Below, one piece after another: positions 1 through 64,000 of a DNA stretch of 64,000 nucleotides (the first letter of the stretch is position 1; every line of letters begins with the position of its first letter). Source of the stretch: Pedococcus bigeumensis (GTDB taxonomy: Bacteria > Actinomycetota > Actinomycetes > Actinomycetales > Dermatophilaceae). The translations under genes and the position numbers were made by a program. The stretch covers positions 372,001 to 436,000 of the forward strand of contig NZ_RCZM01000004.1 of assembly GCF_006438965.1 (NCBI RefSeq), read 5' to 3'. Below the pieces are notes generated by a model, which made no database searches, was not told where the DNA came from, and was given only the letters and a program-made list of their open reading frames with translations.

Positions 1-1
1 G

Positions 2-1954
2 GGTGACGCCCTGGCCGTCGAGTCGGTCGAGCACGCCGCCCGCGCCCTCACCACGCTGCGCGCCGACGACGCCGGTCGGGCTGCGTTCCTCGTCGGGCAG
101 ACCGCGTCGTCGAGCGACCCGTCGACCTGGCCACGGCTCGAGGGCTCGGCTGTCTGGGCCCGCGAAGTCGTCGAGGCGCCTGCCACGGTCCGTCCTGCCG
201 TCGAGCAGCTGCTCGAACGGGTCGCCCTCGTCTCCGACCCCGCTCTGGCTGCTGCGCTCGTAGCGAGTGGTGAGGGCATCACCGCGGTGACCACCGACGG
301 CGACGTGTTCGCCCCCGGCTTCGTCCGCGGCGGCAGCAGCCACGCGCCGAGCCTCATCGAGATCCAGTCGGCCGTTGACGAGACGCGCGACCGCGTCGCC
401 GACGCGACCCGCCGCGGCGAGCAGGCACGGTTCGCCCTGACCGCCGCGCAGGAGCGGCACCGGGTCGCCAGCGACGACGTCGAGCACGCCCTCGAGCGGC
501 TGCACGACTCCGACGCCAAGATGGCCGCCGTTGCCGAGCGACTCGGTCACCTCGGCGCCACCGTCCGGTCCGCCAAGGCCGAGGCGGAGCGCACCGAACG
601 CTCGATCGCCGATGCGACGGCCGCCCTCGAGACCGACCGCGTCGAGCTCGCCGGAATGACCGAACGCCTCGACGAGGCCAGCGCCGAACCGACCGAGTCG
701 CAGGACCCCGGCACCGACGAGCGCGACCGCCTCGAGCTCGAGGCCAGCCGTGGTCGCACGGCCGAGACCGAGCTCCGGCTCACGCTGCGCACCAAGGAGG
801 AACGGGCTCGCGCCCTCAAGGGCCGCGCGGACTCCCTCGAAGGCGCTGCCCGCAACGAGCTGGCCGCCCGCCAGCGACTGGCCGCCCGCCAGGAACGCCG
901 CAAGCGCGAGGCCACGGTGGCCGAGGCGGTGCGACGCGGCGCGGCATACGCGAGCACGCTCATCGCCACCACCCTCGACACCGCAGCCCGCAAGCGCACC
1001 AGTGCGGAGCAGGAGCGCACCGAGCGCGACCAGGCCCTCACCGTGGTGCGCCGCGACGTCGCCGCCCTCCAGGACGACCTGCGCGAGCTCACCGACACGG
1101 TGCACCGCGACGAGGTGGCCCGCACCCAGCAGGTGCTGCGGATCGAGGCCCTGCAGGCCAAGGCCGTCGAGGAGCTCGGCATCTCGCCGGAGGCGCTGAT
1201 GGAGGACTTCGGTCCGCACCAGCTCGTGCCGTTCGTCGTCGGGCCGGACGACAACCCCGACGAGATCCCCGAGCCCGGACCCTACGTCCGCGAGACGCAG
1301 GAGAAGCGGCTGCGCAAGGCCGAGCGTGCGCTGAGTGCTCTCGGTCGGGTCAACCCGCTGGCGCTGGAGGAGTTCGCTGCGCTGGAGGAGCGGCACAAGT
1401 TCCTCACCGAGCAGCTCGAGGACCTCAAGAAGTCCAAGCGCGACCTGCTCGACATCGTCCGCGAGGTCGACGAGCGCGTCGAGCGGGTCTTCACCGAGGC
1501 CTTCCACGACACCGCTGCCCAGTTCGAGGGCGTCTTCAGCCGGCTGTTCCCCGGCGGCGAGGGCAAGCTGACCCTCACCGATCCGAGCAACATGCTGACC
1601 ACCGGCATCGAGGTCGAAGCTCGCCCCCCGGGCAAGAAGATCAAGCGGCTGTCGCTGCTGTCCGGTGGCGAGCGGTCACTGGTCGCGGTCGCGCTGCTCG
1701 TGTCGATCTTCAAGGCGCGCCCCAGCCCGTTCTACATCATGGACGAGGTGGAGGCGGCGCTCGACGACGCCAACCTCGGTCGCCTGATCACCCTCTTCGA
1801 GGAGCTGCGCGACTCCAGCCAGCTCATCGTCATCACCCACCAGAAGCGCACCATGGAGGTCGCCGACGCGCTCTACGGTGTGTCGATGCGTGGTGACGGT
1901 GTGACCACTGTGGTCTCACAGCGGATTCGCGACGTGGCGGCGCAGAGCGCCTGA
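2..1954 (+). CDS. smc: Chromosome segregation ATPase SMC, 5'-truncated
   Basis: This is the C-terminal 650 residues of the SMC condensin subunit, which with ScpA and ScpB compacts and resolves chromosomes. The reading frame is open from base 2, so the ATG-less left edge is the window boundary, not a gene start. Residues 1 to about 95 look like the end of the hinge domain (AVESVEHAARAL, FLVGQ). A long Arg/Glu/Ala-rich coiled coil follows to about residue 480. The C-terminal ATPase lobe has the ABC signature LSGGERSL (near base 1660), Walker B FYIMDEVEAALDD and the switch histidine in IVITHQ. The N-terminal Walker A half lies outside the window. The position upstream of ftsY matches the usual actinobacterial order. 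Confidence 0.96.
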   Translation, partial: GDALAVESVEHAARALTTLRADDAGRAAFLVGQTASSSDPSTWPRLEGSAVWAREVVEAPATVRPAVEQLLERVALVSDPALAAALVASGEGITAVTTDGDVFAPGFVRGGSSHAPSLIEIQSAVDETRDRVADATRRGEQARFALTAAQERHRVASDDVEHALERLHDSDAKMAAVAERLGHLGATVRSAKAEAERTERSIADATAALETDRVELAGMTERLDEASAEPTESQDPGTDERDRLELEASRGRTAETELRLTLRTKEERARALKGRADSLEGAARNELAARQRLAARQERRKREATVAEAVRRGAAYASTLIATTLDTAARKRTSAEQERTERDQALTVVRRDVAALQDDLRELTDTVHRDEVARTQQVLRIEALQAKAVEELGISPEALMEDFGPHQLVPFVVGPDDNPDEIPEPGPYVRETQEKRLRKAERALSALGRVNPLALEEFAALEERHKFLTEQLEDLKKSKRDLLDIVREVDERVERVFTEAFHDTAAQFEGVFSRLFPGGEGKLTLTDPSNMLTTGIEVEARPPGKKIKRLSLLSGGERSLVAVALLVSIFKARPSPFYIMDEVEAALDDANLGRLITLFEELRDSSQLIVITHQKRTMEVADALYGVSMRGDGVTTVVSQRIRDVAAQSA

Positions 1955-2092
1955 CCGCGCTGTCGTCGCCGGCCGCTGTCCGACGACCATGCAGGTCAGC
2001 GGGTATGCCGCCGTCCCCGCTGCCGGGCGTCGACGCGCCCGGGCGCGGCGGGTCGATTTGAGCATTCCCGCCGCGAGAGGCACCCTTGAAGC

Positions 2093-2374
2093 ATGGTCCC
2101 CCTCATCATCGGCATGCTCATCTGCGTCGGACTGGCGGTTGCCGTGGTCGCCGTGGTGGCAATTCCGGCGCGCCGCGAGGGTCGAGAGCTGCTGACGCCG
2201 CAGGGCGAGGAGCTCATCGCCGTCGTCAAGGAGAAGACCGAGTCGACGTTGGAGAAGACCGGTGAGGCCATCACCTCCGCCAAGGACGCGGTGACCGACA
2301 AGGTCAGCGACACCGTGTCGAGCGCGGCACCCCGCGAGACCGTCGAGGAGTCCGGGCGCCACCGCGCCGGCTGA
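2093..2374 (+). CDS. Small single-pass membrane protein of unknown function
   Basis: A 93-residue protein that I do not recognise. Residues 2 to 25 form one hydrophobic segment (LIIGMLICVGLAVAVVAVVA) followed by Arg-Arg. The rest is a charged amphipathic helix-like tail with KEKTESTLEKTGEAITSAKDAVTDK, similar in texture to small stress or late-embryogenesis-like helices. No ribosome site is visible. Instead the -10-like hexamer CACCCT (2081-2086) ends 6 bases before the ATG, so the mRNA may be leaderless. It sits alone between smc and the convergent STAS gene. The gene is likely real because of its coherent codon use, but the function is unknown. Confidence 0.65.
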   Translation: MVPLIIGMLICVGLAVAVVAVVAIPARREGRELLTPQGEELIAVVKEKTESTLEKTGEAITSAKDAVTDKVSDTVSSAAPRETVEESGRHRAG

Positions 2375-2475
2375 TACTTCTCCGGCTGCCACCGCGCTGG
2401 CTGGCACCCGGCCACTCCCGCTGCCGCGCGCGGCATATCGTCGAGCGTTGCCTGCCGGACTGCAGGGGCCGACCG

Positions 2476-2835
2476 TCAGCGCGATCGATCGGCTGCGTCG
2501 CTGACTGCCGTGTCGACCCGCACGACCCGGTCGACAGAGGTGAGCTCGATGACGGCCCTGATGGGCGACCCGTCGGGGACCACGAGGCGCAGTTCCTGTC
2601 GGCTGGTCCCCAATCTGTCAGCCAGCCGGAACACCATCGCCACACCCGAGCTGTCGAGGTAGGTCGTCGCGCTCAGGTCCAGGACCACGTGCGTGGTGTC
2701 CTTCGACACCCGTCCGAGGATGAGGTCGAGCACATCGTGCGCGTTGGCGAGATCGACCTCTCCCTCCACCCGAACCACCCTGGTGCCGTCGACACCGGCC
2801 AGGTCCTCGCCGCGCACGTGGGCGTGGGGGTTCAC
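2476..2835 (-). CDS. STAS-domain anti-sigma factor antagonist
   Basis: A 119-residue SpoIIAA/RsbV-type protein. Such proteins bind and sequester an anti-sigma kinase when a conserved serine is unphosphorylated. The STAS core is visible: VRVEGEVDLANAHDVLDLIL, then VVLDLSATTYLDSSGVAMVFRLADRL, in which the DSSG motif holds the predicted phosphorylated serine. The start is the GTG at 2833-2835, which overlaps the stop of the upstream phosphatase gene (GTGA), so the two are translationally coupled and probably partners. An upstream in-frame extension lies antisense to nothing useful and overlaps the phosphatase, so it was not used. The target sigma factor is not in the window. Confidence 0.87.
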   Translation of the reverse strand: MNPHAHVRGEDLAGVDGTRVVRVEGEVDLANAHDVLDLILGRVSKDTTHVVLDLSATTYLDSSGVAMVFRLADRLGTSRQELRLVVPDGSPIRAVIELTSVDRVVRVDTAVSDAADRSR

Positions 2836-5084
2836 GACGCGTCCTCTTGGCCCACGGTGCGTCGCAGGGTGACCACCGTGCCACTCGGCCGGCGGTCGAT
2901 CTCGACGGCGTCGACGAGGGCCTCCATCAGCGAGATCCCCCACCCGCCACCTCGTTCCGCGGGACGTCGCCACCGGCCCCTGTCACTGACCGTCACGACG
3001 ACCACGTCGCCATCCAGTCGAGCCGCGACAGCCAGCTCCCCATGGCCGTCATAAGCGTGCTGGACGACGTTCGCACTCGCCTCGCCGCACGCGACCAGGA
3101 TCTCGTTCTCGTCGCTCGATGCGACTCCTGTGTCGCGGAGCCATCGTCGCAACGTCCGCCGCACGTGGGCGAGCTCATGAGGCTCGGCATCCACGAGCAG
3201 CTCGAGGGGACCCGCGAAACGGGGTGAGGTTCGAATGGCGACCAGCGCGATGTCGTCTGCGTTCCTCGTCTCCCCGAGCAGTGCCGACAGCAGGTGGTCG
3301 CACAGTGGCTCGAGGTCGTAGTCGGAGTGGTCGGCTGCCTCGAGGGCCAGCCGGTCGAGCCCCTCCTGGATGGAGACACCCCGGCGCTCGACCAGACCGT
3401 CGGTGTAGAGCAGCAGGGTCGCGCCGGGAGGGAGGTCCAGACTGGCCTCTGCATAGTGGTCGTCCGCGGTCACGCCCACCGGAGGTGCAAGGCCGTCGAC
3501 CAGGAACCAGCTCGTGCCGTCGGCCATGACCAGCGCCGGTGGGTGTCCGGCGTTGGCGAAGCGCACCTCCCTGGTGTCGGGGTCGAACACGAGGTAGATC
3601 AGGGTGGCCATGTCGGGCATCGCGAGCTGGGTCACGAGCTGGTGGACGCCACGCAACACCTCGACGGGTGAGGGGTCGTGCAGTGCGTACGCGCGCAGCG
3701 CCATCCGCAGCTGGCCCATCGTCGCTGCCGCCTGGAGCCCGTGGCCGGTCACATCGCCGATGGCCAGCCCGATGAGCCCGCCCGGGAGCTGCACCACGTC
3801 GTACCAGTCGCCACCCACGTGCACGTCAGCCGTCGCCGGTACGTAGCGCGCCGCCAGGTCGACACCGGGGATGTCGGGAAGGCGGTCCGGAAGGAGGCTG
3901 CGCTGGAGGGTCTCGGCGATCTGGTGCTCGCGGGTGGCGCGCAGCTCCTCGCGGCTGAGCTGTTCCTGCGCCACCGAACGGTCGTGGATCTCCTGGAGGA
4001 GTCGCGCGTTCGCCGTGGAGAGGGCAGCCGTGCGCTGCTCGACTCGCGCCTCGAGCTCGGCGGCGGCCGCCTCGAGCGCGCGGGACGCCGCGACCCGCTC
4101 CGTCACGAGGGCCGACAGGAAGAACGACGCGAGAGCCACCCCTGAGTTGAACGCTTGGAGGATGGCCATCTGCTCGAACAACGAGTGCCCCTCGAAGGGT
4201 CCGCGGTCGTGCGTCGCCGCCCAGGTCGCGACCAGGGAGGCGACCAGGGCGGCCGGGGCGGCACCACGCAGCTGCAGCCGCCAGGCCGCCCATCCGAGCA
4301 CCACCAGTACGAGGAAGAGCAGCGGCAGGTCATGGAGTGTCACCCAGACCGAGACGACCGCGAGCGCGGTCAGGATCAGCACGGCCTCTGCCGCGCGGGC
4401 CGGCGACCAGCGTCCGAGCTCGGCAAACAGTGGCAGGCACAGCAGGAACGGCGCCACGGCGAGGACCCCCATGGCGTCCCCGGTCCACCAGACGGCCCAC
4501 GCCGGCATGACCCGGTCCGAGGTGATGGCTCCGGAGAGAACGAGGGCCGCCGTCCCGATGGTCGCGCTGACCAGCATGCTTCCCAGGGCGGCGAGGAACA
4601 CCAGGGCGAGGGCATCACGACCGCGGTCCAGCTGGCGTCGGAAGCCCACGCGGCCCAAGAGCGTCGCCGCCAGCAGCGGAGCGAGCGTGTTGCCGACCGC
4701 GGTCAGCACCGCCGGCGCGAGACCCTCGGTCAGAGGAAGGTTGACCGCCAGCGCAGCCACGGTCACGGCCGGCCACGTGCGGCGACCCAAGAGCAGGAAG
4801 GCAGCAAGAGCGATCCCGGTCGGCGGCCACAACGGGGTGATGTTCTGTTCGACCAGGGACAGGCTCAGTCCGACCCTCGCCCCCACGTAGTAGGCCACGG
4901 CGACGAGGACCAGACCTGCCGGGCCTCGCCAGCGGGGGTCGAGGAGCCGAGCTGGGCGCCGGTCGGCCGCGAACGGAGCGCGCCGACCTGACGCAGCGGA
5001 CGCCTGGTCGATCACCGCAGAGTCGCCTGGAACAGGCATCGGTGAGCTGGTCCGACCAGCAGTGACCGCTTCGTGGCCGGTCAT
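2832..5084 (-). CDS. MASE1 membrane sensor with SpoIIE phosphatase and HATPase kinase domains
   Basis: A 750-residue membrane signalling protein. The N-terminal third has about eight hydrophobic segments and the MASE1-like stretch ITPLWPPTGIALAAFLLLG. A coiled coil follows (ALEAAAAELEARVEQRTAAL). The PP2C/SpoIIE phosphatase domain has GGDWYD, GDVTGHG, NAGHPP, LYTDGLVE and DDIALVAIR, including the metal-binding aspartates. The C-terminus is an RsbW-like HATPase with N-box ACGEASANVVQHA and a GWGISLM glycine motif. It therefore carries both the phosphatase and the kinase of a partner-switching system, with the STAS antagonist encoded immediately downstream. Start choice: ATG at 5084. A TTG at 5126 is also in frame, but a TACGCT -10-like box just upstream (5127-5132) argues for the later start. 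Confidence 0.9.
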   Translation of the reverse strand: MTGHEAVTAGRTSSPMPVPGDSAVIDQASAASGRRAPFAADRRPARLLDPRWRGPAGLVLVAVAYYVGARVGLSLSLVEQNITPLWPPTGIALAAFLLLGRRTWPAVTVAALAVNLPLTEGLAPAVLTAVGNTLAPLLAATLLGRVGFRRQLDRGRDALALVFLAALGSMLVSATIGTAALVLSGAITSDRVMPAWAVWWTGDAMGVLAVAPFLLCLPLFAELGRWSPARAAEAVLILTALAVVSVWVTLHDLPLLFLVLVVLGWAAWRLQLRGAAPAALVASLVATWAATHDRGPFEGHSLFEQMAILQAFNSGVALASFFLSALVTERVAASRALEAAAAELEARVEQRTAALSTANARLLQEIHDRSVAQEQLSREELRATREHQIAETLQRSLLPDRLPDIPGVDLAARYVPATADVHVGGDWYDVVQLPGGLIGLAIGDVTGHGLQAAATMGQLRMALRAYALHDPSPVEVLRGVHQLVTQLAMPDMATLIYLVFDPDTREVRFANAGHPPALVMADGTSWFLVDGLAPPVGVTADDHYAEASLDLPPGATLLLYTDGLVERRGVSIQEGLDRLALEAADHSDYDLEPLCDHLLSALLGETRNADDIALVAIRTSPRFAGPLELLVDAEPHELAHVRRTLRRWLRDTGVASSDENEILVACGEASANVVQHAYDGHGELAVAARLDGDVVVVTVSDRGRWRRPAERGGGWGISLMEALVDAVEIDRRPSGTVVTLRRTVGQEDAS

Positions 5085-5258
5085 CGGCACCGCACGGCGG
5101 GCTGCACACCACGGAGCATGGGACAAGAGCGTAGAGGCCGACCTGCGTCACCGTCATGGTTTGACGGTGAGGAGACGCCCGGCGAATCCCGGAGGGCGGT
5201 GGGGGAGCGCCAGCCGGCAGGTCTCGAGCCGTCGATGTTTGCGCAGGTCAGCGGGTAG

Positions 5259-5301
5259 CTCAGGGACGCACCCATGACATTTGTCATGGGTGGTTCCTGA
5301 G
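5259..5301. other. Imperfect hairpin between divergent promoters
   Basis: CACCCATGACA (about 5269-5279) pairs with TGTCATGGGTG (5282-5292) around a two-base loop. The stem continues through one bulge to CTCAGG/CCTGAG at the outer ends. It lies between the divergently transcribed MASE1 phosphatase gene and the BNR propeller gene. It could be an operator or a hairpin in the propeller gene's 5' leader. The remainder of the 280-base intergenic region shows only the -10-like box of the phosphatase gene. Confidence 0.4.
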
Positions 5302-5364
5302 TGCTGGCTGGATGCTGGGGCGGGCCCGATCGGGTCCCCACCCATCCCCGGAGGAGATGCGCAG

Positions 5365-8061
5365 ATGGCATCGTTCAAACCCCGCGCCCGCAGGCTGATC
5401 GCCGGCGGTGCAGGACTGGCACTCGTCGTTGGCGGTGCAGCCGGTTTTCTCGGCAGGCACGAGCTCAACGAAGCGTGGCTGAAGTACCAGTGGCGTGACC
5501 GACACTACAACGCCGCCGTCATGGAGAAGGCCCTCATGATCGCCGGTGGCAACCCCGCCGAGGCGCAGAACGAGTCCAAGGAAGCGGTGACGATCGCCGA
5601 GCAGTTCGACCAGGCACGCACGGCACCGTCGGGGATCGTGGCACCGGGCGCCTACGGCTCCGCGTTCGCCCAGATCCAGGCGCTCCCTCACACCACCGGC
5701 GCCTGGAACGAGGTCACCAAGGTCCCCTACAACGCTGACGACCCGCGGTACCGGGACTGGAACTCCAACTCCTCCGGCGGCGCCGGCCACGTCACCGGAC
5801 GCATCACCGGCCTTGCGGCCGATGCCGCCAACCACGTGTATGCCGCGGGGGCCGATGGCGGGGTCTGGCGGTCCTCCCAGGGTGGCGGCAACTGGACGCC
5901 CATCGCCGACACGCTGCCCTCGCTGAGCTCGGGCGACCTGCAGCTGGCCGGTGACGGATCGCTGTGGTTCGCGACGGGCGAGTCCAACACCGGCGCGACC
6001 TCCTACGTGGGCGCCGGCGTCTACCGGCTGGGCAACCCGACGTCCGGGTCCTTCGCTCCGACCGACCGGGTCGGCGGCAAGGAGCTCGAGTCGACCACGG
6101 TCGGCCGGGTCCGGTTTGGCGGCGGCTCGACCGTCTTCGCAGCCACCAACCGGGGCATCTGGTACCACGCGGCCGGCAGCAAGGCCGGTGCGTGGACCTT
6201 CGGCTTCGCGCCCAACATGAGCTGGATGCCCGAGATCAAGGACGACGCGGGCACCGTGCTCGTGCCGGCGGGCAGCGACTGGGGAGGCAACACGGCCTCG
6301 GGACCCACGAACGCGGCATACAAGAACATCGTCAACGACATCGCGGTGGACCCCAAGAACCCCAAGCACGTGATCGCCGCCATCGGCTGGCGCTCGGGCG
6401 ACACCTACAACGGCTTCTACGAGACCAACGACTTCACGGCCGGCCCGTCGGGCTGGCACAAGCTGTCGGTGACCCTCGGAAGCATCACGAACACCAGCGA
6501 CGTGGGTTACACGACCTTCGCCTTCAGCAAGACTGGCGACCGGTTGTACGCCCTGGTCCAACAGCCGAGCAAGATCAACGCAACCTCTTCTCTCGCAGGC
6601 ATCTTCGTCTCCAAGACCGGATCGCCGAACGGCCCCTGGAACAAGATCGCCGACCAGCAGCAGCTGCACAACAGCGGCTCTGCCCTGGACCGCAAGGGTT
6701 ACGGCGTCGGTGTGCAGGCCTGGTACAACCAGTTCCTCACCGTCGACCCGGCCAACCGCGACCACGTGTGGGCGGGGCTGGAAGAGGTCTTCGAGACCAA
6801 GGACGCGGGGTCGCACTGGTCGGCCGTGTCGCCGTACTGGAACTTCGGCTTCCCGTGCTGGAGCCTCAGTGACGCGTCGAACAAGTGCCCGCTGGCCGGT
6901 CACCCGGACCAGCACTCCGTGACGGTCGGTACCGCAGGTGGCACCCCGGTCGTGTTCTTCGGCAACGACGGCGGCGTCTACCGGCGCCCGGTCAACGGCA
7001 CGGTCAACGCCAACGGCAACGCCACCGACCTGGTGTCGATGAGCTCCGACGGCACGATGGACGCCCTGCAGTACTACTCGGTCTCCGTGGGTCGTGACAC
7101 CAAGAACGGCAGCGGTGTCGTGGTCTCCGGCGGCCTGCAGGACAACGGTGTGTCCAACCTGTTCAAGGTGGCTCCCAACGGCACCAACACCGACACCGAG
7201 ATGGGCTCCAACTTCGGTGGCGACGGTGGTGACGGTTCGGCAGACCCGGCGAACGGCTGCAACCAGCTTCAGGAGTACGTCAACCTCGCAGTGAAGATCA
7301 CCAACAACTGTGCGCTCAACCCCGGAGCGCTCAGCGAGGCCCAGGCCAGCTCCTGGTCCCTCGACCCCGGTGACCCGTCACCGCGGTTCATCGCCCCGAT
7401 CGCGCTCGACGGCGCAGCGTCCGACCACTTCATCTTCGGCGGCCGCTACGTCTACATCGGCACCAAGGGCTGGACGGCCACGCGCAGCGCAGCCGACCTG
7501 ACCAAGGCGTTCGACCTGGGCGCCGGGCACTCGGCGACCGCCGTCGCGATGCAGGGCGGGACGGCATACGTGTCGTGGTGTGGCCCGTGCAACAACGCCG
7601 GGTTCGCCCGGGGTATCGCCACCAACGCAGGAGGCACCTGGCACCAGCTCTCGCTGGCCAGCACCTTCCCGCTGCGGTTCGTCCAGGGCCTGGCCATCGA
7701 CTCGGCCAACGGCAGCCACGCGTATGCCGCGATCAACGGCTTCTCGCGCCGGTTCACCGAAGGCCCCGGAGCAGGTGTCGGGCACGTCTATGAGACGAAC
7801 GACGGCGGCGCCACCTGGGCCGACGTGAGCGCCAACCTGCCGGACGTCCCGGCCAGCACGGTCAAGCGGCTGTCCAACGGTGCGCTCGTCGTGGGCACCG
7901 ACCTCGGCGCCTTCTACCGGGCGCCCGGAGCGACGTCGTGGCAGGTGCTGGGCACCGGGCTGCCGACCACCGTGGTGATGGATGTGGAAGCCGGTCCTGA
8001 CGGCAACCTCTACGCCGCCACCCACGGACGCGGCATCTGGAGCATCACGCCTCCGCAGTGA
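5365..8061 (+). CDS. Exported or membrane-anchored BNR/sialidase-fold beta-propeller protein
   Basis: An 898-residue protein with one hydrophobic N-terminal segment (about residues 10-27, LIAGGAGLALVVGGAAGFL), acting as signal anchor or signal peptide. The body has repeated propeller blades with BNR/Asp-box-like turns: GGVWRSSQGGGNWTPIAD, EVFETKDAGSHWSAVS, HVYETNDGGATWADVS, and a closing blade ending ATHGRGIWSI. This is the architecture of VPS10/sortilin-like and GH74/sialidase-like secreted proteins. I see no clear catalytic glycosidase residues, so enzyme activity is not claimed. The start is the ATG at 5365 with GGAGGAG (5350-5356) eight bases upstream; an upstream ATG at 5281 falls inside a hairpin. 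A terminator follows. Confidence 0.85.
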   Translation: MASFKPRARRLIAGGAGLALVVGGAAGFLGRHELNEAWLKYQWRDRHYNAAVMEKALMIAGGNPAEAQNESKEAVTIAEQFDQARTAPSGIVAPGAYGSAFAQIQALPHTTGAWNEVTKVPYNADDPRYRDWNSNSSGGAGHVTGRITGLAADAANHVYAAGADGGVWRSSQGGGNWTPIADTLPSLSSGDLQLAGDGSLWFATGESNTGATSYVGAGVYRLGNPTSGSFAPTDRVGGKELESTTVGRVRFGGGSTVFAATNRGIWYHAAGSKAGAWTFGFAPNMSWMPEIKDDAGTVLVPAGSDWGGNTASGPTNAAYKNIVNDIAVDPKNPKHVIAAIGWRSGDTYNGFYETNDFTAGPSGWHKLSVTLGSITNTSDVGYTTFAFSKTGDRLYALVQQPSKINATSSLAGIFVSKTGSPNGPWNKIADQQQLHNSGSALDRKGYGVGVQAWYNQFLTVDPANRDHVWAGLEEVFETKDAGSHWSAVSPYWNFGFPCWSLSDASNKCPLAGHPDQHSVTVGTAGGTPVVFFGNDGGVYRRPVNGTVNANGNATDLVSMSSDGTMDALQYYSVSVGRDTKNGSGVVVSGGLQDNGVSNLFKVAPNGTNTDTEMGSNFGGDGGDGSADPANGCNQLQEYVNLAVKITNNCALNPGALSEAQASSWSLDPGDPSPRFIAPIALDGAASDHFIFGGRYVYIGTKGWTATRSAADLTKAFDLGAGHSATAVAMQGGTAYVSWCGPCNNAGFARGIATNAGGTWHQLSLASTFPLRFVQGLAIDSANGSHAYAAINGFSRRFTEGPGAGVGHVYETNDGGATWADVSANLPDVPASTVKRLSNGALVVGTDLGAFYRAPGATSWQVLGTGLPTTVVMDVEAGPDGNLYAATHGRGIWSITPPQ

Positions 8062-8098
8062 CGCAGGCAGTGCACCACCACCTGAAGAGGTGAACCGG

Positions 8099-8133
8099 GA
8101 CGACCCCGACCGCGAGGAGCGGTCGGGGTCGTC
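8099..8133 (+). terminator. Intrinsic terminator of the BNR propeller gene
   Basis: A perfect 15-bp stem, GACGACCCCGACCGC (8099-8113) against its complement (8119-8133), closes a GAGGA loop. It is followed by TCGTCGC rather than a T run, as is common in actinobacteria. It separates the propeller gene from ftsY and lies inside an open frame upstream of ftsY, which argues against any ftsY start upstream of it. Confidence 0.75.
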
Positions 8134-8158
8134 TCGTCGCAATGAGAGGATGGCGCGC

Positions 8159-9376
8159 GTGATCGATCAGCTGTGGGAATGGATTGTCGTCGCCGTGGGC
8201 CTCCTCGTGGTCCTGGGCGGGGTGTTGCTCGGACTCGTGCGGGGACGGGGGCGCCGGACGAAGTCGGCTCCGACCCCGACGCGGGGGGCCGGCGGCTCGA
8301 CCGACGTCCTGCCCGGTGTCGGTGACGACGCCACCCCACCGCGCGACGCGCCCAAGAGATCCATCGAGGACGCCGGCTCGGTCGACACCCTTCCCGCTCC
8401 CTCGGACGAGGACCTGCCGCCAGTCCAGCCGACCCCGACGCTGGACCGCCCGGACGCGCCGGCCGGACGACTCCAGAGGCTTCGCGCCCGGCTGGCCCGT
8501 TCCAACACCGCCCTCGGGCACGGGCTGCTGACCCTGCTGTCCCGTGGCAAGCTCGACGAGGCCGCCTGGGAAGAGGTCGAGGACACCCTCATCGCCTCCG
8601 ACCTCGGTGTCGAGGCCAGCACCGAGCTCGTCGAGACGCTGCGCTCGCGGGTCAAGATCGAGGGCACGACCGACGAAGCCACCGTGCGCGGGTGGCTCCG
8701 AGAGGACCTGCTGCGGCTGGTGGACCCGACGATGGACCGCACCGTGGTCAGCTCGCGGGTCGACGGCCGCCCCGCCGTGGTGCTCGTGGTCGGAGTCAAC
8801 GGGACCGGCAAGACCACCACCGTGGGCAAGCTGGCGCGCGTGCTCGTCGCGGAGGACAAGGACGTCGTCCTCGGGGCAGCGGACACCTTCCGCGCGGCCG
8901 CGGCCGACCAGCTCGAGACCTGGGGTGCCCGGGTGGGCGTGCCCACCATCCGCTCCGACCGTGACGGCGCGGACCCGGCCGCGGTGGCCTTCGACGCCGT
9001 CAAGGCCGGTGCCGAGATGGAGGCTGACGTGGTCCTCATCGACACCGCCGGCCGGCTGCACAACAAGGTCGGGCTGATGGACGAGCTCGGCAAGGTCAAG
9101 CGGGTCATCGAGAAGCAGAGCCCGATCGACGAGGTGCTGCTCGTCCTCGACGCCACGACCGGCCAGAACGGGCTGCGCCAGGCGGAGGTCTTCGCGCAGG
9201 TCGTCGACGTCACCGGCATCGTCCTCACCAAGCTCGATGGGACCGCCAAGGGCGGCATCGTGGTCTCGGTGCAGCGCAAGCTCGGCGTCCCCGTCAAGCT
9301 CGTGGGCCTGGGGGAGGGCCCGGACGACCTCGCACCGTTCGACCCCGAGGCCTTCGTCGACGCGCTTCTTGCCTAG
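8159..9376 (+). CDS. ftsY: Signal recognition particle receptor FtsY
   Basis: SRP receptor GTPase (405 aa) that docks the Ffh-nascent chain complex at the membrane. It has an N-terminal membrane segment (about residues 8-25, VVAVGLLVVLGGVLLGLV), typical of actinobacterial FtsY, then a variable acidic/proline linker. The NG domain has G1 GVNGTGKTTT, the box DTFRAAAADQLETW, G3 DTAGRLHNK and G4 TKLDGTAKGG. Start choice: GTG at 8159, giving a short N-terminus directly before the membrane helix; GAGGAT (8146-8151) sits 7 bases upstream as a possible -10, implying a leaderless mRNA. The ATG at 8150 is an alternative. ffh, its partner, is encoded further on. Confidence 0.95.
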   Translation: MIDQLWEWIVVAVGLLVVLGGVLLGLVRGRGRRTKSAPTPTRGAGGSTDVLPGVGDDATPPRDAPKRSIEDAGSVDTLPAPSDEDLPPVQPTPTLDRPDAPAGRLQRLRARLARSNTALGHGLLTLLSRGKLDEAAWEEVEDTLIASDLGVEASTELVETLRSRVKIEGTTDEATVRGWLREDLLRLVDPTMDRTVVSSRVDGRPAVVLVVGVNGTGKTTTVGKLARVLVAEDKDVVLGAADTFRAAAADQLETWGARVGVPTIRSDRDGADPAAVAFDAVKAGAEMEADVVLIDTAGRLHNKVGLMDELGKVKRVIEKQSPIDEVLLVLDATTGQNGLRQAEVFAQVVDVTGIVLTKLDGTAKGGIVVSVQRKLGVPVKLVGLGEGPDDLAPFDPEAFVDALLA

Positions 9377-10418
9377 CCGGTTCGCGCTCGCCGCCGCGCT
9401 GCTCACCATGGCAGTGGTGGGTATGCCGTGCGCGGCCTTGGCCGCGTCCGGCGCCGCGTCGAAGGGCGTCGACGTCCGGATCGACGACTCCCGGATCACC
9501 GAGTCGTCCGGCCTGGCACTGAGCGTCCGGCACCCGCACACCGTGTGGACGGGCAACGACTCCGGCGACACGGCACGGGTGTTCGCCATCGACACCGAGA
9601 CCGGCAAGACCGTCGGGGTGCACACGTTCGACACCGAGGTCCGTGACGTCGAGGCGCTCGCCATCACACCCCAGGGACGCATGCTCGTCGCGGACATCGG
9701 GGACAACGACAGCGCCCGCCCGGTGGTGCGGGTGTTCTGGTTCGACGAGCCGGAGCTGGGCAGTACCTCGGGGGCGTGGGCCTCGTGGGAGCTGTCCTAC
9801 CCCGACGGACCGCACAACGCCGAGTCCATCGCCGTCGACCCCACCTCCGGACGGGTCTTCGTCGTCACGAAGGGCCGGCCAGGCGCGGTCTACGCCCTTC
9901 CGGCGACGCCGAGCCGCAAGGGCGTGAACCGGTTGACCAAGGTCGGTCCGGCCCCCGACATCGCCACGGACGCGGTGTTCCTGCAAGGCGGGTCCGGTCT
10001 GGCTGTCCGGACCTACACCTCGCTGGTCGTCCTGGACCCTGACACCTGGCGCGAGACGTCGTACCAGGTGCTGCCTCTTCAACCGCAGGGCGAGACGCTC
10101 GCACTGGCTCCTGACGGCAACGGGCTGCTGGTGGGAACTGAGGGCACGCACTCACGGATCCAGCAGGTGGCGATCAACGTCCCTGCCAGCTCCACGACCA
10201 CGACTGCCCCCAGTCCCACCGCCACCCCCGGCGGCGCACCCGCGACGTCGGGGCAGTCGCAGCCGCAAACCCAGTCGCAGACTCGCGCGGTGGGCGACGG
10301 CGAGGGCTCCCGGCTCGTGGCCAACCGTGGCGAGCTCTTCGCCGGCCTCGGGGCCTGCGCGGGGCTCGTGCTGCTGGCGTACCTCATCGCCCGCCTGGCC
10401 CGACGGGGTCGCCGGTGA
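9369..10418 (+). CDS. Surface-anchored beta-propeller-like protein
   Basis: About 349 residues with a signal peptide (RFALAAALLTMAVVGMPCAALAAS), a propeller-like domain, a low-complexity Ser/Thr/Pro/Gln linker (SSTTTTAPSPTATPGG, QSQPQTQSQT) and a C-terminal membrane helix (GLGACAGLVLLAYLIARLA) ending in arginines. That is the layout of a cell-wall-spanning surface protein. Propeller-like repeats include HTVWTGNDSGDTARVFAID and NAESIAVDPTSGRVFVVTKG. I assign no catalytic function. The start is probably the TTG at 9369, overlapping the ftsY stop; ATG at 9411 would cut into the signal peptide. The downstream kinase-like gene overlaps its stop by 4 bases, so the two are co-transcribed. Confidence 0.75.
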   Translation: MPSRFALAAALLTMAVVGMPCAALAASGAASKGVDVRIDDSRITESSGLALSVRHPHTVWTGNDSGDTARVFAIDTETGKTVGVHTFDTEVRDVEALAITPQGRMLVADIGDNDSARPVVRVFWFDEPELGSTSGAWASWELSYPDGPHNAESIAVDPTSGRVFVVTKGRPGAVYALPATPSRKGVNRLTKVGPAPDIATDAVFLQGGSGLAVRTYTSLVVLDPDTWRETSYQVLPLQPQGETLALAPDGNGLLVGTEGTHSRIQQVAINVPASSTTTTAPSPTATPGGAPATSGQSQPQTQSQTRAVGDGEGSRLVANRGELFAGLGACAGLVLLAYLIARLARRGRR

Positions 10419-11248
10419 CCGTTCACGAGGAGCCATTGGCGGGCGGCAACACCGGCGTCGTCGTGCGCGTGGGCGACACGGTGCGGCGCCAGGCCGGCCC
10501 CTGGACGCCCGCCGTGCACGCCCTGCTGGACCATCTCGAGACCGTCGGTTTCGACGGCGCACCACGCGCCCTGGGGACCGACGAGCTGGGACGTGAGGTC
10601 GCGTCATACGTCGAGGGGGTCGCGGGCACGCTGGGACCGCAACCGCTCGCGCCGGAGTTCCAGACGATCGAGGCCTGCCGCGCGATCGGGGCGTGGGTGC
10701 GTGCGTTCCACGACGCCCAGGCTGGTTTCGCACCCGACCCCGCGCTTCCGTGGCGGGTGGTGCCGGGGCGGGCGTTGCGGCCGGGCGAAGTGGTCGTGCA
10801 CCACGACGTCGGCACCTACAACACGGTGCTCCGACCGGACGGGTCGTTCGCGGTGATCGACTTCGACTTCGCGTCGCCGGGTGCGCCTGTGGAGGACCTT
10901 GCCTATGTGCTGTGGTCGTGGACGCCGCTCTGGGGTGAGTCAGCGGCGGTCCGACGGGAGATGGGGGCGGTGACGATGGCCGATCGGCTGCACAAGTTCG
11001 CGGCAGTGCTCGACGGGTATGCCGCGGACGCCGACCTGCGTGCCCAGGTCCCAGACGCCGTGCTGCAGTGCATGACCGACCACTCCCGCACAGTGGAAGA
11101 GCTTGCAGCGCAGGGGGATCCGGCATTCGTGCGGATGGTGGCGGATGGTCACGCGGAACATCCACTGCGGGACGCGGAGTGGTTCGCGTCCAGGCGTGAG
11201 CTGTTCGCGGCGGCTATCGCGCCGAGTGGTGTGCGCGGGTCCGAGTGA
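10415..11248 (+). CDS. Aminoglycoside phosphotransferase (APH)-fold kinase-like protein
   Basis: 277 residues with the kinase core of the APH/choline-kinase superfamily: the catalytic loop VVHHDVGTYNTVL and the metal-binding DFDFASPG. The canonical HGDxxxxN is altered to HHDxxxxN, with Asp and Asn kept. The N-terminal lobe is short, and a glycine-rich stretch GGNTGVVVRVGDTVRR serves as nucleotide loop. The GTG start overlaps the previous stop (GTGA). The substrate is unknown and an antibiotic-resistance role should not be assumed. Two other APH-fold genes lie in this window at 29.1 and 62.5 kb and are not close copies. Confidence 0.8.
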   Translation: MTVHEEPLAGGNTGVVVRVGDTVRRQAGPWTPAVHALLDHLETVGFDGAPRALGTDELGREVASYVEGVAGTLGPQPLAPEFQTIEACRAIGAWVRAFHDAQAGFAPDPALPWRVVPGRALRPGEVVVHHDVGTYNTVLRPDGSFAVIDFDFASPGAPVEDLAYVLWSWTPLWGESAAVRREMGAVTMADRLHKFAAVLDGYAADADLRAQVPDAVLQCMTDHSRTVEELAAQGDPAFVRMVADGHAEHPLRDAEWFASRRELFAAAIAPSGVRGSE

Positions 11249-11394
11249 CCGGGTTCGCAGAGCAGAGCAGTGCGTGCGGCGGGCAGGCACCCCTGGCCGG
11301 GCGAACAGGTCCGCCCTCCCGCGCAGCGCGCGAACGTGAGGGCACCCGCCTGCGGGGACCGGCCGGCATACCCGGCATGGCTTAACCTGTGCCC

Positions 11395-11859
11395 GTGGAT
11401 GCGGGGGTCGTGGACCGGCTCGGTCGAGTGGCGAAGACGTGGCGGATCGCCGTCCTGCTCGCCCTCACCGTCATGTTCTGCGCGGGCTCGCTCGTGGGCA
11501 ACGACCACTGGTGGCCGTTCAGCCCGTGGCGGATGTTCTCCACCTCCCAGGCCGCCACCGGATCCGTGTGGTCGACCGGCATCGAGGTGCAGACCGCGGA
11601 CGCGCCCGGCGAGTGGGTGCGCGCGCCACTGACCCCTGAGAACGTCGGCCTGAACCGCGCCGAGGTCGAGGGACGCATCACCCAGATCGAAGCCGACCCG
11701 TCCCGCCTCGGCACCCTCGCGCGCAGCCACGCCGAGCTGCGCCCGACGGCAGCGGAGTGGACCGCGCTGCGGGTCGTTCGCCGACTCATCGTCGTGGTCG
11801 ACCGCAAACCCACCGGCGAGGTGCGCACCGAGGTGCTGGCCCAGTGGGACGCGCGGTGA
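11395..11859 (+). CDS. Small membrane protein paired with an HTTM protein
   Basis: 154 residues with one N-terminal hydrophobic helix (WRIAVLLALTVMFCAGSLV), then the striking motif NDHWWPFSPWRMFS, and a soluble C-terminal domain ending in VEVR-like beta strands (LRVVRRLIVVVDRK, GEVRTEVLAQW). Its stop overlaps the HTTM start by 4 bases, so it is probably a dedicated partner. Start choice: GTG at 11395 because the -10-like TAACCT (11383-11388) ends 6 bases upstream (leaderless). GTG at 11389 is also in frame. I know of no assigned function. Confidence 0.7.
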   Translation: MDAGVVDRLGRVAKTWRIAVLLALTVMFCAGSLVGNDHWWPFSPWRMFSTSQAATGSVWSTGIEVQTADAPGEWVRAPLTPENVGLNRAEVEGRITQIEADPSRLGTLARSHAELRPTAAEWTALRVVRRLIVVVDRKPTGEVRTEVLAQWDAR

Positions 11860-12830
11860 GCGGCGTCAACGGCGGGCCGGGCTCGGTCACCGGGCTCGCC
11901 GACCGCTCGATCGGCCAGCTCGGGCGCTGGCTGTTCACGCCGATGCCTGTGTCGAGGGTGGCCACGCTCCGCCTGCTCGTCTTCGCGTTCGTGATCGTCG
12001 ACGTGGTGCTGCTGCACACCTCCGGCTGGTACCACGGCTACGCCGACCCCGTCTGGTACGAGCCGCTGGTCATGGGCAAGGTCCTGCACCTGCCGGCCGC
12101 CACGGTCCTGCTCGTGCAGGCGCTCAAGTGGGGCTGCGTGCTCGCTGCACTGGCCGCCATGACCGGCCGGGCGCCACGGCTGCTCGGCTGGACCGTCGCC
12201 ATCGGGTGGGTCTGGTACCAGTACATCGCCTTCTCCTACGGCAAGGTCGACCACGACCGGGCGGACTTCGTGGTGGCCCTCGCGCTCCTGCCGACGGTGG
12301 GGCTGGCGCACCTGTCCGACCAACGTCGCAGCGAGGCCGCGGGCTTCGCGCTCCGAGCCGTCCAGCTGTCCGCCATCGCCACCTACTTCCTGTCGTCCTG
12401 GGCCAAGGTCCGGTTCGGCGGCTGGGACTGGGTCAACTCCGCGACCATGGTGCGGGCCGTGGTCCGGCGGGGTTCGCCGATGGCGCAGTGGCTGCTCGAG
12501 GTGCCGTGGACGCTGCACTGGTTCCAGTGGGTGCTGATGGGCGCCGAGCTCACCTCACCGGTCATCTTCGTGCTGTCCGAGAAGTGGCGCCGCCGGGTCG
12601 TGGGCGGCTGGTTCGTCTTCCACGCCATGACCTATGCCGCGATCACCATCGCCTTCTGGCCGCACCTCGTGATGATGCTCGCCTTCCTCCCGCTCGAGCG
12701 GTATGCCGCGTGGTTGCGTTCGCGCCTCGTCCGCCTCCGCGGGGGCGACGACGGCGGAGAAGGAGGCGGTGCGGGCGATGCTGCAGCCAGTCCTGACTCG
12801 CGAGTCTTTGAAGGATCCGCCACGCCCTGA
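11856..12830 (+). CDS. HTTM-domain (vitamin K-dependent gamma-carboxylase-like) membrane protein
   Basis: 324 residues with several membrane helices (LRLLVFAFVIVDVVLLH, AATVLLVQALKWGCVLAALAAM, FVVALALLPTVGLAHL and others). Features of the horizontally-transferred transmembrane (HTTM) family are present: SGWYHGYADPVWY, SYGKVDHDRADFVVALALL and YFLSSWAKVRFGGWDW. The family includes the integral-membrane half of vitamin K-dependent gamma-carboxylase, but most bacterial members have no known reaction. The GTG start overlaps the stop of the small partner gene. The 3' end of the gene forms one arm of a terminator hairpin. Confidence 0.85.
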   Translation: MSGVNGGPGSVTGLADRSIGQLGRWLFTPMPVSRVATLRLLVFAFVIVDVVLLHTSGWYHGYADPVWYEPLVMGKVLHLPAATVLLVQALKWGCVLAALAAMTGRAPRLLGWTVAIGWVWYQYIAFSYGKVDHDRADFVVALALLPTVGLAHLSDQRRSEAAGFALRAVQLSAIATYFLSSWAKVRFGGWDWVNSATMVRAVVRRGSPMAQWLLEVPWTLHWFQWVLMGAELTSPVIFVLSEKWRRRVVGGWFVFHAMTYAAITIAFWPHLVMMLAFLPLERYAAWLRSRLVRLRGGDDGGEGGGAGDAAASPDSRVFEGSATP

Positions 12831-12851
12831 CGTGGCAGATCCTTCAAAGAC
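12804..12851 (+). terminator. Long hairpin terminator overlapping the HTTM stop codon
   Basis: GTCTTTGAAGGATC (12804-12817) pairs perfectly with GATCCTTCAAAGAC (12838-12851). The inner part GCCACG/CGTGGC continues the stem after one C-A mismatch. The loop holds the stop codon of the HTTM gene, so the terminator uses coding sequence. The outer stem is less G+C-rich than its surroundings. Confidence 0.7.
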
Positions 12852-12916
12852 CCGACGCTCGGGGCGATCTGGCGGGCGACCTAGTCCTGTCGGGGAGGCT
12901 GGGTAGGGTCGGTCGG

Positions 12917-13560
12917 GTGAGCAGAGCCGAACACATGACCGCGTTCCTGTCGGCGTTCGACCTGTCCCGCGAGCTGGCCGCCCGACCCGAGGTCCGTGCG
13001 ACCTGGGACGCCGAGAGCGCCTGCGCTGGGATGACCGTCGGCGGGCTGACCTTCCACCTCCTCAAGCAGGCAGGCAACACCGCGCGTGGCCTGCGGGCCG
13101 CCCCGGACGAGGCCCCGCCGATCGCGCTCCAGGAGCACTACTCCCGCGCTGCCTGGGTCGAGGCAGGGCCCGACGACGAGCCAACGTGTCGATCCGCGAG
13201 GGTGAGAACGACGGCGCCCAGGTCGGCCCCGACGTCGTGCTGGAGCTGGCCGACGAGTGGGCCGCTGAGCTCCCAGCCCTGTTCGAGGCACCCCGCGACC
13301 CCGACACGATCTTCATCCCGTGGCAGGGCTGGTCCCTGACGACCGAGGACTTCCTGACGACCCGGATGATGGAGCTCGTCGTGCACGGTGACGACCTGGC
13401 CGCCAGCGTGGGCCTAGAGACACCGAGCTACTCCGACCACGTCATCTCCTCCGTCGTCGGCCTGCTCACCGGGGTCGCGGTCCGCCGCCACGGCCAGACG
13501 GCAGTGATCCGCGGACTCAGCCGCCCGCAACGCGCCCCCGCCTCGATCTCGGCGTTCTGA
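12917..13560 (+). pseudogene. Mycothiol-dependent maleylpyruvate isomerase-family protein, frameshifted
   Basis: The first part (frame of 12917) and last part (frame of 13186) together make one DinB/maleylpyruvate isomerase N-terminal-type protein: SAFDLSRELAAR, GMTVGGLTFHLLKQAGN with a metal-ligand-like histidine, then GWSLTTEDFLTTRMMELVVHGDDLAAS with a second. The frame breaks at about 13180/13181 (GACGAGCC). One extra G there (GACGAGGCC) would join the halves as DDEANVSIREG. The break is therefore a single-base deletion or a sequencing error. The family uses mycothiol as thiol cofactor, consistent with an actinobacterium. The start GTG at 12917 has TAGGGT (12904-12909) 7 bases upstream, so leaderless. 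Confidence 0.75.
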
Positions 13561-13702
13561 CCGGGGCGCGCACGCGGCATACCCGGCCGTCCGTTGCCCT
13601 GAGACTGCTCCATCGGCCACCCCGTGTCGATCGCCTTCCAGCCGGTGGATCTCCGAAGAACGGCGGAGGGAGAGTCCCACGTCCGGCGCTAGGGTCGGCG
13701 TC

Positions 13703-14641
13703 GTGGAGTCCGACCAAGGCCAGCTGCCCGCCGCCGTACTCGCCGAGGCGCGGGTGCCACTGCCCACCGACATCGCGGGTTTCCACGACGCACTCCTGGA
13801 GGCGGCCGACGCCCACGACCCCATCCGGATGGACCACCTCGTGCACGGCTGGGGCGAGGCCCGGGCGGACCTGCTCCCCGGCCGCGACGAGGCCGAGCAC
13901 CGGATGCACGCGGTGCTGGACCGGCGGCTCGGACAAGTGCTGTTCGGGGCCGGGCATCCTGCCGCGGGGCACGTGCTCGCGGACGCCCTCACGGCCGCGA
14001 CCGCCTCCGGCGACGAGGTCGAGACCCTGCGCTGCCAGCTGGCGATGGTCCCGGTCGAGGTGCTGGTCGGCGATCCCGATGCGCTGGCTGCGGGGCGCGG
14101 CTACGTCGAACAGCTGCAGTCCCTGGGTGAGCCGGCCCACGCCGCGAGCGGTCTGATGGGTCTGGCCCAGGTCGCGCCCGAGGACGAGGGCCCGGTCATG
14201 GTCCTGCGGGCGTCGCACCTCTACGAGCAGGCGGGGGACACCGGGTGGGCGGCCGAGGCGGCGGTGCTGGCCGCGCGTGCCATGGTGGCGACCGAGGACC
14301 CGCGCACGGCAGACGTCCTCGAGCGGGCTCGGCGCCTGGTGGACCTCCACGTCACCGTGGAGCTGCGGGTAGCGCTCGCGGAGGTGGAGTCGATCGTGTT
14401 GTGGCAGGGCGGTGACGCGCCGACCGCGGCCATCCTGCTCGGCGAAGCCATCGACGCCTGCGAACGGACGGGTCGGCCCGTGGCCCCCGACCTGCGTGTG
14501 CTGCTGTGCGACGTCCTCGTCGAGGACGGCCAGTGGGATGCCCTCCGCACCCAGGCGCAGGCTCTGGCCCAGCTCGGCCGGCTGCTGGAGGACGACGTGC
14601 TCACCTCGATGGGGGAGCGCTACCTCGCCAGGGCCGGATAG
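13703..14641 (+). CDS. Hypothetical helical-repeat-like protein
   Basis: 312 residues, soluble, almost entirely Ala/Leu/Glu/Arg-rich helices arranged in repeating pairs (for example HVLADALTAATASGDEVETL, RASHLYEQAGDTGWAAEAAV, AILLGEAIDACERTGRPVAP). This resembles a tetratricopeptide-like repeat solenoid, but I cannot place canonical TPR residues in each unit. No catalytic motif or signal peptide is seen. Start GTG at 13703 follows the -10-like TAGGGT (13690-13695) by 7 bases, so it is probably leaderless. It stands alone; an 11-bp tandem repeat follows the stop. Confidence 0.6.
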   Translation: MESDQGQLPAAVLAEARVPLPTDIAGFHDALLEAADAHDPIRMDHLVHGWGEARADLLPGRDEAEHRMHAVLDRRLGQVLFGAGHPAAGHVLADALTAATASGDEVETLRCQLAMVPVEVLVGDPDALAAGRGYVEQLQSLGEPAHAASGLMGLAQVAPEDEGPVMVLRASHLYEQAGDTGWAAEAAVLAARAMVATEDPRTADVLERARRLVDLHVTVELRVALAEVESIVLWQGGDAPTAAILLGEAIDACERTGRPVAPDLRVLLCDVLVEDGQWDALRTQAQALAQLGRLLEDDVLTSMGERYLARAG

Positions 14642-14660
14642 CCGGCGGCTACCTCCGCCG

Positions 14661-14704
14661 GTCCTCCGCCTGTCCTCCGCCTGTCCTCCGCCTGTCCTCC
14701 GCCG
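14661..14704. repeat. 11-bp tandem repeat, four units
   Basis: Four consecutive copies of GTCCTCCGCCT (the last ends in G instead of T) lie between the hypothetical helical protein and the amt control region. No coding potential or hairpin is evident. Copy number may vary between strains. Confidence 0.85.
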
Positions 14705-14759
14705 TGACAGGATCCACCTCGGGGTCGGAGGGTCCAGGATGCGAGACGCTGACCAGCGC

Positions 14760-14806
14760 GTTACCTGATCCTTACCGATACGCAGATCCGCTAACACTCC
14801 CGTAAC
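14760..14806 (+). promoter_or_regulatory. GlnR-like direct-repeat boxes upstream of amt
   Basis: CTAAC (14791-14795) and GTAAC (14802-14806) are spaced 11 bp start to start. On the opposite strand GTAAG and GTAAC (14760-14775) repeat the same 11-bp spacing. Spaced GTnAC/GnAAC half-sites are known for GlnR, the actinobacterial nitrogen regulator. The same CTAACAC-N4-GTAACAC element occurs upstream of glnD, which strengthens the call. No amt -10 box is obvious. Confidence 0.6.
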
Positions 14807-14839
14807 ACGGAGCGGCGTTCGCCGAAATCCGCCGACGGC

Positions 14840-16641
<1,802 letters not shown>

Positions 16642-16660
16642 GGCAAACCAAGCACTGGGT

Positions 16661-16696
16661 ATGGCGCCCGGTCCCGTTCGCGGGGCCGGGCGCCAT
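16661..16696 (+). terminator. Terminator of amt-glnK with UUCG tetraloop
   Basis: ATGGCGCCCGGTCCCG (16661-16676) pairs with CGGGGCCGGGCGCCAT (16681-16696) with one G-T wobble, closed by TTCG (16677-16680), a very stable UUCG tetraloop. It begins 20 bases after the glnK stop and is followed by CGCG, with no T run. Confidence 0.85.
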
Positions 16697-16736
16697 CGCG
16701 CGTTGCCCGGGCCGACGCGGGCGCCTGGGAGTTTCT

Positions 16737-16780
16737 GTTGGTAGCGAAACTTCCGGATATCCGGAAGTTTCGCTACCAAC
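16737..16780. repeat. Perfect 44-bp palindrome between glnK and glnD
   Basis: The left half from GTTGGTAGCGAAAC (16737) to the centre GGAT|ATCC (16758/16759) is repeated exactly as its complement to 16780. There is no loop and no mismatch over 22 bp per arm. The element is about 50% G+C in a 70% G+C window. It lies downstream of the glnK terminator and upstream of the glnD control repeat. It could be an additional bidirectional terminator, a dimeric-protein site, or a remnant of a small mobile palindromic element. Confidence 0.9.
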
Positions 16781-16845
16781 GGGCCTGAGGTAGGCGAGCC
16801 GGCGGGAGGGCTCGGCGTGCGCAGGGGCGGCCACGCGGCATACGT

Positions 16846-16861
16846 CTAACACGGGCGTAAC
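16846..16861 (+). promoter_or_regulatory. GlnR-like direct repeat upstream of glnD
   Basis: CTAAC (16846-16850) and GTAAC (16857-16861), 11 bp start to start, extended as CTAACAC-GGGC-GTAACAC. This matches the element before amt at 14791-14808 except in the spacer. It ends 44 bases before the glnD start. The shared element suggests common nitrogen control of amt-glnK and glnD. Confidence 0.6.
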
Positions 16862-16905
16862 ACGACGGCTCACGTTCGGAAACGTCGGAAGGGCACGGTG
16901 GGCAC

Positions 16906-19281
16906 GTGACGATCGAGCAGAGCGACCTGGCGGCACGCCGCCTCGACCTGGCGGGGGCCAGGGGCTTCGACGCCCCCGGGGCCGGTCAGGCCCGCCGCGA
17001 AGCCATCGCGACCCTGACCCGGGGCTGGCTGAGCGACGTCTGGAAGGTGGCCCTGGACGGTCGCTCCGCTGAGGGCATCGCGCTGGCCTCGGTCGGCAGC
17101 CTCGCCCGGGGTGATGCCGGCCCGCTCAGCGACGTCGACCTCGTGCTGCTGCACTACGGGCGCTCGCTCAGCGGCGACGACCTGCGCGGACTGGCCGACC
17201 GGGTCTGGTACCCCGTCTGGGACGCCGGGGTCAAGCTCGACCACGCCGTCCGCACGGTCAACCAGTGCCGCACCGTGGCCTCGGGCGACCTGGCTGTCGC
17301 CGTTGGCCTGCTCGACCTGCAGTGCGTGGCGGGCGACCCCGAGGTCGTGGCTGCCGCCCGGTCGACGGTCTCGCACGACTGGCGCGGCAACGCCCGCCGC
17401 CGGCTGCCCCAGCTCGTCGACAGCCTCAAGGCGCGGCACGCCCGGCACGGCGAGCTGGCCCAGAGCCTCGAACCGGACCTCAAGGAGGCGCACGGCGGGC
17501 TCCGCGACATGACGGTGCTCGGCGCCCTCGTGGCCGCCTGGCTCACCGACCGCCCCCACGTGGGGGTCGACGAAGCGCACCAGACCCTGCTCGACGCCCG
17601 TGACGCGGTCCACGTCGTCACGGGACGCGGCCGCGACCGGCTCACCCGGGAGGACCACGATGCCGTCGCCGCGCTGCTCGGCCACAGCGACTCCGACGAG
17701 ATGATGACGGCGGTCGCCGACGCGGGTCGCACCATCGCCTACGCCCTCGACGGCACCGTCCGTCGGGCCGGCCAGTCGCAGCGCGCCCGCACCCTGCGGG
17801 TAGGCCCCCGACGGCCCCAGCTCAACCCGCTCGGTTTCGGCATGTTCGAGCACGACGGTGAGGTGGTCCTCGGGCCTCGCAGCACCCTGTCGACCGACGC
17901 GCTCCTGCCGTTGCGCGCCGCCGTCGTCGCCGCGCGCAACAACCTGCCCATCGCCCCGACGACGCTGGCCAACCTCGCCGGCCAGGCGCCGACGCTGCCG
18001 GACCCGTGGCCGCTGATCGCCCGTGACCTGTTCGCCGACCTCCTGGCCACCGGACCCGGCCTGATCGGCGTCTGGGAGGGGCTGGACCAGGCCGGCATCA
18101 TCGACCGCTGGCTGCCGGAGTGGGCCGCGGTGCGTTCCCGTCCGCAGCGCAGTGCGGTCCACCGCCACACGGTGGACCGGCACCTCATCGAGACCGTGGT
18201 GCTCGCCGGGGGACTGGTGCGCTCGGTCACCCGCGCCGACCTGCTGCTGCTCGCGGCCCTGTTGCACGACATCGGCAAGATCCGTGGCGCACACGACCAC
18301 TCGGCAACAGGCGCCCCGCTGGCGAGGGCGATCGCCATCCGGCTGGGCTACCCCGCCGCCGACGTCGATGTCGTCACCACCTTGGTCCGCGAGCACCTCA
18401 CCCTGATGGATCTGGCCACCCGTCGTGACCACCAGGACGCCGGCACCGTCACCGCAGCGCGAGCCGCCGTCAACGGGTCGCGCGACGTGTTCGACCTGCT
18501 CGTGGCCCTCACCGAGGCCGACGCGAGTGCCGCCGGCCCGCTCGCCTGGACCGACTGGCGGGCGACCCTGCTGAGCCAGCTCGCCGATGGAGCCCGCAAG
18601 GGCTGGGAAGAAGGCAGTGTGCCACCGCCGGCAGAGACCGCGACCGTCGACGAGGCGGACCTCCAGGCGGTCGCCGCGGGGGATCCGCGGGTCATCGTCC
18701 GTCCCCAGGGCGGGTCCTACCGCATCGACGTCTTCGACCGCGACCGGCTGGGACTGTTCGCCGACACGGCAGGCCTGCTCGCGGCATACGGGCTGGTCGT
18801 CCGCACCGCGATCCTGCGCACCATCGACGGCGTCGCGGCCAACGAGTGGCACGTGGAGAGCCCCAGCGGTGAGCCGCCGCAGGAGGAGCGGATCGTGCGC
18901 GGGCTGGAGCGGCTCGCCCAAGGCGACCGAGGCCCGTTGGGGTTGCTGGAACGCCGCCGGGCGTTCGCCGCGCGACCCAGCGGCGAGTCCGCCACGGGGT
19001 CGCCCGGGCAGGCGCGAGCGCTCGTGGTCCCGCACGCCTCCGAGGAGGCGACCGTGATCGAGGTGCGCGCCCAGGACCGCCAGGGCCTGCTCCACGAGCT
19101 CGGCTTGGGGTTCGCCAAGGCGGGCCTCTCGGTGCGCTCCGCACACATCGCCACGTATGCCGGTCAGACCCTGGACACGTTCTACCTCACCGAGTTCGGT
19201 GGTCGCCTCCTGTCGCCGGCCAAGGTCGCGCAGACGGTGTCCATGGTGATCGACACCTGCGACGGCGCCGCGCCCGCCTGA
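16906..19281 (+). CDS. glnD: P-II nucleotidyltransferase / bifunctional GlnD
   Basis: 791-residue enzyme that modifies and demodifies P-II at Tyr51. The N-terminal nucleotidyltransferase domain has the GSxxRG..SDxD motif (VGSLARGDAGPLSDVDLVLLH). The helical linker has DLKEAHGGLRDM. The HD phosphohydrolase domain has HRHTVDRHL and LAALLHDIGKIRGAHDHS. Two C-terminal ACT domains follow (QGGSYRIDVFDRDRLGLFAD and IEVRAQDRQGLLHELG), which sense glutamine. In actinobacteria the modification is adenylylation. The GTG start has GGAAGGG about 15 bases upstream. It has its own control region, unlike operons where glnD directly follows glnK. Confidence 0.95.
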   Translation: MTIEQSDLAARRLDLAGARGFDAPGAGQARREAIATLTRGWLSDVWKVALDGRSAEGIALASVGSLARGDAGPLSDVDLVLLHYGRSLSGDDLRGLADRVWYPVWDAGVKLDHAVRTVNQCRTVASGDLAVAVGLLDLQCVAGDPEVVAAARSTVSHDWRGNARRRLPQLVDSLKARHARHGELAQSLEPDLKEAHGGLRDMTVLGALVAAWLTDRPHVGVDEAHQTLLDARDAVHVVTGRGRDRLTREDHDAVAALLGHSDSDEMMTAVADAGRTIAYALDGTVRRAGQSQRARTLRVGPRRPQLNPLGFGMFEHDGEVVLGPRSTLSTDALLPLRAAVVAARNNLPIAPTTLANLAGQAPTLPDPWPLIARDLFADLLATGPGLIGVWEGLDQAGIIDRWLPEWAAVRSRPQRSAVHRHTVDRHLIETVVLAGGLVRSVTRADLLLLAALLHDIGKIRGAHDHSATGAPLARAIAIRLGYPAADVDVVTTLVREHLTLMDLATRRDHQDAGTVTAARAAVNGSRDVFDLLVALTEADASAAGPLAWTDWRATLLSQLADGARKGWEEGSVPPPAETATVDEADLQAVAAGDPRVIVRPQGGSYRIDVFDRDRLGLFADTAGLLAAYGLVVRTAILRTIDGVAANEWHVESPSGEPPQEERIVRGLERLAQGDRGPLGLLERRRAFAARPSGESATGSPGQARALVVPHASEEATVIEVRAQDRQGLLHELGLGFAKAGLSVRSAHIATYAGQTLDTFYLTEFGGRLLSPAKVAQTVSMVIDTCDGAAPA

Positions 19282-19288
19282 GGCAGGG

Positions 19289-19330
19289 CGTGTGCTTGAG
19301 ACGGCGCTCGGGCGGCGCGTCAGGCACACG
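19289..19330 (+). terminator. Possible terminator of glnD
   Basis: CGTGTGC (19289-19295) pairs with GCACACG (19324-19330); the inner TGA/TCA and GCGC/GCGG-type pairing is imperfect. It lies between the glnD stop and the ffh -10 box, the right place for a terminator. Confidence 0.45.
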
Positions 19331-19356
19331 ACGCGGGTTCGATTAACCTTGGGCGC

Positions 19357-20976
19357 GTGTTCACCTCACTCTCCGACCGCCTGACAGCCACCTTCAAGAA
19401 CCTGCGGGGCAAGGGGCGACTGTCCGAGTCCGACGTCAACGCGACGATCCGCGACATCCGGCTCGCGCTGCTCGACGCGGACGTCTCGTTGCCCGTGGTC
19501 AAGAAGTTCACCCACGCCGTGCGCGAGCGCGCCATGGGTGCGGAGGTCTCGGGTGCGCTGAACCCGGCGCAGCAGGTCGTCAAGATCGTCAACGAGGAGC
19601 TCGTCGACATCCTCGGTGGGGCGACCCGGACCATCGTGTTCGCCAAGAACCCGCCCACCGTCATCATGCTCGCCGGCCTCCAGGGTGCGGGCAAGACGAC
19701 CCTCGCCGGCAAGCTCGGGCGCTGGCTGAAGGAGCAGGGCCACACCCCGATCCTCGTCGCCGCCGACCTGCAGCGCCCCAACGCCGTGACCCAGCTCGAG
19801 GTCGTCGGCGAGCGCGCCGGCATCCCGGTCTACGCCCCCGAGCGCGGCAACATCGGCGGCCACGACGCCGTCGGGCCGACGGGGGAGGGCACCAAGTCCT
19901 TCGGTGACCCGGTCGCGGTGTCCCGCGCGGGCATCGAGCAGGCCCGCCGTGCCCAGCACGACGTCGTCATCGTCGACACCGCCGGTCGGCTGGCCGTCGA
20001 CGAGAACCTCATGCAGCAGGCCGCCGACATCCGCGCCGCCATCTCACCCGACGAGGTCCTGTTCGTCATCGACGCGATGATCGGCCAGGCCGCGGTCGAC
20101 ACGGCGCTCGCGTTCCAGGAGGGCGTCGACTTCACCGGTGTGGTCCTGTCCAAGCTCGACGGTGACGCCCGCGGTGGCGCTGCTCTGTCGGTCGCGTCGG
20201 TCACCGGCCGCCCGATCATGTTCGCCAGCACCGGTGAAGGCGTGAAGGACTTCGAGGTCTTCCACCCCGACCGGATGGCCTCGCGCATCCTCGACATGGG
20301 TGACGTGCTCACCCTCATCGAGCAGGCCGAGAAGGCGTTCGACGCCAGCCAGGCGCAGGAGATGCACCGCAAGTTCCTCGCCGAGGAGGACTTCACCTTC
20401 GACGACTTCCTGCAGCAGATGTCGGCGCTGAAGAAGATGGGCGGCATGAAGGCGATGCTCGGGATGATGCCGGGCATGGGCCAGATGAAGGCCCAGCTGG
20501 ACAACCTCGACCCGCGCGAGTTCGACCGCATCGAGGCGATGGTCCGGTCGATGACGCCGTTCGAGCGCACTCACTCCAAGCAGATCAACGGGTCGCGCCG
20601 GCTGCGCATCGCCAAGGGTTCCGGCGTGCAGGTGTCCGAGGTCAACGGGCTGCTCGAGCGGTTCACCGAGGCGCAGAAGATGATGAAGCAGCTCGCCCGC
20701 GGCGGCAACATCCCCGGGATGCCGGGCATGCCCGGGATGGGTGGCGGCAAGAAGGGCCGACAGCAGGCGCAGCAGCGCAAGAAGTCCAAGTCCGGCAACC
20801 CCGCCAAGCGGGCGGCCGAGGAGCGGGCGGCTCTCGAGAAGGGCACGGCCGCGAAGCCGAGTGGCGGTGGCGCGGCGTTCGGTGGTGGCGGTGCCGGCGC
20901 CGGGGACGGCGGCATACCTGCTGACCTCGACCCCAACCAGCTGCCCGCAGGCTTCGAGAAGTTCCTCGGAAGGTGA
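19357..20976 (+). CDS. ffh: Signal recognition particle protein Ffh
   Basis: 539-residue SRP54 homologue that binds signal sequences with 4.5S RNA and docks on FtsY. The N and G domains show GLQGAGKTTLAGKLG (G1), VAADLQRPNAVTQLEV, VIVDTAGRLAVDE (G3) and SKLDGDARGG (G4). The M domain is methionine-rich (MGGMKAMLGMMPGMGQMKAQ) with the RNA-binding SRRLRIAKGSG. A Gly/Pro-rich tail with PGMPGMPGMGGGKKGRQQAQQ extends the protein beyond the usual 450 or so residues. GTG start; TAACCT (19344-19349) ends 7 bases upstream, implying a leaderless mRNA. The next gene overlaps by 4 bases. Confidence 0.97.
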   Translation: MFTSLSDRLTATFKNLRGKGRLSESDVNATIRDIRLALLDADVSLPVVKKFTHAVRERAMGAEVSGALNPAQQVVKIVNEELVDILGGATRTIVFAKNPPTVIMLAGLQGAGKTTLAGKLGRWLKEQGHTPILVAADLQRPNAVTQLEVVGERAGIPVYAPERGNIGGHDAVGPTGEGTKSFGDPVAVSRAGIEQARRAQHDVVIVDTAGRLAVDENLMQQAADIRAAISPDEVLFVIDAMIGQAAVDTALAFQEGVDFTGVVLSKLDGDARGGAALSVASVTGRPIMFASTGEGVKDFEVFHPDRMASRILDMGDVLTLIEQAEKAFDASQAQEMHRKFLAEEDFTFDDFLQQMSALKKMGGMKAMLGMMPGMGQMKAQLDNLDPREFDRIEAMVRSMTPFERTHSKQINGSRRLRIAKGSGVQVSEVNGLLERFTEAQKMMKQLARGGNIPGMPGMPGMGGGKKGRQQAQQRKKSKSGNPAKRAAEERAALEKGTAAKPSGGGAAFGGGGAGAGDGGIPADLDPNQLPAGFEKFLGR

Positions 20977-21803
20977 GTGGCGCGGCGCCGCTGCACACGC
21001 TCTCGGTCGGCACTGCCGGACCGCGAATCGCCTTTCTGCACGGGCTTTTCGGACAGGGACGCAACTGGTCCCAGATCGCCAAGGCGCTCGCCGGTCCGGA
21101 CGGCACGGGTGCGCGCAGCACCGTGGTCGACCTCCCGGACCACGGCCGGTCGCCGTGGTCGCAGGAGTTCTCCTTCGAGGGGTATGCCGCGTCAGTCGCC
21201 GACACGCTGCGCGGCATCGACGCTGACGCGTCGTGGGTCGTCGTGGGCCACTCCCTGGGTGGCAAGACCGCGATGCTGCTTGCGCTCCAGCACCCCGAGC
21301 TGGTGTCCCGGCTCGTCGTCGTCGACATCGCGCCCAAGAGCTACGGCAGCCTCGAGCGGTTCAGCGGCTACATCGAGGAGATGCAGCACCTCCCGTTGGC
21401 CGAGCTGACCAACCGGGGCGACGCGGAGGCGCGGTTCGAGGAGCCGAACCCAGGGGTGAAGGCCTTCCTGCTGCAGAACCTGCGCCGCGACGGCGACTCG
21501 TGGCGCTGGCAGGCCAACCTCGACCTGTTCGCCGCAGACGCCGCCACGGGGACGGACTCGGTGATCGCAGCGTGGCCCGAGTCGGCCGCGCAGCTGCCGC
21601 CGTTCACCGGACCGGTCCTGTGGATCGCCGGCTCGGAGTCGACCTACATCACCGACGAGGACCTGCCGGCGATGCGGGCGCTGTTCCCCAAGGTGCGCCA
21701 GCTGACCGTCAAGGGCGCGACGCACTGGGTCCACACCGACGCGCCCGAGATCGTCGTCGAGGCGTTGCGCCTGTTCATCCATCCGCTGACCGAGCCCGCC
21801 TGA
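20973..21803 (+). CDS. Alpha/beta-fold hydrolase
   Basis: 276 residues of the YbfF-like esterase type. The oxyanion loop FLHGLFGQGRNW, nucleophile elbow VVGHSLGGKTAM (catalytic Ser), a lid region with EEMQHLPLAELTNRGDAEARF, and the final histidine in KGATHWVHTDAPE are all visible, with an acid in the strand-7 loop. The GTG overlaps the ffh stop (GTGA), so it is co-transcribed with ffh. The substrate is unknown and there is no signal peptide. Confidence 0.88.
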   Translation: MSGAAPLHTLSVGTAGPRIAFLHGLFGQGRNWSQIAKALAGPDGTGARSTVVDLPDHGRSPWSQEFSFEGYAASVADTLRGIDADASWVVVGHSLGGKTAMLLALQHPELVSRLVVVDIAPKSYGSLERFSGYIEEMQHLPLAELTNRGDAEARFEEPNPGVKAFLLQNLRRDGDSWRWQANLDLFAADAATGTDSVIAAWPESAAQLPPFTGPVLWIAGSESTYITDEDLPAMRALFPKVRQLTVKGATHWVHTDAPEIVVEALRLFIHPLTEPA

Positions 21804-21847
21804 GCGCCATCCGGTTCCGCGGCTGGATCGGTCGCTAGGGTCGGTCC

Positions 21848-22936
21848 ATGGCAACGGTGCTGCACCTGCAGGGTGAGGTCCTGGTCGGGCCCGAGGACGT
21901 GCGTCCCGAGGCGTGGGTGGTCGGCGGGAGGCTGACCTTCGAACGGCCGACTGCGAGCGGCGACGACGTCCAGGTGATCCGCGGCTACGTGCTCCCGGGC
22001 CTGGTCGACGCCCACTGCCACGTGGGGCTGGACGCCCACGGTGCGGTGGACGACGCGACCTCAGAAGCCCAGGCTCTGGCCGACCGCGAAGCCGGCACGC
22101 TGCTCATCCGCGATGCCGGGTCGCCCGCCGACACCCGGTGGATCGACGAGCGTGACGACCTGCCCAAGGTCATCCGGGCCGGGCGCCACATCGCGCGGAC
22201 CCGCCGCTACATCCGCAACTTCGCCCACGAGATCGAGCCCGACCAGCTGGTCGAGCGGGTCCGGCTGGAGGCCCGCGCCGGCGACGGCTGGGTCAAGCTC
22301 GTGGGGGACTGGATCGACCGTGACGCCCGCGACCTCACGCCCTGCTGGCCGGTCGACGTGCTGACGGATGCGATTGCCGCCGCCCACGAGGAGGGTGCCC
22401 GGGTCACGGCGCACTGCTTCGGCGAGGCGTCGCTCTACGACTTCGCCGCGGCCGGCACCGACTGCATCGAGCACGCCACGGGGCTGGAGGCCGAGACCAT
22501 CGCCCAGTTCGCGGAGCAACAGATCGCGATCGTCCCCACCCTGGTCAACATCGCGACGTTCCCGGCCCTCGCCGAACCCGCCCAGGAGAAGTTCCCGGAC
22601 TACCACCGCCGGATGCTCGCGCTGCACGAACGCCGCTACGCCACCATCGGCGCGGCCCACGACGCCGGCATCCCCATCTACCTCGGCACCGACGCCGGCG
22701 GCTCGCTGCGGCACGGCCTGGTGGCCGACGAGGCGCTCGAGCTCACCAAGGCCGGGCTGTCCGCCGACGAGGCGTTGTCTGCGGCGACCTGGGGCGCCCG
22801 CGAATGGCTGGGCCGCCCCGGGCTGGAGGAAGGCGCGGACGCGGACCTCGTCGTCTACGCCGCCGACCCGCGGCGTGAGATCCGGGCGCTCGCGGCACCC
22901 GAGCACGTCGTCCTCCGAGGCCGCGACTTCTCCTGA
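21848..22936 (+). CDS. Amidohydrolase-family metal-dependent hydrolase
   Basis: 362 residues with the amidohydrolase TIM-barrel signatures: N-terminal beta-sandwich strand then GLVDAHCHVGL (HxH metal ligands), KLVGDWIDRDARD (the strand-4 ligand lysine, K, of the family), RVTAHCFGEA, CIEHATGL (His ligands) and YLGTDAGGS (Asp ligand). It resembles imidazolonepropionase-like and prolidase-like amidohydrolases. The substrate cannot be told from the sequence. ATG start; TAGGGT (21836-21841) ends 6 bases upstream, so probably leaderless. Confidence 0.87.
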   Translation: MATVLHLQGEVLVGPEDVRPEAWVVGGRLTFERPTASGDDVQVIRGYVLPGLVDAHCHVGLDAHGAVDDATSEAQALADREAGTLLIRDAGSPADTRWIDERDDLPKVIRAGRHIARTRRYIRNFAHEIEPDQLVERVRLEARAGDGWVKLVGDWIDRDARDLTPCWPVDVLTDAIAAAHEEGARVTAHCFGEASLYDFAAAGTDCIEHATGLEAETIAQFAEQQIAIVPTLVNIATFPALAEPAQEKFPDYHRRMLALHERRYATIGAAHDAGIPIYLGTDAGGSLRHGLVADEALELTKAGLSADEALSAATWGAREWLGRPGLEEGADADLVVYAADPRREIRALAAPEHVVLRGRDFS

Positions 22937-22960
22937 CCCCGCGGCACCCTGCCGCATCCC

Positions 22961-22994
22961 CGCCGCAACCCCGCCCCCGCCGCAACCCCGCCCC
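22961..22994. repeat. 17-bp tandem duplication
   Basis: Two exact adjacent copies of CGCCGCAACCCCGCCCC in the gap between the amidohydrolase and sulfate-binding protein genes. A copy of the dispersed CGGCATAC word lies just downstream (23025). Confidence 0.85.
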
Positions 22995-23062
22995 ACCCGG
23001 GACCTGCGTGGACAGGGGCGCGGGCGGCATACCGGCGGGCCTTTCCACGATGCGAGACATAA

Positions 23063-23123
23063 GGTCATGTTATTTGACCGATAACCAAACGCTATCCAAA
23101 CTCCTAGTTGTCACATAGGAGTT
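23063..23123 (+). promoter_or_regulatory. Putative promoter and operator of the sulfate uptake operon
   Basis: GGTCA (23063-23067) and TGACC (23075-23079) form an inverted repeat with a 7-base spacer in an AT-rich pocket. TTGACC (23074-23079) can serve as -35, with CAAACT (23097-23102) 17 bases further as a weak -10. A second inverted repeat, AACTCCTA (23099-23106) and TAGGAGTT (23116-23123), would overlap the start of the transcript. Either repeat could be the site of a sulfur-responsive repressor such as the Rrf2 protein encoded after the operon. Confidence 0.45.
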
Positions 23124-23167
23124 GCGCAGCCTGCGCACCGCGCCGCAAGGCACCGAAGGAGCCCCCG

Positions 23168-24217
23168 ATGACGTCGACCCGCCGTCACCCCCGCCTCGCC
23201 CTGGCCGCCGCCGCGACCGTCGGCGCGATGGTGATGAGTGCCTGTGCCGGTGGGGGAGCCAGTGACACGGTCGGTGCCGCCGCGGACGCGGAGAACGCCG
23301 CCGCCAAGACCGGCACCATCAACCTCTATGCGTATGCCGTGCCGAAGGTCGGCTTCGACAAGCTGATCCCCGCGTTCAACAAGACCGCGGCGGGCAAGGG
23401 CGTGCAGTTCCAGCAGTCCTACGGCGCTTCGGGCGACCAGTCGCGCAAGGTGGCGGCAGGTGCCACGGCTGACTTCGTGAACTTCTCGGTTGAGCCGGAC
23501 ATCACCCGCCTCGTCGACGCAGGGCTGGTCGCCAAGGACTGGAATGCCAACCAGTACAAGGGAATTCCGTTCGGCTCGGTCGTCACGATCGTGGTCCGCA
23601 AGGGCAACCCCAAGGGGATCAAGGACTGGGACGACCTGCTCAAGCCGGGCGTCGAGGTGGTCACCCCGAACCCGTTCAGCTCGGGCAGTGCCAAGTGGAA
23701 CCTGCTGGCTCCGTATGCCGCGAAGAGCGACGGCGGCAAGAACCCGCAAGCGGGTCTCGACTACATCGAGAAGCTCGTGACCGGTCACGTCAAGGTGCAG
23801 CCGAAGTCAGGACGCGAGGCGACCGAGACGTTCCTGCAGGGGACCGGCGACGTGCTGCTGAGCTATGAGAACGAGGCCCTCTTCGCCGAGCGCAGCGGCG
23901 ACCCGGTCGAGCACGTCACCCCGCCGACGACGTTCAAGATCGAGAACCCCACCGCCGTGCTGAGCGGGAGCAAGAACCTCGCCAAGGCCAAGGCCTTCAA
24001 CGACTTCCTGTTCACGCCGGAGGCCCAGAAGCTGTGGGCGCACGCCGGCTTCCGACCGGTCGACCCGGCGGTGGCCAAGGAGTTCGCGGCCGACTTCCCG
24101 GCCCCCCAGAAGCTCTGGACGATCGACGACCTGGGCGACTGGAAGACCGTGGACGGGACGCTGTTCAAGAAGGACACCGGCTCCATCGCGGTCATCTACG
24201 ACAAGGCGACGTCGTAG
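23168..24217 (+). CDS. Sulfate ABC transporter substrate-binding lipoprotein
   Basis: 349-residue periplasmic-type sulfate/thiosulfate-binding protein (Sbp/CysP family). The signal peptide ends in a lipobox (MVMSAC), so it is anchored to the outer face of the membrane. Family motifs: INLYAYAVPKVGFDKLIPAF, YGASGDQSRKVAAG, ADFVNFSVEPDITRLV, VVTPNPFSSGSAKWNLLAPY and DVLLSYENEA. ATG at 23168 with AAGGAG (23156-23161) upstream; an earlier in-frame start would sit in the promoter region. First gene of the four-gene importer operon. Confidence 0.95.
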   Translation: MTSTRRHPRLALAAAATVGAMVMSACAGGGASDTVGAAADAENAAAKTGTINLYAYAVPKVGFDKLIPAFNKTAAGKGVQFQQSYGASGDQSRKVAAGATADFVNFSVEPDITRLVDAGLVAKDWNANQYKGIPFGSVVTIVVRKGNPKGIKDWDDLLKPGVEVVTPNPFSSGSAKWNLLAPYAAKSDGGKNPQAGLDYIEKLVTGHVKVQPKSGREATETFLQGTGDVLLSYENEALFAERSGDPVEHVTPPTTFKIENPTAVLSGSKNLAKAKAFNDFLFTPEAQKLWAHAGFRPVDPAVAKEFAADFPAPQKLWTIDDLGDWKTVDGTLFKKDTGSIAVIYDKATS

Positions 24218-24221
24218 GGAG

Positions 24222-25106
24222 ATGACCACGACCACCGCAAGCGTGCGCAGGGACGACACCTCGACCACCGAGGTGGCGTCCCTGCCGCCGCGCCCTGATC
24301 CTTCTCGTCGCAGGCCCCAGCTCGGCCGCCCCCTCGGGGTCGGGCTGGTCGGACTGTGGCTGAGCGTGCTCGTCCTGCTACCGCTCGCCGCGCTCACCGT
24401 CACCTCGCTCGGCGACGGGGTAGGCGGCTTCTGGGACGCCGTCACGGCTCCTGTCGCCCTGGCCTCCCTGCGCGTGACGGTCCTGGTCGCCGCCCTCGTC
24501 GCCGTGGTGAACGCCGTCATGGGCACCCTGATCGCCTGGGTGCTGGTGCGCGACGAGTTCCCCGGCAAGCGGATCGTCAACGCGCTGATCGATCTGCCGT
24601 TCGCCCTGCCCACGATCGTCGCCAGCATCGTGCTGCTGTCGCTCTACGGACCGAACAGCCCGATCCACGTGCACCTCAACGCCACCCAGCCCGGACTGTG
24701 GGTCGCGCTCGCGTTCGTCACACTGCCGTTCGTCGTGCGCTCCGTCCAGCCGGTGCTCATCGAGGCCGACCGCGAGGTCGAGGAGGCCGCCGCGTCGCTG
24801 GGCGCGTCGAACTGGACCACCTTCCGCCGGGTCGTCCTGCCGACGCTGGCCCCGGCCCTGATCAGCGGCACCGGCTTGGCGTTCGCGCGGGCGATCGGGG
24901 AGTACGGCTCGGTCGTGCTCATCGGCGGCAACATCCCGCGCAAGACGCAGGTGGCCTCGCAGTACATCCAGCAGCAGATCGAGATCGACCGACCCCTGAA
25001 CGCCGCCGCCGTGTCGGTGGCACTGCTGGCGATCGCCTTCGTCACCCTGTTCGTGCTGCGGGTGTTCGCCGGCCGCAGCCAGCGCCGCGAGGAGGACGCC
25101 CAGTGA
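24222..25106 (+). CDS. cysT: Sulfate ABC transporter permease CysT
   Basis: 294-residue inner-membrane permease with six membrane helices after a Pro/Arg-rich cytoplasmic N-terminus. The ABC-coupling EAA loop is visible as [32 protein letters not shown], and [20 protein letters not shown] is typical of CysT. The ATG lies 4 bases after the binding-protein stop, with AGGGAG overlapping that stop. It forms a heterodimer with CysW. Confidence 0.95.
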
Positions 25107-25909
25107 AGACCTCCACGGGCGCCCGACTGGGCCTGCGCACCATCGCGCTCGGCTACCTCGTGCTGCTGATCGCCGTGCCCATCGTGCTCATCCTCGTGCG
25201 CACGTTCGGCGAGGGCATCGGGGCGTTCCTGGAGTCGATCAGGACCCCTGCGGCGATCTCCGCGCTCAACCTGTCGCTGCTGATCGTGGCGATCGTCGTG
25301 CCGCTCAACGTGCTGTTCGGTGTCGCGACCGCCTTGGCGTTGGTGCGCGGCCGGTTCCGCGGGCGCGGCGTCATCCAGGCCGTGGTCGACCTGCCGTTCG
25401 CGGTGTCGCCGATCGTCGTGGGCGTCTCGCTCATCCTGCTGTGGGGAGCCGACGGCTGGTTCGGCGGTCTCGAGCGGCTCGGGTTCAAGGTCATCTTCGG
25501 TCTGCCGGGGATGGTCATCGCGACGCTGTTCGTCACGCTGCCGTTCGTCGTGCGCGAGGTGGAGCCGGTGCTGCACGAGATCGGCACCGAGCAGGAGCAG
25601 GCCGCCTCCACCCTCGGCGCCAGCACCTGGCAGACGTTCTGGCGGATCACCCTGCCGGCGATCCGCTGGGGCCTGACCTATGGCGTCGTCCTCACCATCG
25701 CCCGCGCCCTGGGCGAGTTCGGCGCGGTCATCATGGTCAGCTCCGGCTTCCCGGGGGTCTCCCAGACCCTCACCCTGCTCGTCCACTCCCGCTACATCGA
25801 CGACCACAACACCTACGGCGCCTACGCAGCGGCCACCCTGCTGATGGGCCTGGCCGTGGTGACGCTGCTCGGCATGACTGCGCTCGACCGCAAGAGGAGA
25901 ACCACATGA
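25103..25909 (+). CDS. cysW: Sulfate ABC transporter permease CysW
   Basis: 268-residue permease, the second half of the sulfate channel. It has six membrane helices, [20 protein letters not shown], and the coupling loop [29 protein letters not shown]. The GTG start (25103) overlaps the cysT stop (GTGA). A longer open frame extends upstream through cysT in another frame but is not coding there. Its own stop overlaps the cysA ATG. Confidence 0.95.
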
Positions 25910-26916
25910 TCACCGTCGTCGACGCCCGCAAGAACTACGGGGACTTCGCCGCCCTCGACAACGTGACCCTCGACATCCCCGCGGGCTCGCTCACCGCACT
26001 GCTGGGGCCGAGCGGGTCGGGCAAGTCGACGCTGCTGCGCTCGATCGCCGGACTCGAGCAGCTCGACGGCGGGCGCATCGTCATCGGCGGCCGCGACGTG
26101 ACCGGGGTGGCACCGCAGAAGCGCGGCATCGGTTTCGTCTTCCAGCACTACGCCGCCTTCAAGCACATGACGGTGCGCGACAACGTCGCCTTCGGCCTGA
26201 CCATCCGCAAGCGCCCCAAGGCCGAGATCGCGCGCAAGGTCGACGACCTGCTGGAGATCGTCGGGCTCGACGGGTTCCAGCACCGCTACCCGGCCCAGCT
26301 CTCCGGCGGCCAGCGCCAGCGGATGGCTCTGGCCCGTGCCCTCGCCGTCGACCCCGAGGTGCTGCTCCTCGACGAACCCTTCGGAGCCCTCGACGCCAAG
26401 GTGCGCGCCGACCTGCGGCAGTGGCTGCGCCGACTGCACGACGAGGTCCACGTCACGACCGTGCTGGTCACCCACGACCAGGAGGAGGCGCTCGACGTCG
26501 CCGACCGGATCGCCGTCCTCAACAAGGGCCGGATCGAGCAGGTGGGTGATCCGGTGACCCTCTACGACCGCCCCGCCAACGACTTCGTGATGTCGTTCCT
26601 GGGTTCGGTGGCCAGGCTCGGCGGCCAGCTGGTACGTCCGCACGACATCGCCCTCGACCGCAGCCGGGAGCGTGCGGAGGCGCTGGACGCCCGTGTCGGC
26701 GGGTCGCCCGGTGTCGTCGAGGCGGTCGTCGAGCGCGTCGTGCGGCTCGGCTTCGAGGTGCGGATCGACCTGCGCACCGACTCCGGTGTCCGCTTCGCGG
26801 CGCAGGTCACCCGGGCCGAGGCCGACGCCCTGGGTCTGGCGGACGGCGAGACCGTCTACGCCCGCGCGACGACGGGACCGGACGCGGCCGAGCTCCACCC
26901 GGCGCTCGCCATCTGA
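25906..26916 (+). CDS. cysA: Sulfate/thiosulfate ABC transporter ATP-binding protein CysA
   Basis: 336-residue ATPase of the importer: Walker [13 protein letters not shown]-loop FVFQHYAAF, signature [15 protein letters not shown], Walker [13 protein letters not shown], switch [12 protein letters not shown]-terminal TOBE-like regulatory domain follows ([18 protein letters not shown] onward). ATG at 25906 overlaps the cysW stop; AGGAGA (25894-25899) is the ribosome site. A hairpin terminator begins immediately at the stop. Confidence 0.96.
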
Positions 26917-26946
26917 CGCGCGGCCTCCGGAGGGGTGGGCCGCGCG
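26917..26946 (+). terminator. Terminator of the sulfate importer operon
   Basis: CGCGCGGCC (26917-26925) pairs exactly with GGCCGCGCG (26938-26946) around a 12-base loop, beginning directly after the cysA stop. There is no T run. Confidence 0.65.
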
Positions 26947-27100
26947 CGGAGGTACGACGTGCAGGCGCCGTCGTGCCTGAGCGGCCACGCAGGGATCCGG
27001 CGCGTCCGCGACGTCCACTGCACGTCGCAGCGCCGTGGCTGATGGCGCGCCGTGCCCGGGCGAGTGCCGACGGTGCCACGGGGTGCGACACAATGCGCGG

Positions 27101-27565
27101 GTGGACATCTCGGCGCGCACTGAGTACGCGGTCCGCGCCATGCTCATCCTCGCCGAGTCGGCGACCTTGTCGGCCGGCCCCGTGAGCGTCGAGACGCTGT
27201 CCTACCGGCAGACCCTGCCGCGCAAGTTCCTCGAGGCCATCGTCGCGGACCTCAAGAACGCCGACCTCGTCAAGAGCACCCGCGGGGCGCGCGGCGGTTA
27301 CGCCCTCGCCCGTGAGCCCAGGGACATCTCGCTCGGCGACGTGTTCCGCGCCGTGGACGGACCACTCGCGGAGGTGAGGGGACTGCGGCCGCACGAGACG
27401 GCATACGACGGGGTTGCCGAGCACCTGCCCACCGTGTGGGTGGCGCTGCGCGCGAGCCTGCGTTCGGTTCTCGACGAGACCAGCCTGGCCGACGTGCTCT
27501 CCGGCGACCTGCCCGAACGGGTGTCCGCCCTGGCTGCCGACCCCGACGCCTGGCGCAGCCGCTGA
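27101..27565 (+). CDS. Rrf2-family transcriptional regulator (CymR-like, cysteine-free)
   Basis: 154-residue winged-helix regulator: MDISARTEYAVRAMLILAE, the recognition region LPRKFLEAIVADLKNADLVKSTRGARGGYALAREPRDISLGDVFRAVDGPL. No cysteine is present, so it cannot carry the Fe-S cluster of IscR or NsrR. Cluster-free Rrf2 proteins include CymR, the cysteine-metabolism repressor of Firmicutes. Its position directly after the sulfate importer suggests it regulates that operon (inference). GTG at 27101 is preceded by CACAAT (27089-27094), 6 bases upstream, so leaderless. Its stop overlaps the next ATG (TGATG). Confidence 0.88.
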   Translation: MDISARTEYAVRAMLILAESATLSAGPVSVETLSYRQTLPRKFLEAIVADLKNADLVKSTRGARGGYALAREPRDISLGDVFRAVDGPLAEVRGLRPHETAYDGVAEHLPTVWVALRASLRSVLDETSLADVLSGDLPERVSALAADPDAWRSR

Positions 27566-29121
27566 TGGCTCACGACAAGGCCGACCACCTGACACCTGAC
27601 GCGGCCCCCGATCTCGACCGCGACCCCGGGCCCGGCATCGACCCTGACGACCTCGCGACGGCGTTGCGGGTGCTCGAGCAGCTCGCCGAGATCGACGGCG
27701 AACACCCCGACATCCAGACCGTCAAGCGGGCCACCGGGCGGATGTACAAACGGGTGCGCAAGGCCCGTCGTCGCGAGGCGAAGCAGCCCGAGATCGACCA
27801 CGACGACGCGATCATCGCCAAGACCGCCACCGGCTCCCCGATGCGGATCGACGACGAGACCAAGGGCATCCCGCTCGTCTCGACCACCCGGGGTGCCCAC
27901 GCCGGCGAGCTCATCAACCCGCGCAACTGCTACATCTGCAAGGCGGAGTACACCCTTGTCGACGCGTTCTACCACTGGCTCTGTCCCGACTGCGCCGCCC
28001 TCAGCCACACCAAGCGCGAGCAGCGCACCGACCTGACGGGCAAGCGCGCCCTGCTCACCGGCGGCCGAGCCAAGATCGGGATGTACATCGCCCTCCTGCT
28101 CCTGCGCGACGGCGCGCACCTCACGATCACCACGCGGTTCCCGCACGATGCGGCGAGACGCTTTGCGGCACAAGAGGATTCGGCGAACTGGATCCACCGG
28201 CTCAAGGTCGTCGGCATCGACCTGCGTGACCCCACCCAAGTCGTCGCGCTCGCCGACGAGGTCGCCGCAGCAGGTCCGCTCGACATCCTCATCAACAACG
28301 CCGCCCAGACGGTGCGCCGCTCACCCGGCTCCTACTCCCACCTCGTCGACGGCGAGTCGGTGCCGCTCCCGGCGGGTGTCGCGCTCCCCGAGCTGGTGAC
28401 CTTCGACCGGATCAGCGAGGCGCACCCGGCCAACCTGCTGGGCACCCTGCGCGAGCAGAAGGTCGCCCACCACGAGGGTGAGAGCGAGCGGGAGGCGGCG
28501 CAGGCCCTGGCCCAGCGCTCGGCAGCGTCGATGACCTCGATGGCCCTGTCAGCCGGTCACGCGAGCCTCGAGGCGCACCTCGCCGGGACTGCCGTCGACG
28601 CGGGTGGTCTGCTGCCCGACACCCAGGTCAACAACTCGTGGACGCAGAAGGTCGAAGAGGTCGACCCGCTCGAGCTGCTCGAGGTGCAGCTGTGCAACGC
28701 GACCGCCCCATTCATCCTCGTCTCGCGGCTGCGGCCGTCGATGCGGGCCGCGGTGGCTGCCGGTGCCCGCCGCGCCTACGTAGTCAACGTGTCCGCGATG
28801 GAGGGCCAGTTCTCCCGCCGCTACAAGGGGGCGGGCCACCCGCACACCAACATGGCCAAGGCCGCCCTCAACATGCTGACCCGCACCAGCGCAGGCGAGA
28901 TGTTCGAGACCGACCGGATCCTGATGACCGCCGTCGACACCGGCTGGATCACCGACGAGCGCCCGCACCACGAGAAGCTGCGCATCGCGGCCGAGGGCTG
29001 GCACGCCCCCCTCGACCTCGTCGACGGCGCCGCCCGTGTCTACGACCCGATCGTCCGCGGCGAGGCCGGCGAGGACGTCTACGGCTGCTTCGTCAAGGAC
29101 TTCGAACCCAGCCCCTGGTGA
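27565..29121 (+). CDS. SDR-family oxidoreductase with N-terminal zinc ribbon and no catalytic YxxxK tyrosine
   Basis: 518 residues. Residues 1-120 are a charged extension. Cys122, 125, 140 and 143 (NCYICK and LCPDCA) form a probable zinc ribbon joined directly to a Rossmann domain: RALLTGGRAKIGM (about 161-173), DILINNAAQTVRR (about 240-252), VVNVSAMEG with Ser410. Where classical SDRs have YxxxK, this protein has HPHTNMAK, so Lys432 is kept but the tyrosine position (428) is Thr. A long insert lies at about 255-365. I believe related Zn-ribbon SDRs occur in eukaryotes and bacteria without a settled reaction. ATG overlaps the Rrf2 stop, so the two are co-transcribed. Confidence 0.85.
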   Translation: MAHDKADHLTPDAAPDLDRDPGPGIDPDDLATALRVLEQLAEIDGEHPDIQTVKRATGRMYKRVRKARRREAKQPEIDHDDAIIAKTATGSPMRIDDETKGIPLVSTTRGAHAGELINPRNCYICKAEYTLVDAFYHWLCPDCAALSHTKREQRTDLTGKRALLTGGRAKIGMYIALLLLRDGAHLTITTRFPHDAARRFAAQEDSANWIHRLKVVGIDLRDPTQVVALADEVAAAGPLDILINNAAQTVRRSPGSYSHLVDGESVPLPAGVALPELVTFDRISEAHPANLLGTLREQKVAHHEGESEREAAQALAQRSAASMTSMALSAGHASLEAHLAGTAVDAGGLLPDTQVNNSWTQKVEEVDPLELLEVQLCNATAPFILVSRLRPSMRAAVAAGARRAYVVNVSAMEGQFSRRYKGAGHPHTNMAKAALNMLTRTSAGEMFETDRILMTAVDTGWITDERPHHEKLRIAAEGWHAPLDLVDGAARVYDPIVRGEAGEDVYGCFVKDFEPSPW

Positions 29122-29147
29122 GCCCGGACCGATCGGAGGTATGCCGC

Positions 29148-30128
29148 GTGGACGAGCTGGGGGAGTGGGTCCGCCGCACCTACGGGCTGGGTGATGGGCT
29201 GGTCGCGCTGGCGCCGGTGGGACGCGGTGCCGAGGGCAGGGTCTGGCGCCTCGACGTGGGGCCGGACAGCTTCGCGGTCAAGCAGCCGTTCGCGGTGGTC
29301 GACGAGGAGGACCTCCGACGCGAGGTCGGCTACCTCGACCACTTCGCGCGGGCCGGGCTCGAGGTGCCTGTCCACCTCGGGGACGCAGCCGGGCGGTATG
29401 CCGTGCCCGTGCCGGCCGCCCTCGGTGGCGGCCAGCTCCGGGTGAGCCGGTGGGTCGACGGCCGTCCAGTCGCGGCACCGGCCACGGATCTGGCGGGTCC
29501 ATTGGGGACCCTGCTGGGGAGACTGCACGCGGCCGCACCGACGATCGGCTCCACGCCTAGTCGGTGGTACCTCACGACCCCGTCGCCGTCGGTGTGGCGG
29601 GACCTGGTCGAGCGCAGTCGCGACCACCCCTGGGTCGCCGCGCTCGCCGGGAGGTTGGCCGACCTGGAGCACTATGCAGAGCTCGTGGCCGCCGCAGGAC
29701 CGCCTGCTCCCCACCTCGTGGTCGGGCACCGGGACCTGAACCCCGACAACGTCCTGCTGGGTGCCGACGGGTCCCTGCGGGTCATCGACTGGGAGGAAGC
29801 CGGACCGACCGACCGCGGACGGGAGCTGGCGACGGTGCTGGTCCAGTGGCACGTCGAGGGACCCGTCGTCGACGAGGACGCGGTGCACCAGACCGTCGCG
29901 GCCTACCGCGCGGCAGGAGGAACGGGGCGACTGGACGGGCTCGACGCCTTCGTGATGGTCCTGTGCACCGAGCCGAACTTCCTCGCCAGGCAGGTGCAGG
30001 CGGCGCTCGACCCGGCGACCACTGGCGAACACCGGGAGCACGCGCTCGCCGAGATCCAGGAGCTGCTGGGCCACCTGCCGACGCCCTCTGCGCTCGACCG
30101 TGTCCTGGCGGCCGCCGCGCGCGCGTGA
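29148..30128 (+). CDS. Aminoglycoside phosphotransferase (APH)-fold kinase
   Basis: 326 residues: nucleotide loop VGRGAEGRVWRLDVG, ATP lysine in FAVKQPF, catalytic loop VVGHRDLNPDNVLL and metal site VIDWEEAGPTDRGRELA. These are complete for the APH/fructosamine-kinase fold, so it is probably an active small-molecule kinase of unknown substrate. GTG at 29148 has GGAGG (29135-29139) eight bases upstream. A copy of the dispersed word GGTATGCCGC lies between ribosome site and start. A longer open frame upstream overlaps the SDR gene and is not coding. Confidence 0.85.
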   Translation: MDELGEWVRRTYGLGDGLVALAPVGRGAEGRVWRLDVGPDSFAVKQPFAVVDEEDLRREVGYLDHFARAGLEVPVHLGDAAGRYAVPVPAALGGGQLRVSRWVDGRPVAAPATDLAGPLGTLLGRLHAAAPTIGSTPSRWYLTTPSPSVWRDLVERSRDHPWVAALAGRLADLEHYAELVAAAGPPAPHLVVGHRDLNPDNVLLGADGSLRVIDWEEAGPTDRGRELATVLVQWHVEGPVVDEDAVHQTVAAYRAAGGTGRLDGLDAFVMVLCTEPNFLARQVQAALDPATTGEHREHALAEIQELLGHLPTPSALDRVLAAAARA

Positions 30129-30205
30129 GCACGCGGCATACCCTGCGCCTTGGTCGTGCCGTGCGGGAGGCCACCCCATCGTGGTCGGGAGCACCCAACG
30201 GGGTC

Positions 30206-30216
30206 TGGCACAATGG
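30206..30216 (+). promoter_or_regulatory. Possible -10 region of the rpsP operon
   Basis: TGGCACAATGG carries a CACAAT -10-like hexamer. The near-identical TGGCAGAATGG occurs at 37206-37216 before rplS. No convincing -35 is seen at either. The 228-base gap here otherwise holds one CGGCATAC word (30134) and a leader of about 140 bases before rpsP. Confidence 0.35.
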
Positions 30217-30356
30217 TCGGCTGTACCCGTCCAGGCGCGGGCCCGGTCCCAGACCGGAGCCTCCTGGCTGGAACGCCTACACCGAGCCCCGGTACCCCTC
30301 GCGAATCCTGCGGGGTCTCGCCGTGCTCACCAACAGAAACAGGAGACACCACCACC

Positions 30357-30950
30357 GTGGCCGTCAAGATTCGTCTGAAGCGCATGGGCAAGATCCATGC
30401 TCCGTTCTACCGCGTCGTCGTCATGGACTCGCGCGCCAAGCGCGATGGCCGGGCCATCGAGGAGATCGGCAAGTACCACCCCACCGAGGAGCCCTCGGTC
30501 ATCGACATCGCCTCCGACCGCGCGCAGTACTGGCTGGGCCAGGGCGCGCAGCCGACCGAGGCCGTCGCCGCACTGCTCAAGATCACCGGTGACTGGCAGA
30601 AGTACAAGGGCGAGCCCGGCACCGAGGGCACGCTGCGCGTCAAGGAAGCCAAGCCGTCCAAGAAGGAGCTGTACGACGCGGCCATCGCCGCGGCGGGCAA
30701 GTCCGAGGCCGGCGCCGACGGGGCCACCACCCCGAAGAAGAAGGCCGCCAAGAAGGCTGACGAGGCTCCGGCCGAGACCGCCAAAGTCGAGGCCAAGGTC
30801 GAGGAGCCCAAGGCCGACGAGGCGAAGGCTGACGAGGCCAAGGTCGAGGAGCCCAAGGCCGACGAGGCCCCCGTGGCTGCCGACACCGACTCCGGTGGCG
30901 CAGCAGCAGAGGGCGTCGATGCGGATGCCGACCGCTCGGCCGAGGCCTGA
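30357..30950 (+). CDS. rpsP: 30S ribosomal protein S16 with long C-terminal extension
   Basis: The first 85 or so residues are canonical S16 ([51 protein letters not shown]). The protein then runs to 197 residues through a Lys/Glu/Ala tail with repeats ([26 protein letters not shown]). S16 is normally 80-120 residues in most bacteria; longer actinobacterial forms exist. GTG start at 30357 with AGGAGA upstream. It heads the rpsP-khpA unit, with khpA 2 bases after its stop. Confidence 0.96.
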
Positions 30951-30952
30951 GC

Positions 30953-31195
30953 ATGCTGGAAGAGGCGCTCGAGCACCTCGTCAAGGGCATCGTCGACCAC
31001 AAGGACGAGGTGGCCGTGCGACGCAAGGAGCTCCGCCGTGGTGAAGTGCTCGAGGTCCGGGTCCACCCCGAAGACCTCGGTCGCGTGATCGGTCGCTCCG
31101 GTCGCACCGCGAGCGCCCTGCGCACCGTCATGGGTGCGCTGGCCGGCGGTCAGAACGTCCGCGTCGACATCGTCGACACCGACCGCGTGCGCTGA
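30953..31195 (+). CDS. khpA: KH-domain RNA-binding protein KhpA
   Basis: 80-residue single KH-domain protein with the GxxG loop in RVIGRSGRTASALRTVMGAL. KhpA acts with KhpB/Jag as a small RNA-binding protein, linked to cell-wall growth in other bacteria. The position directly after rpsP (2-base gap) and before rimM-trmD is the classic arrangement. Confidence 0.95.
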   Translation: MLEEALEHLVKGIVDHKDEVAVRRKELRRGEVLEVRVHPEDLGRVIGRSGRTASALRTVMGALAGGQNVRVDIVDTDRVR

Positions 31196-31221
31196 CGGTT
31201 CCCGACCGAGCAGACCGCGTC

Positions 31222-31256
31222 ACGAAGGGCCACCGGGTCTCCCGGTGGCCCTTCGT
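31222..31256 (+). terminator. Terminator of rpsP-khpA
   Basis: A perfect 16-bp stem, ACGAAGGGCCACCGGG (31222-31237) against 31241-31256, with a TCT loop and a partial T content after it (CGTCGCG). The following 75 bases are degenerate copies of GGTCCGCGTCCGG-like sequence without coding potential. The terminator separates khpA from the hydrolase gene, so rimM-trmD need a separate promoter. Confidence 0.85.
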
Positions 31257-31385
31257 CGCGTCCGGTCCGCGTCCGGCTGCGTCTGGGCTACGCCCGTCCG
31301 GGTCGGTCCGCGTCCGGGCTAGGCCGGTCCGCGCGGTCGGGTCCTTCGGCTGCGCGCGTGGGTGCGCGGGGAGTACGTTCCGCGC

Positions 31386-32237
31386 ATGGATCGGACTCCC
31401 TTCACCGTGCCGACGCCCTCGGGACACCTCGGTGGCTGGCGCGCGGGAGCCGGCGCTCCCGTCCTGCTGCTGCACGGCGGCCCCGGGCTGTCCTACGGCC
31501 ACCTCGACCCCCTCGCCGAGGAGCTCGCAGCGGGCTATGAGGTGGCGTTCTTCCAGCAGCGGGGTCTGGAGCCCTCGACCACTGAGGGACCCTTCACCGT
31601 CGCCCAGGCGGTGGCCGACATCGCCTCGGTCCTCGACGGTCTCGGCTGGGAGCGGGCCTGGCTGGTGGGCCACAGCTGGGGCGGCCACCTGGCGTTCCAC
31701 GCGGCTTCGTCGCTACCCGAGAGACTGCTCGGTGTCCTGAGCATCGATCCGCTCGGCGCGGTCGGCGACGGCGGGGCCGAGGCGTTCGGCGCGGAGATGA
31801 TCCGGCGGGTACCGGAACACCTGCAGGCCCGCGCGCAGGAGCTGGACGACAAGGACACCGACGGCACCGCCAGCGACGCCGACGAGCAGGAGATGCTCGA
31901 CATCGTCTGGCCGTCCTACTTCGCCACACCCGCGGCTGCGACGCCCCGACCGCCGCTCGCCGTCTCGTCGGCGGCACACCTCGGTCTCTGGGAGGACCTC
32001 GTCGTGCAGCTGCCTCGGTTGGAGAAGGCGCTTGCATCGATCACCGTCCCTGTCGGGGTACTGGCCGGTGCGGAGAGCCCGATGCCGCCCACCGAGGCAG
32101 CGCAGACCACGGCCGACCGGATTCCCGACGCCTGGGCGCACCTGGAACCGGGTGTTGGGCACTTCGTCTGGCTGGAGCGGCCGGGGTGTGCGCTCGCCGC
32201 CCTCGACCGCCTGGCGCAAGGGACTCCCGAGACCTGA
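31386..32237 (+). CDS. Alpha/beta-fold hydrolase, prolyl aminopeptidase-like
   Basis: 283 residues with HGGPG oxyanion motif (LLLHGGPGLSYGH), nucleophile elbow VGHSWGGHLAF and terminal histidine in EPGVGHFVWLE, the set typical of proline iminopeptidase-like hydrolases. A charged cap insertion (AQELDDKDTDGTASDADEQEM) lies in the middle. It interrupts the usual khpA-rimM adjacency. ATG at 31386 has TACGTT (31374-31379) 6 bases upstream, so it is probably leaderless. Confidence 0.85.
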   Translation: MDRTPFTVPTPSGHLGGWRAGAGAPVLLLHGGPGLSYGHLDPLAEELAAGYEVAFFQQRGLEPSTTEGPFTVAQAVADIASVLDGLGWERAWLVGHSWGGHLAFHAASSLPERLLGVLSIDPLGAVGDGGAEAFGAEMIRRVPEHLQARAQELDDKDTDGTASDADEQEMLDIVWPSYFATPAAATPRPPLAVSSAAHLGLWEDLVVQLPRLEKALASITVPVGVLAGAESPMPPTEAAQTTADRIPDAWAHLEPGVGHFVWLERPGCALAALDRLAQGTPET

Positions 32238-32250
32238 GAGGATTCATGCC

Positions 32251-32793
32251 ATGCCTGCCGACTCCAGACTGCTCGTCGCCCGCATCGGCAAGCCGCACGG
32301 GCTGAACGGTGAGGTGACCGTGCAGACCCACACCGACGACCCCGAGGCGCGGTACGTCCCGGGCGTGACCTACGAGACCCAGGCCGTTGCCGGGTCAGGG
32401 GTACCGAAGTCGCTGACGCTGCGCTCGGCTCGGCTGCACCAGCAGACCTGGCTGCTCGGCTTCGAGGAGATCCCGGACCGCACCGGCGCCGAGTCGCTGC
32501 GTGGCACCCGGCTGTTCATCGACGCCGAGGAGGCCGCGGCGGAGGACGAGGACGACGCCTGGTACGAGGACGAGCTCGTCGGACTGGCGGCAGTCGACCC
32601 CCAGGGTGCGGCTCTCGGCGAGGTCACCGGCCTGCACACCGGAGCAGTCCAGGACCAGCTCGTGCTGCGCCTGACGAACGGTTCGGAGGCGCTGGTGCCG
32701 TTCGTCGAGGCGATCGTCCCCGAGGTGGACATCGCTGCGGGACGGGTCGTCGTCGACGCCCCTCCCGGGCTCCTCGAGCTCAACGCCGAGTGA
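32251..32793 (+). CDS. rimM: Ribosome maturation factor RimM
   Basis: 180-residue 16S processing factor that binds S19 during 30S assembly. It has the N-terminal motif VARIGKPHGLNGEV, and the PRC-barrel half with WYEDELVGLAAVDPQGAALGEVTGLHTGAVQDQLVL and VPFVEAIVPEVDIAAGRVVVD. The ATG has GAGAGGA (32236-32242) upstream, which overlaps the stop region of the hydrolase gene. trmD starts 15 bases downstream. Confidence 0.96.
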   Translation: MPADSRLLVARIGKPHGLNGEVTVQTHTDDPEARYVPGVTYETQAVAGSGVPKSLTLRSARLHQQTWLLGFEEIPDRTGAESLRGTRLFIDAEEAAAEDEDDAWYEDELVGLAAVDPQGAALGEVTGLHTGAVQDQLVLRLTNGSEALVPFVEAIVPEVDIAAGRVVVDAPPGLLELNAE

Positions 32794-32808
32794 CGGCTGC
32801 GTGACCCG

Positions 32809-34011
32809 GTGATCCTCGACGTCGTCTCCATCTTCCCCGAATACCTTGCGCCGCTTGACCTTTCGCTGATCGGCAAGGCGCGACGTGACGGGTTGCTCGA
32901 CCTTCGCGTGCACGACCTGCGCGACTTCGCCCACGACCGGCACCGCAGCGTCGACGACACGCCCTACGGCGGCGGTGCCGGGATGGTGATGAAGCCGCAG
33001 CCCTGGGCTGAGGCGCTCGACCACGTGGTCGCCTCAACCGCAGACGGCGGACGCCCGCGCGTGGTCATCCCCGGTCCTGGAGGTATGCCGTTCAGCCAGG
33101 CTCTGGCGCGCGAGCTCGCCGCCGAGCCGTGGCTGACGTTTGCCTGCGGCCGCTACGAGGGCATCGACGAGCGCGTCTATGAGTACGCCGCCGACGACCT
33201 CGGCCTCGAGGTGTCGGTGATCTCGCTCGGTGACTACGTCCTCAACGGGGGAGAGGTCGCGGTGCTGGCGATGGTCGAGGCCGTCGCGCGCCTGCTGCCC
33301 GGCGTGATCGGCAACGCCGAGTCGCTCGTCGAGGAGTCGCACGAGGACGGCCTGCTCGAGTACCCGGTCTACACCAAGCCCGCGTCGTGGGAGTCCGCTC
33401 CCGGGGTCGCGCGCGAGGTGCCATCGGTCCTGCTGTCCGGCGACCACGGCGCCATCGCCGCCTGGCGGCACCAGCAGCGGCTCGAGCGGACGGCCGCTCG
33501 CCGCCCAGACCTGCTGCACCCCTCCCAAGCGGTCGGCGGCGCAGGGCTCGAGGGCCTCGACGCCTCCGTCGCGACCTCGGCCGACGCCCCCGAGCTCATG
33601 GTGCTCACCCGGGCCTGCTGGGTCGCCGAGATCGCGCGCTACGGCATGTTCGGCGCCGGGGAGGAGACGCTCGACGAGGTCGTCGCAGGCGTGGCCGAGT
33701 GGCAGACCTGGACGTGGCGCTCCGCCGGACGGCTGGTCGCGTCGGTCCGCGGACGTGCCCACCCCGACGACGCCACGACCTGGCAGATCGGGCGGCTGAT
33801 GGTCGCGCCCGACCTGCAGGGCCGCGGTCTGGGGCGGGCGCTGCTCGCCTTCGCGGAGGCGCAGGCGCCGTCGGGCACGGCGGCATACTGGCTCAACACC
33901 GGGAGCCGCAGCGACCGCAACCTGCGGATCTACCGCAAGGCGGGCTATCGCGTGCAGCCGGGCGAGGGGGCCTTCCCCGGCACCGTGGACCTGGTCAAAC
34001 GGCGTCGCTGA
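32809..34011 (+). CDS. trmD: tRNA (guanine-N1)-methyltransferase TrmD fused to a GNAT acetyltransferase
   Basis: 400 residues, against about 230-270 for TrmD alone. Residues 1 to about 245 are TrmD, which makes m1G37 in t[39 protein letters not shown] and [14 protein letters not shown] (trefoil-knot SAM site), ending [16 protein letters not shown]. Residues from about 260 form a GNAT domain with the acetyl-CoA loop [24 protein letters not shown] and [18 protein letters not shown]. One continuous frame with no internal start of note. The GTG start is at 32809. The 3' end overlaps the convergent ceramidase-like gene by 17 bp. Confidence 0.95.
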
Positions 34012-34825
34012 CTGGATCGTCGACCCGTTCGCTGACACCTTCGTCGACGCGCTCGCTGGCGTAGAGCCGGTACAGCGCGTAGGCCGCCACGGCACAGAGC
34101 AGGTGCCACGCGGCGTGGCCCTGGATCAGCGAGTGCGGGTGGCAGAACGACGTCCCGTCCTTGGCGAGGTTCCAGATCGCGAACGCCAGCGCCAGCGCTC
34201 CGGCCGACGCGAAACCCCACCGAGCCTCGCGCCGCGCTTCACCCCGCCGCCACAGGACCGCCTCACCCGCGAGCGCCACGAGTAGGAACAGCCCGAAGGC
34301 GAGGTTGGCGGCGATGTCGACCACCGGCACGTGCCCCGGGATCCGTTCGACCAGCTCGCACACGACGACGATTGCCACGAAGGTGGCCGCGAAGAAGGCG
34401 TCTCCCCGCCGTAGGCAGCGGGTCAGGGCGTAGGAGGCGGCGAAGCCGGCCACGAGGTACATGCTGAGCAGGTCGAGGTGTCCACCGAGGGCGCTCTGGG
34501 TCGCGTGCATCGCGGCGCTTGCGGGGCCGAGCAGGACGACGACCACGCCGTAGGCCGCGGCCAGACGCGGGTTCGACGCGATCGTGGTGCGCACCGCACC
34601 CGCCCGCCACGCGATGGCCAGGCCGGCGATGACGAAGCCGGCGTTGCTGAACGTGTTCGCGGGCTGCAGCACGACCGCGTCCCGGGCGGCCTCGCAGAAC
34701 CGGTCACCCCGACCGACGTCCGGACCCAGCCAGCCGTTGACCGTGGCCAGCCAGAGCAGGGCTACCGACCCGACCGCGACAGCGCCGGCGAGCGCGATCG
34801 GTCGCAGGTCTCGCCGCGGTCCCAC
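33995..34825 (-). CDS. Ceramidase-family (CREST superfamily) membrane hydrolase
   Basis: 276 residues, about seven membrane helices. Family residues: [19 protein letters not shown] near the first helices, [21 protein letters not shown] and [20 protein letters not shown]. The histidines and Ser/Asp match the proposed zinc site of alkaline ceramidases and related hydrolases. The C-terminal tail repeats [20 protein letters not shown]-like sequence. It lies 4 bases downstream of the FetB-like permease gene, so they are co-transcribed. The substrate is uncertain, as many bacterial members act on unknown lipids. Confidence 0.8.
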
Positions 34826-34829
34826 AGCC

Positions 34830-35588
34830 TCAGTCCCTCAACGAGGTGAGCAGGTCCCGGGGCGCCAGTCGACGGGCGGCGACGAGGTGTTCGGCGACGC
34901 CGACGGTCACGGTCTGGGCGGCCATGATCCCGAACAGCACCAGCACCTGAGCCGTCGCCGCCTGCACGGGCGTCCCGCCGCCCAGCATCACGCCGATGAA
35001 GGCGCCCGGCAGGGTCACCACCCCGGTCGTCTTGACCTGGTCGAGCCCTGGCAGCAGGGCTTCGGGCGCCCGACGGTGCACGATCTCGCGGATCGCCTGG
35101 TGGGGGAGCAGCCCCAGGGACAGGCACGCCTCGTACTGCGAGTGCTCCTCGCGCAGCGCCGCGAACGACCGCCGCCCGACGAGCGTGTGCGCCGTCATCG
35201 CGTTGCCGACGATGATGCCGGCGATCGGGATGAGCGCGATGCCCTTGGCCGGGATGGTGCCGGTGACCAGGACGACCGCGACGACTGGAAGCACGCCGGC
35301 GGCCATGGCCAGCGCCGCCCAACGCCACGCGTTCGGCGCCTCGACGCGGCGACTGGTGGTGAGGACGCCCATCGCGAACATCGCGCAGACCAGCACGATG
35401 CTCAGGAGGAGGTGGTCGATGACCGCCGCGATGAGCAGGGCGGCGACACCGAGCTGGGCGATGGCGCGCAGGGCCGCGACGAGCGCGGGTCGCTCGAGGC
35501 CGTAGCCGCTGACCCGGTGGGCGCCCAGCGCGATCGCGAGCAGGACCACCAGGGCGACGGCGACGGGCCAACCGGGGTCGATGCTCAC
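34830..35588 (-). CDS. FetB-like (UPF0014) ABC-type transporter permease
   Basis: 252 residues with about seven hydrophobic segments. Family signatures: IPAKGIALIPIAGIIVGNAMTAHTLVGRRSF and the cytoplasmic LSLGLLPHQAIREIVHRRAPEALLPGLDQVKTTGVVTLPGAFIGVMLGG. E. coli FetB works with ATPase FetA in iron homeostasis; no ATPase gene is adjacent here. Start choice: GTG at 35588 because the minus-strand -10-like TAGCGT (35596-35601) lies 7 bases upstream (leaderless); GTG at 35597 would lie inside that box. Confidence 0.85.
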   Translation of the reverse strand: MSIDPGWPVAVALVVLLAIALGAHRVSGYGLERPALVAALRAIAQLGVAALLIAAVIDHLLLSIVLVCAMFAMGVLTTSRRVEAPNAWRWAALAMAAGVLPVVAVVLVTGTIPAKGIALIPIAGIIVGNAMTAHTLVGRRSFAALREEHSQYEACLSLGLLPHQAIREIVHRRAPEALLPGLDQVKTTGVVTLPGAFIGVMLGGGTPVQAATAQVLVLFGIMAAQTVTVGVAEHLVAARRLAPRDLLTSLRD

Positions 35589-35669
35589 GCCCGTCACGCT
35601 AGTGCCTGCCCTCGGGCCCGGCGCCAGAGCCTTTGCCCGCGCCTCTTCTGCGCCTCCCGGAAAAGAGGC

Positions 35670-35732
35670 TTGACCGATCGGCACTCCTTCTGTATCGTTT
35701 TACTCGAACGATTTAGTAGATCGATGCAGAAG
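35670..35732 (+). promoter_or_regulatory. Promoter and operator of the LacI-family gene
   Basis: TTGACC (35670-35675), a 17-base spacer and TATCGT (35693-35698) make one of the best sigma-70-type promoters in the window. ATCGTT (35694-35699) and AACGAT (35707-35712) form an inverted repeat with TCG near the centre, overlapping the -10. Outside it CTTCTGTATCG (35687-35697) and CGATGCAGAAG (35722-35732) pair with one mismatch. The layout predicts autorepression. Confidence 0.65.
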
Positions 35733-35743
35733 GGAAGCCAGCC

Positions 35744-36814
35744 ATGGGAAACGTCACCTTGAAGTCCGTCGCCGAAGCCGCTGGCGTCTCCATCTCCACC
35801 GTCTCGAACGCGTACAACAAGCCCGACCAGCTGTCCGCCGTTGTGCGCCAGCGTGTGCTCGAGACCGCCAAGGCCCTCGGGTATGCCGGTCCCAACCCGG
35901 CCGCGCGCAGCCTGCGGTCCCAGCGGGCCAGGGCCATCGGCCTGGTCTTCACCGAGCGGCTCAGCTACGCCTTCTCCGACCCCTACTCGGTCGGCATGCT
36001 GGCCGGGCTGGCCGAGGTGGCCGAACAGTTCCAGACCGGGCTGCTGCTCATCCCGCTGATGCCGTTCGACAGCGACCGCCCGGAGGAGGTCGAGGCAAGC
36101 GCCGAGGCCATGCGGGCAGCCGTCATCGACGGGGTGCTGGCCTACTGCCTCGACATCGACCACCCGGCCCGGGAGATCGCCGTCGAGCGAGGGCTGCGGA
36201 TGGTGGCCACGGACGACAAGGACCCACGGATGGACGGCCTCGTGCTCATCGATGAGCGCGCTGCCGCCCGGGAGGTCGGCGAGTACATCCGACGGCTCGG
36301 GCACCGCCGCGTCGGCATCATCGTCGACAGCAAGGTCGACTCTGCGGGGGTCGTCGAGGTGGACGACGTGCAGCACCGCTCGATGTCGTTCTCGTGGGAC
36401 CGCTACGACGGCTTCCGTGAAGGGCTCGGTCCGGACGTCAGCCTGCACACCGTGGCGCCCCCCGGCCACAACTCGGTGGAGGCCGGCCGCGCTGCCGGTG
36501 CCTACCTGCTCGACCGCCAGGACCGCCCGACGGCGATCATCGCCGTCAGCGACGTGCTCGCCCTGGGCGTGCTCGACGCCATGCGGCAGCGCGGACTCAC
36601 GCCGGGCCGCGACCTGTCCCTCGTCGGGTTCGACGACGTGCCCGCTGCTGCCGACCTGGGTCTCACGACGGTGCGCCAGCCCATCGCCGAGCGCGGGCGG
36701 ATCGCCGGCCGCATGCTCCTCGACCCCGAGTACACCGAGCGCCGCATCGTGCTCCCCACCGAGCTCGTCGTGCGGTCCAGCACCGGACCAGCCACGACGT
36801 CACACACGCGCTGA
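35744..36814 (+). CDS. LacI-family transcriptional regulator
   Basis: 356 residues. The N-terminal helix-turn-helix TLKSVAEAAGVSISTVSNAYNKPDQLS and hinge helix PNPAARSLRSQRARAIGL are standard LacI. A periplasmic-binding-like sensor domain follows (VTDGVLAYCLD-type strands, AIIAVSDVLALGVLDAMRQRGL, LVGFDDVPAAADLGLTTVRQP). ATG with AGAAGGGAAG upstream. No sugar-uptake or catabolic genes are nearby, so its regulon is elsewhere or is limited to its own unit with the small downstream gene. Confidence 0.93.
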   Translation: MGNVTLKSVAEAAGVSISTVSNAYNKPDQLSAVVRQRVLETAKALGYAGPNPAARSLRSQRARAIGLVFTERLSYAFSDPYSVGMLAGLAEVAEQFQTGLLLIPLMPFDSDRPEEVEASAEAMRAAVIDGVLAYCLDIDHPAREIAVERGLRMVATDDKDPRMDGLVLIDERAAAREVGEYIRRLGHRRVGIIVDSKVDSAGVVEVDDVQHRSMSFSWDRYDGFREGLGPDVSLHTVAPPGHNSVEAGRAAGAYLLDRQDRPTAIIAVSDVLALGVLDAMRQRGLTPGRDLSLVGFDDVPAAADLGLTTVRQPIAERGRIAGRMLLDPEYTERRIVLPTELVVRSSTGPATTSHTR

Positions 36815-36862
36815 CGAACCCGTCGGCGTCCAGCACCACCCGCACCCTGAAGGGAGAAGGAC

Positions 36863-37084
36863 ATGAGCGACTACATCGCCCTCACCATCAACAGCAACGC
36901 AGGCGCCTCGCTGGCCCGGTCGGCCCGGCCTGACGCCCCCGTCGTCGACGACGGCCTCGCTACCCGTCCGGCTCGGCGGCCGGTGCGCCGTTCCCTCGCG
37001 ACGACCTTGCGCGCCGCTGCAGTGTTCGAGCGCCGCCTGGCCGACCGGATCGACCCGGCCGTCTGCCGCCCGGCGACCGCCTGA
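36863..37084 (+). CDS. Small Arg/Ala-rich protein of unknown function
   Basis: A 73-residue soluble protein with no recognised domain: [20 protein letters not shown], a basic stretch [18 protein letters not shown], then an amphipathic helix. The ribosome site GGGAGAAGG is one of the strongest in the region and ends 3 bases before the ATG, so it is likely translated. It lies 48 bases after the LacI gene, before a strong terminator, so the two are probably co-transcribed. Confidence 0.6.
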
Positions 37085-37105
37085 GCCGTGCTGCGCACGA
37101 GCGCC

Positions 37106-37141
37106 GAGGTATGCCGCGTGGGCAACCACGCGGCATACCTC
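37106..37141 (+). terminator. Terminator built from two head-to-head copies of the dispersed word
   Basis: GAGGTATGCCGCGTGG (37106-37121) and its exact complement (37126-37141) form a perfect 16-bp stem closed by GCAA, a GNRA tetraloop. Each arm contains the window-wide word GGTATGCCGC. No T run follows. It ends the LacI/small-protein unit ahead of rplS. The rest of the 295-base gap to rplS holds a CAGAAT -10-like hexamer at 37209-37214 and no other clear element. Confidence 0.85.
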
Positions 37142-37379
37142 ACCGAGGGCGGCGGTGCCGCCTCGGACGCGGGTCTGCGGCGATTTCTGCCGGGGGCCCT
37201 GCTCGTGGCAGAATGGCCAGTCGCGCCCGCATGACCCACGCCCCTGCCACAGGGGGAGTGACCAGGCACCGATCAGGCCACGCGGCAGGTCAGGCACCAC
37301 GGCGCACTGCACGCCCCATTCATCACGCACGACCAACACCCTGGGCGACCTGTGGCGCCGAGAAGAAAGCGATACCGCC

Positions 37380-37739
37380 ATGCAGCGTTTCGATGCGATC
37401 GACCAGGCATCCCTCCGCGACGACATCCCGGCCTTCCGCGCCGGTGACACCGTCAACGTGCACGTCAAGGTCATCGAGGGCACCCGCTCCCGCGTCCAGG
37501 TCTTCAAGGGCGTCGTGATCCGGCGCCACGGTGGTGGCCTGGGTGAGACGTTCACCGTCCGCAAGGTCTCCTTCGGCGTCGGTGTCGAGCGCACCTTCCC
37601 CCTGCACACCCCGGTCATCGACCACATCGAGCTGGTCACCCGCGGTGACGTCCGTCGCGCCAAGCTCTACTACCTGCGCGACCTGCGCGGCAAGGCTGCC
37701 AAGATCAAGGAAAAGCGCGACACCATCCCCGCCAAGTAG
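37380..37739 (+). CDS. rplS: 50S ribosomal protein L19
   Basis: 119 residues, standard L19: [32 protein letters not shown], the [24 protein letters not shown] core and [22 protein letters not shown] at 37380 with an AGAAGAAAG-type site upstream. An open frame extends further upstream but is not conserved L19 sequence. Followed by a terminator, so lepB genes start a new unit. Confidence 0.97.
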
Positions 37740-37756
37740 GGCGGACTCATCTGCGT

Positions 37757-37797
37757 CCCTCAGGGTGTCCCGACACTCGTCGGCACAGCCCTGAGGG
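37757..37797 (+). terminator. Terminator of rplS
   Basis: CCCTCAGGG (37757-37765) pairs with CCCTGAGGG (37789-37797), with an inner CCGA/TCGG stem. It lies 18 bases after the rplS stop and is followed by TTAGGCT, which doubles as the -10-like box (TAGGCT, 37799-37804) for lepB. Confidence 0.75.
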
Positions 37798-37813
37798 TTA
37801 GGCTCCGGATGCG

Positions 37814-38557
37814 ATGAACCCCGGACCGGAATCACCCCAGCAGGACCCGGCCGCCGCTCCAGTCAAGACTGATGCGGCGGCCGCGTCGGAACGCCCCCGC
37901 GGCGGCCCTTCGTGGCTGCTGCTGGCCGGCGTCTCCCTGCTGGTGATGATGCTGGTCCGGGGTTTTCTCGTGCAGTCCTTCTACGTCCCCTCGGGGTCGA
38001 TGGAGCCGACGATCGAGCCGGGGGACCGGATCCTGGTCAACAAGCTCATCTCCGGCGAGTCGCTCCGGCGCGGGGACGTCGTCGTCTTCGACGGCACGAC
38101 GAGCTTCGCCGCTGCCGAGCTCGAACCGCATCAGGACGACGGGCTGATCGGCCGCGCCCTCGGCGGAGCGGCTTCGCTGGTCGGCGTCAACCTTGGTGAG
38201 CAGGACTTCGTCAAGCGGGTCATCGGCCTGCCCGGCGACAAGGTCGTCTGCTGCGACGCCCAGTCCCGACTGACCGTCAACGGCACCCCGGTGTCCGAGC
38301 CCTACCTCCTGCCGGGGGACAAACCGAGCGAGCTCACCTTCGACATCACCGTGCCCGCCGGTCGGGTCTGGGTGATGGGCGACCACCGCAGCGACAGCGC
38401 GGACTCCCGCTCCCACCTCGGTGACCCCGGCGGTGGCACGGTGCGGCTGTCCGACGTGATCGGTCGCGCCAGTGCGACCTACTGGCCGCTGTCGAGGGTG
38501 GGCGGTTTCGACACCCCCGAGGCGCTGGCCGACATCCCCCGGGTCGGTGAGCCGTGA
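37814..38557 (+). CDS. lepB: Signal peptidase I (first copy)
   Basis: 247 residues, type I signal peptidase that cleaves exported preproteins outside the membrane. A cytoplasmic Pro/Ala-rich N-terminus, one membrane helix (WLLLAGVSLLVMMLVRGFL), box B with catalytic Ser62 (VPSGSMEPTI), box D with general-base Lys134 (FVKRVIGLPGD) and box E GRVWVMGDHRSDSADSR are present. A second signal peptidase gene overlaps its stop by 4 bases. The start ATG has a -10-like TAGGCT 9 bases upstream and no ribosome site. Confidence 0.95.
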   Translation: MNPGPESPQQDPAAAPVKTDAAAASERPRGGPSWLLLAGVSLLVMMLVRGFLVQSFYVPSGSMEPTIEPGDRILVNKLISGESLRRGDVVVFDGTTSFAAAELEPHQDDGLIGRALGGAASLVGVNLGEQDFVKRVIGLPGDKVVCCDAQSRLTVNGTPVSEPYLLPGDKPSELTFDITVPAGRVWVMGDHRSDSADSRSHLGDPGGGTVRLSDVIGRASATYWPLSRVGGFDTPEALADIPRVGEP

Positions 38558-39927
38558 GCGACACCGCACGTGACGGCGCCCGGGACCGGGCCCGCGATGG
38601 CGCACGGGATGGCGCAGGCGACGGCGCTCGAGACGGCGCTCCCGACGGCGACGCCGGGTGGCTGAGCTATGACGGCGAGGCCCCGGAGGCTGCTGGGGCC
38701 GACGCCAGCAACCAGGACCAGCGCGTGGGGACCACCGACCCCGCCTGGCTGCGCCACGACCTGCCGCAGGGCCCCAGCGCGACCTCGCACGGCGCGACCG
38801 ATGTGCCGACCCGCGACTCCGCGTGGCTGGCGCCGGAGCTCGACGTGCCCACCCAGCACCTGACTCCCGACGAGGCGCACGACACCGGCGTCCCCCCGAC
38901 CCTCGCCGAGTCAGAGTCAGAGTCAGAGTCAGAGTCGGTGTCAGAGTCCGAGCAGGCGTCCGCTTCCGAGCCAGGGAATGAGGCCGAGCCTCCCGTGGAA
39001 TCTCCGGATCGGCGGTCCGCTCCAGAGCGCACCCGGGTTGTCACGCAGCCGTTGCCTGACGAACCCGATGAGTCGACCGGGCCGCGCAAGGGTCGCCACG
39101 CCGACGACGAGTCGGTGGGTGGCGTGGCGGTGCTGCTTGCTGCCGTCAAGGAGTTCGCGATCGTCGTGGGGATGGCCCTGGTGCTGTCCTTCATCGTCAA
39201 GACCTGGCTGCTCCAGGCGTTCTACATCCCGTCCGGGTCGATGGAGGACACCCTGGTCCTTAACGACCGCGTCATCGTCAGCAAGCTGACCCCGGGCCCG
39301 ATCGACCTCAAGCGCGGCGACATCATCGTGTTCGCCGACCCCGGCCAGTGGCTCGACGAGACCGCGCCGGTTCCGCGCGGACCGTTGGCGACGGTTGTCA
39401 GCGAGACGCTGACCTTTGTCGGGCTGCTGCCCGACAACGCCGAGAACCACCTGATCAAGCGGGTCATCGGCCTCCCCGGTGACCACGTCGTGTGCTGCGA
39501 CGAGGGCGGTCGGATCACCATCAACGGCACGGCCATCAAGGAGCCCTACCTCAAGCCCGGCGACGCGGCGAGTGAGCAGGACTTCGACATCACCGTGCCG
39601 AACGGACGGGTGTGGGTGATGGGCGACCACCGCTCCAACTCCGCCGACTCCAGGGCCCACGACGGCCCGGAGAACAACGGCAGCCAGGGGTCGGTCGACG
39701 AACGACTCATCGTGGGCCGCGCCGTCGCCCTGGTCTGGCCGTTGGACCACCTGACCTGGCTGTCCAACCCGACGGCCACCTTCGCGAACGTGCCCGCACC
39801 CAACCCGGCCGGCGCCGATGCGCCGACCCCGAAGGGCGGCCCCACGACGGGCGCGACCGGCGGGGGCGCGGACGGCGAGGGCAGCGGCGAGGTGGGCGGC
39901 ACGGACCCTCCGGCCGGGACAGGCTGA
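38554..39927 (+). CDS. lepB: Signal peptidase I (second copy) with long disordered N-terminus
   Basis: 457 residues, the second tandem type I signal peptidase. Residues 1-190 are low-complexity and acidic: an RDGARDGAGDGARDGAPDGD-type repeat at the start, a (Ser-Glu)n run at 120-133, then a basic patch. One membrane helix follows (AIVVGMALVLSFIVKTWLL), then catalytic Ser229 (IPSGSMEDTL), Lys302 (LIKRVIGLPGD) and GRVWVMGDHRSNSADSR. The C-terminal tail is Gly/Thr-rich. The GTG start overlaps the first copy's stop (GTGA). The two copies differ in the insert between boxes B and D, so they may have different substrates. Confidence 0.94.
   Translation: MSDTARDGARDRARDGARDGAGDGARDGAPDGDAGWLSYDGEAPEAAGADASNQDQRVGTTDPAWLRHDLPQGPSATSHGATDVPTRDSAWLAPELDVPTQHLTPDEAHDTGVPPTLAESESESESESVSESEQASASEPGNEAEPPVESPDRRSAPERTRVVTQPLPDEPDESTGPRKGRHADDESVGGVAVLLAAVKEFAIVVGMALVLSFIVKTWLLQAFYIPSGSMEDTLVLNDRVIVSKLTPGPIDLKRGDIIVFADPGQWLDETAPVPRGPLATVVSETLTFVGLLPDNAENHLIKRVIGLPGDHVVCCDEGGRITINGTAIKEPYLKPGDAASEQDFDITVPNGRVWVMGDHRSNSADSRAHDGPENNGSQGSVDERLIVGRAVALVWPLDHLTWLSNPTATFANVPAPNPAGADAPTPKGGPTTGATGGGADGEGSGEVGGTDPPAGTG
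38911..38946 (+). repeat. Hexanucleotide TCAGAG repeat inside lepB
   Basis: Four tandem TCAGAG units (38911-38934), one TCGGTG variant and another TCAGAG (38941-38946), encoding a Ser-Glu run. A six-base unit changes length without changing frame. Confidence 0.9.
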
Positions 39928-39930
39928 GCG

Positions 39931-40704
39931 ATGGCTCAGGCGCCACCGGCACGAAGCCGCAAGCCCAACCTGCGGGTCGAACGCCAGCTCCAGCGTGACG
40001 GGCACCGCATCCTCGCGGGGATGGACGAGGTGGGCCGTGGGGCACTGGCCGGCCCCGTCACCGTCGGTGTGGTCCTCATCGACGAGACCTGTCGCAGTGC
40101 CCCGACCGGCGTCAAGGACTCCAAGCTGCTCACGCCCGCGGCGCGGGTCGCCATGGTGCCGCGGATCAGACGTTGGGCCCTCACGTATGCCGTGGGCCAC
40201 GCGTCCCCGGAGGAGATCGACGAGGTCGGGATCATCGCCGCCCTGCGGCTGGCCGGGTGCCGTGCGCTCGCCGCCGTCGACGTCGTGCCCGACCTGGTGA
40301 TCCTGGACGGCAACCACGACTGGCTCACCGCACCCGACGAGGTGGGGCTCTTCGCCTTCGCGTCCGACACGGCACCGGCCGTCCCACCCGTCACCACGAT
40401 GATCAAGGCCGACCTCAAGTGCTCGTCGGTCGCGGCTGCCTCGGTGCTGGCCAAGGTGGAGCGTGACGGGCTGATGGTGGCCGCCGCCCCCGACCACCCG
40501 GCATACGGCTGGGAAGAGAACAAGGGGTATGCCGCGCCGGAGCACCTCGCGGCGCTGGAAGCCTTCGGTGCCACCGACCTGCACCGCAGGTCATGGCGGC
40601 TGCCAGGCATCTCAGGAGATGATGGGACTGGTCTCGGCGATCGGGCAGGGCAGGGAGCAGAGACAGCTCCCGATGAGACGCAGGTGGAGATGAGTGCGCG
40701 ATGA
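39931..40704 (+). CDS. rnhB: Ribonuclease HII
   Basis: 257 residues. RNase HII removes ribonucleotides from DNA. Catalytic region: [22 protein letters not shown] (Asp-Glu), [21 protein letters not shown] (Asp) and [23 protein letters not shown] (Asp). An acidic non-conserved tail follows the core ([21 protein letters not shown]). ATG 4 bases after the lepB stop. Its stop overlaps the DUF2469 start (ATGA). Confidence 0.96.
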
Positions 40705-41018
40705 GTTCAGAGGACCTGGAGAAGTACGAGAGCGAGATGGAGCTGCAGCTCTATCGGGAGTACCGCGATGTCGTGGGGCTGTTCTCCCACGTGGTGGAGA
40801 CCGAGCGTCGCTTCTACCTGTGCAACTCCGTCGACGTGAAGGTGCGTTCCGACGGCGGGGAGGTCTACTTCGACGTCACGATGGCCGACGCCTGGGTGTG
40901 GGACATCTACCGGCCGGCGCGGTTCGCCAAGCAGGTCCGGGTGGTGACGTTCAAGGACGTCAATGTCGAGGAGCTCGCCAAGTCCGATCTCGAGCTGCCG
41001 AAGGGCCAGGGTTTCTAG
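40701..41018 (+). CDS. DUF2469-family protein
   Basis: 105 residues of the actinobacterial DUF2469 family, whose role is unknown. The conserved start [25 protein letters not shown] and the core [48 protein letters not shown] are present. It overlaps rnhB and lies next to yraN, an arrangement seen across actinobacteria. Confidence 0.93.
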
Positions 41019-41151
41019 GCACTCGCGGGTGGCAGGGTGTCGTGCCGTATCGGCGCAGGTCGCCCACAGGCGGTGGGGCGCCGCGGTGACCGTCCACAGG
41101 ACGCCGCGGCTCCGCTGTTGACCGGGTGCGGTCCGCGCTTGGCTGGGGCGC

Positions 41152-41523
41152 ATGGCAGACCAGACAGATCCCCGCAGGACGTTGGGGGAGTACGGCGAAC
41201 GACTGGCGGCGCGCTACCTGACCGACCACGGTCTGGCCGTGATCGACCGCAACTGGCGGTGCGCGCGTGGCGAGATCGACCTCGTGGTGCGCGACGGCGA
41301 CTGCCTCGTCTTCTGTGAGGTCAAGACCCGGCGGTCCGAGCGTTTCGGCACCCCGGTCGAGGCGGTGGACTGGCGCAAGACGGCTCGGCTGCGGCGGCTG
41401 GCGTCCGCGTGGCTGCAGGCCCACGACGAGCACCCCAGCCGGATCAGGATCGATGTGATCGGCATCCTCCGCCCGGTGGAGGGGCCGGCGCGGGTCCGGC
41501 ACGTCCAGGGGGTCGGAGGATGA
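41152..41523 (+). CDS. YraN/UPF0102 endonuclease-like protein
   Basis: 123 residues of the UPF0102 family with the PD-(D/E)XK-like core: GEYGERLAARYL, NWRCARGEIDLVVRDGDCLVFCEVKTRRSERFG, where GEIDLV and EVK carry the putative metal-binding Glu/Asp and Lys. The biochemical role is not firmly known, and a link to recombination or DNA uptake has been suggested because it clusters with comM and dprA. Its stop overlaps the comM start (ATGA). Confidence 0.93.
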   Translation: MADQTDPRRTLGEYGERLAARYLTDHGLAVIDRNWRCARGEIDLVVRDGDCLVFCEVKTRRSERFGTPVEAVDWRKTARLRRLASAWLQAHDEHPSRIRIDVIGILRPVEGPARVRHVQGVGG

Positions 41524-43058
41524 CCTTCGGGCGCACCCGGTCGGTGACGCTGGAGGGGCTCGCCGGGGCGGTGGTGGAGGTGGAGGCCCATCTGTCGGGA
41601 GGCCTTCCGGCGTTCATGCTGGGTGGGTTGCCCGACACGGCCTGCGCGCAGTCACCCAACCGGGTCAAAGCCGCCGCGGCGAGCATCGGGCGGTCGCTGG
41701 CCCAGGACCGGCTCACGGTCAACCTGTCACCGGCGTCGATCCCCAAGAACGGCAGCGGGTTCGACCTGCCCATTGCGGTCGCGGTGGTGGCAGCGCTCGG
41801 GATGGTGCCGCCCGACCGGGTCCGCGACATCGTCCACCTCGGCGAGCTCGGGCTCGACGGTTCGGTCCGCCAGGTCCGCGGGGTGCTGCCCGCGGTCCTG
41901 GCTGCGGCGAGGGCAGGCTGTCAGGACGTCGTGGTGCCGGTGGCCAACGCCGCCGAGGCACGGCTGGTGCCGGACATCCGCGTGCACGCCGTCCGCCACC
42001 TCGCCGACCTCATCGCGACCTACTCGGGAGGTTCCGAGACGCTGGGCCAGGGAGTGCCGGACCTGGCGATGGCGCCCGCACTCGCGGTCGCCGACCCGCC
42101 GGACCTCGCCGACGTCGTCGGCCAGGAGGAGGCACGGACCGCGCTGGAGCTGGCCGCGGCCGGCGGTCACCACCTCTTCCTGCTGGGGCCGCCAGGCTCG
42201 GGCAAGACGATGCTCGCCGAACGCCTCGTCTCGATCCTGCCCCGGCTGACCCGCGCGCAGTCGATCGATGTCCTGGCCGTCCGCTCGCTGCTGGGCGTGA
42301 CCGCTGCCGAGCTCGACGTCGAAGGCCTACCGCCCTTCGTGGCGCCGCACCACAGCGCCACCCAGGCCGCCATCATCGGTGGCGGCAGCAGCGCGGTCCG
42401 GCCCGGGGCGATCTCCCAGGCGCACCACGGAGTGCTGTTCCTGGATGAGGCGCCCGAGTTCAAGACCGACGCGCTGCAGTCGTTGCGACAGCCCCTGGAG
42501 TCCGGTGAGGTGGTGGTGGCGCGGGCACGGGCCACCGTGCGGTTCCCGGCCCGCTTCCAGCTGGTGATGGCCGCCAACCCGTGCCCGTGCGGTCTTGGCT
42601 TCGGCAAGGGTGTGGGTTGCGCGTGCTCGCCGATGGCCAAACGGGGCTACATCGGCCGGCTGTCAGGACCACTGCTCGACCGGGTTGACCTGCAGGTACA
42701 GGTGCCCGCGGTGACCCGGTCGTCACTCGCTGGTCTGACCGGGGAGAGCAGCGCAGTCGTGGCCGCCCGGGTACGCGCTGCGAGGGAGGCCCAGGCAGCC
42801 CGCTGGAGCTCGACCTCATGGCGGGTCAACAGCGAGGTGCCCGGTGCCCAGCTGCGACGGGGTCGGTGGCGGCTTCCCAAGTCCGTCACGGTCGACATCG
42901 ACCGGGCGCTCGACCGGGCCCAGCTGACGCTCAGGGGCTATGACCGGGTGCTGCGCGTCGGGTGGACCCTGGCCGACCTGGGCGGCCGGAACACCCCCGT
43001 TCGGGAAGACCTCGGCTCGGCGCTCACGCTGCGCAACCAGGGACCGGTGGCGGCATGA
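41520..43058 (+). CDS. comM: Mg chelatase-like AAA+ protein ComM (YifB)
   Basis: 512 residues. The N-terminal Lon-like/ChlI fold (SVTLEGLAGAVVEVEAHLSGGLPAFMLGGLPD, NLSPASIPKNGSGFDLPIA) precedes a AAA+ ATPase with Walker A LLGPPGSGKTMLAERL, Walker B VLFLDEAPEF and the cysteine cluster NPCPCGLGFGKGVGCACSP. The C-terminal domain has sensor and arginine residues (LSGPLLDRVDLQVQVP). In naturally competent bacteria ComM is a branch-migration helicase that helps integrate incoming DNA; it also occurs in species not known to be competent. Overlaps yraN and dprA by 4 bases each. Confidence 0.95.
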   Translation: MTFGRTRSVTLEGLAGAVVEVEAHLSGGLPAFMLGGLPDTACAQSPNRVKAAAASIGRSLAQDRLTVNLSPASIPKNGSGFDLPIAVAVVAALGMVPPDRVRDIVHLGELGLDGSVRQVRGVLPAVLAAARAGCQDVVVPVANAAEARLVPDIRVHAVRHLADLIATYSGGSETLGQGVPDLAMAPALAVADPPDLADVVGQEEARTALELAAAGGHHLFLLGPPGSGKTMLAERLVSILPRLTRAQSIDVLAVRSLLGVTAAELDVEGLPPFVAPHHSATQAAIIGGGSSAVRPGAISQAHHGVLFLDEAPEFKTDALQSLRQPLESGEVVVARARATVRFPARFQLVMAANPCPCGLGFGKGVGCACSPMAKRGYIGRLSGPLLDRVDLQVQVPAVTRSSLAGLTGESSAVVAARVRAAREAQAARWSSTSWRVNSEVPGAQLRRGRWRLPKSVTVDIDRALDRAQLTLRGYDRVLRVGWTLADLGGRNTPVREDLGSALTLRNQGPVAA

Positions 43059-44158
43059 CGGCGCTGGCCGCGGTTCGCGGGGAACGGGCAGCGCGGGTGG
43101 CCTGGGCGCGGCTCGTCGAACCCGGGGGCCGCGAGGTCGCTGCGCGGATCGCGGCCGTCGGCGCCGAGGAGGCGCTGCAGAGCATCGGCATCGACAGCGT
43201 TGCGAGCACGCGGATGGCAGAGCGGCTTCCCGAGCTGGACGTCGAGCGTGACTTCCAGGTCGCCGAGCGGTTGGGTGCCCGCATCGTCATTCCCGGTGAC
43301 GACGAGTGGCCGCTGGGCTTCGGCGACCTCGCCGCCCCGCCCGTCTGCCTCTGGGTGCGGGGCCCTGCCGATCTGGGGGAGGCAGCCTGCCGCAGCGTCT
43401 CCATCGTCGGGGCGCGGGCCGCGACCGGCTATGGCGTCCACACGGCCAAGGACCTTGCTGCCGGTCTGGCCGAACGCGACTTCGCGGTGGTGTCCGGTGC
43501 TGCCTACGGCATCGACGGCGCCGCGCACGAGGGCGCCCTTGCCGTCGACGGGGTGACCATCGCCTTCGTCGCCGGAGGGATCGAACGCCCCTACCCCAGC
43601 GGCCACGCGGGGCTGCTCGAGCGGATCCGTGAGACAGGGCTCGTCGTCAGCGAGGTCCCGCCGGGATCCGCACCCACCAAGTGGCGCTTCCTCAGCCGCA
43701 ACCGGCTCATCGCCACCCTGACCCAGGGCACGGTCGTGGTCGAGGCGGGTCTGCGCAGCGGCTCACGCAACACGGCGCGGCTGGCGGGGGAGCACCTGAG
43801 GGTCGTGTGCGCCGTGCCCGGGCCGGTCACCTCGGCGGTGTCCGCAGGGTGTCATGAGCTCATTCGAGCCGGGGCCACTCTGGTCACCGACGCAGCCGAG
43901 GTCGCCGAGGAGGTTGGCCCGATCGGTGAGCTGGCACCTCGGAAGGAGGGGCCGTCCACGCCGGAGGACGACCTGGGACCAAGCCACCAGGCGGTCCTCG
44001 CGGCGCTTCCGACGCGCAAGGCGGTGACGGCCGAGGACCTGGCCCGGCGGTGCGGGCTTGGCGCCCACGAGGTCCGTGGCGCACTGGGCGCGCTCGACGT
44101 CGCTGGTCTCGCGCTCCGCGAGGGCGACGGCTGGCGCAAACCGGCAGTGCGTCGCTGA
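43055..44158 (+). CDS. dprA: DNA-processing protein DprA
   Basis: 367 residues. The Rossmann-like DprA domain has VSIVGARAATGYG, VVSGAAYGIDGAAHEGAL, PSGHAGLLERI, SEVPPGSAPTKWRFLSRNRLIATLTQGTVVVEA and VCAVPGPVTS. The C-terminus holds a winged-helix-like DML1 domain (VTAEDLARRCGLGAHEVRGALGALDVAGLALREG). DprA loads RecA on incoming single-stranded DNA during transformation and is widespread in non-competent species. ATG overlaps the comM stop. Confidence 0.95.
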   Translation: MTALAAVRGERAARVAWARLVEPGGREVAARIAAVGAEEALQSIGIDSVASTRMAERLPELDVERDFQVAERLGARIVIPGDDEWPLGFGDLAAPPVCLWVRGPADLGEAACRSVSIVGARAATGYGVHTAKDLAAGLAERDFAVVSGAAYGIDGAAHEGALAVDGVTIAFVAGGIERPYPSGHAGLLERIRETGLVVSEVPPGSAPTKWRFLSRNRLIATLTQGTVVVEAGLRSGSRNTARLAGEHLRVVCAVPGPVTSAVSAGCHELIRAGATLVTDAAEVAEEVGPIGELAPRKEGPSTPEDDLGPSHQAVLAALPTRKAVTAEDLARRCGLGAHEVRGALGALDVAGLALREGDGWRKPAVRR

Positions 44159-44209
44159 CCTGCGGGGTGGCGGCTTGTGCCGCGCCTTCGCGTTTGCGAC
44201 GGTGGCGGC

Positions 44210-45124
44210 GTGAGCCAGTCCACGGAGCAGACGCTCGCAGCGTTCGAGCGCCACCTGCGTAGCGAGCGGGGCCGGTCGGAGCACACCACTCGGGCCTACC
44301 TCAGCGACCTGCGAGGGCTCGTGGACTTCCTCGAAACCGACTGTGGGATCACCGACCTCGCTGATGTCGGGCTGCGTGAGCTGCGTGGCTGGCTGGCTGC
44401 TCAGGCGGAGTCGGGGGCGGCTCGTTCCACGATCGCGCGGCGGTCTGCCGCCGCGCGCACCTTCCTCGGGTGGGCGGCGCGGACTGGTCGGATCGACCAT
44501 GACCCCTCGCTGCGGCTGGCCGCTCCCAAGCGCGCCGGCCACCTCCCAGAAGTGCTTCGGCAGTCCGACGCCACGGCACTGATGGACATCGCCGCCGTGG
44601 CGAGCGACGACCAGGACTCCATGCACCTGCGGGACCGAGCGGCCCTGGAACTGTTGTACGCCAGCGGGATCCGGGTTGGCGAGCTGACAGCCCTCGACAT
44701 CGACGACCTCGACCTCGGTCGCGGGGTCGTTCGGGTGATGGGCAAAGGCGGCAAGGAGCGAACGGTGCCTTTCGGTGCGCCGGCGCGGGAGGCCGTGGTG
44801 GCGTGGCTGACGCTCGGTCGTCCCCAGGTGGCCGGCGAGGGTAGCGGGCCGGCCTTGCTGCTCGGGCGTCGCGGCCGACGTGTCGACCCGCGACAGATCC
44901 GGGCTGCGGTGCACACCCTGCTCGAGCACGTTCCGAACGCACCGGACCTCGGGCCGCACGGGCTGCGCCACAGCGCTGCAACCCACCTGCTCGAAGGCGG
45001 CGCCGACCTGAGACTCGTCCAAGAGCTGCTCGGCCACGCGTCCCTGGCAACGACCCAGATCTACACGCACGTCTCCGTCGACCGGCTGAAGCAGTCCTAC
45101 CGTCAGGCTCACCCTCGTGCGTGA
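44210..45124 (+). CDS. xerC: Tyrosine recombinase XerC
   Basis: 304-residue site-specific recombinase, most likely the XerC partner that resolves chromosome dimers at dif. The N-terminal core-binding domain [23 protein letters not shown] is standard. The catalytic set is complete: Arg155 (SGIRVGEL), Lys in [11 protein letters not shown], His250/Arg253 ([12 protein letters not shown]), His276 (LGHASL) and Tyr285 (IYTHV). The position after dprA is the usual one for chromosomal xerC, so it is not a phage integrase. Start GTG at 44210; an earlier in-frame start would overlap non-conserved sequence. Confidence 0.93.
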
Positions 45125-45259
45125 CCCCGATTTCTCCCTCCGCGACCGGGTCCCCGGGCGTGCCGTGACCCGCGAGGCTCGCGGAAGGGGGAAGATGGAC
45201 GCCACAGTCGACCGTCGGGCCCGTGGTGGTCCGTCCCCGAGAGGAGCAGGACCAAGCGC

Positions 45260-46087
45260 GTGAGTGAGGACTCGCGGGTCACCCGCAAGCCGCCTCGACA
45301 CCGCCGACGCACCAGTCGGCAGGTGCGGCTTCGACGCACCATCGCAGGCGCCGTCATCCTCCTCCTCGTGGCCGTCGTGACCGTGCGGCTCACCAATCGC
45401 GACCTGACGCCGGTCAATGCGGGTGCAGCGTCGCGGGTCACTCCGGTGGTCAGCCCGTCCACGACGACGACAACCCGTACGCCGAACAACGAGGACGGCT
45501 CGTCGACGACCGAGACAGCCACACCCGGCGCGGTCGCCGTCCCGCAGAACGGCACCGGCAAGATCACCATCATCTCGGTACCCCAGGCTGCCGTGGCGAC
45601 GTCCGGGCGGACCGTCAAGTACACCGTGGAGATCGAAGGTGGTCTGGACGTCGACCCGACCGAGGTGGGCTCGACCATCCAGTCCGTCCTGCTCGACCCC
45701 AAGGGATGGCAGAAGGTCGACGGCGTCCGCTTCGTCAACGTCACGCCCCAGCAGGCCGCCAAGGGCGCCCACGTCGATGTGCGGGTCACGCTCGCCAGTC
45801 CCGGGCTGACCGACAAGCTGTGCGCGCCGATGCGGACCCTCTCGCAGGTGTCCTGCTGGAACGGTGAACGTTCGGTGCTCAACTTCCGCCGTTGGGCCCT
45901 CGGCGACGACAGCTATGGCACGGATGTGGCCCGCTACCGCATCTACCAGGTCAACCACGAGGTCGGCCACGGCCTGGGCCACCAGCACAGGACGTGCCCC
46001 GCAAAGGGCAAACGAGCGCCCGTCATGGTCCAGCAGACCCTTGACCTCGGTGGCTGCAAGTCTTGGCCCTATCCCTCCGGCGCCTGA
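45260..46087 (+). CDS. DUF3152 membrane-anchored metalloprotease-like protein
   Basis: 275 residues: a basic N-terminus, one membrane helix (TIAGAVILLLVAVVTVRL), a Thr/Ser-rich linker (STTTTTRTPNNEDGSSTTE), then the DUF3152 domain. The zinc motif NHEVGHGLGHQHRTCP fits HExxHxxGxxH of metzincin-like proteases (HEVGHGLGHQH), and two downstream Cys may pair. The domain faces outside. GTG at 45260 follows GAGGAGCAGG. Convergent with the M23 gene, 10 bases apart at the stops. The substrate is unknown. Confidence 0.88.
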   Translation: MSEDSRVTRKPPRHRRRTSRQVRLRRTIAGAVILLLVAVVTVRLTNRDLTPVNAGAASRVTPVVSPSTTTTTRTPNNEDGSSTTETATPGAVAVPQNGTGKITIISVPQAAVATSGRTVKYTVEIEGGLDVDPTEVGSTIQSVLLDPKGWQKVDGVRFVNVTPQQAAKGAHVDVRVTLASPGLTDKLCAPMRTLSQVSCWNGERSVLNFRRWALGDDSYGTDVARYRIYQVNHEVGHGLGHQHRTCPAKGKRAPVMVQQTLDLGGCKSWPYPSGA

Positions 46088-46097
46088 CCGGGAGGCC

Positions 46098-46733
46098 CTA
46101 CCCCGTGCGCGCCGGCGCCAGCGGCAGCAGGCGCACCCGCTGGCCCCCGATGAGGAAGATCATGGGGTCGAGGTAGACCTCCCCGCGGACTGCACCAAGG
46201 TGCAGGCAGACGGCGGGGGCACAGTGCGAACCGCTTCCTTCCAGCCGACCGAGCGGTGCCCCGCGGGCGACCGGAGAGCCCGACGACACCTGGGGGTCCA
46301 CGGGCTCATAGGTCGACCGGATGCCCGACGAGTGCAGGACCGTCACGGTGCCGCGGCCGGCGATCCTGCCCACGTGGGTCACCGTGCCTGCCTCGACCGC
46401 GAGCACCTCCTGCCCGGACGACCCCGTCAGGTCCACTCCCCGGTGCCCGGCGCCGTACTTCGTCGCTGGCGGGAGGAACGGACGGACGACGGCCGGCTGC
46501 GGCCGCAGCGGCCACGCCCACCGGCCACGCAGAGCGGGGGATCCGGTGGCCTCCAGGGGACGCAGGATCGGGACCGCAGCAGGCACCAGCTGTGCCGAAG
46601 CACCCGACGGCAAGGTCGCTCCCCGGACCATCGACGACCCCGACCGTTCGCGGTGGTCAGGGGACGCCGATACGGCGGTGCCCGCGAGCAGCACGGCCGC
46701 CAAGGGCAGGAGGAGTGCGGCAACGGGGTTCAT
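46098..46733 (-). CDS. Secreted M23-family peptidase
   Basis: 211 residues. Signal peptide MNPVAALLLPLAAVLLAGTAVSA, a linker, then a LytM/M23 domain: RPFLPPATKYGAGHRGVDLTG (first zinc His and Asp), SGQEVLAVEAGTVTHVG, YEPVDPQVSSGSPVARGAPLG and the final CLHLGAVRGEVYLDP. The last histidine pair of active M23 enzymes (HxH) appears as LHLG with a single histidine, so activity as a peptidoglycan endopeptidase is likely but not certain. Confidence 0.88.
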   Translation of the reverse strand: MNPVAALLLPLAAVLLAGTAVSASPDHRERSGSSMVRGATLPSGASAQLVPAAVPILRPLEATGSPALRGRWAWPLRPQPAVVRPFLPPATKYGAGHRGVDLTGSSGQEVLAVEAGTVTHVGRIAGRGTVTVLHSSGIRSTYEPVDPQVSSGSPVARGAPLGRLEGSGSHCAPAVCLHLGAVRGEVYLDPMIFLIGGQRVRLLPLAPARTG

Positions 46734-46846
46734 CCAGCCACCATGGCCGACCGAACCTCACTGGCCCAGGGAACGCAGGCCGACTGTGGACAACGTCAGC
46801 CGGCCGTCCGACCCCGTGGACGAGAGGTGCCGATATCCGGTGTGGG

Positions 46847-48004
46847 CTAGAGCCGACTGAGCCGCTCGACGGCCTCTCGAAGCACCTCGTCCTTCTTGCA
46901 GAACGCGAACCGCACCAGCGTCCGAGCGGCGTCGACGTCGTCGTGGAACACCGACACCGGCACGCCGACGACCCCGGCCCGAGCGGGCAGCTCGCGGCAG
47001 AAGGCGAGTGCGTCGACGGCCCCGAGTGGCGCAGCGTCCGCGACGACGAAGTAGGTCCCGCCGGGCACCGACACCTCCAGTCCCGCTGACTGCAGCCCCG
47101 CCACGAGGAGGTCGCGCTTGGCTTCCAGTGAGCTGGACAGCCCGGCATACACACTGTTGTCGAGGCCGAGCGCGACCGCCACGGCGGGCTGGAACGGTCC
47201 CGAGCCAACGAAGGTGAGGAACTGCTTGACCGCGCGCACCGCTGCGACGGCCGCTGCCGGTCCGGACACCCAGCCGACTTTCCAGCCGGTGGCCGAGAAC
47301 GTCTTGCCGGAGGACGAGATCGTCAGGGTGCGGTCCCACATCTCCGGCAGGGTCGCGACGGGCACGTGGGCGGCGCCGTCGAAGACCAGGTGTTCGTAGA
47401 CCTCGTCGGTCACCACCCACGCATCGAACTCCCTTGCGAGAGAACAGATCAGGTCGAGCTCGGCGCGGGTGAACACCTTCCCGGTCGGATTGTGCGGGGT
47501 GTTCAGCAGCACCATCCGGGTCCGCGACGAGAAGGCCGCCCGTAGCGACTCCTCGTCCACGGCGAAGTCTGGGAACCGCAGCACCGAGGTCCGGCGCACC
47601 GCACCTGCCAAGGCGATCGACGCGGCATACGAGTCGTAGTAGGGCTCGAAGGTGACCACCTCGTCGCCCGGCTCGCACAGCGCGAGGCTCGTCGCGGCAA
47701 TGGCTTCGGTGGCGCCGACGGTGACCAGGACCTCCGAGCGCGGGTCAACGGTCAGGCCGTAGAAGCGCGACTGGTGCACCGCGATGGCGTCGAGCAGCTC
47801 GGGGACGCCGGGCCCGGGCGGGTACTGGTTGCGCCCGCCGTCGATGGCCGCCTTGGCCGCGTCGAGCATCGCGCGCGGCCCGTCGGTGTCCGGGAAGCCC
47901 TGACCGAGGTTCACGGCGCCGTGCTCGGTCGCCAGTGCAGTCATCTCCGCGAAGATGGTGGTGCCGAACGGTGCCAGGGATGGTTTGCCGGGTGGTCGGG
48001 CCAT
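46847..48004 (-). CDS. Class I/II pyridoxal-phosphate aminotransferase
   Basis: 385 residues of fold-type I PLP aminotransferases: NLGQGFPDTDGP, YPPGPGVPELLDAIA, VTVGATEAIAATSLAL, LNTPHNPTGKVF, VVTDEVYEHLVFD, the PLP lysine in SSSGKTFSATGWKVGW and the C-terminal RFAFCKKDE substrate arginine. It resembles kynurenine/methionine aminotransferases and mycobacterial DapC-like proteins; the exact substrate cannot be decided. ATG at 48004 has a minus-strand TACCCT (48011-48016) 6 bases upstream, so leaderless; the dispersed word overlaps this -10. Divergent from the SET gene. Confidence 0.9.
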   Translation of the reverse strand: MARPPGKPSLAPFGTTIFAEMTALATEHGAVNLGQGFPDTDGPRAMLDAAKAAIDGGRNQYPPGPGVPELLDAIAVHQSRFYGLTVDPRSEVLVTVGATEAIAATSLALCEPGDEVVTFEPYYDSYAASIALAGAVRRTSVLRFPDFAVDEESLRAAFSSRTRMVLLNTPHNPTGKVFTRAELDLICSLAREFDAWVVTDEVYEHLVFDGAAHVPVATLPEMWDRTLTISSSGKTFSATGWKVGWVSGPAAAVAAVRAVKQFLTFVGSGPFQPAVAVALGLDNSVYAGLSSSLEAKRDLLVAGLQSAGLEVSVPGGTYFVVADAAPLGAVDALAFCRELPARAGVVGVPVSVFHDDVDAARTLVRFAFCKKDEVLREAVERLSRL

Positions 48005-48053
48005 GGCGAGAGGGTATGCCGCCCGGCTGGGTCGGCGGCGTAGCCTGCGTCCC

Positions 48054-48440
48054 GTGGTCGTCGAGCGTCGTGGGTCCGTCATCGCCGGGCGTGGGCTGTT
48101 CGCCACCGAGGGGATCGCACGCGGGGAGCGCGTCGACGTCGACGCGGAACTGCTCAACCACTCCTGCGACCCGACCCTCGCGTGGAGCGCGGACGGCGCG
48201 GGCCTCGAGGCCTTCCGCGACCTGTCGGCGGGGGAGGAGCTCACCGTTGACTACGCCACGAGCAGCGCCGACCCGGACATGCTCGTGCGGTGCCACTGCG
48301 AGACCTACCGGTGCCGCCAGATGGTGACCGGCGACGACTGGCAGATCCCGCAGGTGCAGCGGCGGTATGCCGGGCACTTCGCCCCATCCGTCCAGTCGCT
48401 CGTCGACCGCACCCTGGGCCAGCCACACTCGTCGAGCTAG
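48054..48440 (+). CDS. SET-domain protein
   Basis: A 128-residue minimal SET protein: SVIAGRGLFATEGIARGERV, the pseudoknot LLNHSCDPTLAW, LSAGEELTVDYAT and a post-SET-like cysteine cluster RCHCETYRCRQ. SET domains are usually lysine methyltransferases; in bacteria the targets are rarely known. It is much shorter than eukaryotic enzymes but contains the core SAM-binding and NHSC motifs. GTG at 48054 with TAGCCT (48041-48046) 7 bases upstream, so probably leaderless. Its TAG stop shares CTAG with the stop of the convergent MFS gene. Confidence 0.85.
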   Translation: MVVERRGSVIAGRGLFATEGIARGERVDVDAELLNHSCDPTLAWSADGAGLEAFRDLSAGEELTVDYATSSADPDMLVRCHCETYRCRQMVTGDDWQIPQVQRRYAGHFAPSVQSLVDRTLGQPHSSS

Positions 48441-49690
48441 CCCGGCTCGTCGGGCTCGGCCTCGACGTGGGCGATGTGGCCGAGCTGGCGCCAGACGAGG
48501 GCGAGAGTGATCCCGGACCCGACGAAGGCGAACCAGAACGGCGCCGCCAGACCCCACTGCTCGGCGATGACCCCGCCCAGACCCTGACCCACCACCAGTC
48601 CGAGGAACAGACCCACGACGTAGACACTGCCGACCCGGCCCTGGAACTCCTGGGGCACGGCACGCTGGCGGACGGCCTGCGACACCGTGCCCCAGACGAA
48701 GGCGTAGGCGCCGAACACCACCATGATCGCGATCGCCAGCCACCCGACGGTGGTCACTGCCAGGGCCAAGTGGGTCAGCACCTCGAGAAGCAGACAGCCG
48801 CGCATCACGGTGGCGAGTGGGACTCGGCGCTCGAGCCAGCCGTAGCACGCGGTGCTGACCAGTCCGCCAGCGGCGGCTGCAGTGGTGAGGAGGCCGAACC
48901 CGACCTCGCCCATGTGCAGCCGGTCGAGGGAGTACAGCACCAGGACCGACCAGGCGGCCCCCCAGGTGATGTTGAACGCGAAGATCACCAACGCGAGGGT
49001 GCGCACGGGCGCATGACCCCTGATCCAGCGCAGCCCGTCGGCGATGTCCCGTCGGACGTGGGTGTCGGGCACGCCACGGACGCCACCGCGCGGCGTGGCG
49101 ATCCGCGCCACCAGGACCACCCCGAACCCGACACAGACGACCTGCACGACGAACGGCCAGACCATCCCCACAGCGAAGAGGAAGGCGCCCAGCGGTGGTC
49201 CCACGAGCTGGTTGGCGGTGAGAAAACCCGCCTGGAGGCGCGCGTTGCCGATGCCGAGGTCGGGCTTGGCCACCAGCATCGGCAGAAGGGTGCCGGTCGT
49301 GGTGTCGGCGAACACCTCGGCCACCCCGTAGACGAACATCGTCACCAGGACCAGGCCGATCGACACGTGACCGGTCACGATGGTCACGCAGAGCAGCGCC
49401 ACGACGATCGCGCGCAGCAGGTCGGCCACGATGACCACGCGGCGACGGTCGAGGCGGTCGGCCACCGCCCCGGCCCACAGCCCGAACAGCAGCCACGGCA
49501 GCCGTTGCAGCACCGCTGCCAACGCCACGAGCACGGCGTTGCGGGTCTGGGAAGCCACGAGGAGCGGACCGGCGGCGAGCGCGATCCCGTCGCCGATGTT
49601 GCTCACCCACGACGAGGCGAGCAGCCAGCGGAAGCTGCGCCCGAGCCGGGGCGGGGCGACGACGTCGACGATCCGGCTCACGCTGCTCAC
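48437..49690 (-). CDS. MFS transporter, exporter type
   Basis: 417 residues with about twelve membrane helices. The helix 2-3 motif GAVADRLDRRRVVIVADLLRA is the MFS motif A, and the overall order resembles EntS/MFS-3 type exporters (ADTTTGTLLPMLV, NARLQAGFLTANQLVGPPLGAFLF). The substrate is unknown. Start GTG at 49690; a minus-strand TAGGTT lies 8 bases upstream. Its stop overlaps the SET gene stop in a shared CTAG. Confidence 0.88.
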   Translation of the reverse strand: MSSVSRIVDVVAPPRLGRSFRWLLASSWVSNIGDGIALAAGPLLVASQTRNAVLVALAAVLQRLPWLLFGLWAGAVADRLDRRRVVIVADLLRAIVVALLCVTIVTGHVSIGLVLVTMFVYGVAEVFADTTTGTLLPMLVAKPDLGIGNARLQAGFLTANQLVGPPLGAFLFAVGMVWPFVVQVVCVGFGVVLVARIATPRGGVRGVPDTHVRRDIADGLRWIRGHAPVRTLALVIFAFNITWGAAWSVLVLYSLDRLHMGEVGFGLLTTAAAAGGLVSTACYGWLERRVPLATVMRGCLLLEVLTHLALAVTTVGWLAIAIMVVFGAYAFVWGTVSQAVRQRAVPQEFQGRVGSVYVVGLFLGLVVGQGLGGVIAEQWGLAAPFWFAFVGSGITLALVWRQLGHIAHVEAEPDEPG

Positions 49691-50003
49691 AACGGACCAA
49701 CCTACCGACGGCGAACGTCGATGGTCGCCTGCATTTCCCGTGCTCCAGACGTGCACCGGGGGAGGGGTCGACCGGATTTCTCGATCCTCGCCCTGAGCAC
49801 GTACGATGGACGGCGGTCCACGTGTGTTCGCACGCGCAGACCTAATTCGCGCGTCTTCTCACCTGTGACGAGGAAACCTCCGAACAGGGGCGCACCACAG
49901 CAGTCCGGCCAGAGTGCCGGTGGGGTGCGTAGCAGGCGCCAGGCAGGTAGCCGCACCTACGCGGCATACCGACGCAACTGACAACGACACAAGGAGACAC
50001 GGC
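49691..50003 (+). promoter_or_regulatory. rpsB control region and long leader
   Basis: The 313-base gap between the MFS start and rpsB holds a plausible -10, TACGAT (49802-49807), with no strong -35, so the rpsB leader would be about 190 bases. The leader contains small stems (for example CCGGC-N6-GCCGG near 49897), one CGGCATAC word (49962) and the ribosome site AAGGAGA (49991-49997). Such a long leader leaves room for translational feedback by S2, but I cannot define a known motif. Confidence 0.4.
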
Positions 50004-51092
50004 ATGGCCGTCGTTACCATGCGCCAGCTCCTCGAGAGCGGCGTCCACTTCGGGCACCAGACCCGTCGCTGGAACCCCAAGATGAAGCGCTTCATCATGA
50101 CCGAGCGCAATGGCATCTACATCATCGACCTGCAGCAGTCGTTGACCTACATCAACAACGCCTTCGAGTTCGTCAAGGAGACGGTCGCCCACGGTGGGTC
50201 GATCCTCTTCGTCGGCACGAAGAAGCAGGCCCAGGAGCCCATCGCCGAGCAGGCGACCCGGGTCGGGATGCCCTACGTGAACCACCGCTGGCTCGGTGGC
50301 ATGCTCACCAACTTCAACACGATCTCCAAGCGCCTCACCCGGCTCAAGGAGCTCGAGGAGCTCGACTACGACAACGTGGCGGCCTCCGGCTTCACCAAGA
50401 AGGAACTCCTGATCTTCAAGCGGGAGAAGGACAAGCTCGAGAAGACCCTCGGCGGTATCCGCAACATGGCCCGGGTTCCCTCGGCCGTGTGGATCGTGGA
50501 CACCAAGAAGGAGCACCTCGCAGTCTTCGAGGCCCGCAAGCTCGGCCTGCCGGTCATCGCGATCCTCGACACCAACTGCGACCCCGACGAGGTCGACTAC
50601 AAGATCCCCGGCAACGACGACGCGATCCGCTCCGTCACCCTGCTGACCCGCGTCATCGCCGACGCCGTGGCCGAGGGCCTCATCGCCCGCAGCTCCGGCA
50701 AGTCCGGTGAGCAGGCCGAGGGTGTCGTCGCCGGCGACGAGCCGATGGCTGAGTGGGAGCGCGAGCTGCTGGGTGGCGACGCTGCCCAGGCTGCTGAGGC
50801 TGCCGCTCCGGAGGCCGGCGAGACCGCCGCCGCCGACGCGACCGCTGCCGCCGACACGACCGCTGCAACCACCGACGCACCTGTCGAGGCTGCTGCCACC
50901 GTCGAGGCCACCGAGGCCACCGAGGCCACCGAGGCCACCGAGGCGCCTGTCGCCGAGGAGACCGCTGCTCCCGAGGCTGCTGCCGCGACCGAGGAGACCG
51001 CCGCCCCCGAGGCGCCGGCCACCGAGGAGACCGCTGCTCCCGAGGCTGCTTCCGAGGTCGTTGCTGAGGCCCCGGCCGACGCCAAGGCCTGA
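50004..51092 (+). CDS. rpsB: 30S ribosomal protein S2 with long Ala/Glu/Thr tail
   Basis: Residues 1 to about 255 are canonical S2 ([76 protein letters not shown]). Then a tail of about 100 residues made of Ala, Glu, Thr and Pro follows, with [11 protein letters not shown] (from a 9-bp DNA repeat near 50904-50939) and EETAAPEA repeats. Total 362 residues against the usual 230-270. ATG with AAGGAGA. It is followed by tsf. Confidence 0.97.
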
Positions 51093-51165
51093 GCACCACC
51101 TGTCCGCATCCTTGCCAGCTGACATTGCCAGTCCACACTTGCCAGAAATGAGCTGAGAAACACCT

Positions 51166-51996
51166 ATGGCGAACTACACCGCCGCTGACATCAAGGCCCT
51201 GCGCGGGTCCACGGGCGCCGGCATGCTCGACGTCAAGAAGGCGCTCGACGAGGCCGACGGCGACCGTGACAAGGCCACCGAGATCCTTCGTGTGAAGGGC
51301 CTCAAGGGCGTCACCAAGCGTGAGGGCCGCACCACGTCCAACGGACTGGTCGCTGCCCAGGCCGGTGACGGCGTGGGCACCCTCGTCGAGGTCCTGTGCG
51401 AGACCGACTTCGTGGCCAAGAGCGAGAAGTTCATCGCCCTGGCTGCCCAGGTCCTCGCCCAGTCGGTCGCCTCCGGTGCGGCCGACGCGGACGCGTTGCT
51501 CAAGAGCTCGCTCGAGGACGGCTCGACCGTCCAGGAGCTGCTCGACAACGCCAACGCGACCATCGGCGAGAAGATCGAGGTCAAGCGCGTGTCCCGCGTC
51601 GAGGCCCCGGTCGTCGTGTCCTACCTGCACAAGACCAGCCCCGACCTGCCCGCACAGATCGGTGTGCTCGTCGGCGCCGAGGGTGGCGACGAGCAGATCG
51701 CGCGTGACGTGGCCATGCACATCGCGGCGTTCAGCCCGACCGTGCTGACCCGTGACGAGGTCGACGCCGAGACGGTCGAGAACGAGCGTCGCGTCGCCGA
51801 GGCCACCGCGAAGGAGGAGGGCAAGCCCGAAGCCGCCCTCCCGAAGATCGTCGAGGGTCGCGTGAACGGCTTCTTCAAGGAGAACGTCCTGCTCGAGCAG
51901 GCGTTCGCCAAGGACGCCAAGAAGACCGTCGAGAAGGTCCTCGCCGAGGCCGGGACGAAGGTCACCTCCTTCGTCCGCTACCGCATCGGCAACTGA
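51166..51996 (+). CDS. tsf: Elongation factor Ts
   Basis: 276 residues, the nucleotide exchange factor for EF-Tu. The N-terminal TADIKALRGSTGAGMLDVKKALDEADGD and the conserved LVEVLCETDFVAKSEKF are present, with MHIAAFSPTVLTRDEV and GRVNGFFKENVLLEQAF in the dimerisation and C-terminal modules. It forms an operon with rpsB (73-base gap) and is followed by a strong terminator. Confidence 0.97.
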   Translation: MANYTAADIKALRGSTGAGMLDVKKALDEADGDRDKATEILRVKGLKGVTKREGRTTSNGLVAAQAGDGVGTLVEVLCETDFVAKSEKFIALAAQVLAQSVASGAADADALLKSSLEDGSTVQELLDNANATIGEKIEVKRVSRVEAPVVVSYLHKTSPDLPAQIGVLVGAEGGDEQIARDVAMHIAAFSPTVLTRDEVDAETVENERRVAEATAKEEGKPEAALPKIVEGRVNGFFKENVLLEQAFAKDAKKTVEKVLAEAGTKVTSFVRYRIGN

Positions 51997-52028
51997 TCGA
52001 CCGCTCCACCAGTTCCGCCGCAAGGCAC

Positions 52029-52069
52029 CAGGTATGCCGCCCGCTCACCAAGAGCGGGCGGCATACCTG
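52029..52069 (+). terminator. rpsB-tsf terminator built from two copies of the dispersed word
   Basis: CAGGTATGCCGCCCGCTC (52029-52046) pairs exactly with 52052-52069 in an 18-bp stem with a 5-base loop, followed by TGTTTGT. Each arm contains GGTATGCCGC. This is the second such paired site in the window; the first is at 37106-37141. Confidence 0.9.
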
Positions 52070-52148
52070 TTTGTGGGCACGAGTCGGGCCGCCATGGTTT
52101 GGTGCCGTACCGAGCGCCGCGCGGACGGCGACGAGGCATACTCAGGCC

Positions 52149-52337
52149 ATGGGGAAAGCACGTAGGGGTGCCCGTCAGGTGCCCAGACCAGCCCGAGCGG
52201 TGCCCGACTTCACGCACCTGCCGGAGCGCATCGCGCCCGAGGACATGACGACGACCCAGGACGTCGACCCGGGTCCGGACCCTCGCGGCGGACGCGACAC
52301 GGACACCGAGTTCATGCTCCGCAACGCCGGCTTCTGA
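52149..52337 (+). CDS. Small hypothetical protein
   Basis: A 62-residue basic then acidic protein: MGKARRGARQVPRPARAVPDFTH, ERIAPEDMTTTQDVDPGPDPRGG, DTDTEFMLRNAGF. No known domain. The -10-like CATACT (52137-52142) ends 6 bases before the ATG, so a leaderless transcript is likely and supports this start over an upstream in-frame GTG-type extension. Convergent with the M13 peptidase gene. Confidence 0.6.
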   Translation: MGKARRGARQVPRPARAVPDFTHLPERIAPEDMTTTQDVDPGPDPRGGRDTDTEFMLRNAGF

Positions 52338-52377
52338 CCCGCCCGCCACCCGGAGGGGCCGGACGGGTCGTCGCCGA

Positions 52378-54339
52378 TCAGAAGATCTGGACGCGCTGCT
52401 CCGGAGCCAGCCACATGCCGTCACCCTCGGCGACCCCGAACGCCTCGTGGAACTCGTCGCAGTTGCGGGCGGCGTTCGCACGCACCTCGGTGGGGGAGTG
52501 CGGGTCGATGGCAAGGAGCCGCTTGGCCTCCTCGGTGCGTGCCTTGCCGGACCAGACCTGGGCCCAGCCGAGGAAGAACCGCTGCGGCCCGGTGTAGCCG
52601 TCGAGCTCGGGCGCGGCCTGCCCCTCCGTGGCGATCCGGTAGGCGGAGTAGCCGATGGCCAGCCCGCCCAGGTCGCCGATGTTCTCGCCCACGGTGAGTG
52701 CTCCGTTGACCTTCTCGTCGGGGGCGGCGATCGGGGACAGCGTGCTGAACTGCGCGATCAGCGCCTGGGTGCGCTCGTCGAAGCGGGACCGGTCCTCCTC
52801 GGTCCACCAGTCGCGCAGCGTGCCGGTGGCGTCGTAGCGCGAGCCCTGGTCGTCGAACCCGTGGCCGATCTCGTGGCCGATGACCGCGCCGATCCCGCCG
52901 TAGTTGACGGCGTCGTCGGCGTCCATGTCGAAGAACGGCGGCTGCAGGATGCCGGCCGGGAAGACGATCTCGTTCATCAGGGGGTGGTAGTAGGCGTTGA
53001 CCGTCTGGGGAAGCATCAGCCACTCGTCACGGTCGATCGGGCCGCCCAGCTTGTCGAGCTGCCGCTTCAGCTCGAACTCGTTGGCGCGCCGCACGTTGCC
53101 GACGAGGTCGTCGTCGATGGTCAGTGCGGAGTAGTCCCGCCAGCGGTCCGGGTAGCCCACCTTGGGCGTGAACGACGCGAGCTTGGCCAGGGCCTGCTCG
53201 CGCGTCTGCGGACCCATCCAGTCCAGCCCCTCGAAGGAGCGCCGGAACGCCTCGACGAGGTTCCCGACCAGCTCGAGCATCCGCTTCTTGGCGTCGGGCG
53301 GGAAGTACTCCGCGGCATACAGCTGGCCGACGGCCTCGCCGATCGACCTCTCGACGAGGGAGACGCCACGCTTCCATCGCTCACGGTTCTCCGGGAGCCC
53401 CGAGATGACGCGCCCGGTGAAGTCGAACTCGGCGTCGACCAGCTCCTTGGTCAGCAGCGGCGCCGCCGAGGCGACGACGTGGAAGGCGAGCCAGTGCTTG
53501 AAGTCGTCGATGATGACCTCGTCCAGCGCGCCCGACAGGCCCTCGAGGTAGGACGGCTGCCCCACGACGACGTGCTCGAAGGCCTCGCGCGCCTCGAGTC
53601 CGCGGACGAAGTCGCCCCACCTGACGTTGGGGGCGAGCTCCTCGAGGGAGTCGTAGCCGTAGGGGTTGTAGCTCTTCACCGCGTCGCGGGTGGCGACGTT
53701 GTCCCAGTGGTGGCCGGCCAGCCGGGTCTCGAGCGCCACCACGCGGGCGGCCGGCGAGTCCTCGTCGGTGGCCCCGTCGCCGATGCCGGCGAACCCGAGC
53801 ATCCGCGCCACATGGGGCAGGTATGCCGCGAGGATGGCCGCGTGCCGCTCCTCGCGGTAGTAGGACTCGTCCGGAAGACCGAGGCCACCCTGCCCGAGGT
53901 AGAGGACGTACTCCTCGGGGTTCTTGGCGTCGGGGGCGACCCCGAAGTCGAAGAGGCCGGGTCCGCCCTGACGGGCCAGCCGTCCCAGGGTCAGGAACAG
54001 GTCGTCGGTGCCCGTGATCGCGTGGACGGCGGCGAGGTCGTCCTCGATCGGGGACAGGCCGAGCTCCTCGACCCGCGCCTCGTCCATGAACGAGCGGTAC
54101 AGGTCGCCGACCTTGCGGGTGGGCGTTCCCTCAGCGGCGTCGGTGTCGCCCGCAGCTCGCTCGATGATCGTGCGCACGCGCTCGTCGGACTGCTCACGCA
54201 GCATGTCGAAGGTGCCGTACCGGCCCCGGTCGCTGGGGATCTCGGTGGTGCGGACCCAGGTGCCGTTGGCGTGGCCGAACAGGTCGTCCTGGGGGCGGAT
54301 CGTCTCGTCGCGGTGCCCGGGAAGGATGCCTGACCTCAT
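52378..54339 (-). CDS. M13-family zinc metallopeptidase (PepO-like)
   Basis: 653 residues of the neprilysin/PepO family. N-terminal helical domain begins RPQDDLFGHANGTWV. The catalytic half has the substrate-binding NAYYHPLMNEIVFPAGILQPPFF, zinc motif VIGHEIGHGFDDQGSRYD, third ligand region ENIGDLGGLAIGYSAYR and the C-terminal DPHSPTEVRANAARNCDEFHEAF. No signal peptide, so it is probably cytoplasmic, as with PepO. ATG at 54339 has AAAGGAGA upstream on the minus strand. Divergent from pyrH. Confidence 0.94.
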   Translation of the reverse strand: MRSGILPGHRDETIRPQDDLFGHANGTWVRTTEIPSDRGRYGTFDMLREQSDERVRTIIERAAGDTDAAEGTPTRKVGDLYRSFMDEARVEELGLSPIEDDLAAVHAITGTDDLFLTLGRLARQGGPGLFDFGVAPDAKNPEEYVLYLGQGGLGLPDESYYREERHAAILAAYLPHVARMLGFAGIGDGATDEDSPAARVVALETRLAGHHWDNVATRDAVKSYNPYGYDSLEELAPNVRWGDFVRGLEAREAFEHVVVGQPSYLEGLSGALDEVIIDDFKHWLAFHVVASAAPLLTKELVDAEFDFTGRVISGLPENRERWKRGVSLVERSIGEAVGQLYAAEYFPPDAKKRMLELVGNLVEAFRRSFEGLDWMGPQTREQALAKLASFTPKVGYPDRWRDYSALTIDDDLVGNVRRANEFELKRQLDKLGGPIDRDEWLMLPQTVNAYYHPLMNEIVFPAGILQPPFFDMDADDAVNYGGIGAVIGHEIGHGFDDQGSRYDATGTLRDWWTEEDRSRFDERTQALIAQFSTLSPIAAPDEKVNGALTVGENIGDLGGLAIGYSAYRIATEGQAAPELDGYTGPQRFFLGWAQVWSGKARTEEAKRLLAIDPHSPTEVRANAARNCDEFHEAFGVAEGDGMWLAPEQRVQIF

Positions 54340-54503
54340 GCGCGTGTCTCCTTTGATGCATGGATGAAGCGGTGTCGTGTGGCTGCGTCCTGCGTTGGTG
54401 ACACCTTGCCACGCAGGACGGACAGCGTCGCGACCGGCACCATGCCTGTGTGCGGAGTGTGGAAGTATTCGGTGACCGCCCCATACCTTCAGGAGGATCT
54501 GTC

Positions 54504-55271
54504 GTGACTGCTGCCTCGGAGCAGGCCGCCCCAGCCGGATCGTCCACCCACGAATCGCCGACGCCGCGGCGTCGCGTGCTGCTCAAGCTCTCCGGCGAGG
54601 TCTTCGGAGGCGGTCGCGTCGGGCTGGCCCCGGACGTCGTCCGCGGGATCGCCCAGCAGATCGCCCAGTCGGTCAACGAGGGCATCCAGGTCGCCGTCGT
54701 CATCGGCGGGGGAAACTTCTTCCGCGGTGCCGAGCTCCAGCAGCAGGGCATGGACCGGACCCGCGCCGACTACATGGGCATGCTCGGCACGGTGATGAAC
54801 TGCCTCGCCCTCCAGGACTTCCTGGAGAAGGAAGGCATCGAGACCCGCGTCCAGACCGCGATCACGATGGGCCAGGTGGCCGAGCCCTACATCCCGCGCC
54901 GCGCCATCCGTCACCTCGAGAAGGGTCGGGTCGTCATCTTCGGGGCCGGTGCGGGTATGCCGTTCTTCTCCACCGACACCGTGTCCGCCCAGCGCGCGCT
55001 GGAGATCAAGTGCGACGCCGTGCTGATGAGCAAGAACGGCGTGGACGGCGTCTACGACTCCGACCCGCGCACCAACCCCGACGCCCGCAAGCTCGACGAG
55101 ATCAGCTACGCCGAGGCGCTCCAGCAGGGGCTGCGCGTGGTCGACGCCGCGGCGTTCAGCCTGTGCATGGAGAACAAGCTGCCCATGGTCGTGTTCGGCA
55201 TGGAAGGCGAGGGCAATGTCGTCCGGGCGTTGCGCGGTGAGAGGATCGGCACGCTGGTCACTCCCGGCTGA
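54504..55271 (+). CDS. pyrH: UMP kinase
   Basis: 255 residues, hexameric UMP kinase of the amino-acid-kinase family. A Ser/Ala/Pro-rich N-terminal extension of about 23 residues precedes [13 protein letters not shown]. The core has [69 protein letters not shown] and [17 protein letters not shown] at 54504 with AGGAGG (54491-54496). frr follows in the classic order. Confidence 0.96.
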
Positions 55272-55357
55272 GTCGGTACCAGGCCGATCCACCCACCAGA
55301 CTGACCACACCACGACTGGCGCCACCCGGCAGGGGAGCGCCCGAGAAGGAGCGGGAC

Positions 55358-55915
55358 ATGATTGAAGAGACTCTGCTCGAGGCCGAAGAGAAGATGGAAA
55401 AGGCCGTCGAGGTCGCCAAGGAGGACTTCGCGGGCATCCGCACCGGTCGGGCGACCCCGGGCATGTTCAACAAGCTCACGGTCGACTACTACGGTGCACC
55501 GACCCCGCTGCAGCAGCTCGCGTCGTTCCAGACGCCCGAGGCCCGCACCATCCTCATCACCCCGTTCGACAAGTCGTCGATGGCGGAGATCGAGAAGACC
55601 CTGCGCGAGTCCGACCTCGGCGTGAACCCGAGCAACGACGGCAACATGATCCGCTGCGTGCTCCCCCTGCTCACCGAGGAGCGCCGCAAGGACTACATCA
55701 AGCTCGCTCGGCACAAGGGCGAGGACGCCAAGGTGTCGATCCGCAACATCCGCCGCAAGGCCAAGGACGAGATCGACAAGCTGGTGAAGGACGGCGAGGT
55801 CGGCGAGGACGACGGCAACCGTGGCGAGAAGGAGCTGGACGCGACCACGAAGAAGTACGTCGACACCGTGGACGAGCTGCTGAAGGGCAAGGAGTCCGAG
55901 CTGCTCGAGGTCTGA
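55358..55915 (+). CDS. frr: Ribosome recycling factor
   Basis: 185 residues. It dismantles the post-termination ribosome with [42 protein letters not shown], the hinge and [34 protein letters not shown] are diagnostic. ATG with AGAAGGAG upstream; 86 bases after pyrH. Confidence 0.97.
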
Positions 55916-55948
55916 ACGGCTCGCCCGCCACCTCACGCAGCGCTGGTC

Positions 55949-56920
55949 ATGAACGTGCCCCAGTCCCGTCGCGACCGTCGTGCGGCCCGCATCGCCCCCG
56001 ACGGCGCGGGTTCCGACGCGCCCGGCACGTCGCCCTCACCCGATCCCACGCAGGATGCGGGCGCAGCTGACGGGTCCGTCACCACACCGGCCCAGGGCGC
56101 GCGGCCGTCGAGGGCGGGGCGCAACCTGCCGGCGGCGATCGGCGTCGGGCTCGGCCTGGGTGCGCTGATCGTCGGCTCGTTGGTGCTCCGCAAGGAGCTG
56201 ATGCTCGTCATCATCGTCGTGGCCATCGGCGTCGGCGTGTGGGAGCTGCGTCGGGCCCTTGCCCAGGTCTCGATCAACGTGCCGCTGGTCCCCAGCCTCG
56301 TGGGCAGCATCAGCATGCTCATCTCGGCCTACGTCGGGGGTGGCGAGGCGCTGGTCGTGACGGTCGGCCTGACCTGTGTCGGCATCCTGCTGTGGCGCAT
56401 CGCCGACGGGGTGCTCGATGCGGTCCGTGACATCGCGGGCGGGTTCTTCGTCGCCGTCTACCCCTCGTTCCTCGCCGGCTTCGCGGCCCTCATGCTCGCC
56501 ACGCCGCACGACGGCGCCCGCCGAGTCTTCCTCTTCCTCCTCGTCGCGGTGCTCAGCGACGTCGGCGGCTACGCAGCCGGCGTCCTGTTCGGCAAGCACC
56601 CCATGGCGCCGTCGGTCAGCCCCAAGAAGTCCTGGGAGGGTTTCGCCGGCTCGGTGGTCGCGTGTGTGGTGGGTGGCTCGATCGCCGTCGTGCTGACGCT
56701 CGACGGGCCCTGGTGGGGTGGTGCCCTGCTCGGAGCCAGTGCGGCCATTGCAGCGACCGTGGGCGACCTCACCGAGTCGACGATCAAGCGCGACCTCGGC
56801 ATCAAGGACATGGGCACGCTGTTGCCCGGTCATGGCGGGATCATGGACCGGCTCGACTCCGTCCTCCTCGTCGCGCCGCTGGCCTGGGCGCTGCTTGCCT
56901 GGGTCGTCCCGCCCGCCTGA
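55949..56920 (+). CDS. cdsA: Phosphatidate cytidylyltransferase
   Basis: 323 residues. It makes CDP-diacylglycerol for phospholipid synthesis in the membrane. A soluble Pro/Ala/Gly N-terminus of about 60 residues precedes eight or so membrane helices. The CDS signature is at the C-terminus: DLTESTIKRDLGIKDMGTLLPGHGGIMDRLDS. The frr-to-cdsA spacing is 33 bases, consistent with one operon. Confidence 0.95.
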   Translation: MNVPQSRRDRRAARIAPDGAGSDAPGTSPSPDPTQDAGAADGSVTTPAQGARPSRAGRNLPAAIGVGLGLGALIVGSLVLRKELMLVIIVVAIGVGVWELRRALAQVSINVPLVPSLVGSISMLISAYVGGGEALVVTVGLTCVGILLWRIADGVLDAVRDIAGGFFVAVYPSFLAGFAALMLATPHDGARRVFLFLLVAVLSDVGGYAAGVLFGKHPMAPSVSPKKSWEGFAGSVVACVVGGSIAVVLTLDGPWWGGALLGASAAIAATVGDLTESTIKRDLGIKDMGTLLPGHGGIMDRLDSVLLVAPLAWALLAWVVPPA

Positions 56921-57014
56921 CCCGACGGCATACCCTGCCGGCGGTGACTCATGCGCATGAGGCCGGCGCCGCGGATGTGAGGTCACGGGCAGGCACCTGC
57001 GAGACTGGGGCACC

Positions 57015-58259
57015 ATGACCACGGACCTGCCTGAGCCCACGAGCGAGCGCCCCCAGCCGGGCCAGCTCACCTTCACCGCCCCGCGTCGTGGCAAGCCGCC
57101 GCGCCACCTCGCCGACCTGTCACCGGCCGAGCGCAAGGAGGCCGTCGAGGCATTGGGGCACAAGGGCTTCCGCGCCAAGCAGCTGTCGACGCACTACTTC
57201 GAGCGCCTTGTCGGTTCGCCCGACGAGATGACCGACCTGCCCAAGGCGATCCGCGACGAGCTCGTGGCCGACCTGCTGCCGACGCTATTGACCCCCCTCG
57301 TGCAGCGCACCGCCGACGACGGCATGACGATCAAGAACGCCTGGAAGCTGCACGACGGTGCCATCGTCGAGTCGGTCCTGATGCGCTACCCCCGGCGCGT
57401 CACCATCTGCATCTCGAGCCAAGCCGGCTGCGGAATGAACTGCCCCTTCTGCGCGACCGGACAGGCCGGGCTCACGCGCAACATGAGCGCCGCCGAGATC
57501 GTCGAGCAGGTCGTGTACGGCGCGCGGTTGCTGCGCAGCGGCGAGCTCGCCAAGGGCGTGGCCGGCTCTGGTTGGGCCTCGGCCCAAGGGGCCGCCGAGC
57601 TCGGTGACGAGGACGGTACGGAGGACGGCGAGGGCGGTCTGGCCGAGGCGACCGGACCCACCCGGATCTCCAACGTGGTGTTCATGGGCATGGGCGAGGC
57701 GCTGGCCAACTACAAGGCCGCGATCGGCGCGATCCGCCGGCTCACCGACCCCACGCCGGACGGCCTGGGGATGTCGGCACGGGGCATCACCATGTCGACG
57801 GTGGGTCTGGTCCCGGCGATCGACAAGCTGGCGGCCGAGGGCATCCCGGTCACCCTTGCGCTCTCGCTGCACGCACCCGACGACGAGCTGCGCGACGAGC
57901 TGGTGCCGATCAACACCCGGTGGAGCGTCGACGAGGCCCTCGACGCGGCGTACCGCTACTACGAAGCGACCGGTCGCCGGGTGAGCATCGAGTACGCCCT
58001 CATCAAGGACATCAACGACCACGCGTGGCGGGCCGACCTGCTGGGCAAGAAGCTCAACGCCCGGGGCCGCGGCTGGGTGCACGTCAACCCGATCCCGCTC
58101 AACCCCACCCCGGGGTCGAAGTGGACCGCCTCCCGGCCGGGTGTCGAGCAGCAGTTCGTCGAGCGCCTGCGGGCGCACGGCATCCCCACCACCATCCGCG
58201 ACACCCGTGGCCAGGACATCGACGGCGCCTGTGGCCAGCTCGCCGCCTCGACCGCCTGA
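57015..58259 (+). CDS. rlmN: 23S rRNA/tRNA adenine-C2 methyltransferase RlmN
   Basis: 414-residue radical SAM enzyme. The cluster motif CxxxCxxC is in [13 protein letters not shown], followed by [61 protein letters not shown] and [15 protein letters not shown] with the second catalytic cysteine. An acidic insertion of about 40 residues ([23 protein letters not shown]) lies between the cluster and the VFMGMGE strand. ATG at 57015. The intergenic gap before it holds one CGGCATAC word. Confidence 0.95.
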
Positions 58260-58304
58260 CCGCATTTCGCCGCCGCGCTGCGCTGATCTGCCTATGCTCG
58301 TGAG

Positions 58305-59486
58305 GTGATCCTGCGCGCGCGCCTGCTGGCAGCCGGGGCTGTCGTCCTGCTGCTTGCGGGGTGCGCCTCGACCGGTGCCGACCCCGAGCCCGCGGCCGCC
58401 AAGGCCACTCCGGCGCCCACCACCACGACGGCCGGCCACCAGCACCCCACGACGGCCGCGCCCCCGGAGGCTCCGCTGCGCAATGGGGAGCGCTTCGTCA
58501 CGCTCCGGATGCCCACGGCATACACCCCCAAGGCGCCGGCCGCACCGGGGACGGATGACTACCGCTGCTTCCTCCTCGACCCCGGTCTCACCGCCAAGAC
58601 CGTCGTGACGGGCATCAACGTGCTGCCCGGCAACCCGGACGTCGTGCACCACGTGATCCTGTTCCGCGTGCCGCCGGACAAGGTGGCTGCCGCGGAGGAG
58701 AAGGACCGGCTCCAGGTCGGCGAGGGCTGGACCTGTTTCGGCGGCACCGGTGTGGAGAGCCCGGGCGCGGGCCTCAACGGTGCGCCGTGGCTGGGTGCGT
58801 GGGCACCTGGCGGGGGTGAGCGGGTGCTGGCGCCCGACCTCGGTATGCCGGTCGAGGCCGGTTCCCGGGTCATCATGCAGGTCCACTACAACCTGCTGGC
58901 AGGGCGCTCGCCTGACCAGAGCGCCGCCAAGCTGCGGGTGGCTGCCGACGACGGCGCGCGCCAGACCCTGCAGACGGTGCTGCTCCCGGCGCCCGTCGAG
59001 GTGCCGTGTCGGCCCGGCAGGACCGGCCCGCTGTGCGACCGAGCGGCCGCGATGGCCGACGTCCAGAAGCGGTTCGGCAGCGCGGGCCGGACGGGGGACG
59101 CCCTGCACCTGCTCTGCCCGGAAGCCAAGGTGGGCCCGACCCAGACCTGCACCAGACCGGTGACCCAGGGGTCGACGATCCGTGCGGTGGCAGGGCACAT
59201 GCACCTGCTCGGCACGAAGATCTCGATCATCGTCAACAAGGGCAAGGCCAACGAGCGCACCGTCCTCGACATCCCGATCTGGGACTTCGACGACCAGGGC
59301 AGTCGCGCCGTGACCCCGGCTGTCCGGCTGCGGATCGGGGACACCCTCACGGTGTCGTGCACCCATGACCAGAGCCTGCGCGACAAGCTGCCGTCGTTCG
59401 CGGGGCAGCCCGAGCGCTACGTCGTCTGGGGTGAGGGCACCACCGACGAGATGTGCCTTGGCATCGTCATGGTCACCCGCCCGTAG
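58305..59486 (+). CDS. Lipoprotein related to copper type II (PHM/DBH-like) monooxygenases
   Basis: 393 residues. Signal peptide with lipobox LLAGC (Cys20), a Thr/Pro/His linker, then two beta domains. The PHM-type copper ligands can be traced: His115-His116 in DVVHHVIL and His194 in MQVHYN (first copper), His298/His300 in GHMHLLG and Met383 in TDEMCLG (second copper). Many cysteines suggest disulfides. PHM/DBH enzymes hydroxylate substrates with ascorbate and O2, but bacterial members are mostly uncharacterised. GTG start; TATGCT (58293-58298) is 6 bases upstream, so leaderless. It is alone between rlmN and purU. Confidence 0.82.
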   Translation: MILRARLLAAGAVVLLLAGCASTGADPEPAAAKATPAPTTTTAGHQHPTTAAPPEAPLRNGERFVTLRMPTAYTPKAPAAPGTDDYRCFLLDPGLTAKTVVTGINVLPGNPDVVHHVILFRVPPDKVAAAEEKDRLQVGEGWTCFGGTGVESPGAGLNGAPWLGAWAPGGGERVLAPDLGMPVEAGSRVIMQVHYNLLAGRSPDQSAAKLRVAADDGARQTLQTVLLPAPVEVPCRPGRTGPLCDRAAAMADVQKRFGSAGRTGDALHLLCPEAKVGPTQTCTRPVTQGSTIRAVAGHMHLLGTKISIIVNKGKANERTVLDIPIWDFDDQGSRAVTPAVRLRIGDTLTVSCTHDQSLRDKLPSFAGQPERYVVWGEGTTDEMCLGIVMVTRP

Positions 59487-59515
59487 GGCGCCCCACGCGC
59501 CCTTAGGCTGACCGC

Positions 59516-60400
59516 GTGAGCGCCATCCCCGCCGTCGCTGCCGAGCCCGGCCGTGAGTTCGTCCTGACGGTCTCGTGTGCCGACCGACGTGGGATCGTGC
59601 ACGCCGTCTCGGGGGTGATGCTCGAGCTGTCGATGACGATCCTCGACAGCCAGCAGTTCGCCGATGTGAGGGCGGGGGAGTTCCACCTGCGGATGCACCT
59701 CGCGCGCGAAGGGTCGGCCCTGCCGGTGGCGGCCCTTGATGCCGCGATGGCAGACGTGGCAACCGAGTTCGCGATGACGTATGCCGCGCACGACCTGTCC
59801 CAGCGCCGGCGTGTGCTGGTCATGGTGAGCCAACATGGGCACTGCCTGAACGACCTGCTGTTCCGGGTCGAGAGCGGTTCGCTGCCCATCGAGGTGCCTG
59901 CGATCGTCTCCAACCACGAAGACTTCCGAAGTCTCGCCGAATGGCACGGCATCCCGTTCCACCACGTCCCGGTGACCCGCGACACCAAGCCCGCGGCGGA
60001 GGACGAGCTGCGGCGCCTGGTCGAGCACTACTCCGCAGACACAGTGGCACTGGCGCGCTACATGCAGATCCTGTCGAGCGGGCTGTGTGCCGACTTCCCC
60101 GGCCGGATCATCAACATCCACCACTCGCTGCTGCCGAGCTTCAAGGGGGCCAAGCCGTACAGCCAGGCGCACGACCGTGGGGTCAAGGTGATCGGGGCGA
60201 CGGCGCACTACGTCACGGCGGACCTCGACGAGGGACCGATCATCGAGCAGGACTTCCGGCGGGTGGACCACCGGATGAGCCCGGCCGAGCTGGCCTCGGT
60301 CGGTCAGGAGCTGGAGGCGATGGCGTTCTCCCGCGCACTGCGCTGGCACGCGGAGCACCGCGTCGTCCTCCGCGGCCGCCGCACGATCGTCTTCGACTGA
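59516..60400 (+). CDS. purU: Formyltetrahydrofolate deformylase
   Basis: 294 residues. PurU releases formate from 10-formyl-THF. The N-terminal ACT domain has LTVSCADRRGIVHAVSGVMLE and the catalytic formyltransferase-fold domain has RVLVMVSQHGHCLNDLL, IVSNHEDF, GRIINIHHSLLPSFKGAKPYSQA (His in HHSLLPSF) and GATAHYVTADLDEGPIIEQD. GTG with TAGGCT (59504-59509) 6 bases upstream, so leaderless. Convergent with the VOC gene. Confidence 0.95.
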   Translation: MSAIPAVAAEPGREFVLTVSCADRRGIVHAVSGVMLELSMTILDSQQFADVRAGEFHLRMHLAREGSALPVAALDAAMADVATEFAMTYAAHDLSQRRRVLVMVSQHGHCLNDLLFRVESGSLPIEVPAIVSNHEDFRSLAEWHGIPFHHVPVTRDTKPAAEDELRRLVEHYSADTVALARYMQILSSGLCADFPGRIINIHHSLLPSFKGAKPYSQAHDRGVKVIGATAHYVTADLDEGPIIEQDFRRVDHRMSPAELASVGQELEAMAFSRALRWHAEHRVVLRGRRTIVFD

Positions 60401-60401
60401 C

Positions 60402-60791
60402 TCAGCGTGGCTGGATGAGGTCCCAGGCGTTGCCGTAGAGGTCCTCGAACACGGCGACGTCGCCGTACGGCTCGTGCCGCGGCTCCTCGCGGAACCGCAC
60501 TCCTGCCGCGAGCATCCGCCTGTGGTCGCCGGCGAAGTCGTCGGTCGCCAGGAAGTGCATCACGCGGCCGCCGCCGGGGTCGCCGACCCGGTCGACCTGG
60601 GCAGGCGTGCTCGCCCGGGCGAGCAGCACCTGGGTGCCGTCCGAACCGGCTGGTCGGACGACGACCCAGCGGGTGCCGTCGCCGCGGTCGGTGTCCTCGA
60701 CCAGCTCAAACCCCGCTCGGTCGCGGTACCACTCCAGCGCCACGTCGTAGTCGCGGACGAGCAGGGTGACGAGGCTCAGGCGCTGGCTCAT
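60402..60791 (-). CDS. VOC-family (glyoxalase/bleomycin resistance-fold) protein
   Basis: 129 residues, two beta-alpha-beta-beta-beta modules: LVTLLVRDYDVALEWYRDRAGFELVEDT and VMHFLATDDFAGDHRRMLAAGVRF, ending AVFEDLYGNAWDLIQP with a metal-binding-like Glu. Function is unknown. The gene starts 1 base after the DUF1990 stop (TGAATG), so it belongs to a minus-strand unit with that gene and the LOG-family gene. Confidence 0.88.
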   Translation of the reverse strand: MSQRLSLVTLLVRDYDVALEWYRDRAGFELVEDTDRGDGTRWVVVRPAGSDGTQVLLARASTPAQVDRVGDPGGGRVMHFLATDDFAGDHRRMLAAGVRFREEPRHEPYGDVAVFEDLYGNAWDLIQPR

Positions 60792-61310
60792 TCAGCCATC
60801 CTCGCGCACGGCCCGCTGCAGGGCTCGCAGGTATCCCAGGGCCGCGACGCGCTGCAACCGCCAGGTCACCGGGCCGCCGAGGCGGGTCAGCCAACCACCG
60901 GGCCTCGTGTAGGCGCGCACCACCGCATACACCTCGTCACCGCGGCGCTCGATGAGGAAACCCTCCTCGCCGCTCTCGATGTGACCCTCCAGGGTGCCGT
61001 AGCCGAATCCGGTGCGCTCCGCGGTCTCCACGGCCCACACGATGCGGCAGGGCACCCCGAGGACGACGAGCCTGCTCAGCACCTCCACGCCCACGGCCGC
61101 CCGTGCTGCGGTCGCCTGCGGCCGCAGTCCCAGCCCGCGTTGCGGTCCATAGGTCATCAGTGACTCACAAGCGCGTCGGTATGCCGCGTCGCCGGCTCCC
61201 AGCCGCCGCTCCACCTCGAGGGGCTGGTAGCCCGCAGGCAGCGGCCCGTCCTGGGTACAGCCACGCGGCTCGTAGGTGAGCTGTCGTGAGGCCAGGTCAG
61301 CGAGCTTCAT
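60792..61310 (-). CDS. DUF1990-family protein
   Basis: 172 residues. DUF1990 motifs: TYEPRGCTQDGPLPAGYQPLEVERRLGAGDAAYRRACESLMTYGPQRGLGLR and GFGYGTLEGHIESGEEGFLIERRGDEVYAVVRAYTRP. The fold is related to START-like lipid-binding proteins, role unknown. ATG overlaps the LOG-family stop (ATGA). A much longer open frame upstream on this strand runs antisense through neighbouring genes and is not coding. Confidence 0.88.
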   Translation of the reverse strand: MKLADLASRQLTYEPRGCTQDGPLPAGYQPLEVERRLGAGDAAYRRACESLMTYGPQRGLGLRPQATAARAAVGVEVLSRLVVLGVPCRIVWAVETAERTGFGYGTLEGHIESGEEGFLIERRGDEVYAVVRAYTRPGGWLTRLGGPVTWRLQRVAALGYLRALQRAVREDG

Positions 61311-62443
61311 GGAGCCGACCCGCCGTCGGTGCGGTCGAGCACGATCTGGGTGGCTTCCTCGGCCGTCTCGACGAGGTGGGTCACCGAACCCATGCCGCGT
61401 TCCTGGCCGAGGGCGCGGACGGCGGCCCAGACCGGCACCGTCTCGGACCAGTACTCCTGGCCGACGAGGACGAGCGGCGCCAGTCGTGCCTGAGGTGACG
61501 CGTAGAAGAGCGGGGTGACGGCCTGGAAGATCTCCTGCACCGTGCCGGCGGCCCCCTCCAGGACCACCAGTCCCGCCGTCGCACGAGCCAGCAGGCCGTC
61601 CTCGCGGATCGCGTTGGAGAAGTACTTGCCGATGCCGTCGCAGAAGACGTTCGGCGGCTCGTGGCCGTAGAACCAGGTGGGGATGCCCAGACTGCCCGGG
61701 GCGTCGCTGCGCGGCAGGTCCGCCCGCACCGCCAGGGCGGTGCTGACCCAGGCGGCCACCGACGGCCGGAACGACGGCACCACGGCGAGCCCCTCCAGCG
61801 CCGTCTCGAGGGCGGACTCGTCCCGGGCCAGCGCCCCCAGGTTGGCGGCCTCCATCGCGCCCGGGCCGCCACCGGTAGCCACGACGAGTCCCGCGGCGGC
61901 GAGGGAGCGTCCGAGACCCGCCGCCGCGGCATACCCCGTGGTGCCGCGCGCCAGGGCGTGACCGCCCATGACGCCGACCACCTTGCGGGACCCGACGAAC
62001 TCGTCCAGGGCATCCGTGATCGAGTCGTCGTGGATCGCCCTCAGCAGCGTGACGAAAGCGTCGTGGTGCAGCGCGCCGTCCTTCATCCATTGGTACGCAA
62101 GGAAATCCGGCGTCGACTCGTAGCCGCCATCGGTGAGTCCGGCGTACAGCTCCTCCGCCGTGTAGAGCGAGGCGCGGTAGGGGTCGACCGGTGCGTGCGG
62201 GTCGGTCGGGAACACGAGGGCGTGGTGCGCACCGAGGTGGGCCCCGAGGGCGGGAGAGACCCGCCCGCCGAGGACCACGAGCCCTTCGACGTCGGAGCGC
62301 GCGAGGAGGCGGTCCTCGTATGCTGTGAGGTCGAGGTCCTGGAACCGGAGGCCAGTCAGTGGACGGCCCGATGAGAGCACGGCGTCGAGGTCGGCGAGGT
62401 TCTCGATCTCGGGGTCCGGGGTGCTCCTGCGGGCGCCGTCCAT
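61307..62443 (-). CDS. LOG-family / PpnN-like nucleotide nucleosidase
   Basis: 378 residues. The C-terminal part has the Rossmann-like LOG domain: VVGVMGGHALARG, VVATGGGPGAMEAAN and LEGAAGTVQEIFQ (the usual PGGxGTxxE in slightly altered form, with Glu kept). LOG proteins cleave nucleotide 5'-monophosphates to base and ribose phosphate. The N-terminal 140 residues resemble the extra domain of PpnN. ATG with a minus-strand TACAGT (62450-62455) 6 bases upstream, so leaderless. Divergent from the APH-fold gene. Confidence 0.85.
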   Translation of the reverse strand: MDGARRSTPDPEIENLADLDAVLSSGRPLTGLRFQDLDLTAYEDRLLARSDVEGLVVLGGRVSPALGAHLGAHHALVFPTDPHAPVDPYRASLYTAEELYAGLTDGGYESTPDFLAYQWMKDGALHHDAFVTLLRAIHDDSITDALDEFVGSRKVVGVMGGHALARGTTGYAAAAGLGRSLAAAGLVVATGGGPGAMEAANLGALARDESALETALEGLAVVPSFRPSVAAWVSTALAVRADLPRSDAPGSLGIPTWFYGHEPPNVFCDGIGKYFSNAIREDGLLARATAGLVVLEGAAGTVQEIFQAVTPLFYASPQARLAPLVLVGQEYWSETVPVWAAVRALGQERGMGSVTHLVETAEEATQIVLDRTDGGSAP

Positions 62444-62486
62444 GATCCGACTGTAGAGGGGCCGTCGCCGTGTCTAGAGTCGGGTC

Positions 62487-63485
62487 ATGGATGGCCTCTT
62501 CTCGCACTGGGTGGCGACCGACGCCTGGCGGGACGAGGCGACCGCGTGGATCCGCGACGAGCTCGCTGCGGTGGGTCGGCAGGTGACCGGCGAGGTCGAC
62601 CAGCGGCGGATCCGGCCGTGGTCGACCCAGCTGGTCGTGCCCACCGACCGGGGGACCGTGTGGTTCAAGGCCAACTGTCCGGCACTCGCCTTCGAGCCGG
62701 CCGTGCACCGGGCCCTCTCCTCCCTCGAGCCGGACGAGGTCGACGAACCGCTGGCCGTCGATGACGCACGCGGCTGGATGATGACGGCCGACCGCGGGGC
62801 GACCCTGGGAGACAGCCGCGACGCCACGCTCGAGGACTGGCAGGCGGTCGTGCGGCTGGCGGCGACCCTGCAGCGACGGGTCGCGGAGGAGGGGCCGACG
62901 CTCTGGAGGGCAGGGCTGCCGGACTGCTCGCCGCAGACCGTTCCTGCGCGCTACCGGTGGCTCATCGAGCAGCTGGCCGCGCTGCCTGGCGACCACCCGT
63001 CGCACCTCGCCGACGACGGGCGCACCGAGCTCGAGGAGGGGATTTCGGTTGTCGAGGAGGCCGTCGAAACCCTTTGCGCTGCAAGCCTTCCCGTCACCCT
63101 GCAGCACGGTGACCTCCATCCGCGGAACGTCTTCGCGGTGGGCAACAGCCTGCGCACGTTCGACTTCGGCGACGCCCAGTGGGCGCATGCGCTGGAGATG
63201 CTGGCTGTGCCCTACGGCTACGTCACGAGGCTGACGACCCATCCGTGGCCCGACGTGCTGTCCGCCTACGCGCAGGTGTGGTCGGACGTCATCGACTCGG
63301 CCGACCTCGAGGCGCTGATGACGCCGGCCATGGTCACCCATGGCGTCAACCGCTCGTTCACGTGGCTCGGGTCAATCGTCGGTGCCCAGCCGCACGAGCT
63401 GGCCGAGTGGGGCGACTCGCCCCTGTACTACCTCAAGCTCGCGCTGCAGCCGTTCCCGCCCGCGGACCCGGAGTCGGGGCCCTAG
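62487..63485 (+). CDS. Aminoglycoside phosphotransferase (APH)-fold kinase
   Basis: 332 residues: [19 protein letters not shown] (ATP lysine), [13 protein letters not shown], the catalytic loop [12 protein letters not shown] and metal site [11 protein letters not shown]. These are complete for the fold and it is probably active on an unknown alcohol. ATG with TAGAGT (62475-62480) 6 bases upstream, so leaderless. It shares a CTAG overlap of stop codons with the convergent split-barrel protein gene. Confidence 0.86.
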
Positions 63486-63871
63486 ACGTTGCCGAGTACC
63501 CGGTCGACGGCGATCTCGACCACGACGCGCTCCGGGTTCACGCGCGGCACCCGGTAGCGGGCGGCATACCGGTCGACGGCGTCGGCCACCGCCTCGGTGT
63601 CGCTGAGCACGCGTGCCGTGCCCTCGAAGGAGAGCCAGTGACGCCCGTCTACCTGGCACACCACCGCCCGGCCCCCACCGGCTGCGTTCCGGGCCTTGCG
63701 GCTGGCGCCGCTGGTGATGACCCGGACGACGAGCGACTCCGTGTCCCAGGTGAACCCGACCGGCACCACGTGTGGCGAGCCGTCCGGGCGAAGCGTGGTC
63801 AACGTCGCGAGGTGCCGGTCCGTGACGAACTGGAGGGCGGCGGGGGACAGGTCTGCTGGTGCGGTGGCCAC
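63482..63871 (-). CDS. Pyridoxamine 5'-phosphate oxidase-like flavin/F420 split-barrel protein
   Basis: 129 residues: [74 protein letters not shown] and a conserved C-terminal [19 protein letters not shown]. It matches the split-barrel family of F420- or FMN-dependent PPOX-class proteins typical of actinobacteria. Start choice: GTG at 63871, with a minus-strand GACACT 5 bases upstream. An open frame continues 23 codons further upstream, but that part is unlike the family and approaches the tandem repeat. Confidence 0.85.
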
Positions 63872-63924
63872 GTCGTAGTGTCGCAGGCCTGTGGTGCCGC
63901 GGATGGAGGCACCGCACCGGCCGT

Positions 63925-64000
63925 CCCTCATCGGTGCCAACCCGGTCCCTCATCCGTGCCAACCCGGTCCCTCATCCGTGCCAACCCGGTCCCTCATCCG
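63925..64000. repeat. 22-bp tandem repeat at the window edge
   Basis: Three full copies of a 22-bp unit (63925-63946, 63947-63968, 63969-63990) and a partial fourth, reading CCCTCATCCGTGCCAACCCG plus GT. The first copy has one substitution. The array continues past the window end. The minus strand contains in-frame ATGs in each unit, so the array may run through an upstream coding region or a leader. Confidence 0.95.

Follow-up and report, generated by a model that had tools for sequence, protein, structure and literature searches.

The region analysed in this work, referred to below as the window, is a stretch of 64,000 nt from the Pedococcus bigeumensis contig NZ_RCZM01000004.1 (positions 372,001–436,000, forward strand). 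It contains an ORF of 393 residues (58305–59486, + strand) that starts with a GTG codon, hereafter the module gene, and in its product a lipoprotein signal is followed by a low-complexity linker up to about residue 55 and then by the globular part. The features of this gene and of its two direct neighbours are as follows:

57015–58259, + strand: rlmN, context gene ending 45 nt upstream of the module gene (gene calls, family search)
58305–59486, + strand: whole module gene, PHM/DBH-type copper monooxygenase homologue of 393 aa (Pfam, AlphaFold model, VIA, PDB profile match)
58305–58364, + strand: lipoprotein signal peptide MILRARLLAAGAVVLLLAGC with lipobox LAGC, Cys20 codon at 58362–58364 (sequence)
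58485–59000, + strand: predicted CuH (N-terminal) jelly-roll domain, residues 61–232, nine predicted strands (model and profile alignments)
58647–58652, + strand: predicted CuH ligands H115 and H116, equivalent to PHM H107 and H108 (profile alignments, hhalign, invariance)
58884–58886, + strand: predicted CuH ligand H194, equivalent to PHM H172 (profile alignments, hhalign, invariance)
59007–59150, + strand: insert, residues 235–282, with a long helix (246–270) and invariant C235, C244, C271 and C282 (model and alignments)
59139–59483, + strand: predicted CuM (C-terminal) domain, residues 279–393, seven predicted strands of at least 3 residues (Pfam, model, profile)
59196–59204, + strand: predicted CuM ligands H298 and H300, equivalent to PHM H242 and H244, codons 59196–59198 and 59202–59204 (profile alignments, hhalign, invariance)
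59451–59453, + strand: predicted CuM ligand M383 in the DEMC motif, equivalent to PHM M314 (hhalign, A4 profile, invariance)
59516–60400, + strand: purU (formyltetrahydrofolate deformylase), context gene starting 29 nt downstream (gene calls, family search)

The 4.2 Mb source genome yielded a single match to the window protein in a genome search, and the dN/dS of the module gene from residue 61 onward, as compared with six relatives from the genus, is 0.16–0.33. No Rfam family matched at its gathering score between 54000 and 62000, no promoters were found, and the one terminator-like site, which is on the opposite strand, is at chance level. The RlmN encoded upstream (57015–58259) carries a long acidic low-complexity insert, its TIGR00048 match falling in two stretches, and it reads GMGEAL, as does its relative in locus L075, at a site where we take GMGEPL to be the usual reading.

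The Pfam model for the C-domain of the copper monooxygenases (PF03712) matched the window protein with an E value of 1.4e-7 (31.6 bits, above the cut-off of 23), and that for the N-domain (PF01082) with an E value of 2.9e-5 (24.7 bits, under the cut-off of 30). Besides these two copper domains, Pfam gave two weak matches (E 0.05 and 0.22), and no NCBIfam model matched at its cut-off. Relatives were compared in three alignments, A2 (48 rows) and the more diverse A3 (26 rows) and A4 (25 rows), and both Pfam models match all 26 members of A3 at E <= 1. In searches of the PDB, only the A3 and A4 profiles can be regarded as decisive. The single sequence gave chance matches, with ubiquitin-conjugating enzymes against the N-terminal linker among the matches listed, and the A2 profile reached DBH at an E value of 0.032. 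The best match of the A3 profile was DBH (E 4e-7), while the A4 profile recovered PHM (1opm; E 4.2e-8 over the whole chain, the six ligands, including that of the DEMC motif, being aligned) and DBH (E 5.9e-8). When the A4 match to 1opm is considered by piece, the i-Evalues are 0.0019 and 2.4, the second (C-domain) piece being weak alone, and hhalign with the PHM pieces gave an E value of 8.7e-9 for the N-domain and of 3.3e-4, with a modest probability of 38%, for the C-domain. The pairing of the C-domain ligands, weak by piece alone, is carried by the Pfam C-domain match together with the predicted fold.

In these alignments H115, H116 and H194 correspond to H107, H108 and H172 of the CuH site of PHM, and H298, H300 and M383 to H242, H244 and M314 of its CuM site, the PHM numbering being the 1opm chain index plus 44. 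The CuM ligands given for PHM (His242, His244 and Met314; PMC6123673) and the ligands given for DBH (His262, His263, His333, His412, His414 and Met487; PMC4846438) agree with the numbering used here. The initial annotation had traced six copper ligands in order, and this tracing is confirmed by their one-to-one correspondence with the solved PHM structure in the profile alignments and by their invariance in 48/48 (A2), 26/26 (A3) and 25/25 (A4) rows. Together with eight cysteines, the ligands are unchanged even in the most distant of the aligned relatives, at 28% identity. The spaced six-ligand pattern also fits 108/108 distinct homologues, which were derived from 151 loci by dropping seven (three with no hit at E 1e-30, three with an in-frame stop and one fragment without the YRCF anchor) and collapsing the remaining 144.

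An AlphaFold2 model of the window protein, built on 48 sequences, has a pLDDT of 83.6 and a pTM of 0.80, with residues 1–46 under 50. PHM (E 7.3e-15) and DBH (E 2.3e-14) rank first when Foldseek is used with this model. The likeness to PHM that had been proposed for this protein is borne out by superposition with VIA, where the part of the model from residue 61 to 393 matches PHM 6ala (Z 23.7, rmsd 2.6 over 257) and the part from 54 to 393 matches DBH 4zel_A (Z 22.6, rmsd 2.8 over 266). The remaining PHM rows have Z of 18.5–22.4 and rmsd of 3.2–5.0, and the next family after PHM and DBH is PNGase, at Z 9.8. As 6ala is described as a citrate-containing H108A mutant of PHM whose C-subdomain is rotated toward its N-subdomain (PMC6123673), and chain A of 4zel as the closed form of DBH (PMC4846438), the model seems nearer to the closed domain arrangement. 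The two-jelly-roll core of PHM is present in the model. The two nine-strand domains expected in the initial annotation were recovered in part: the N-domain has nine strands, but only seven strands of at least 3 residues are listed for the C-domain, whose end corresponds to PHM residue 324 and which is on both counts shorter than that of PHM. Based upon the profiles and the model, the window ORF is confirmed as a member of the PHM/DBH copper monooxygenase superfamily with a complete set of predicted copper ligands.

The window protein has the lipobox LAGC at residues 17–20 of its signal sequence and is probably exported and lipid-anchored. A crude lipobox rule is passed by 91 of the 108 distinct homologues, and in some of those that miss it (e.g., L020, L067 and L068) a lipobox-like cysteine is still visible by eye. 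By the same inspection this cysteine is absent from L003, L004, L073, L080, L096 and the small genomes considered below, and L003 and L004 are among the closest relatives of the window protein. Predicted export is thus constant across the family, while predicted lipidation is common but not a family trait. The earlier description of a secreted, lipid-anchored protein stands for the window protein, with its export signal and LAGC, but its second half does not extend to the family.

Relatives of the window protein are present in 9 of 11 genomes of the same genus, its own included. Within the family, 56/186 genomes gave matches at E <= 0.001, three of them (G051, G062 and G142) in the signal/linker only, and within the class 32/296 genomes, the own genome counted, gave a match, with five weak matches in the signal/linker region (G365, G469, G542, G567 and G662). 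Such signal/linker matches, one of which extends to residue 116, were left uncounted as homologues. At the order and phylum levels the counts, 9/297 and 12/396 genomes (own counted in both) and 0/14 control genomes at each level, rest on PF03712, a model less sensitive than the search with the window protein. A pattern scan of named genomes found 321 relatives, and the best 80 of these 321, which were kept, are mostly from Nocardioides, Marmoricola, Knoellia, Phycicoccus and Tetrasphaera, with one from a bin labelled Acidobacteria. In a tree of 109 rows the sequences grouped mostly by family; Terrabacter, Intrasporangium and a Dermatophilaceae bin branched apart from other Intrasporangiaceae. 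A copy with 38–41% identity is present in four genomes of 1.3–1.5 Mb from another family of the same class, and its retention in genomes this small is notable. None of 45 pattern matches in viral contigs is a relative, and among plasmid records two queries each found one entry, the same chromosome-sized Nonomuraea record (48.5% and 48.2% identity). At L181 (4088–7253) a genome has two copies of the module gene, with a single oppositely oriented gene between them.

The description of the module gene as a lone gene beside housekeeping genes also held, its neighbours rlmN and purU both being on the same strand. Crude gene calls and clustering, applied to 80 named loci (the module gene being recovered in 77) and 11 more distant ones, did not find a partner gene common to the whole family. 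A conserved operon partner was rejected, as the 80 named loci yielded only housekeeping settings: the rlmN cluster is found in 23 of them (directly upstream in 16), as a run local to the Intrasporangiaceae, and the phoH cluster in 44 (directly downstream in 29), with a local run in Nocardioides where phoH (identified by Pfam) and a ybeY-like gene (by eye) lie beside the module gene. In the 11 more distant loci no gene except the module gene occurs in more than four, as judged from clusters of which at least one member lies no more than five genes away. Several Nocardioides loci share a cluster in which a Germane/Gmad2 gene (7859–8866 in L082), oriented against the module gene, lies close to it, and a sigma-factor-like gene, so labelled by eye, is often present in this neighbourhood.

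Two observations argue against a clean verdict that no partner exists. An RNA-methyltransferase-like gene lies upstream on the module strand in L154, L156 and L159, which represent two families, and L154 and L156 additionally have a histidine-phosphatase-like gene there (both labels by eye). Further, L149 and L150, from two genomes of 1.3–1.4 Mb, have a long stretch in common. Here the module gene is followed immediately by a co-directional agmatinase-family gene (L149:8895–11013; L150:9160–11278), whose frame may share up to 20 nt with it according to which start codon is chosen, and then by a PLP decarboxylase gene in the reverse orientation (families checked in L149). L151 and L152, from the remaining two small genomes, do not have this neighbourhood.

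Outside the class, the phylum-wide PF03712 search provided 11 genomes, and in six of them (G1074, G1067, G1021, G996, G791 and G841; loci L174–L179) a CASCH haem motif precedes the module in one ORF. All six fused proteins have cytochrome c matches, the best of each lying between E 1.7e-4 and 0.01 and all being below cut-off, and they are 28–34% identical to the window protein over the module. In L174–L177 a YceI domain is also present ahead of the module (Pfam E 3.9e-15 to 2.2e-23). Proteins of the YceI family bind isoprenoid lipids. A stand-alone module without CxxCH was found in G880, G920, G938 and G1053 (two copies in the last), and in G896 (L163) the pattern scan gave no readable module. 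None of the 144 class-level loci that were read contains a CxxCH motif, and the one YceI gene of the source genome is on another contig, unlinked to the module gene. Because a c-type haem segment and YceI are joined to the module in these distant relatives, it is suggested that the module receives electrons from haem rather than from ascorbate; for the window protein itself a haem donor would follow by analogy. Ascorbate as the reductant finds no support in the present results, and the haem-fused relatives point elsewhere. Cytochrom_B561 (PF03188) had no match in the source genome, and the controls were likewise without a match, so that this absence carries no weight.

The retention of the copper core and of its neighbouring residues, with a changed substrate grip, leads us to expect an extracytoplasmic hydroxylase of small substrates. 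We consider it likely, at a probability of roughly 0.7, that the window protein is exported and lipid-anchored and works as a dicopper monooxygenase with the PHM/DBH fold. Its lipid anchor would place it on the outside of the cytoplasmic membrane, and it would bind copper at the CuH (three His) and CuM (two His and one Met) sites. CuH would accept electrons from a haem or quinone donor on the membrane side, as the more distant fused relatives suggest, and CuM would activate O2 and hydroxylate a C–H bond of a small substrate other than a glycine-extended peptide. We know of no activity, copper content or substrate for any of the bacterial members considered here. The main rival is a non-catalytic copper-binding protein that would store, deliver or sense copper at the membrane. 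It would accord with the lack of a family-wide partner gene, with the loss of the substrate anchors of PHM and with a DUF305 gene three genes away from the module gene in L149. However, the invariance of the CuM methionine, of the DEMC motif and of Y86 and Q192, the counterparts of PHM Y79 and Q170 (all invariant in A4), seemingly goes beyond what holding a metal needs, and the haem-segment fusions in distant relatives suggest redox work, so that we regard this rival as unlikely.

Two further alternatives follow the animal enzymes more closely. The fold and ligands, being as in PHM, could suggest a true peptidylglycine alpha-hydroxylase that starts bacterial peptide amidation. However, R240, N316 and Y318 of PHM, presumably the anchors of the peptide carboxylate, are replaced by A296, L385 and I387 in the window protein. 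All 26 rows of A3 have A/S/T/G at 296, L at 385 and I/V/L/M/T at 387, R, N and Y are absent from the respective positions in all 25 rows of A4, and in A2 a Y at 387 is found in 1/48 rows. As judged by these residues the window protein is not a peptidylglycine hydroxylase, and we hold this alternative to be highly improbable. No PAL lyase is fused to the window protein, and the direct neighbours of its gene are rlmN and purU. A DBH-like hydroxylase acting on an aromatic amine or a related small amine would fit with DBH heading the PDB matches of the A3 profile and with the agmatinase-family and PLP decarboxylase genes in L149 and L150. However, PHM and DBH tie with the A4 profile, the DOMON and dimerisation domains of DBH are absent, and that neighbourhood is missing from L151 and L152, and no such genes were visible by eye in a further set of loci. 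This alternative is doubtful to a marked degree, and the agmatinase-family neighbour provides a hint of nitrogen compounds in two small genomes only.

PHM and DBH are textbook signalling enzymes of animals, acting in peptide hormone finishing and noradrenaline synthesis, and they serve as a standard model of how two separated coppers activate O2. PHM is described as widespread in eukaryotes (PMC8812541), and in the table of copper proteins of a 2020 review PHM and DBM stand in the eukaryote column only (PMC7435645), so that the bacterial kind is missing from the bacterial copper inventory of that table. By a word search, the main text of PMC6529398 contains no word starting with bacteri or prokaryot, and no paper on a bacterial member was among the literature matches listed (titles and abstract starts). 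Neither a new fold nor a new kind of protein is described here, as the superfamily is known and Pfam models reach these proteins; what is new is that, in 6 of the 11 other-class genomes, a CASCH cytochrome-c segment and the module share one ORF, the segment coming first. With its intact copper core, altered substrate grip and apparent haem-fused forms, the bacterial branch would offer a simple and tractable system for the open question of the electron route to CuM, and a lead on the origin of animal PHM and DBH. More tentatively, and as a possibility rather than a probability, these proteins may form a separate bacterial CuH/CuM branch supplied with electrons by the respiratory chain, not by ascorbate, through a c-type haem, fused or on a partner, and the YceI (quinone-type lipid) domain, and hydroxylating a small substrate of the envelope or environment. 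If this is true, the ascorbate-dependent animal enzymes would have been rewired later from an older bacterial design.

Among known systems, rat PHM (1opm, 6ala) shares with the window protein the fold, the six copper ligands and the equivalents of Y79 and Q170. Of the cysteines, which are invariant, C88/C144 and C352/C384 lie at the positions of PHM C81/C126 and C293/C315, pairs that we take to be disulfides in PHM. C232–C283 and C466–C488 of DBH (PMC4846438) are taken as their counterparts. No cysteine corresponds to PHM C114 in the A3-profile and hhalign alignments. The position of PHM C227 is occupied by C282, whereas the strand with C334, presumably the partner of C227, would lie beyond the end of the window protein, which has C235, C244 and C271 in its insert instead. 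PHM lacks this helical insert and its three additional cysteines, and the window protein differs from it also in being a bacterial lipoprotein. The spacing between H194 and H298 is 104 residues, as compared with 70 in PHM, and ranges from 104 to 122 across the 25 rows of A4; in view of this long spacing the cysteine-rich helical insert (235–282) is, as far as the alignments indicate, a mark of the bacterial branch. Human DBH (4zel) is similar in the fold of its catalytic core and in its ligands, but the window protein lacks its DOMON and dimerisation domains, starting with a lipoprotein signal and ending with the CuM domain. The models PF01082 and PF03712 (Cu2_monooxygen and Cu2_monoox_C) reach the family, although the N-domain score of the window protein is below cut-off. 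Lastly, the double jelly rolls of PNGase F and GH172 (DUF2961) have a distant fold in common with it (best Z of 9.8 and 6.6, respectively), and we take them to have no copper ligands and a different chemistry.
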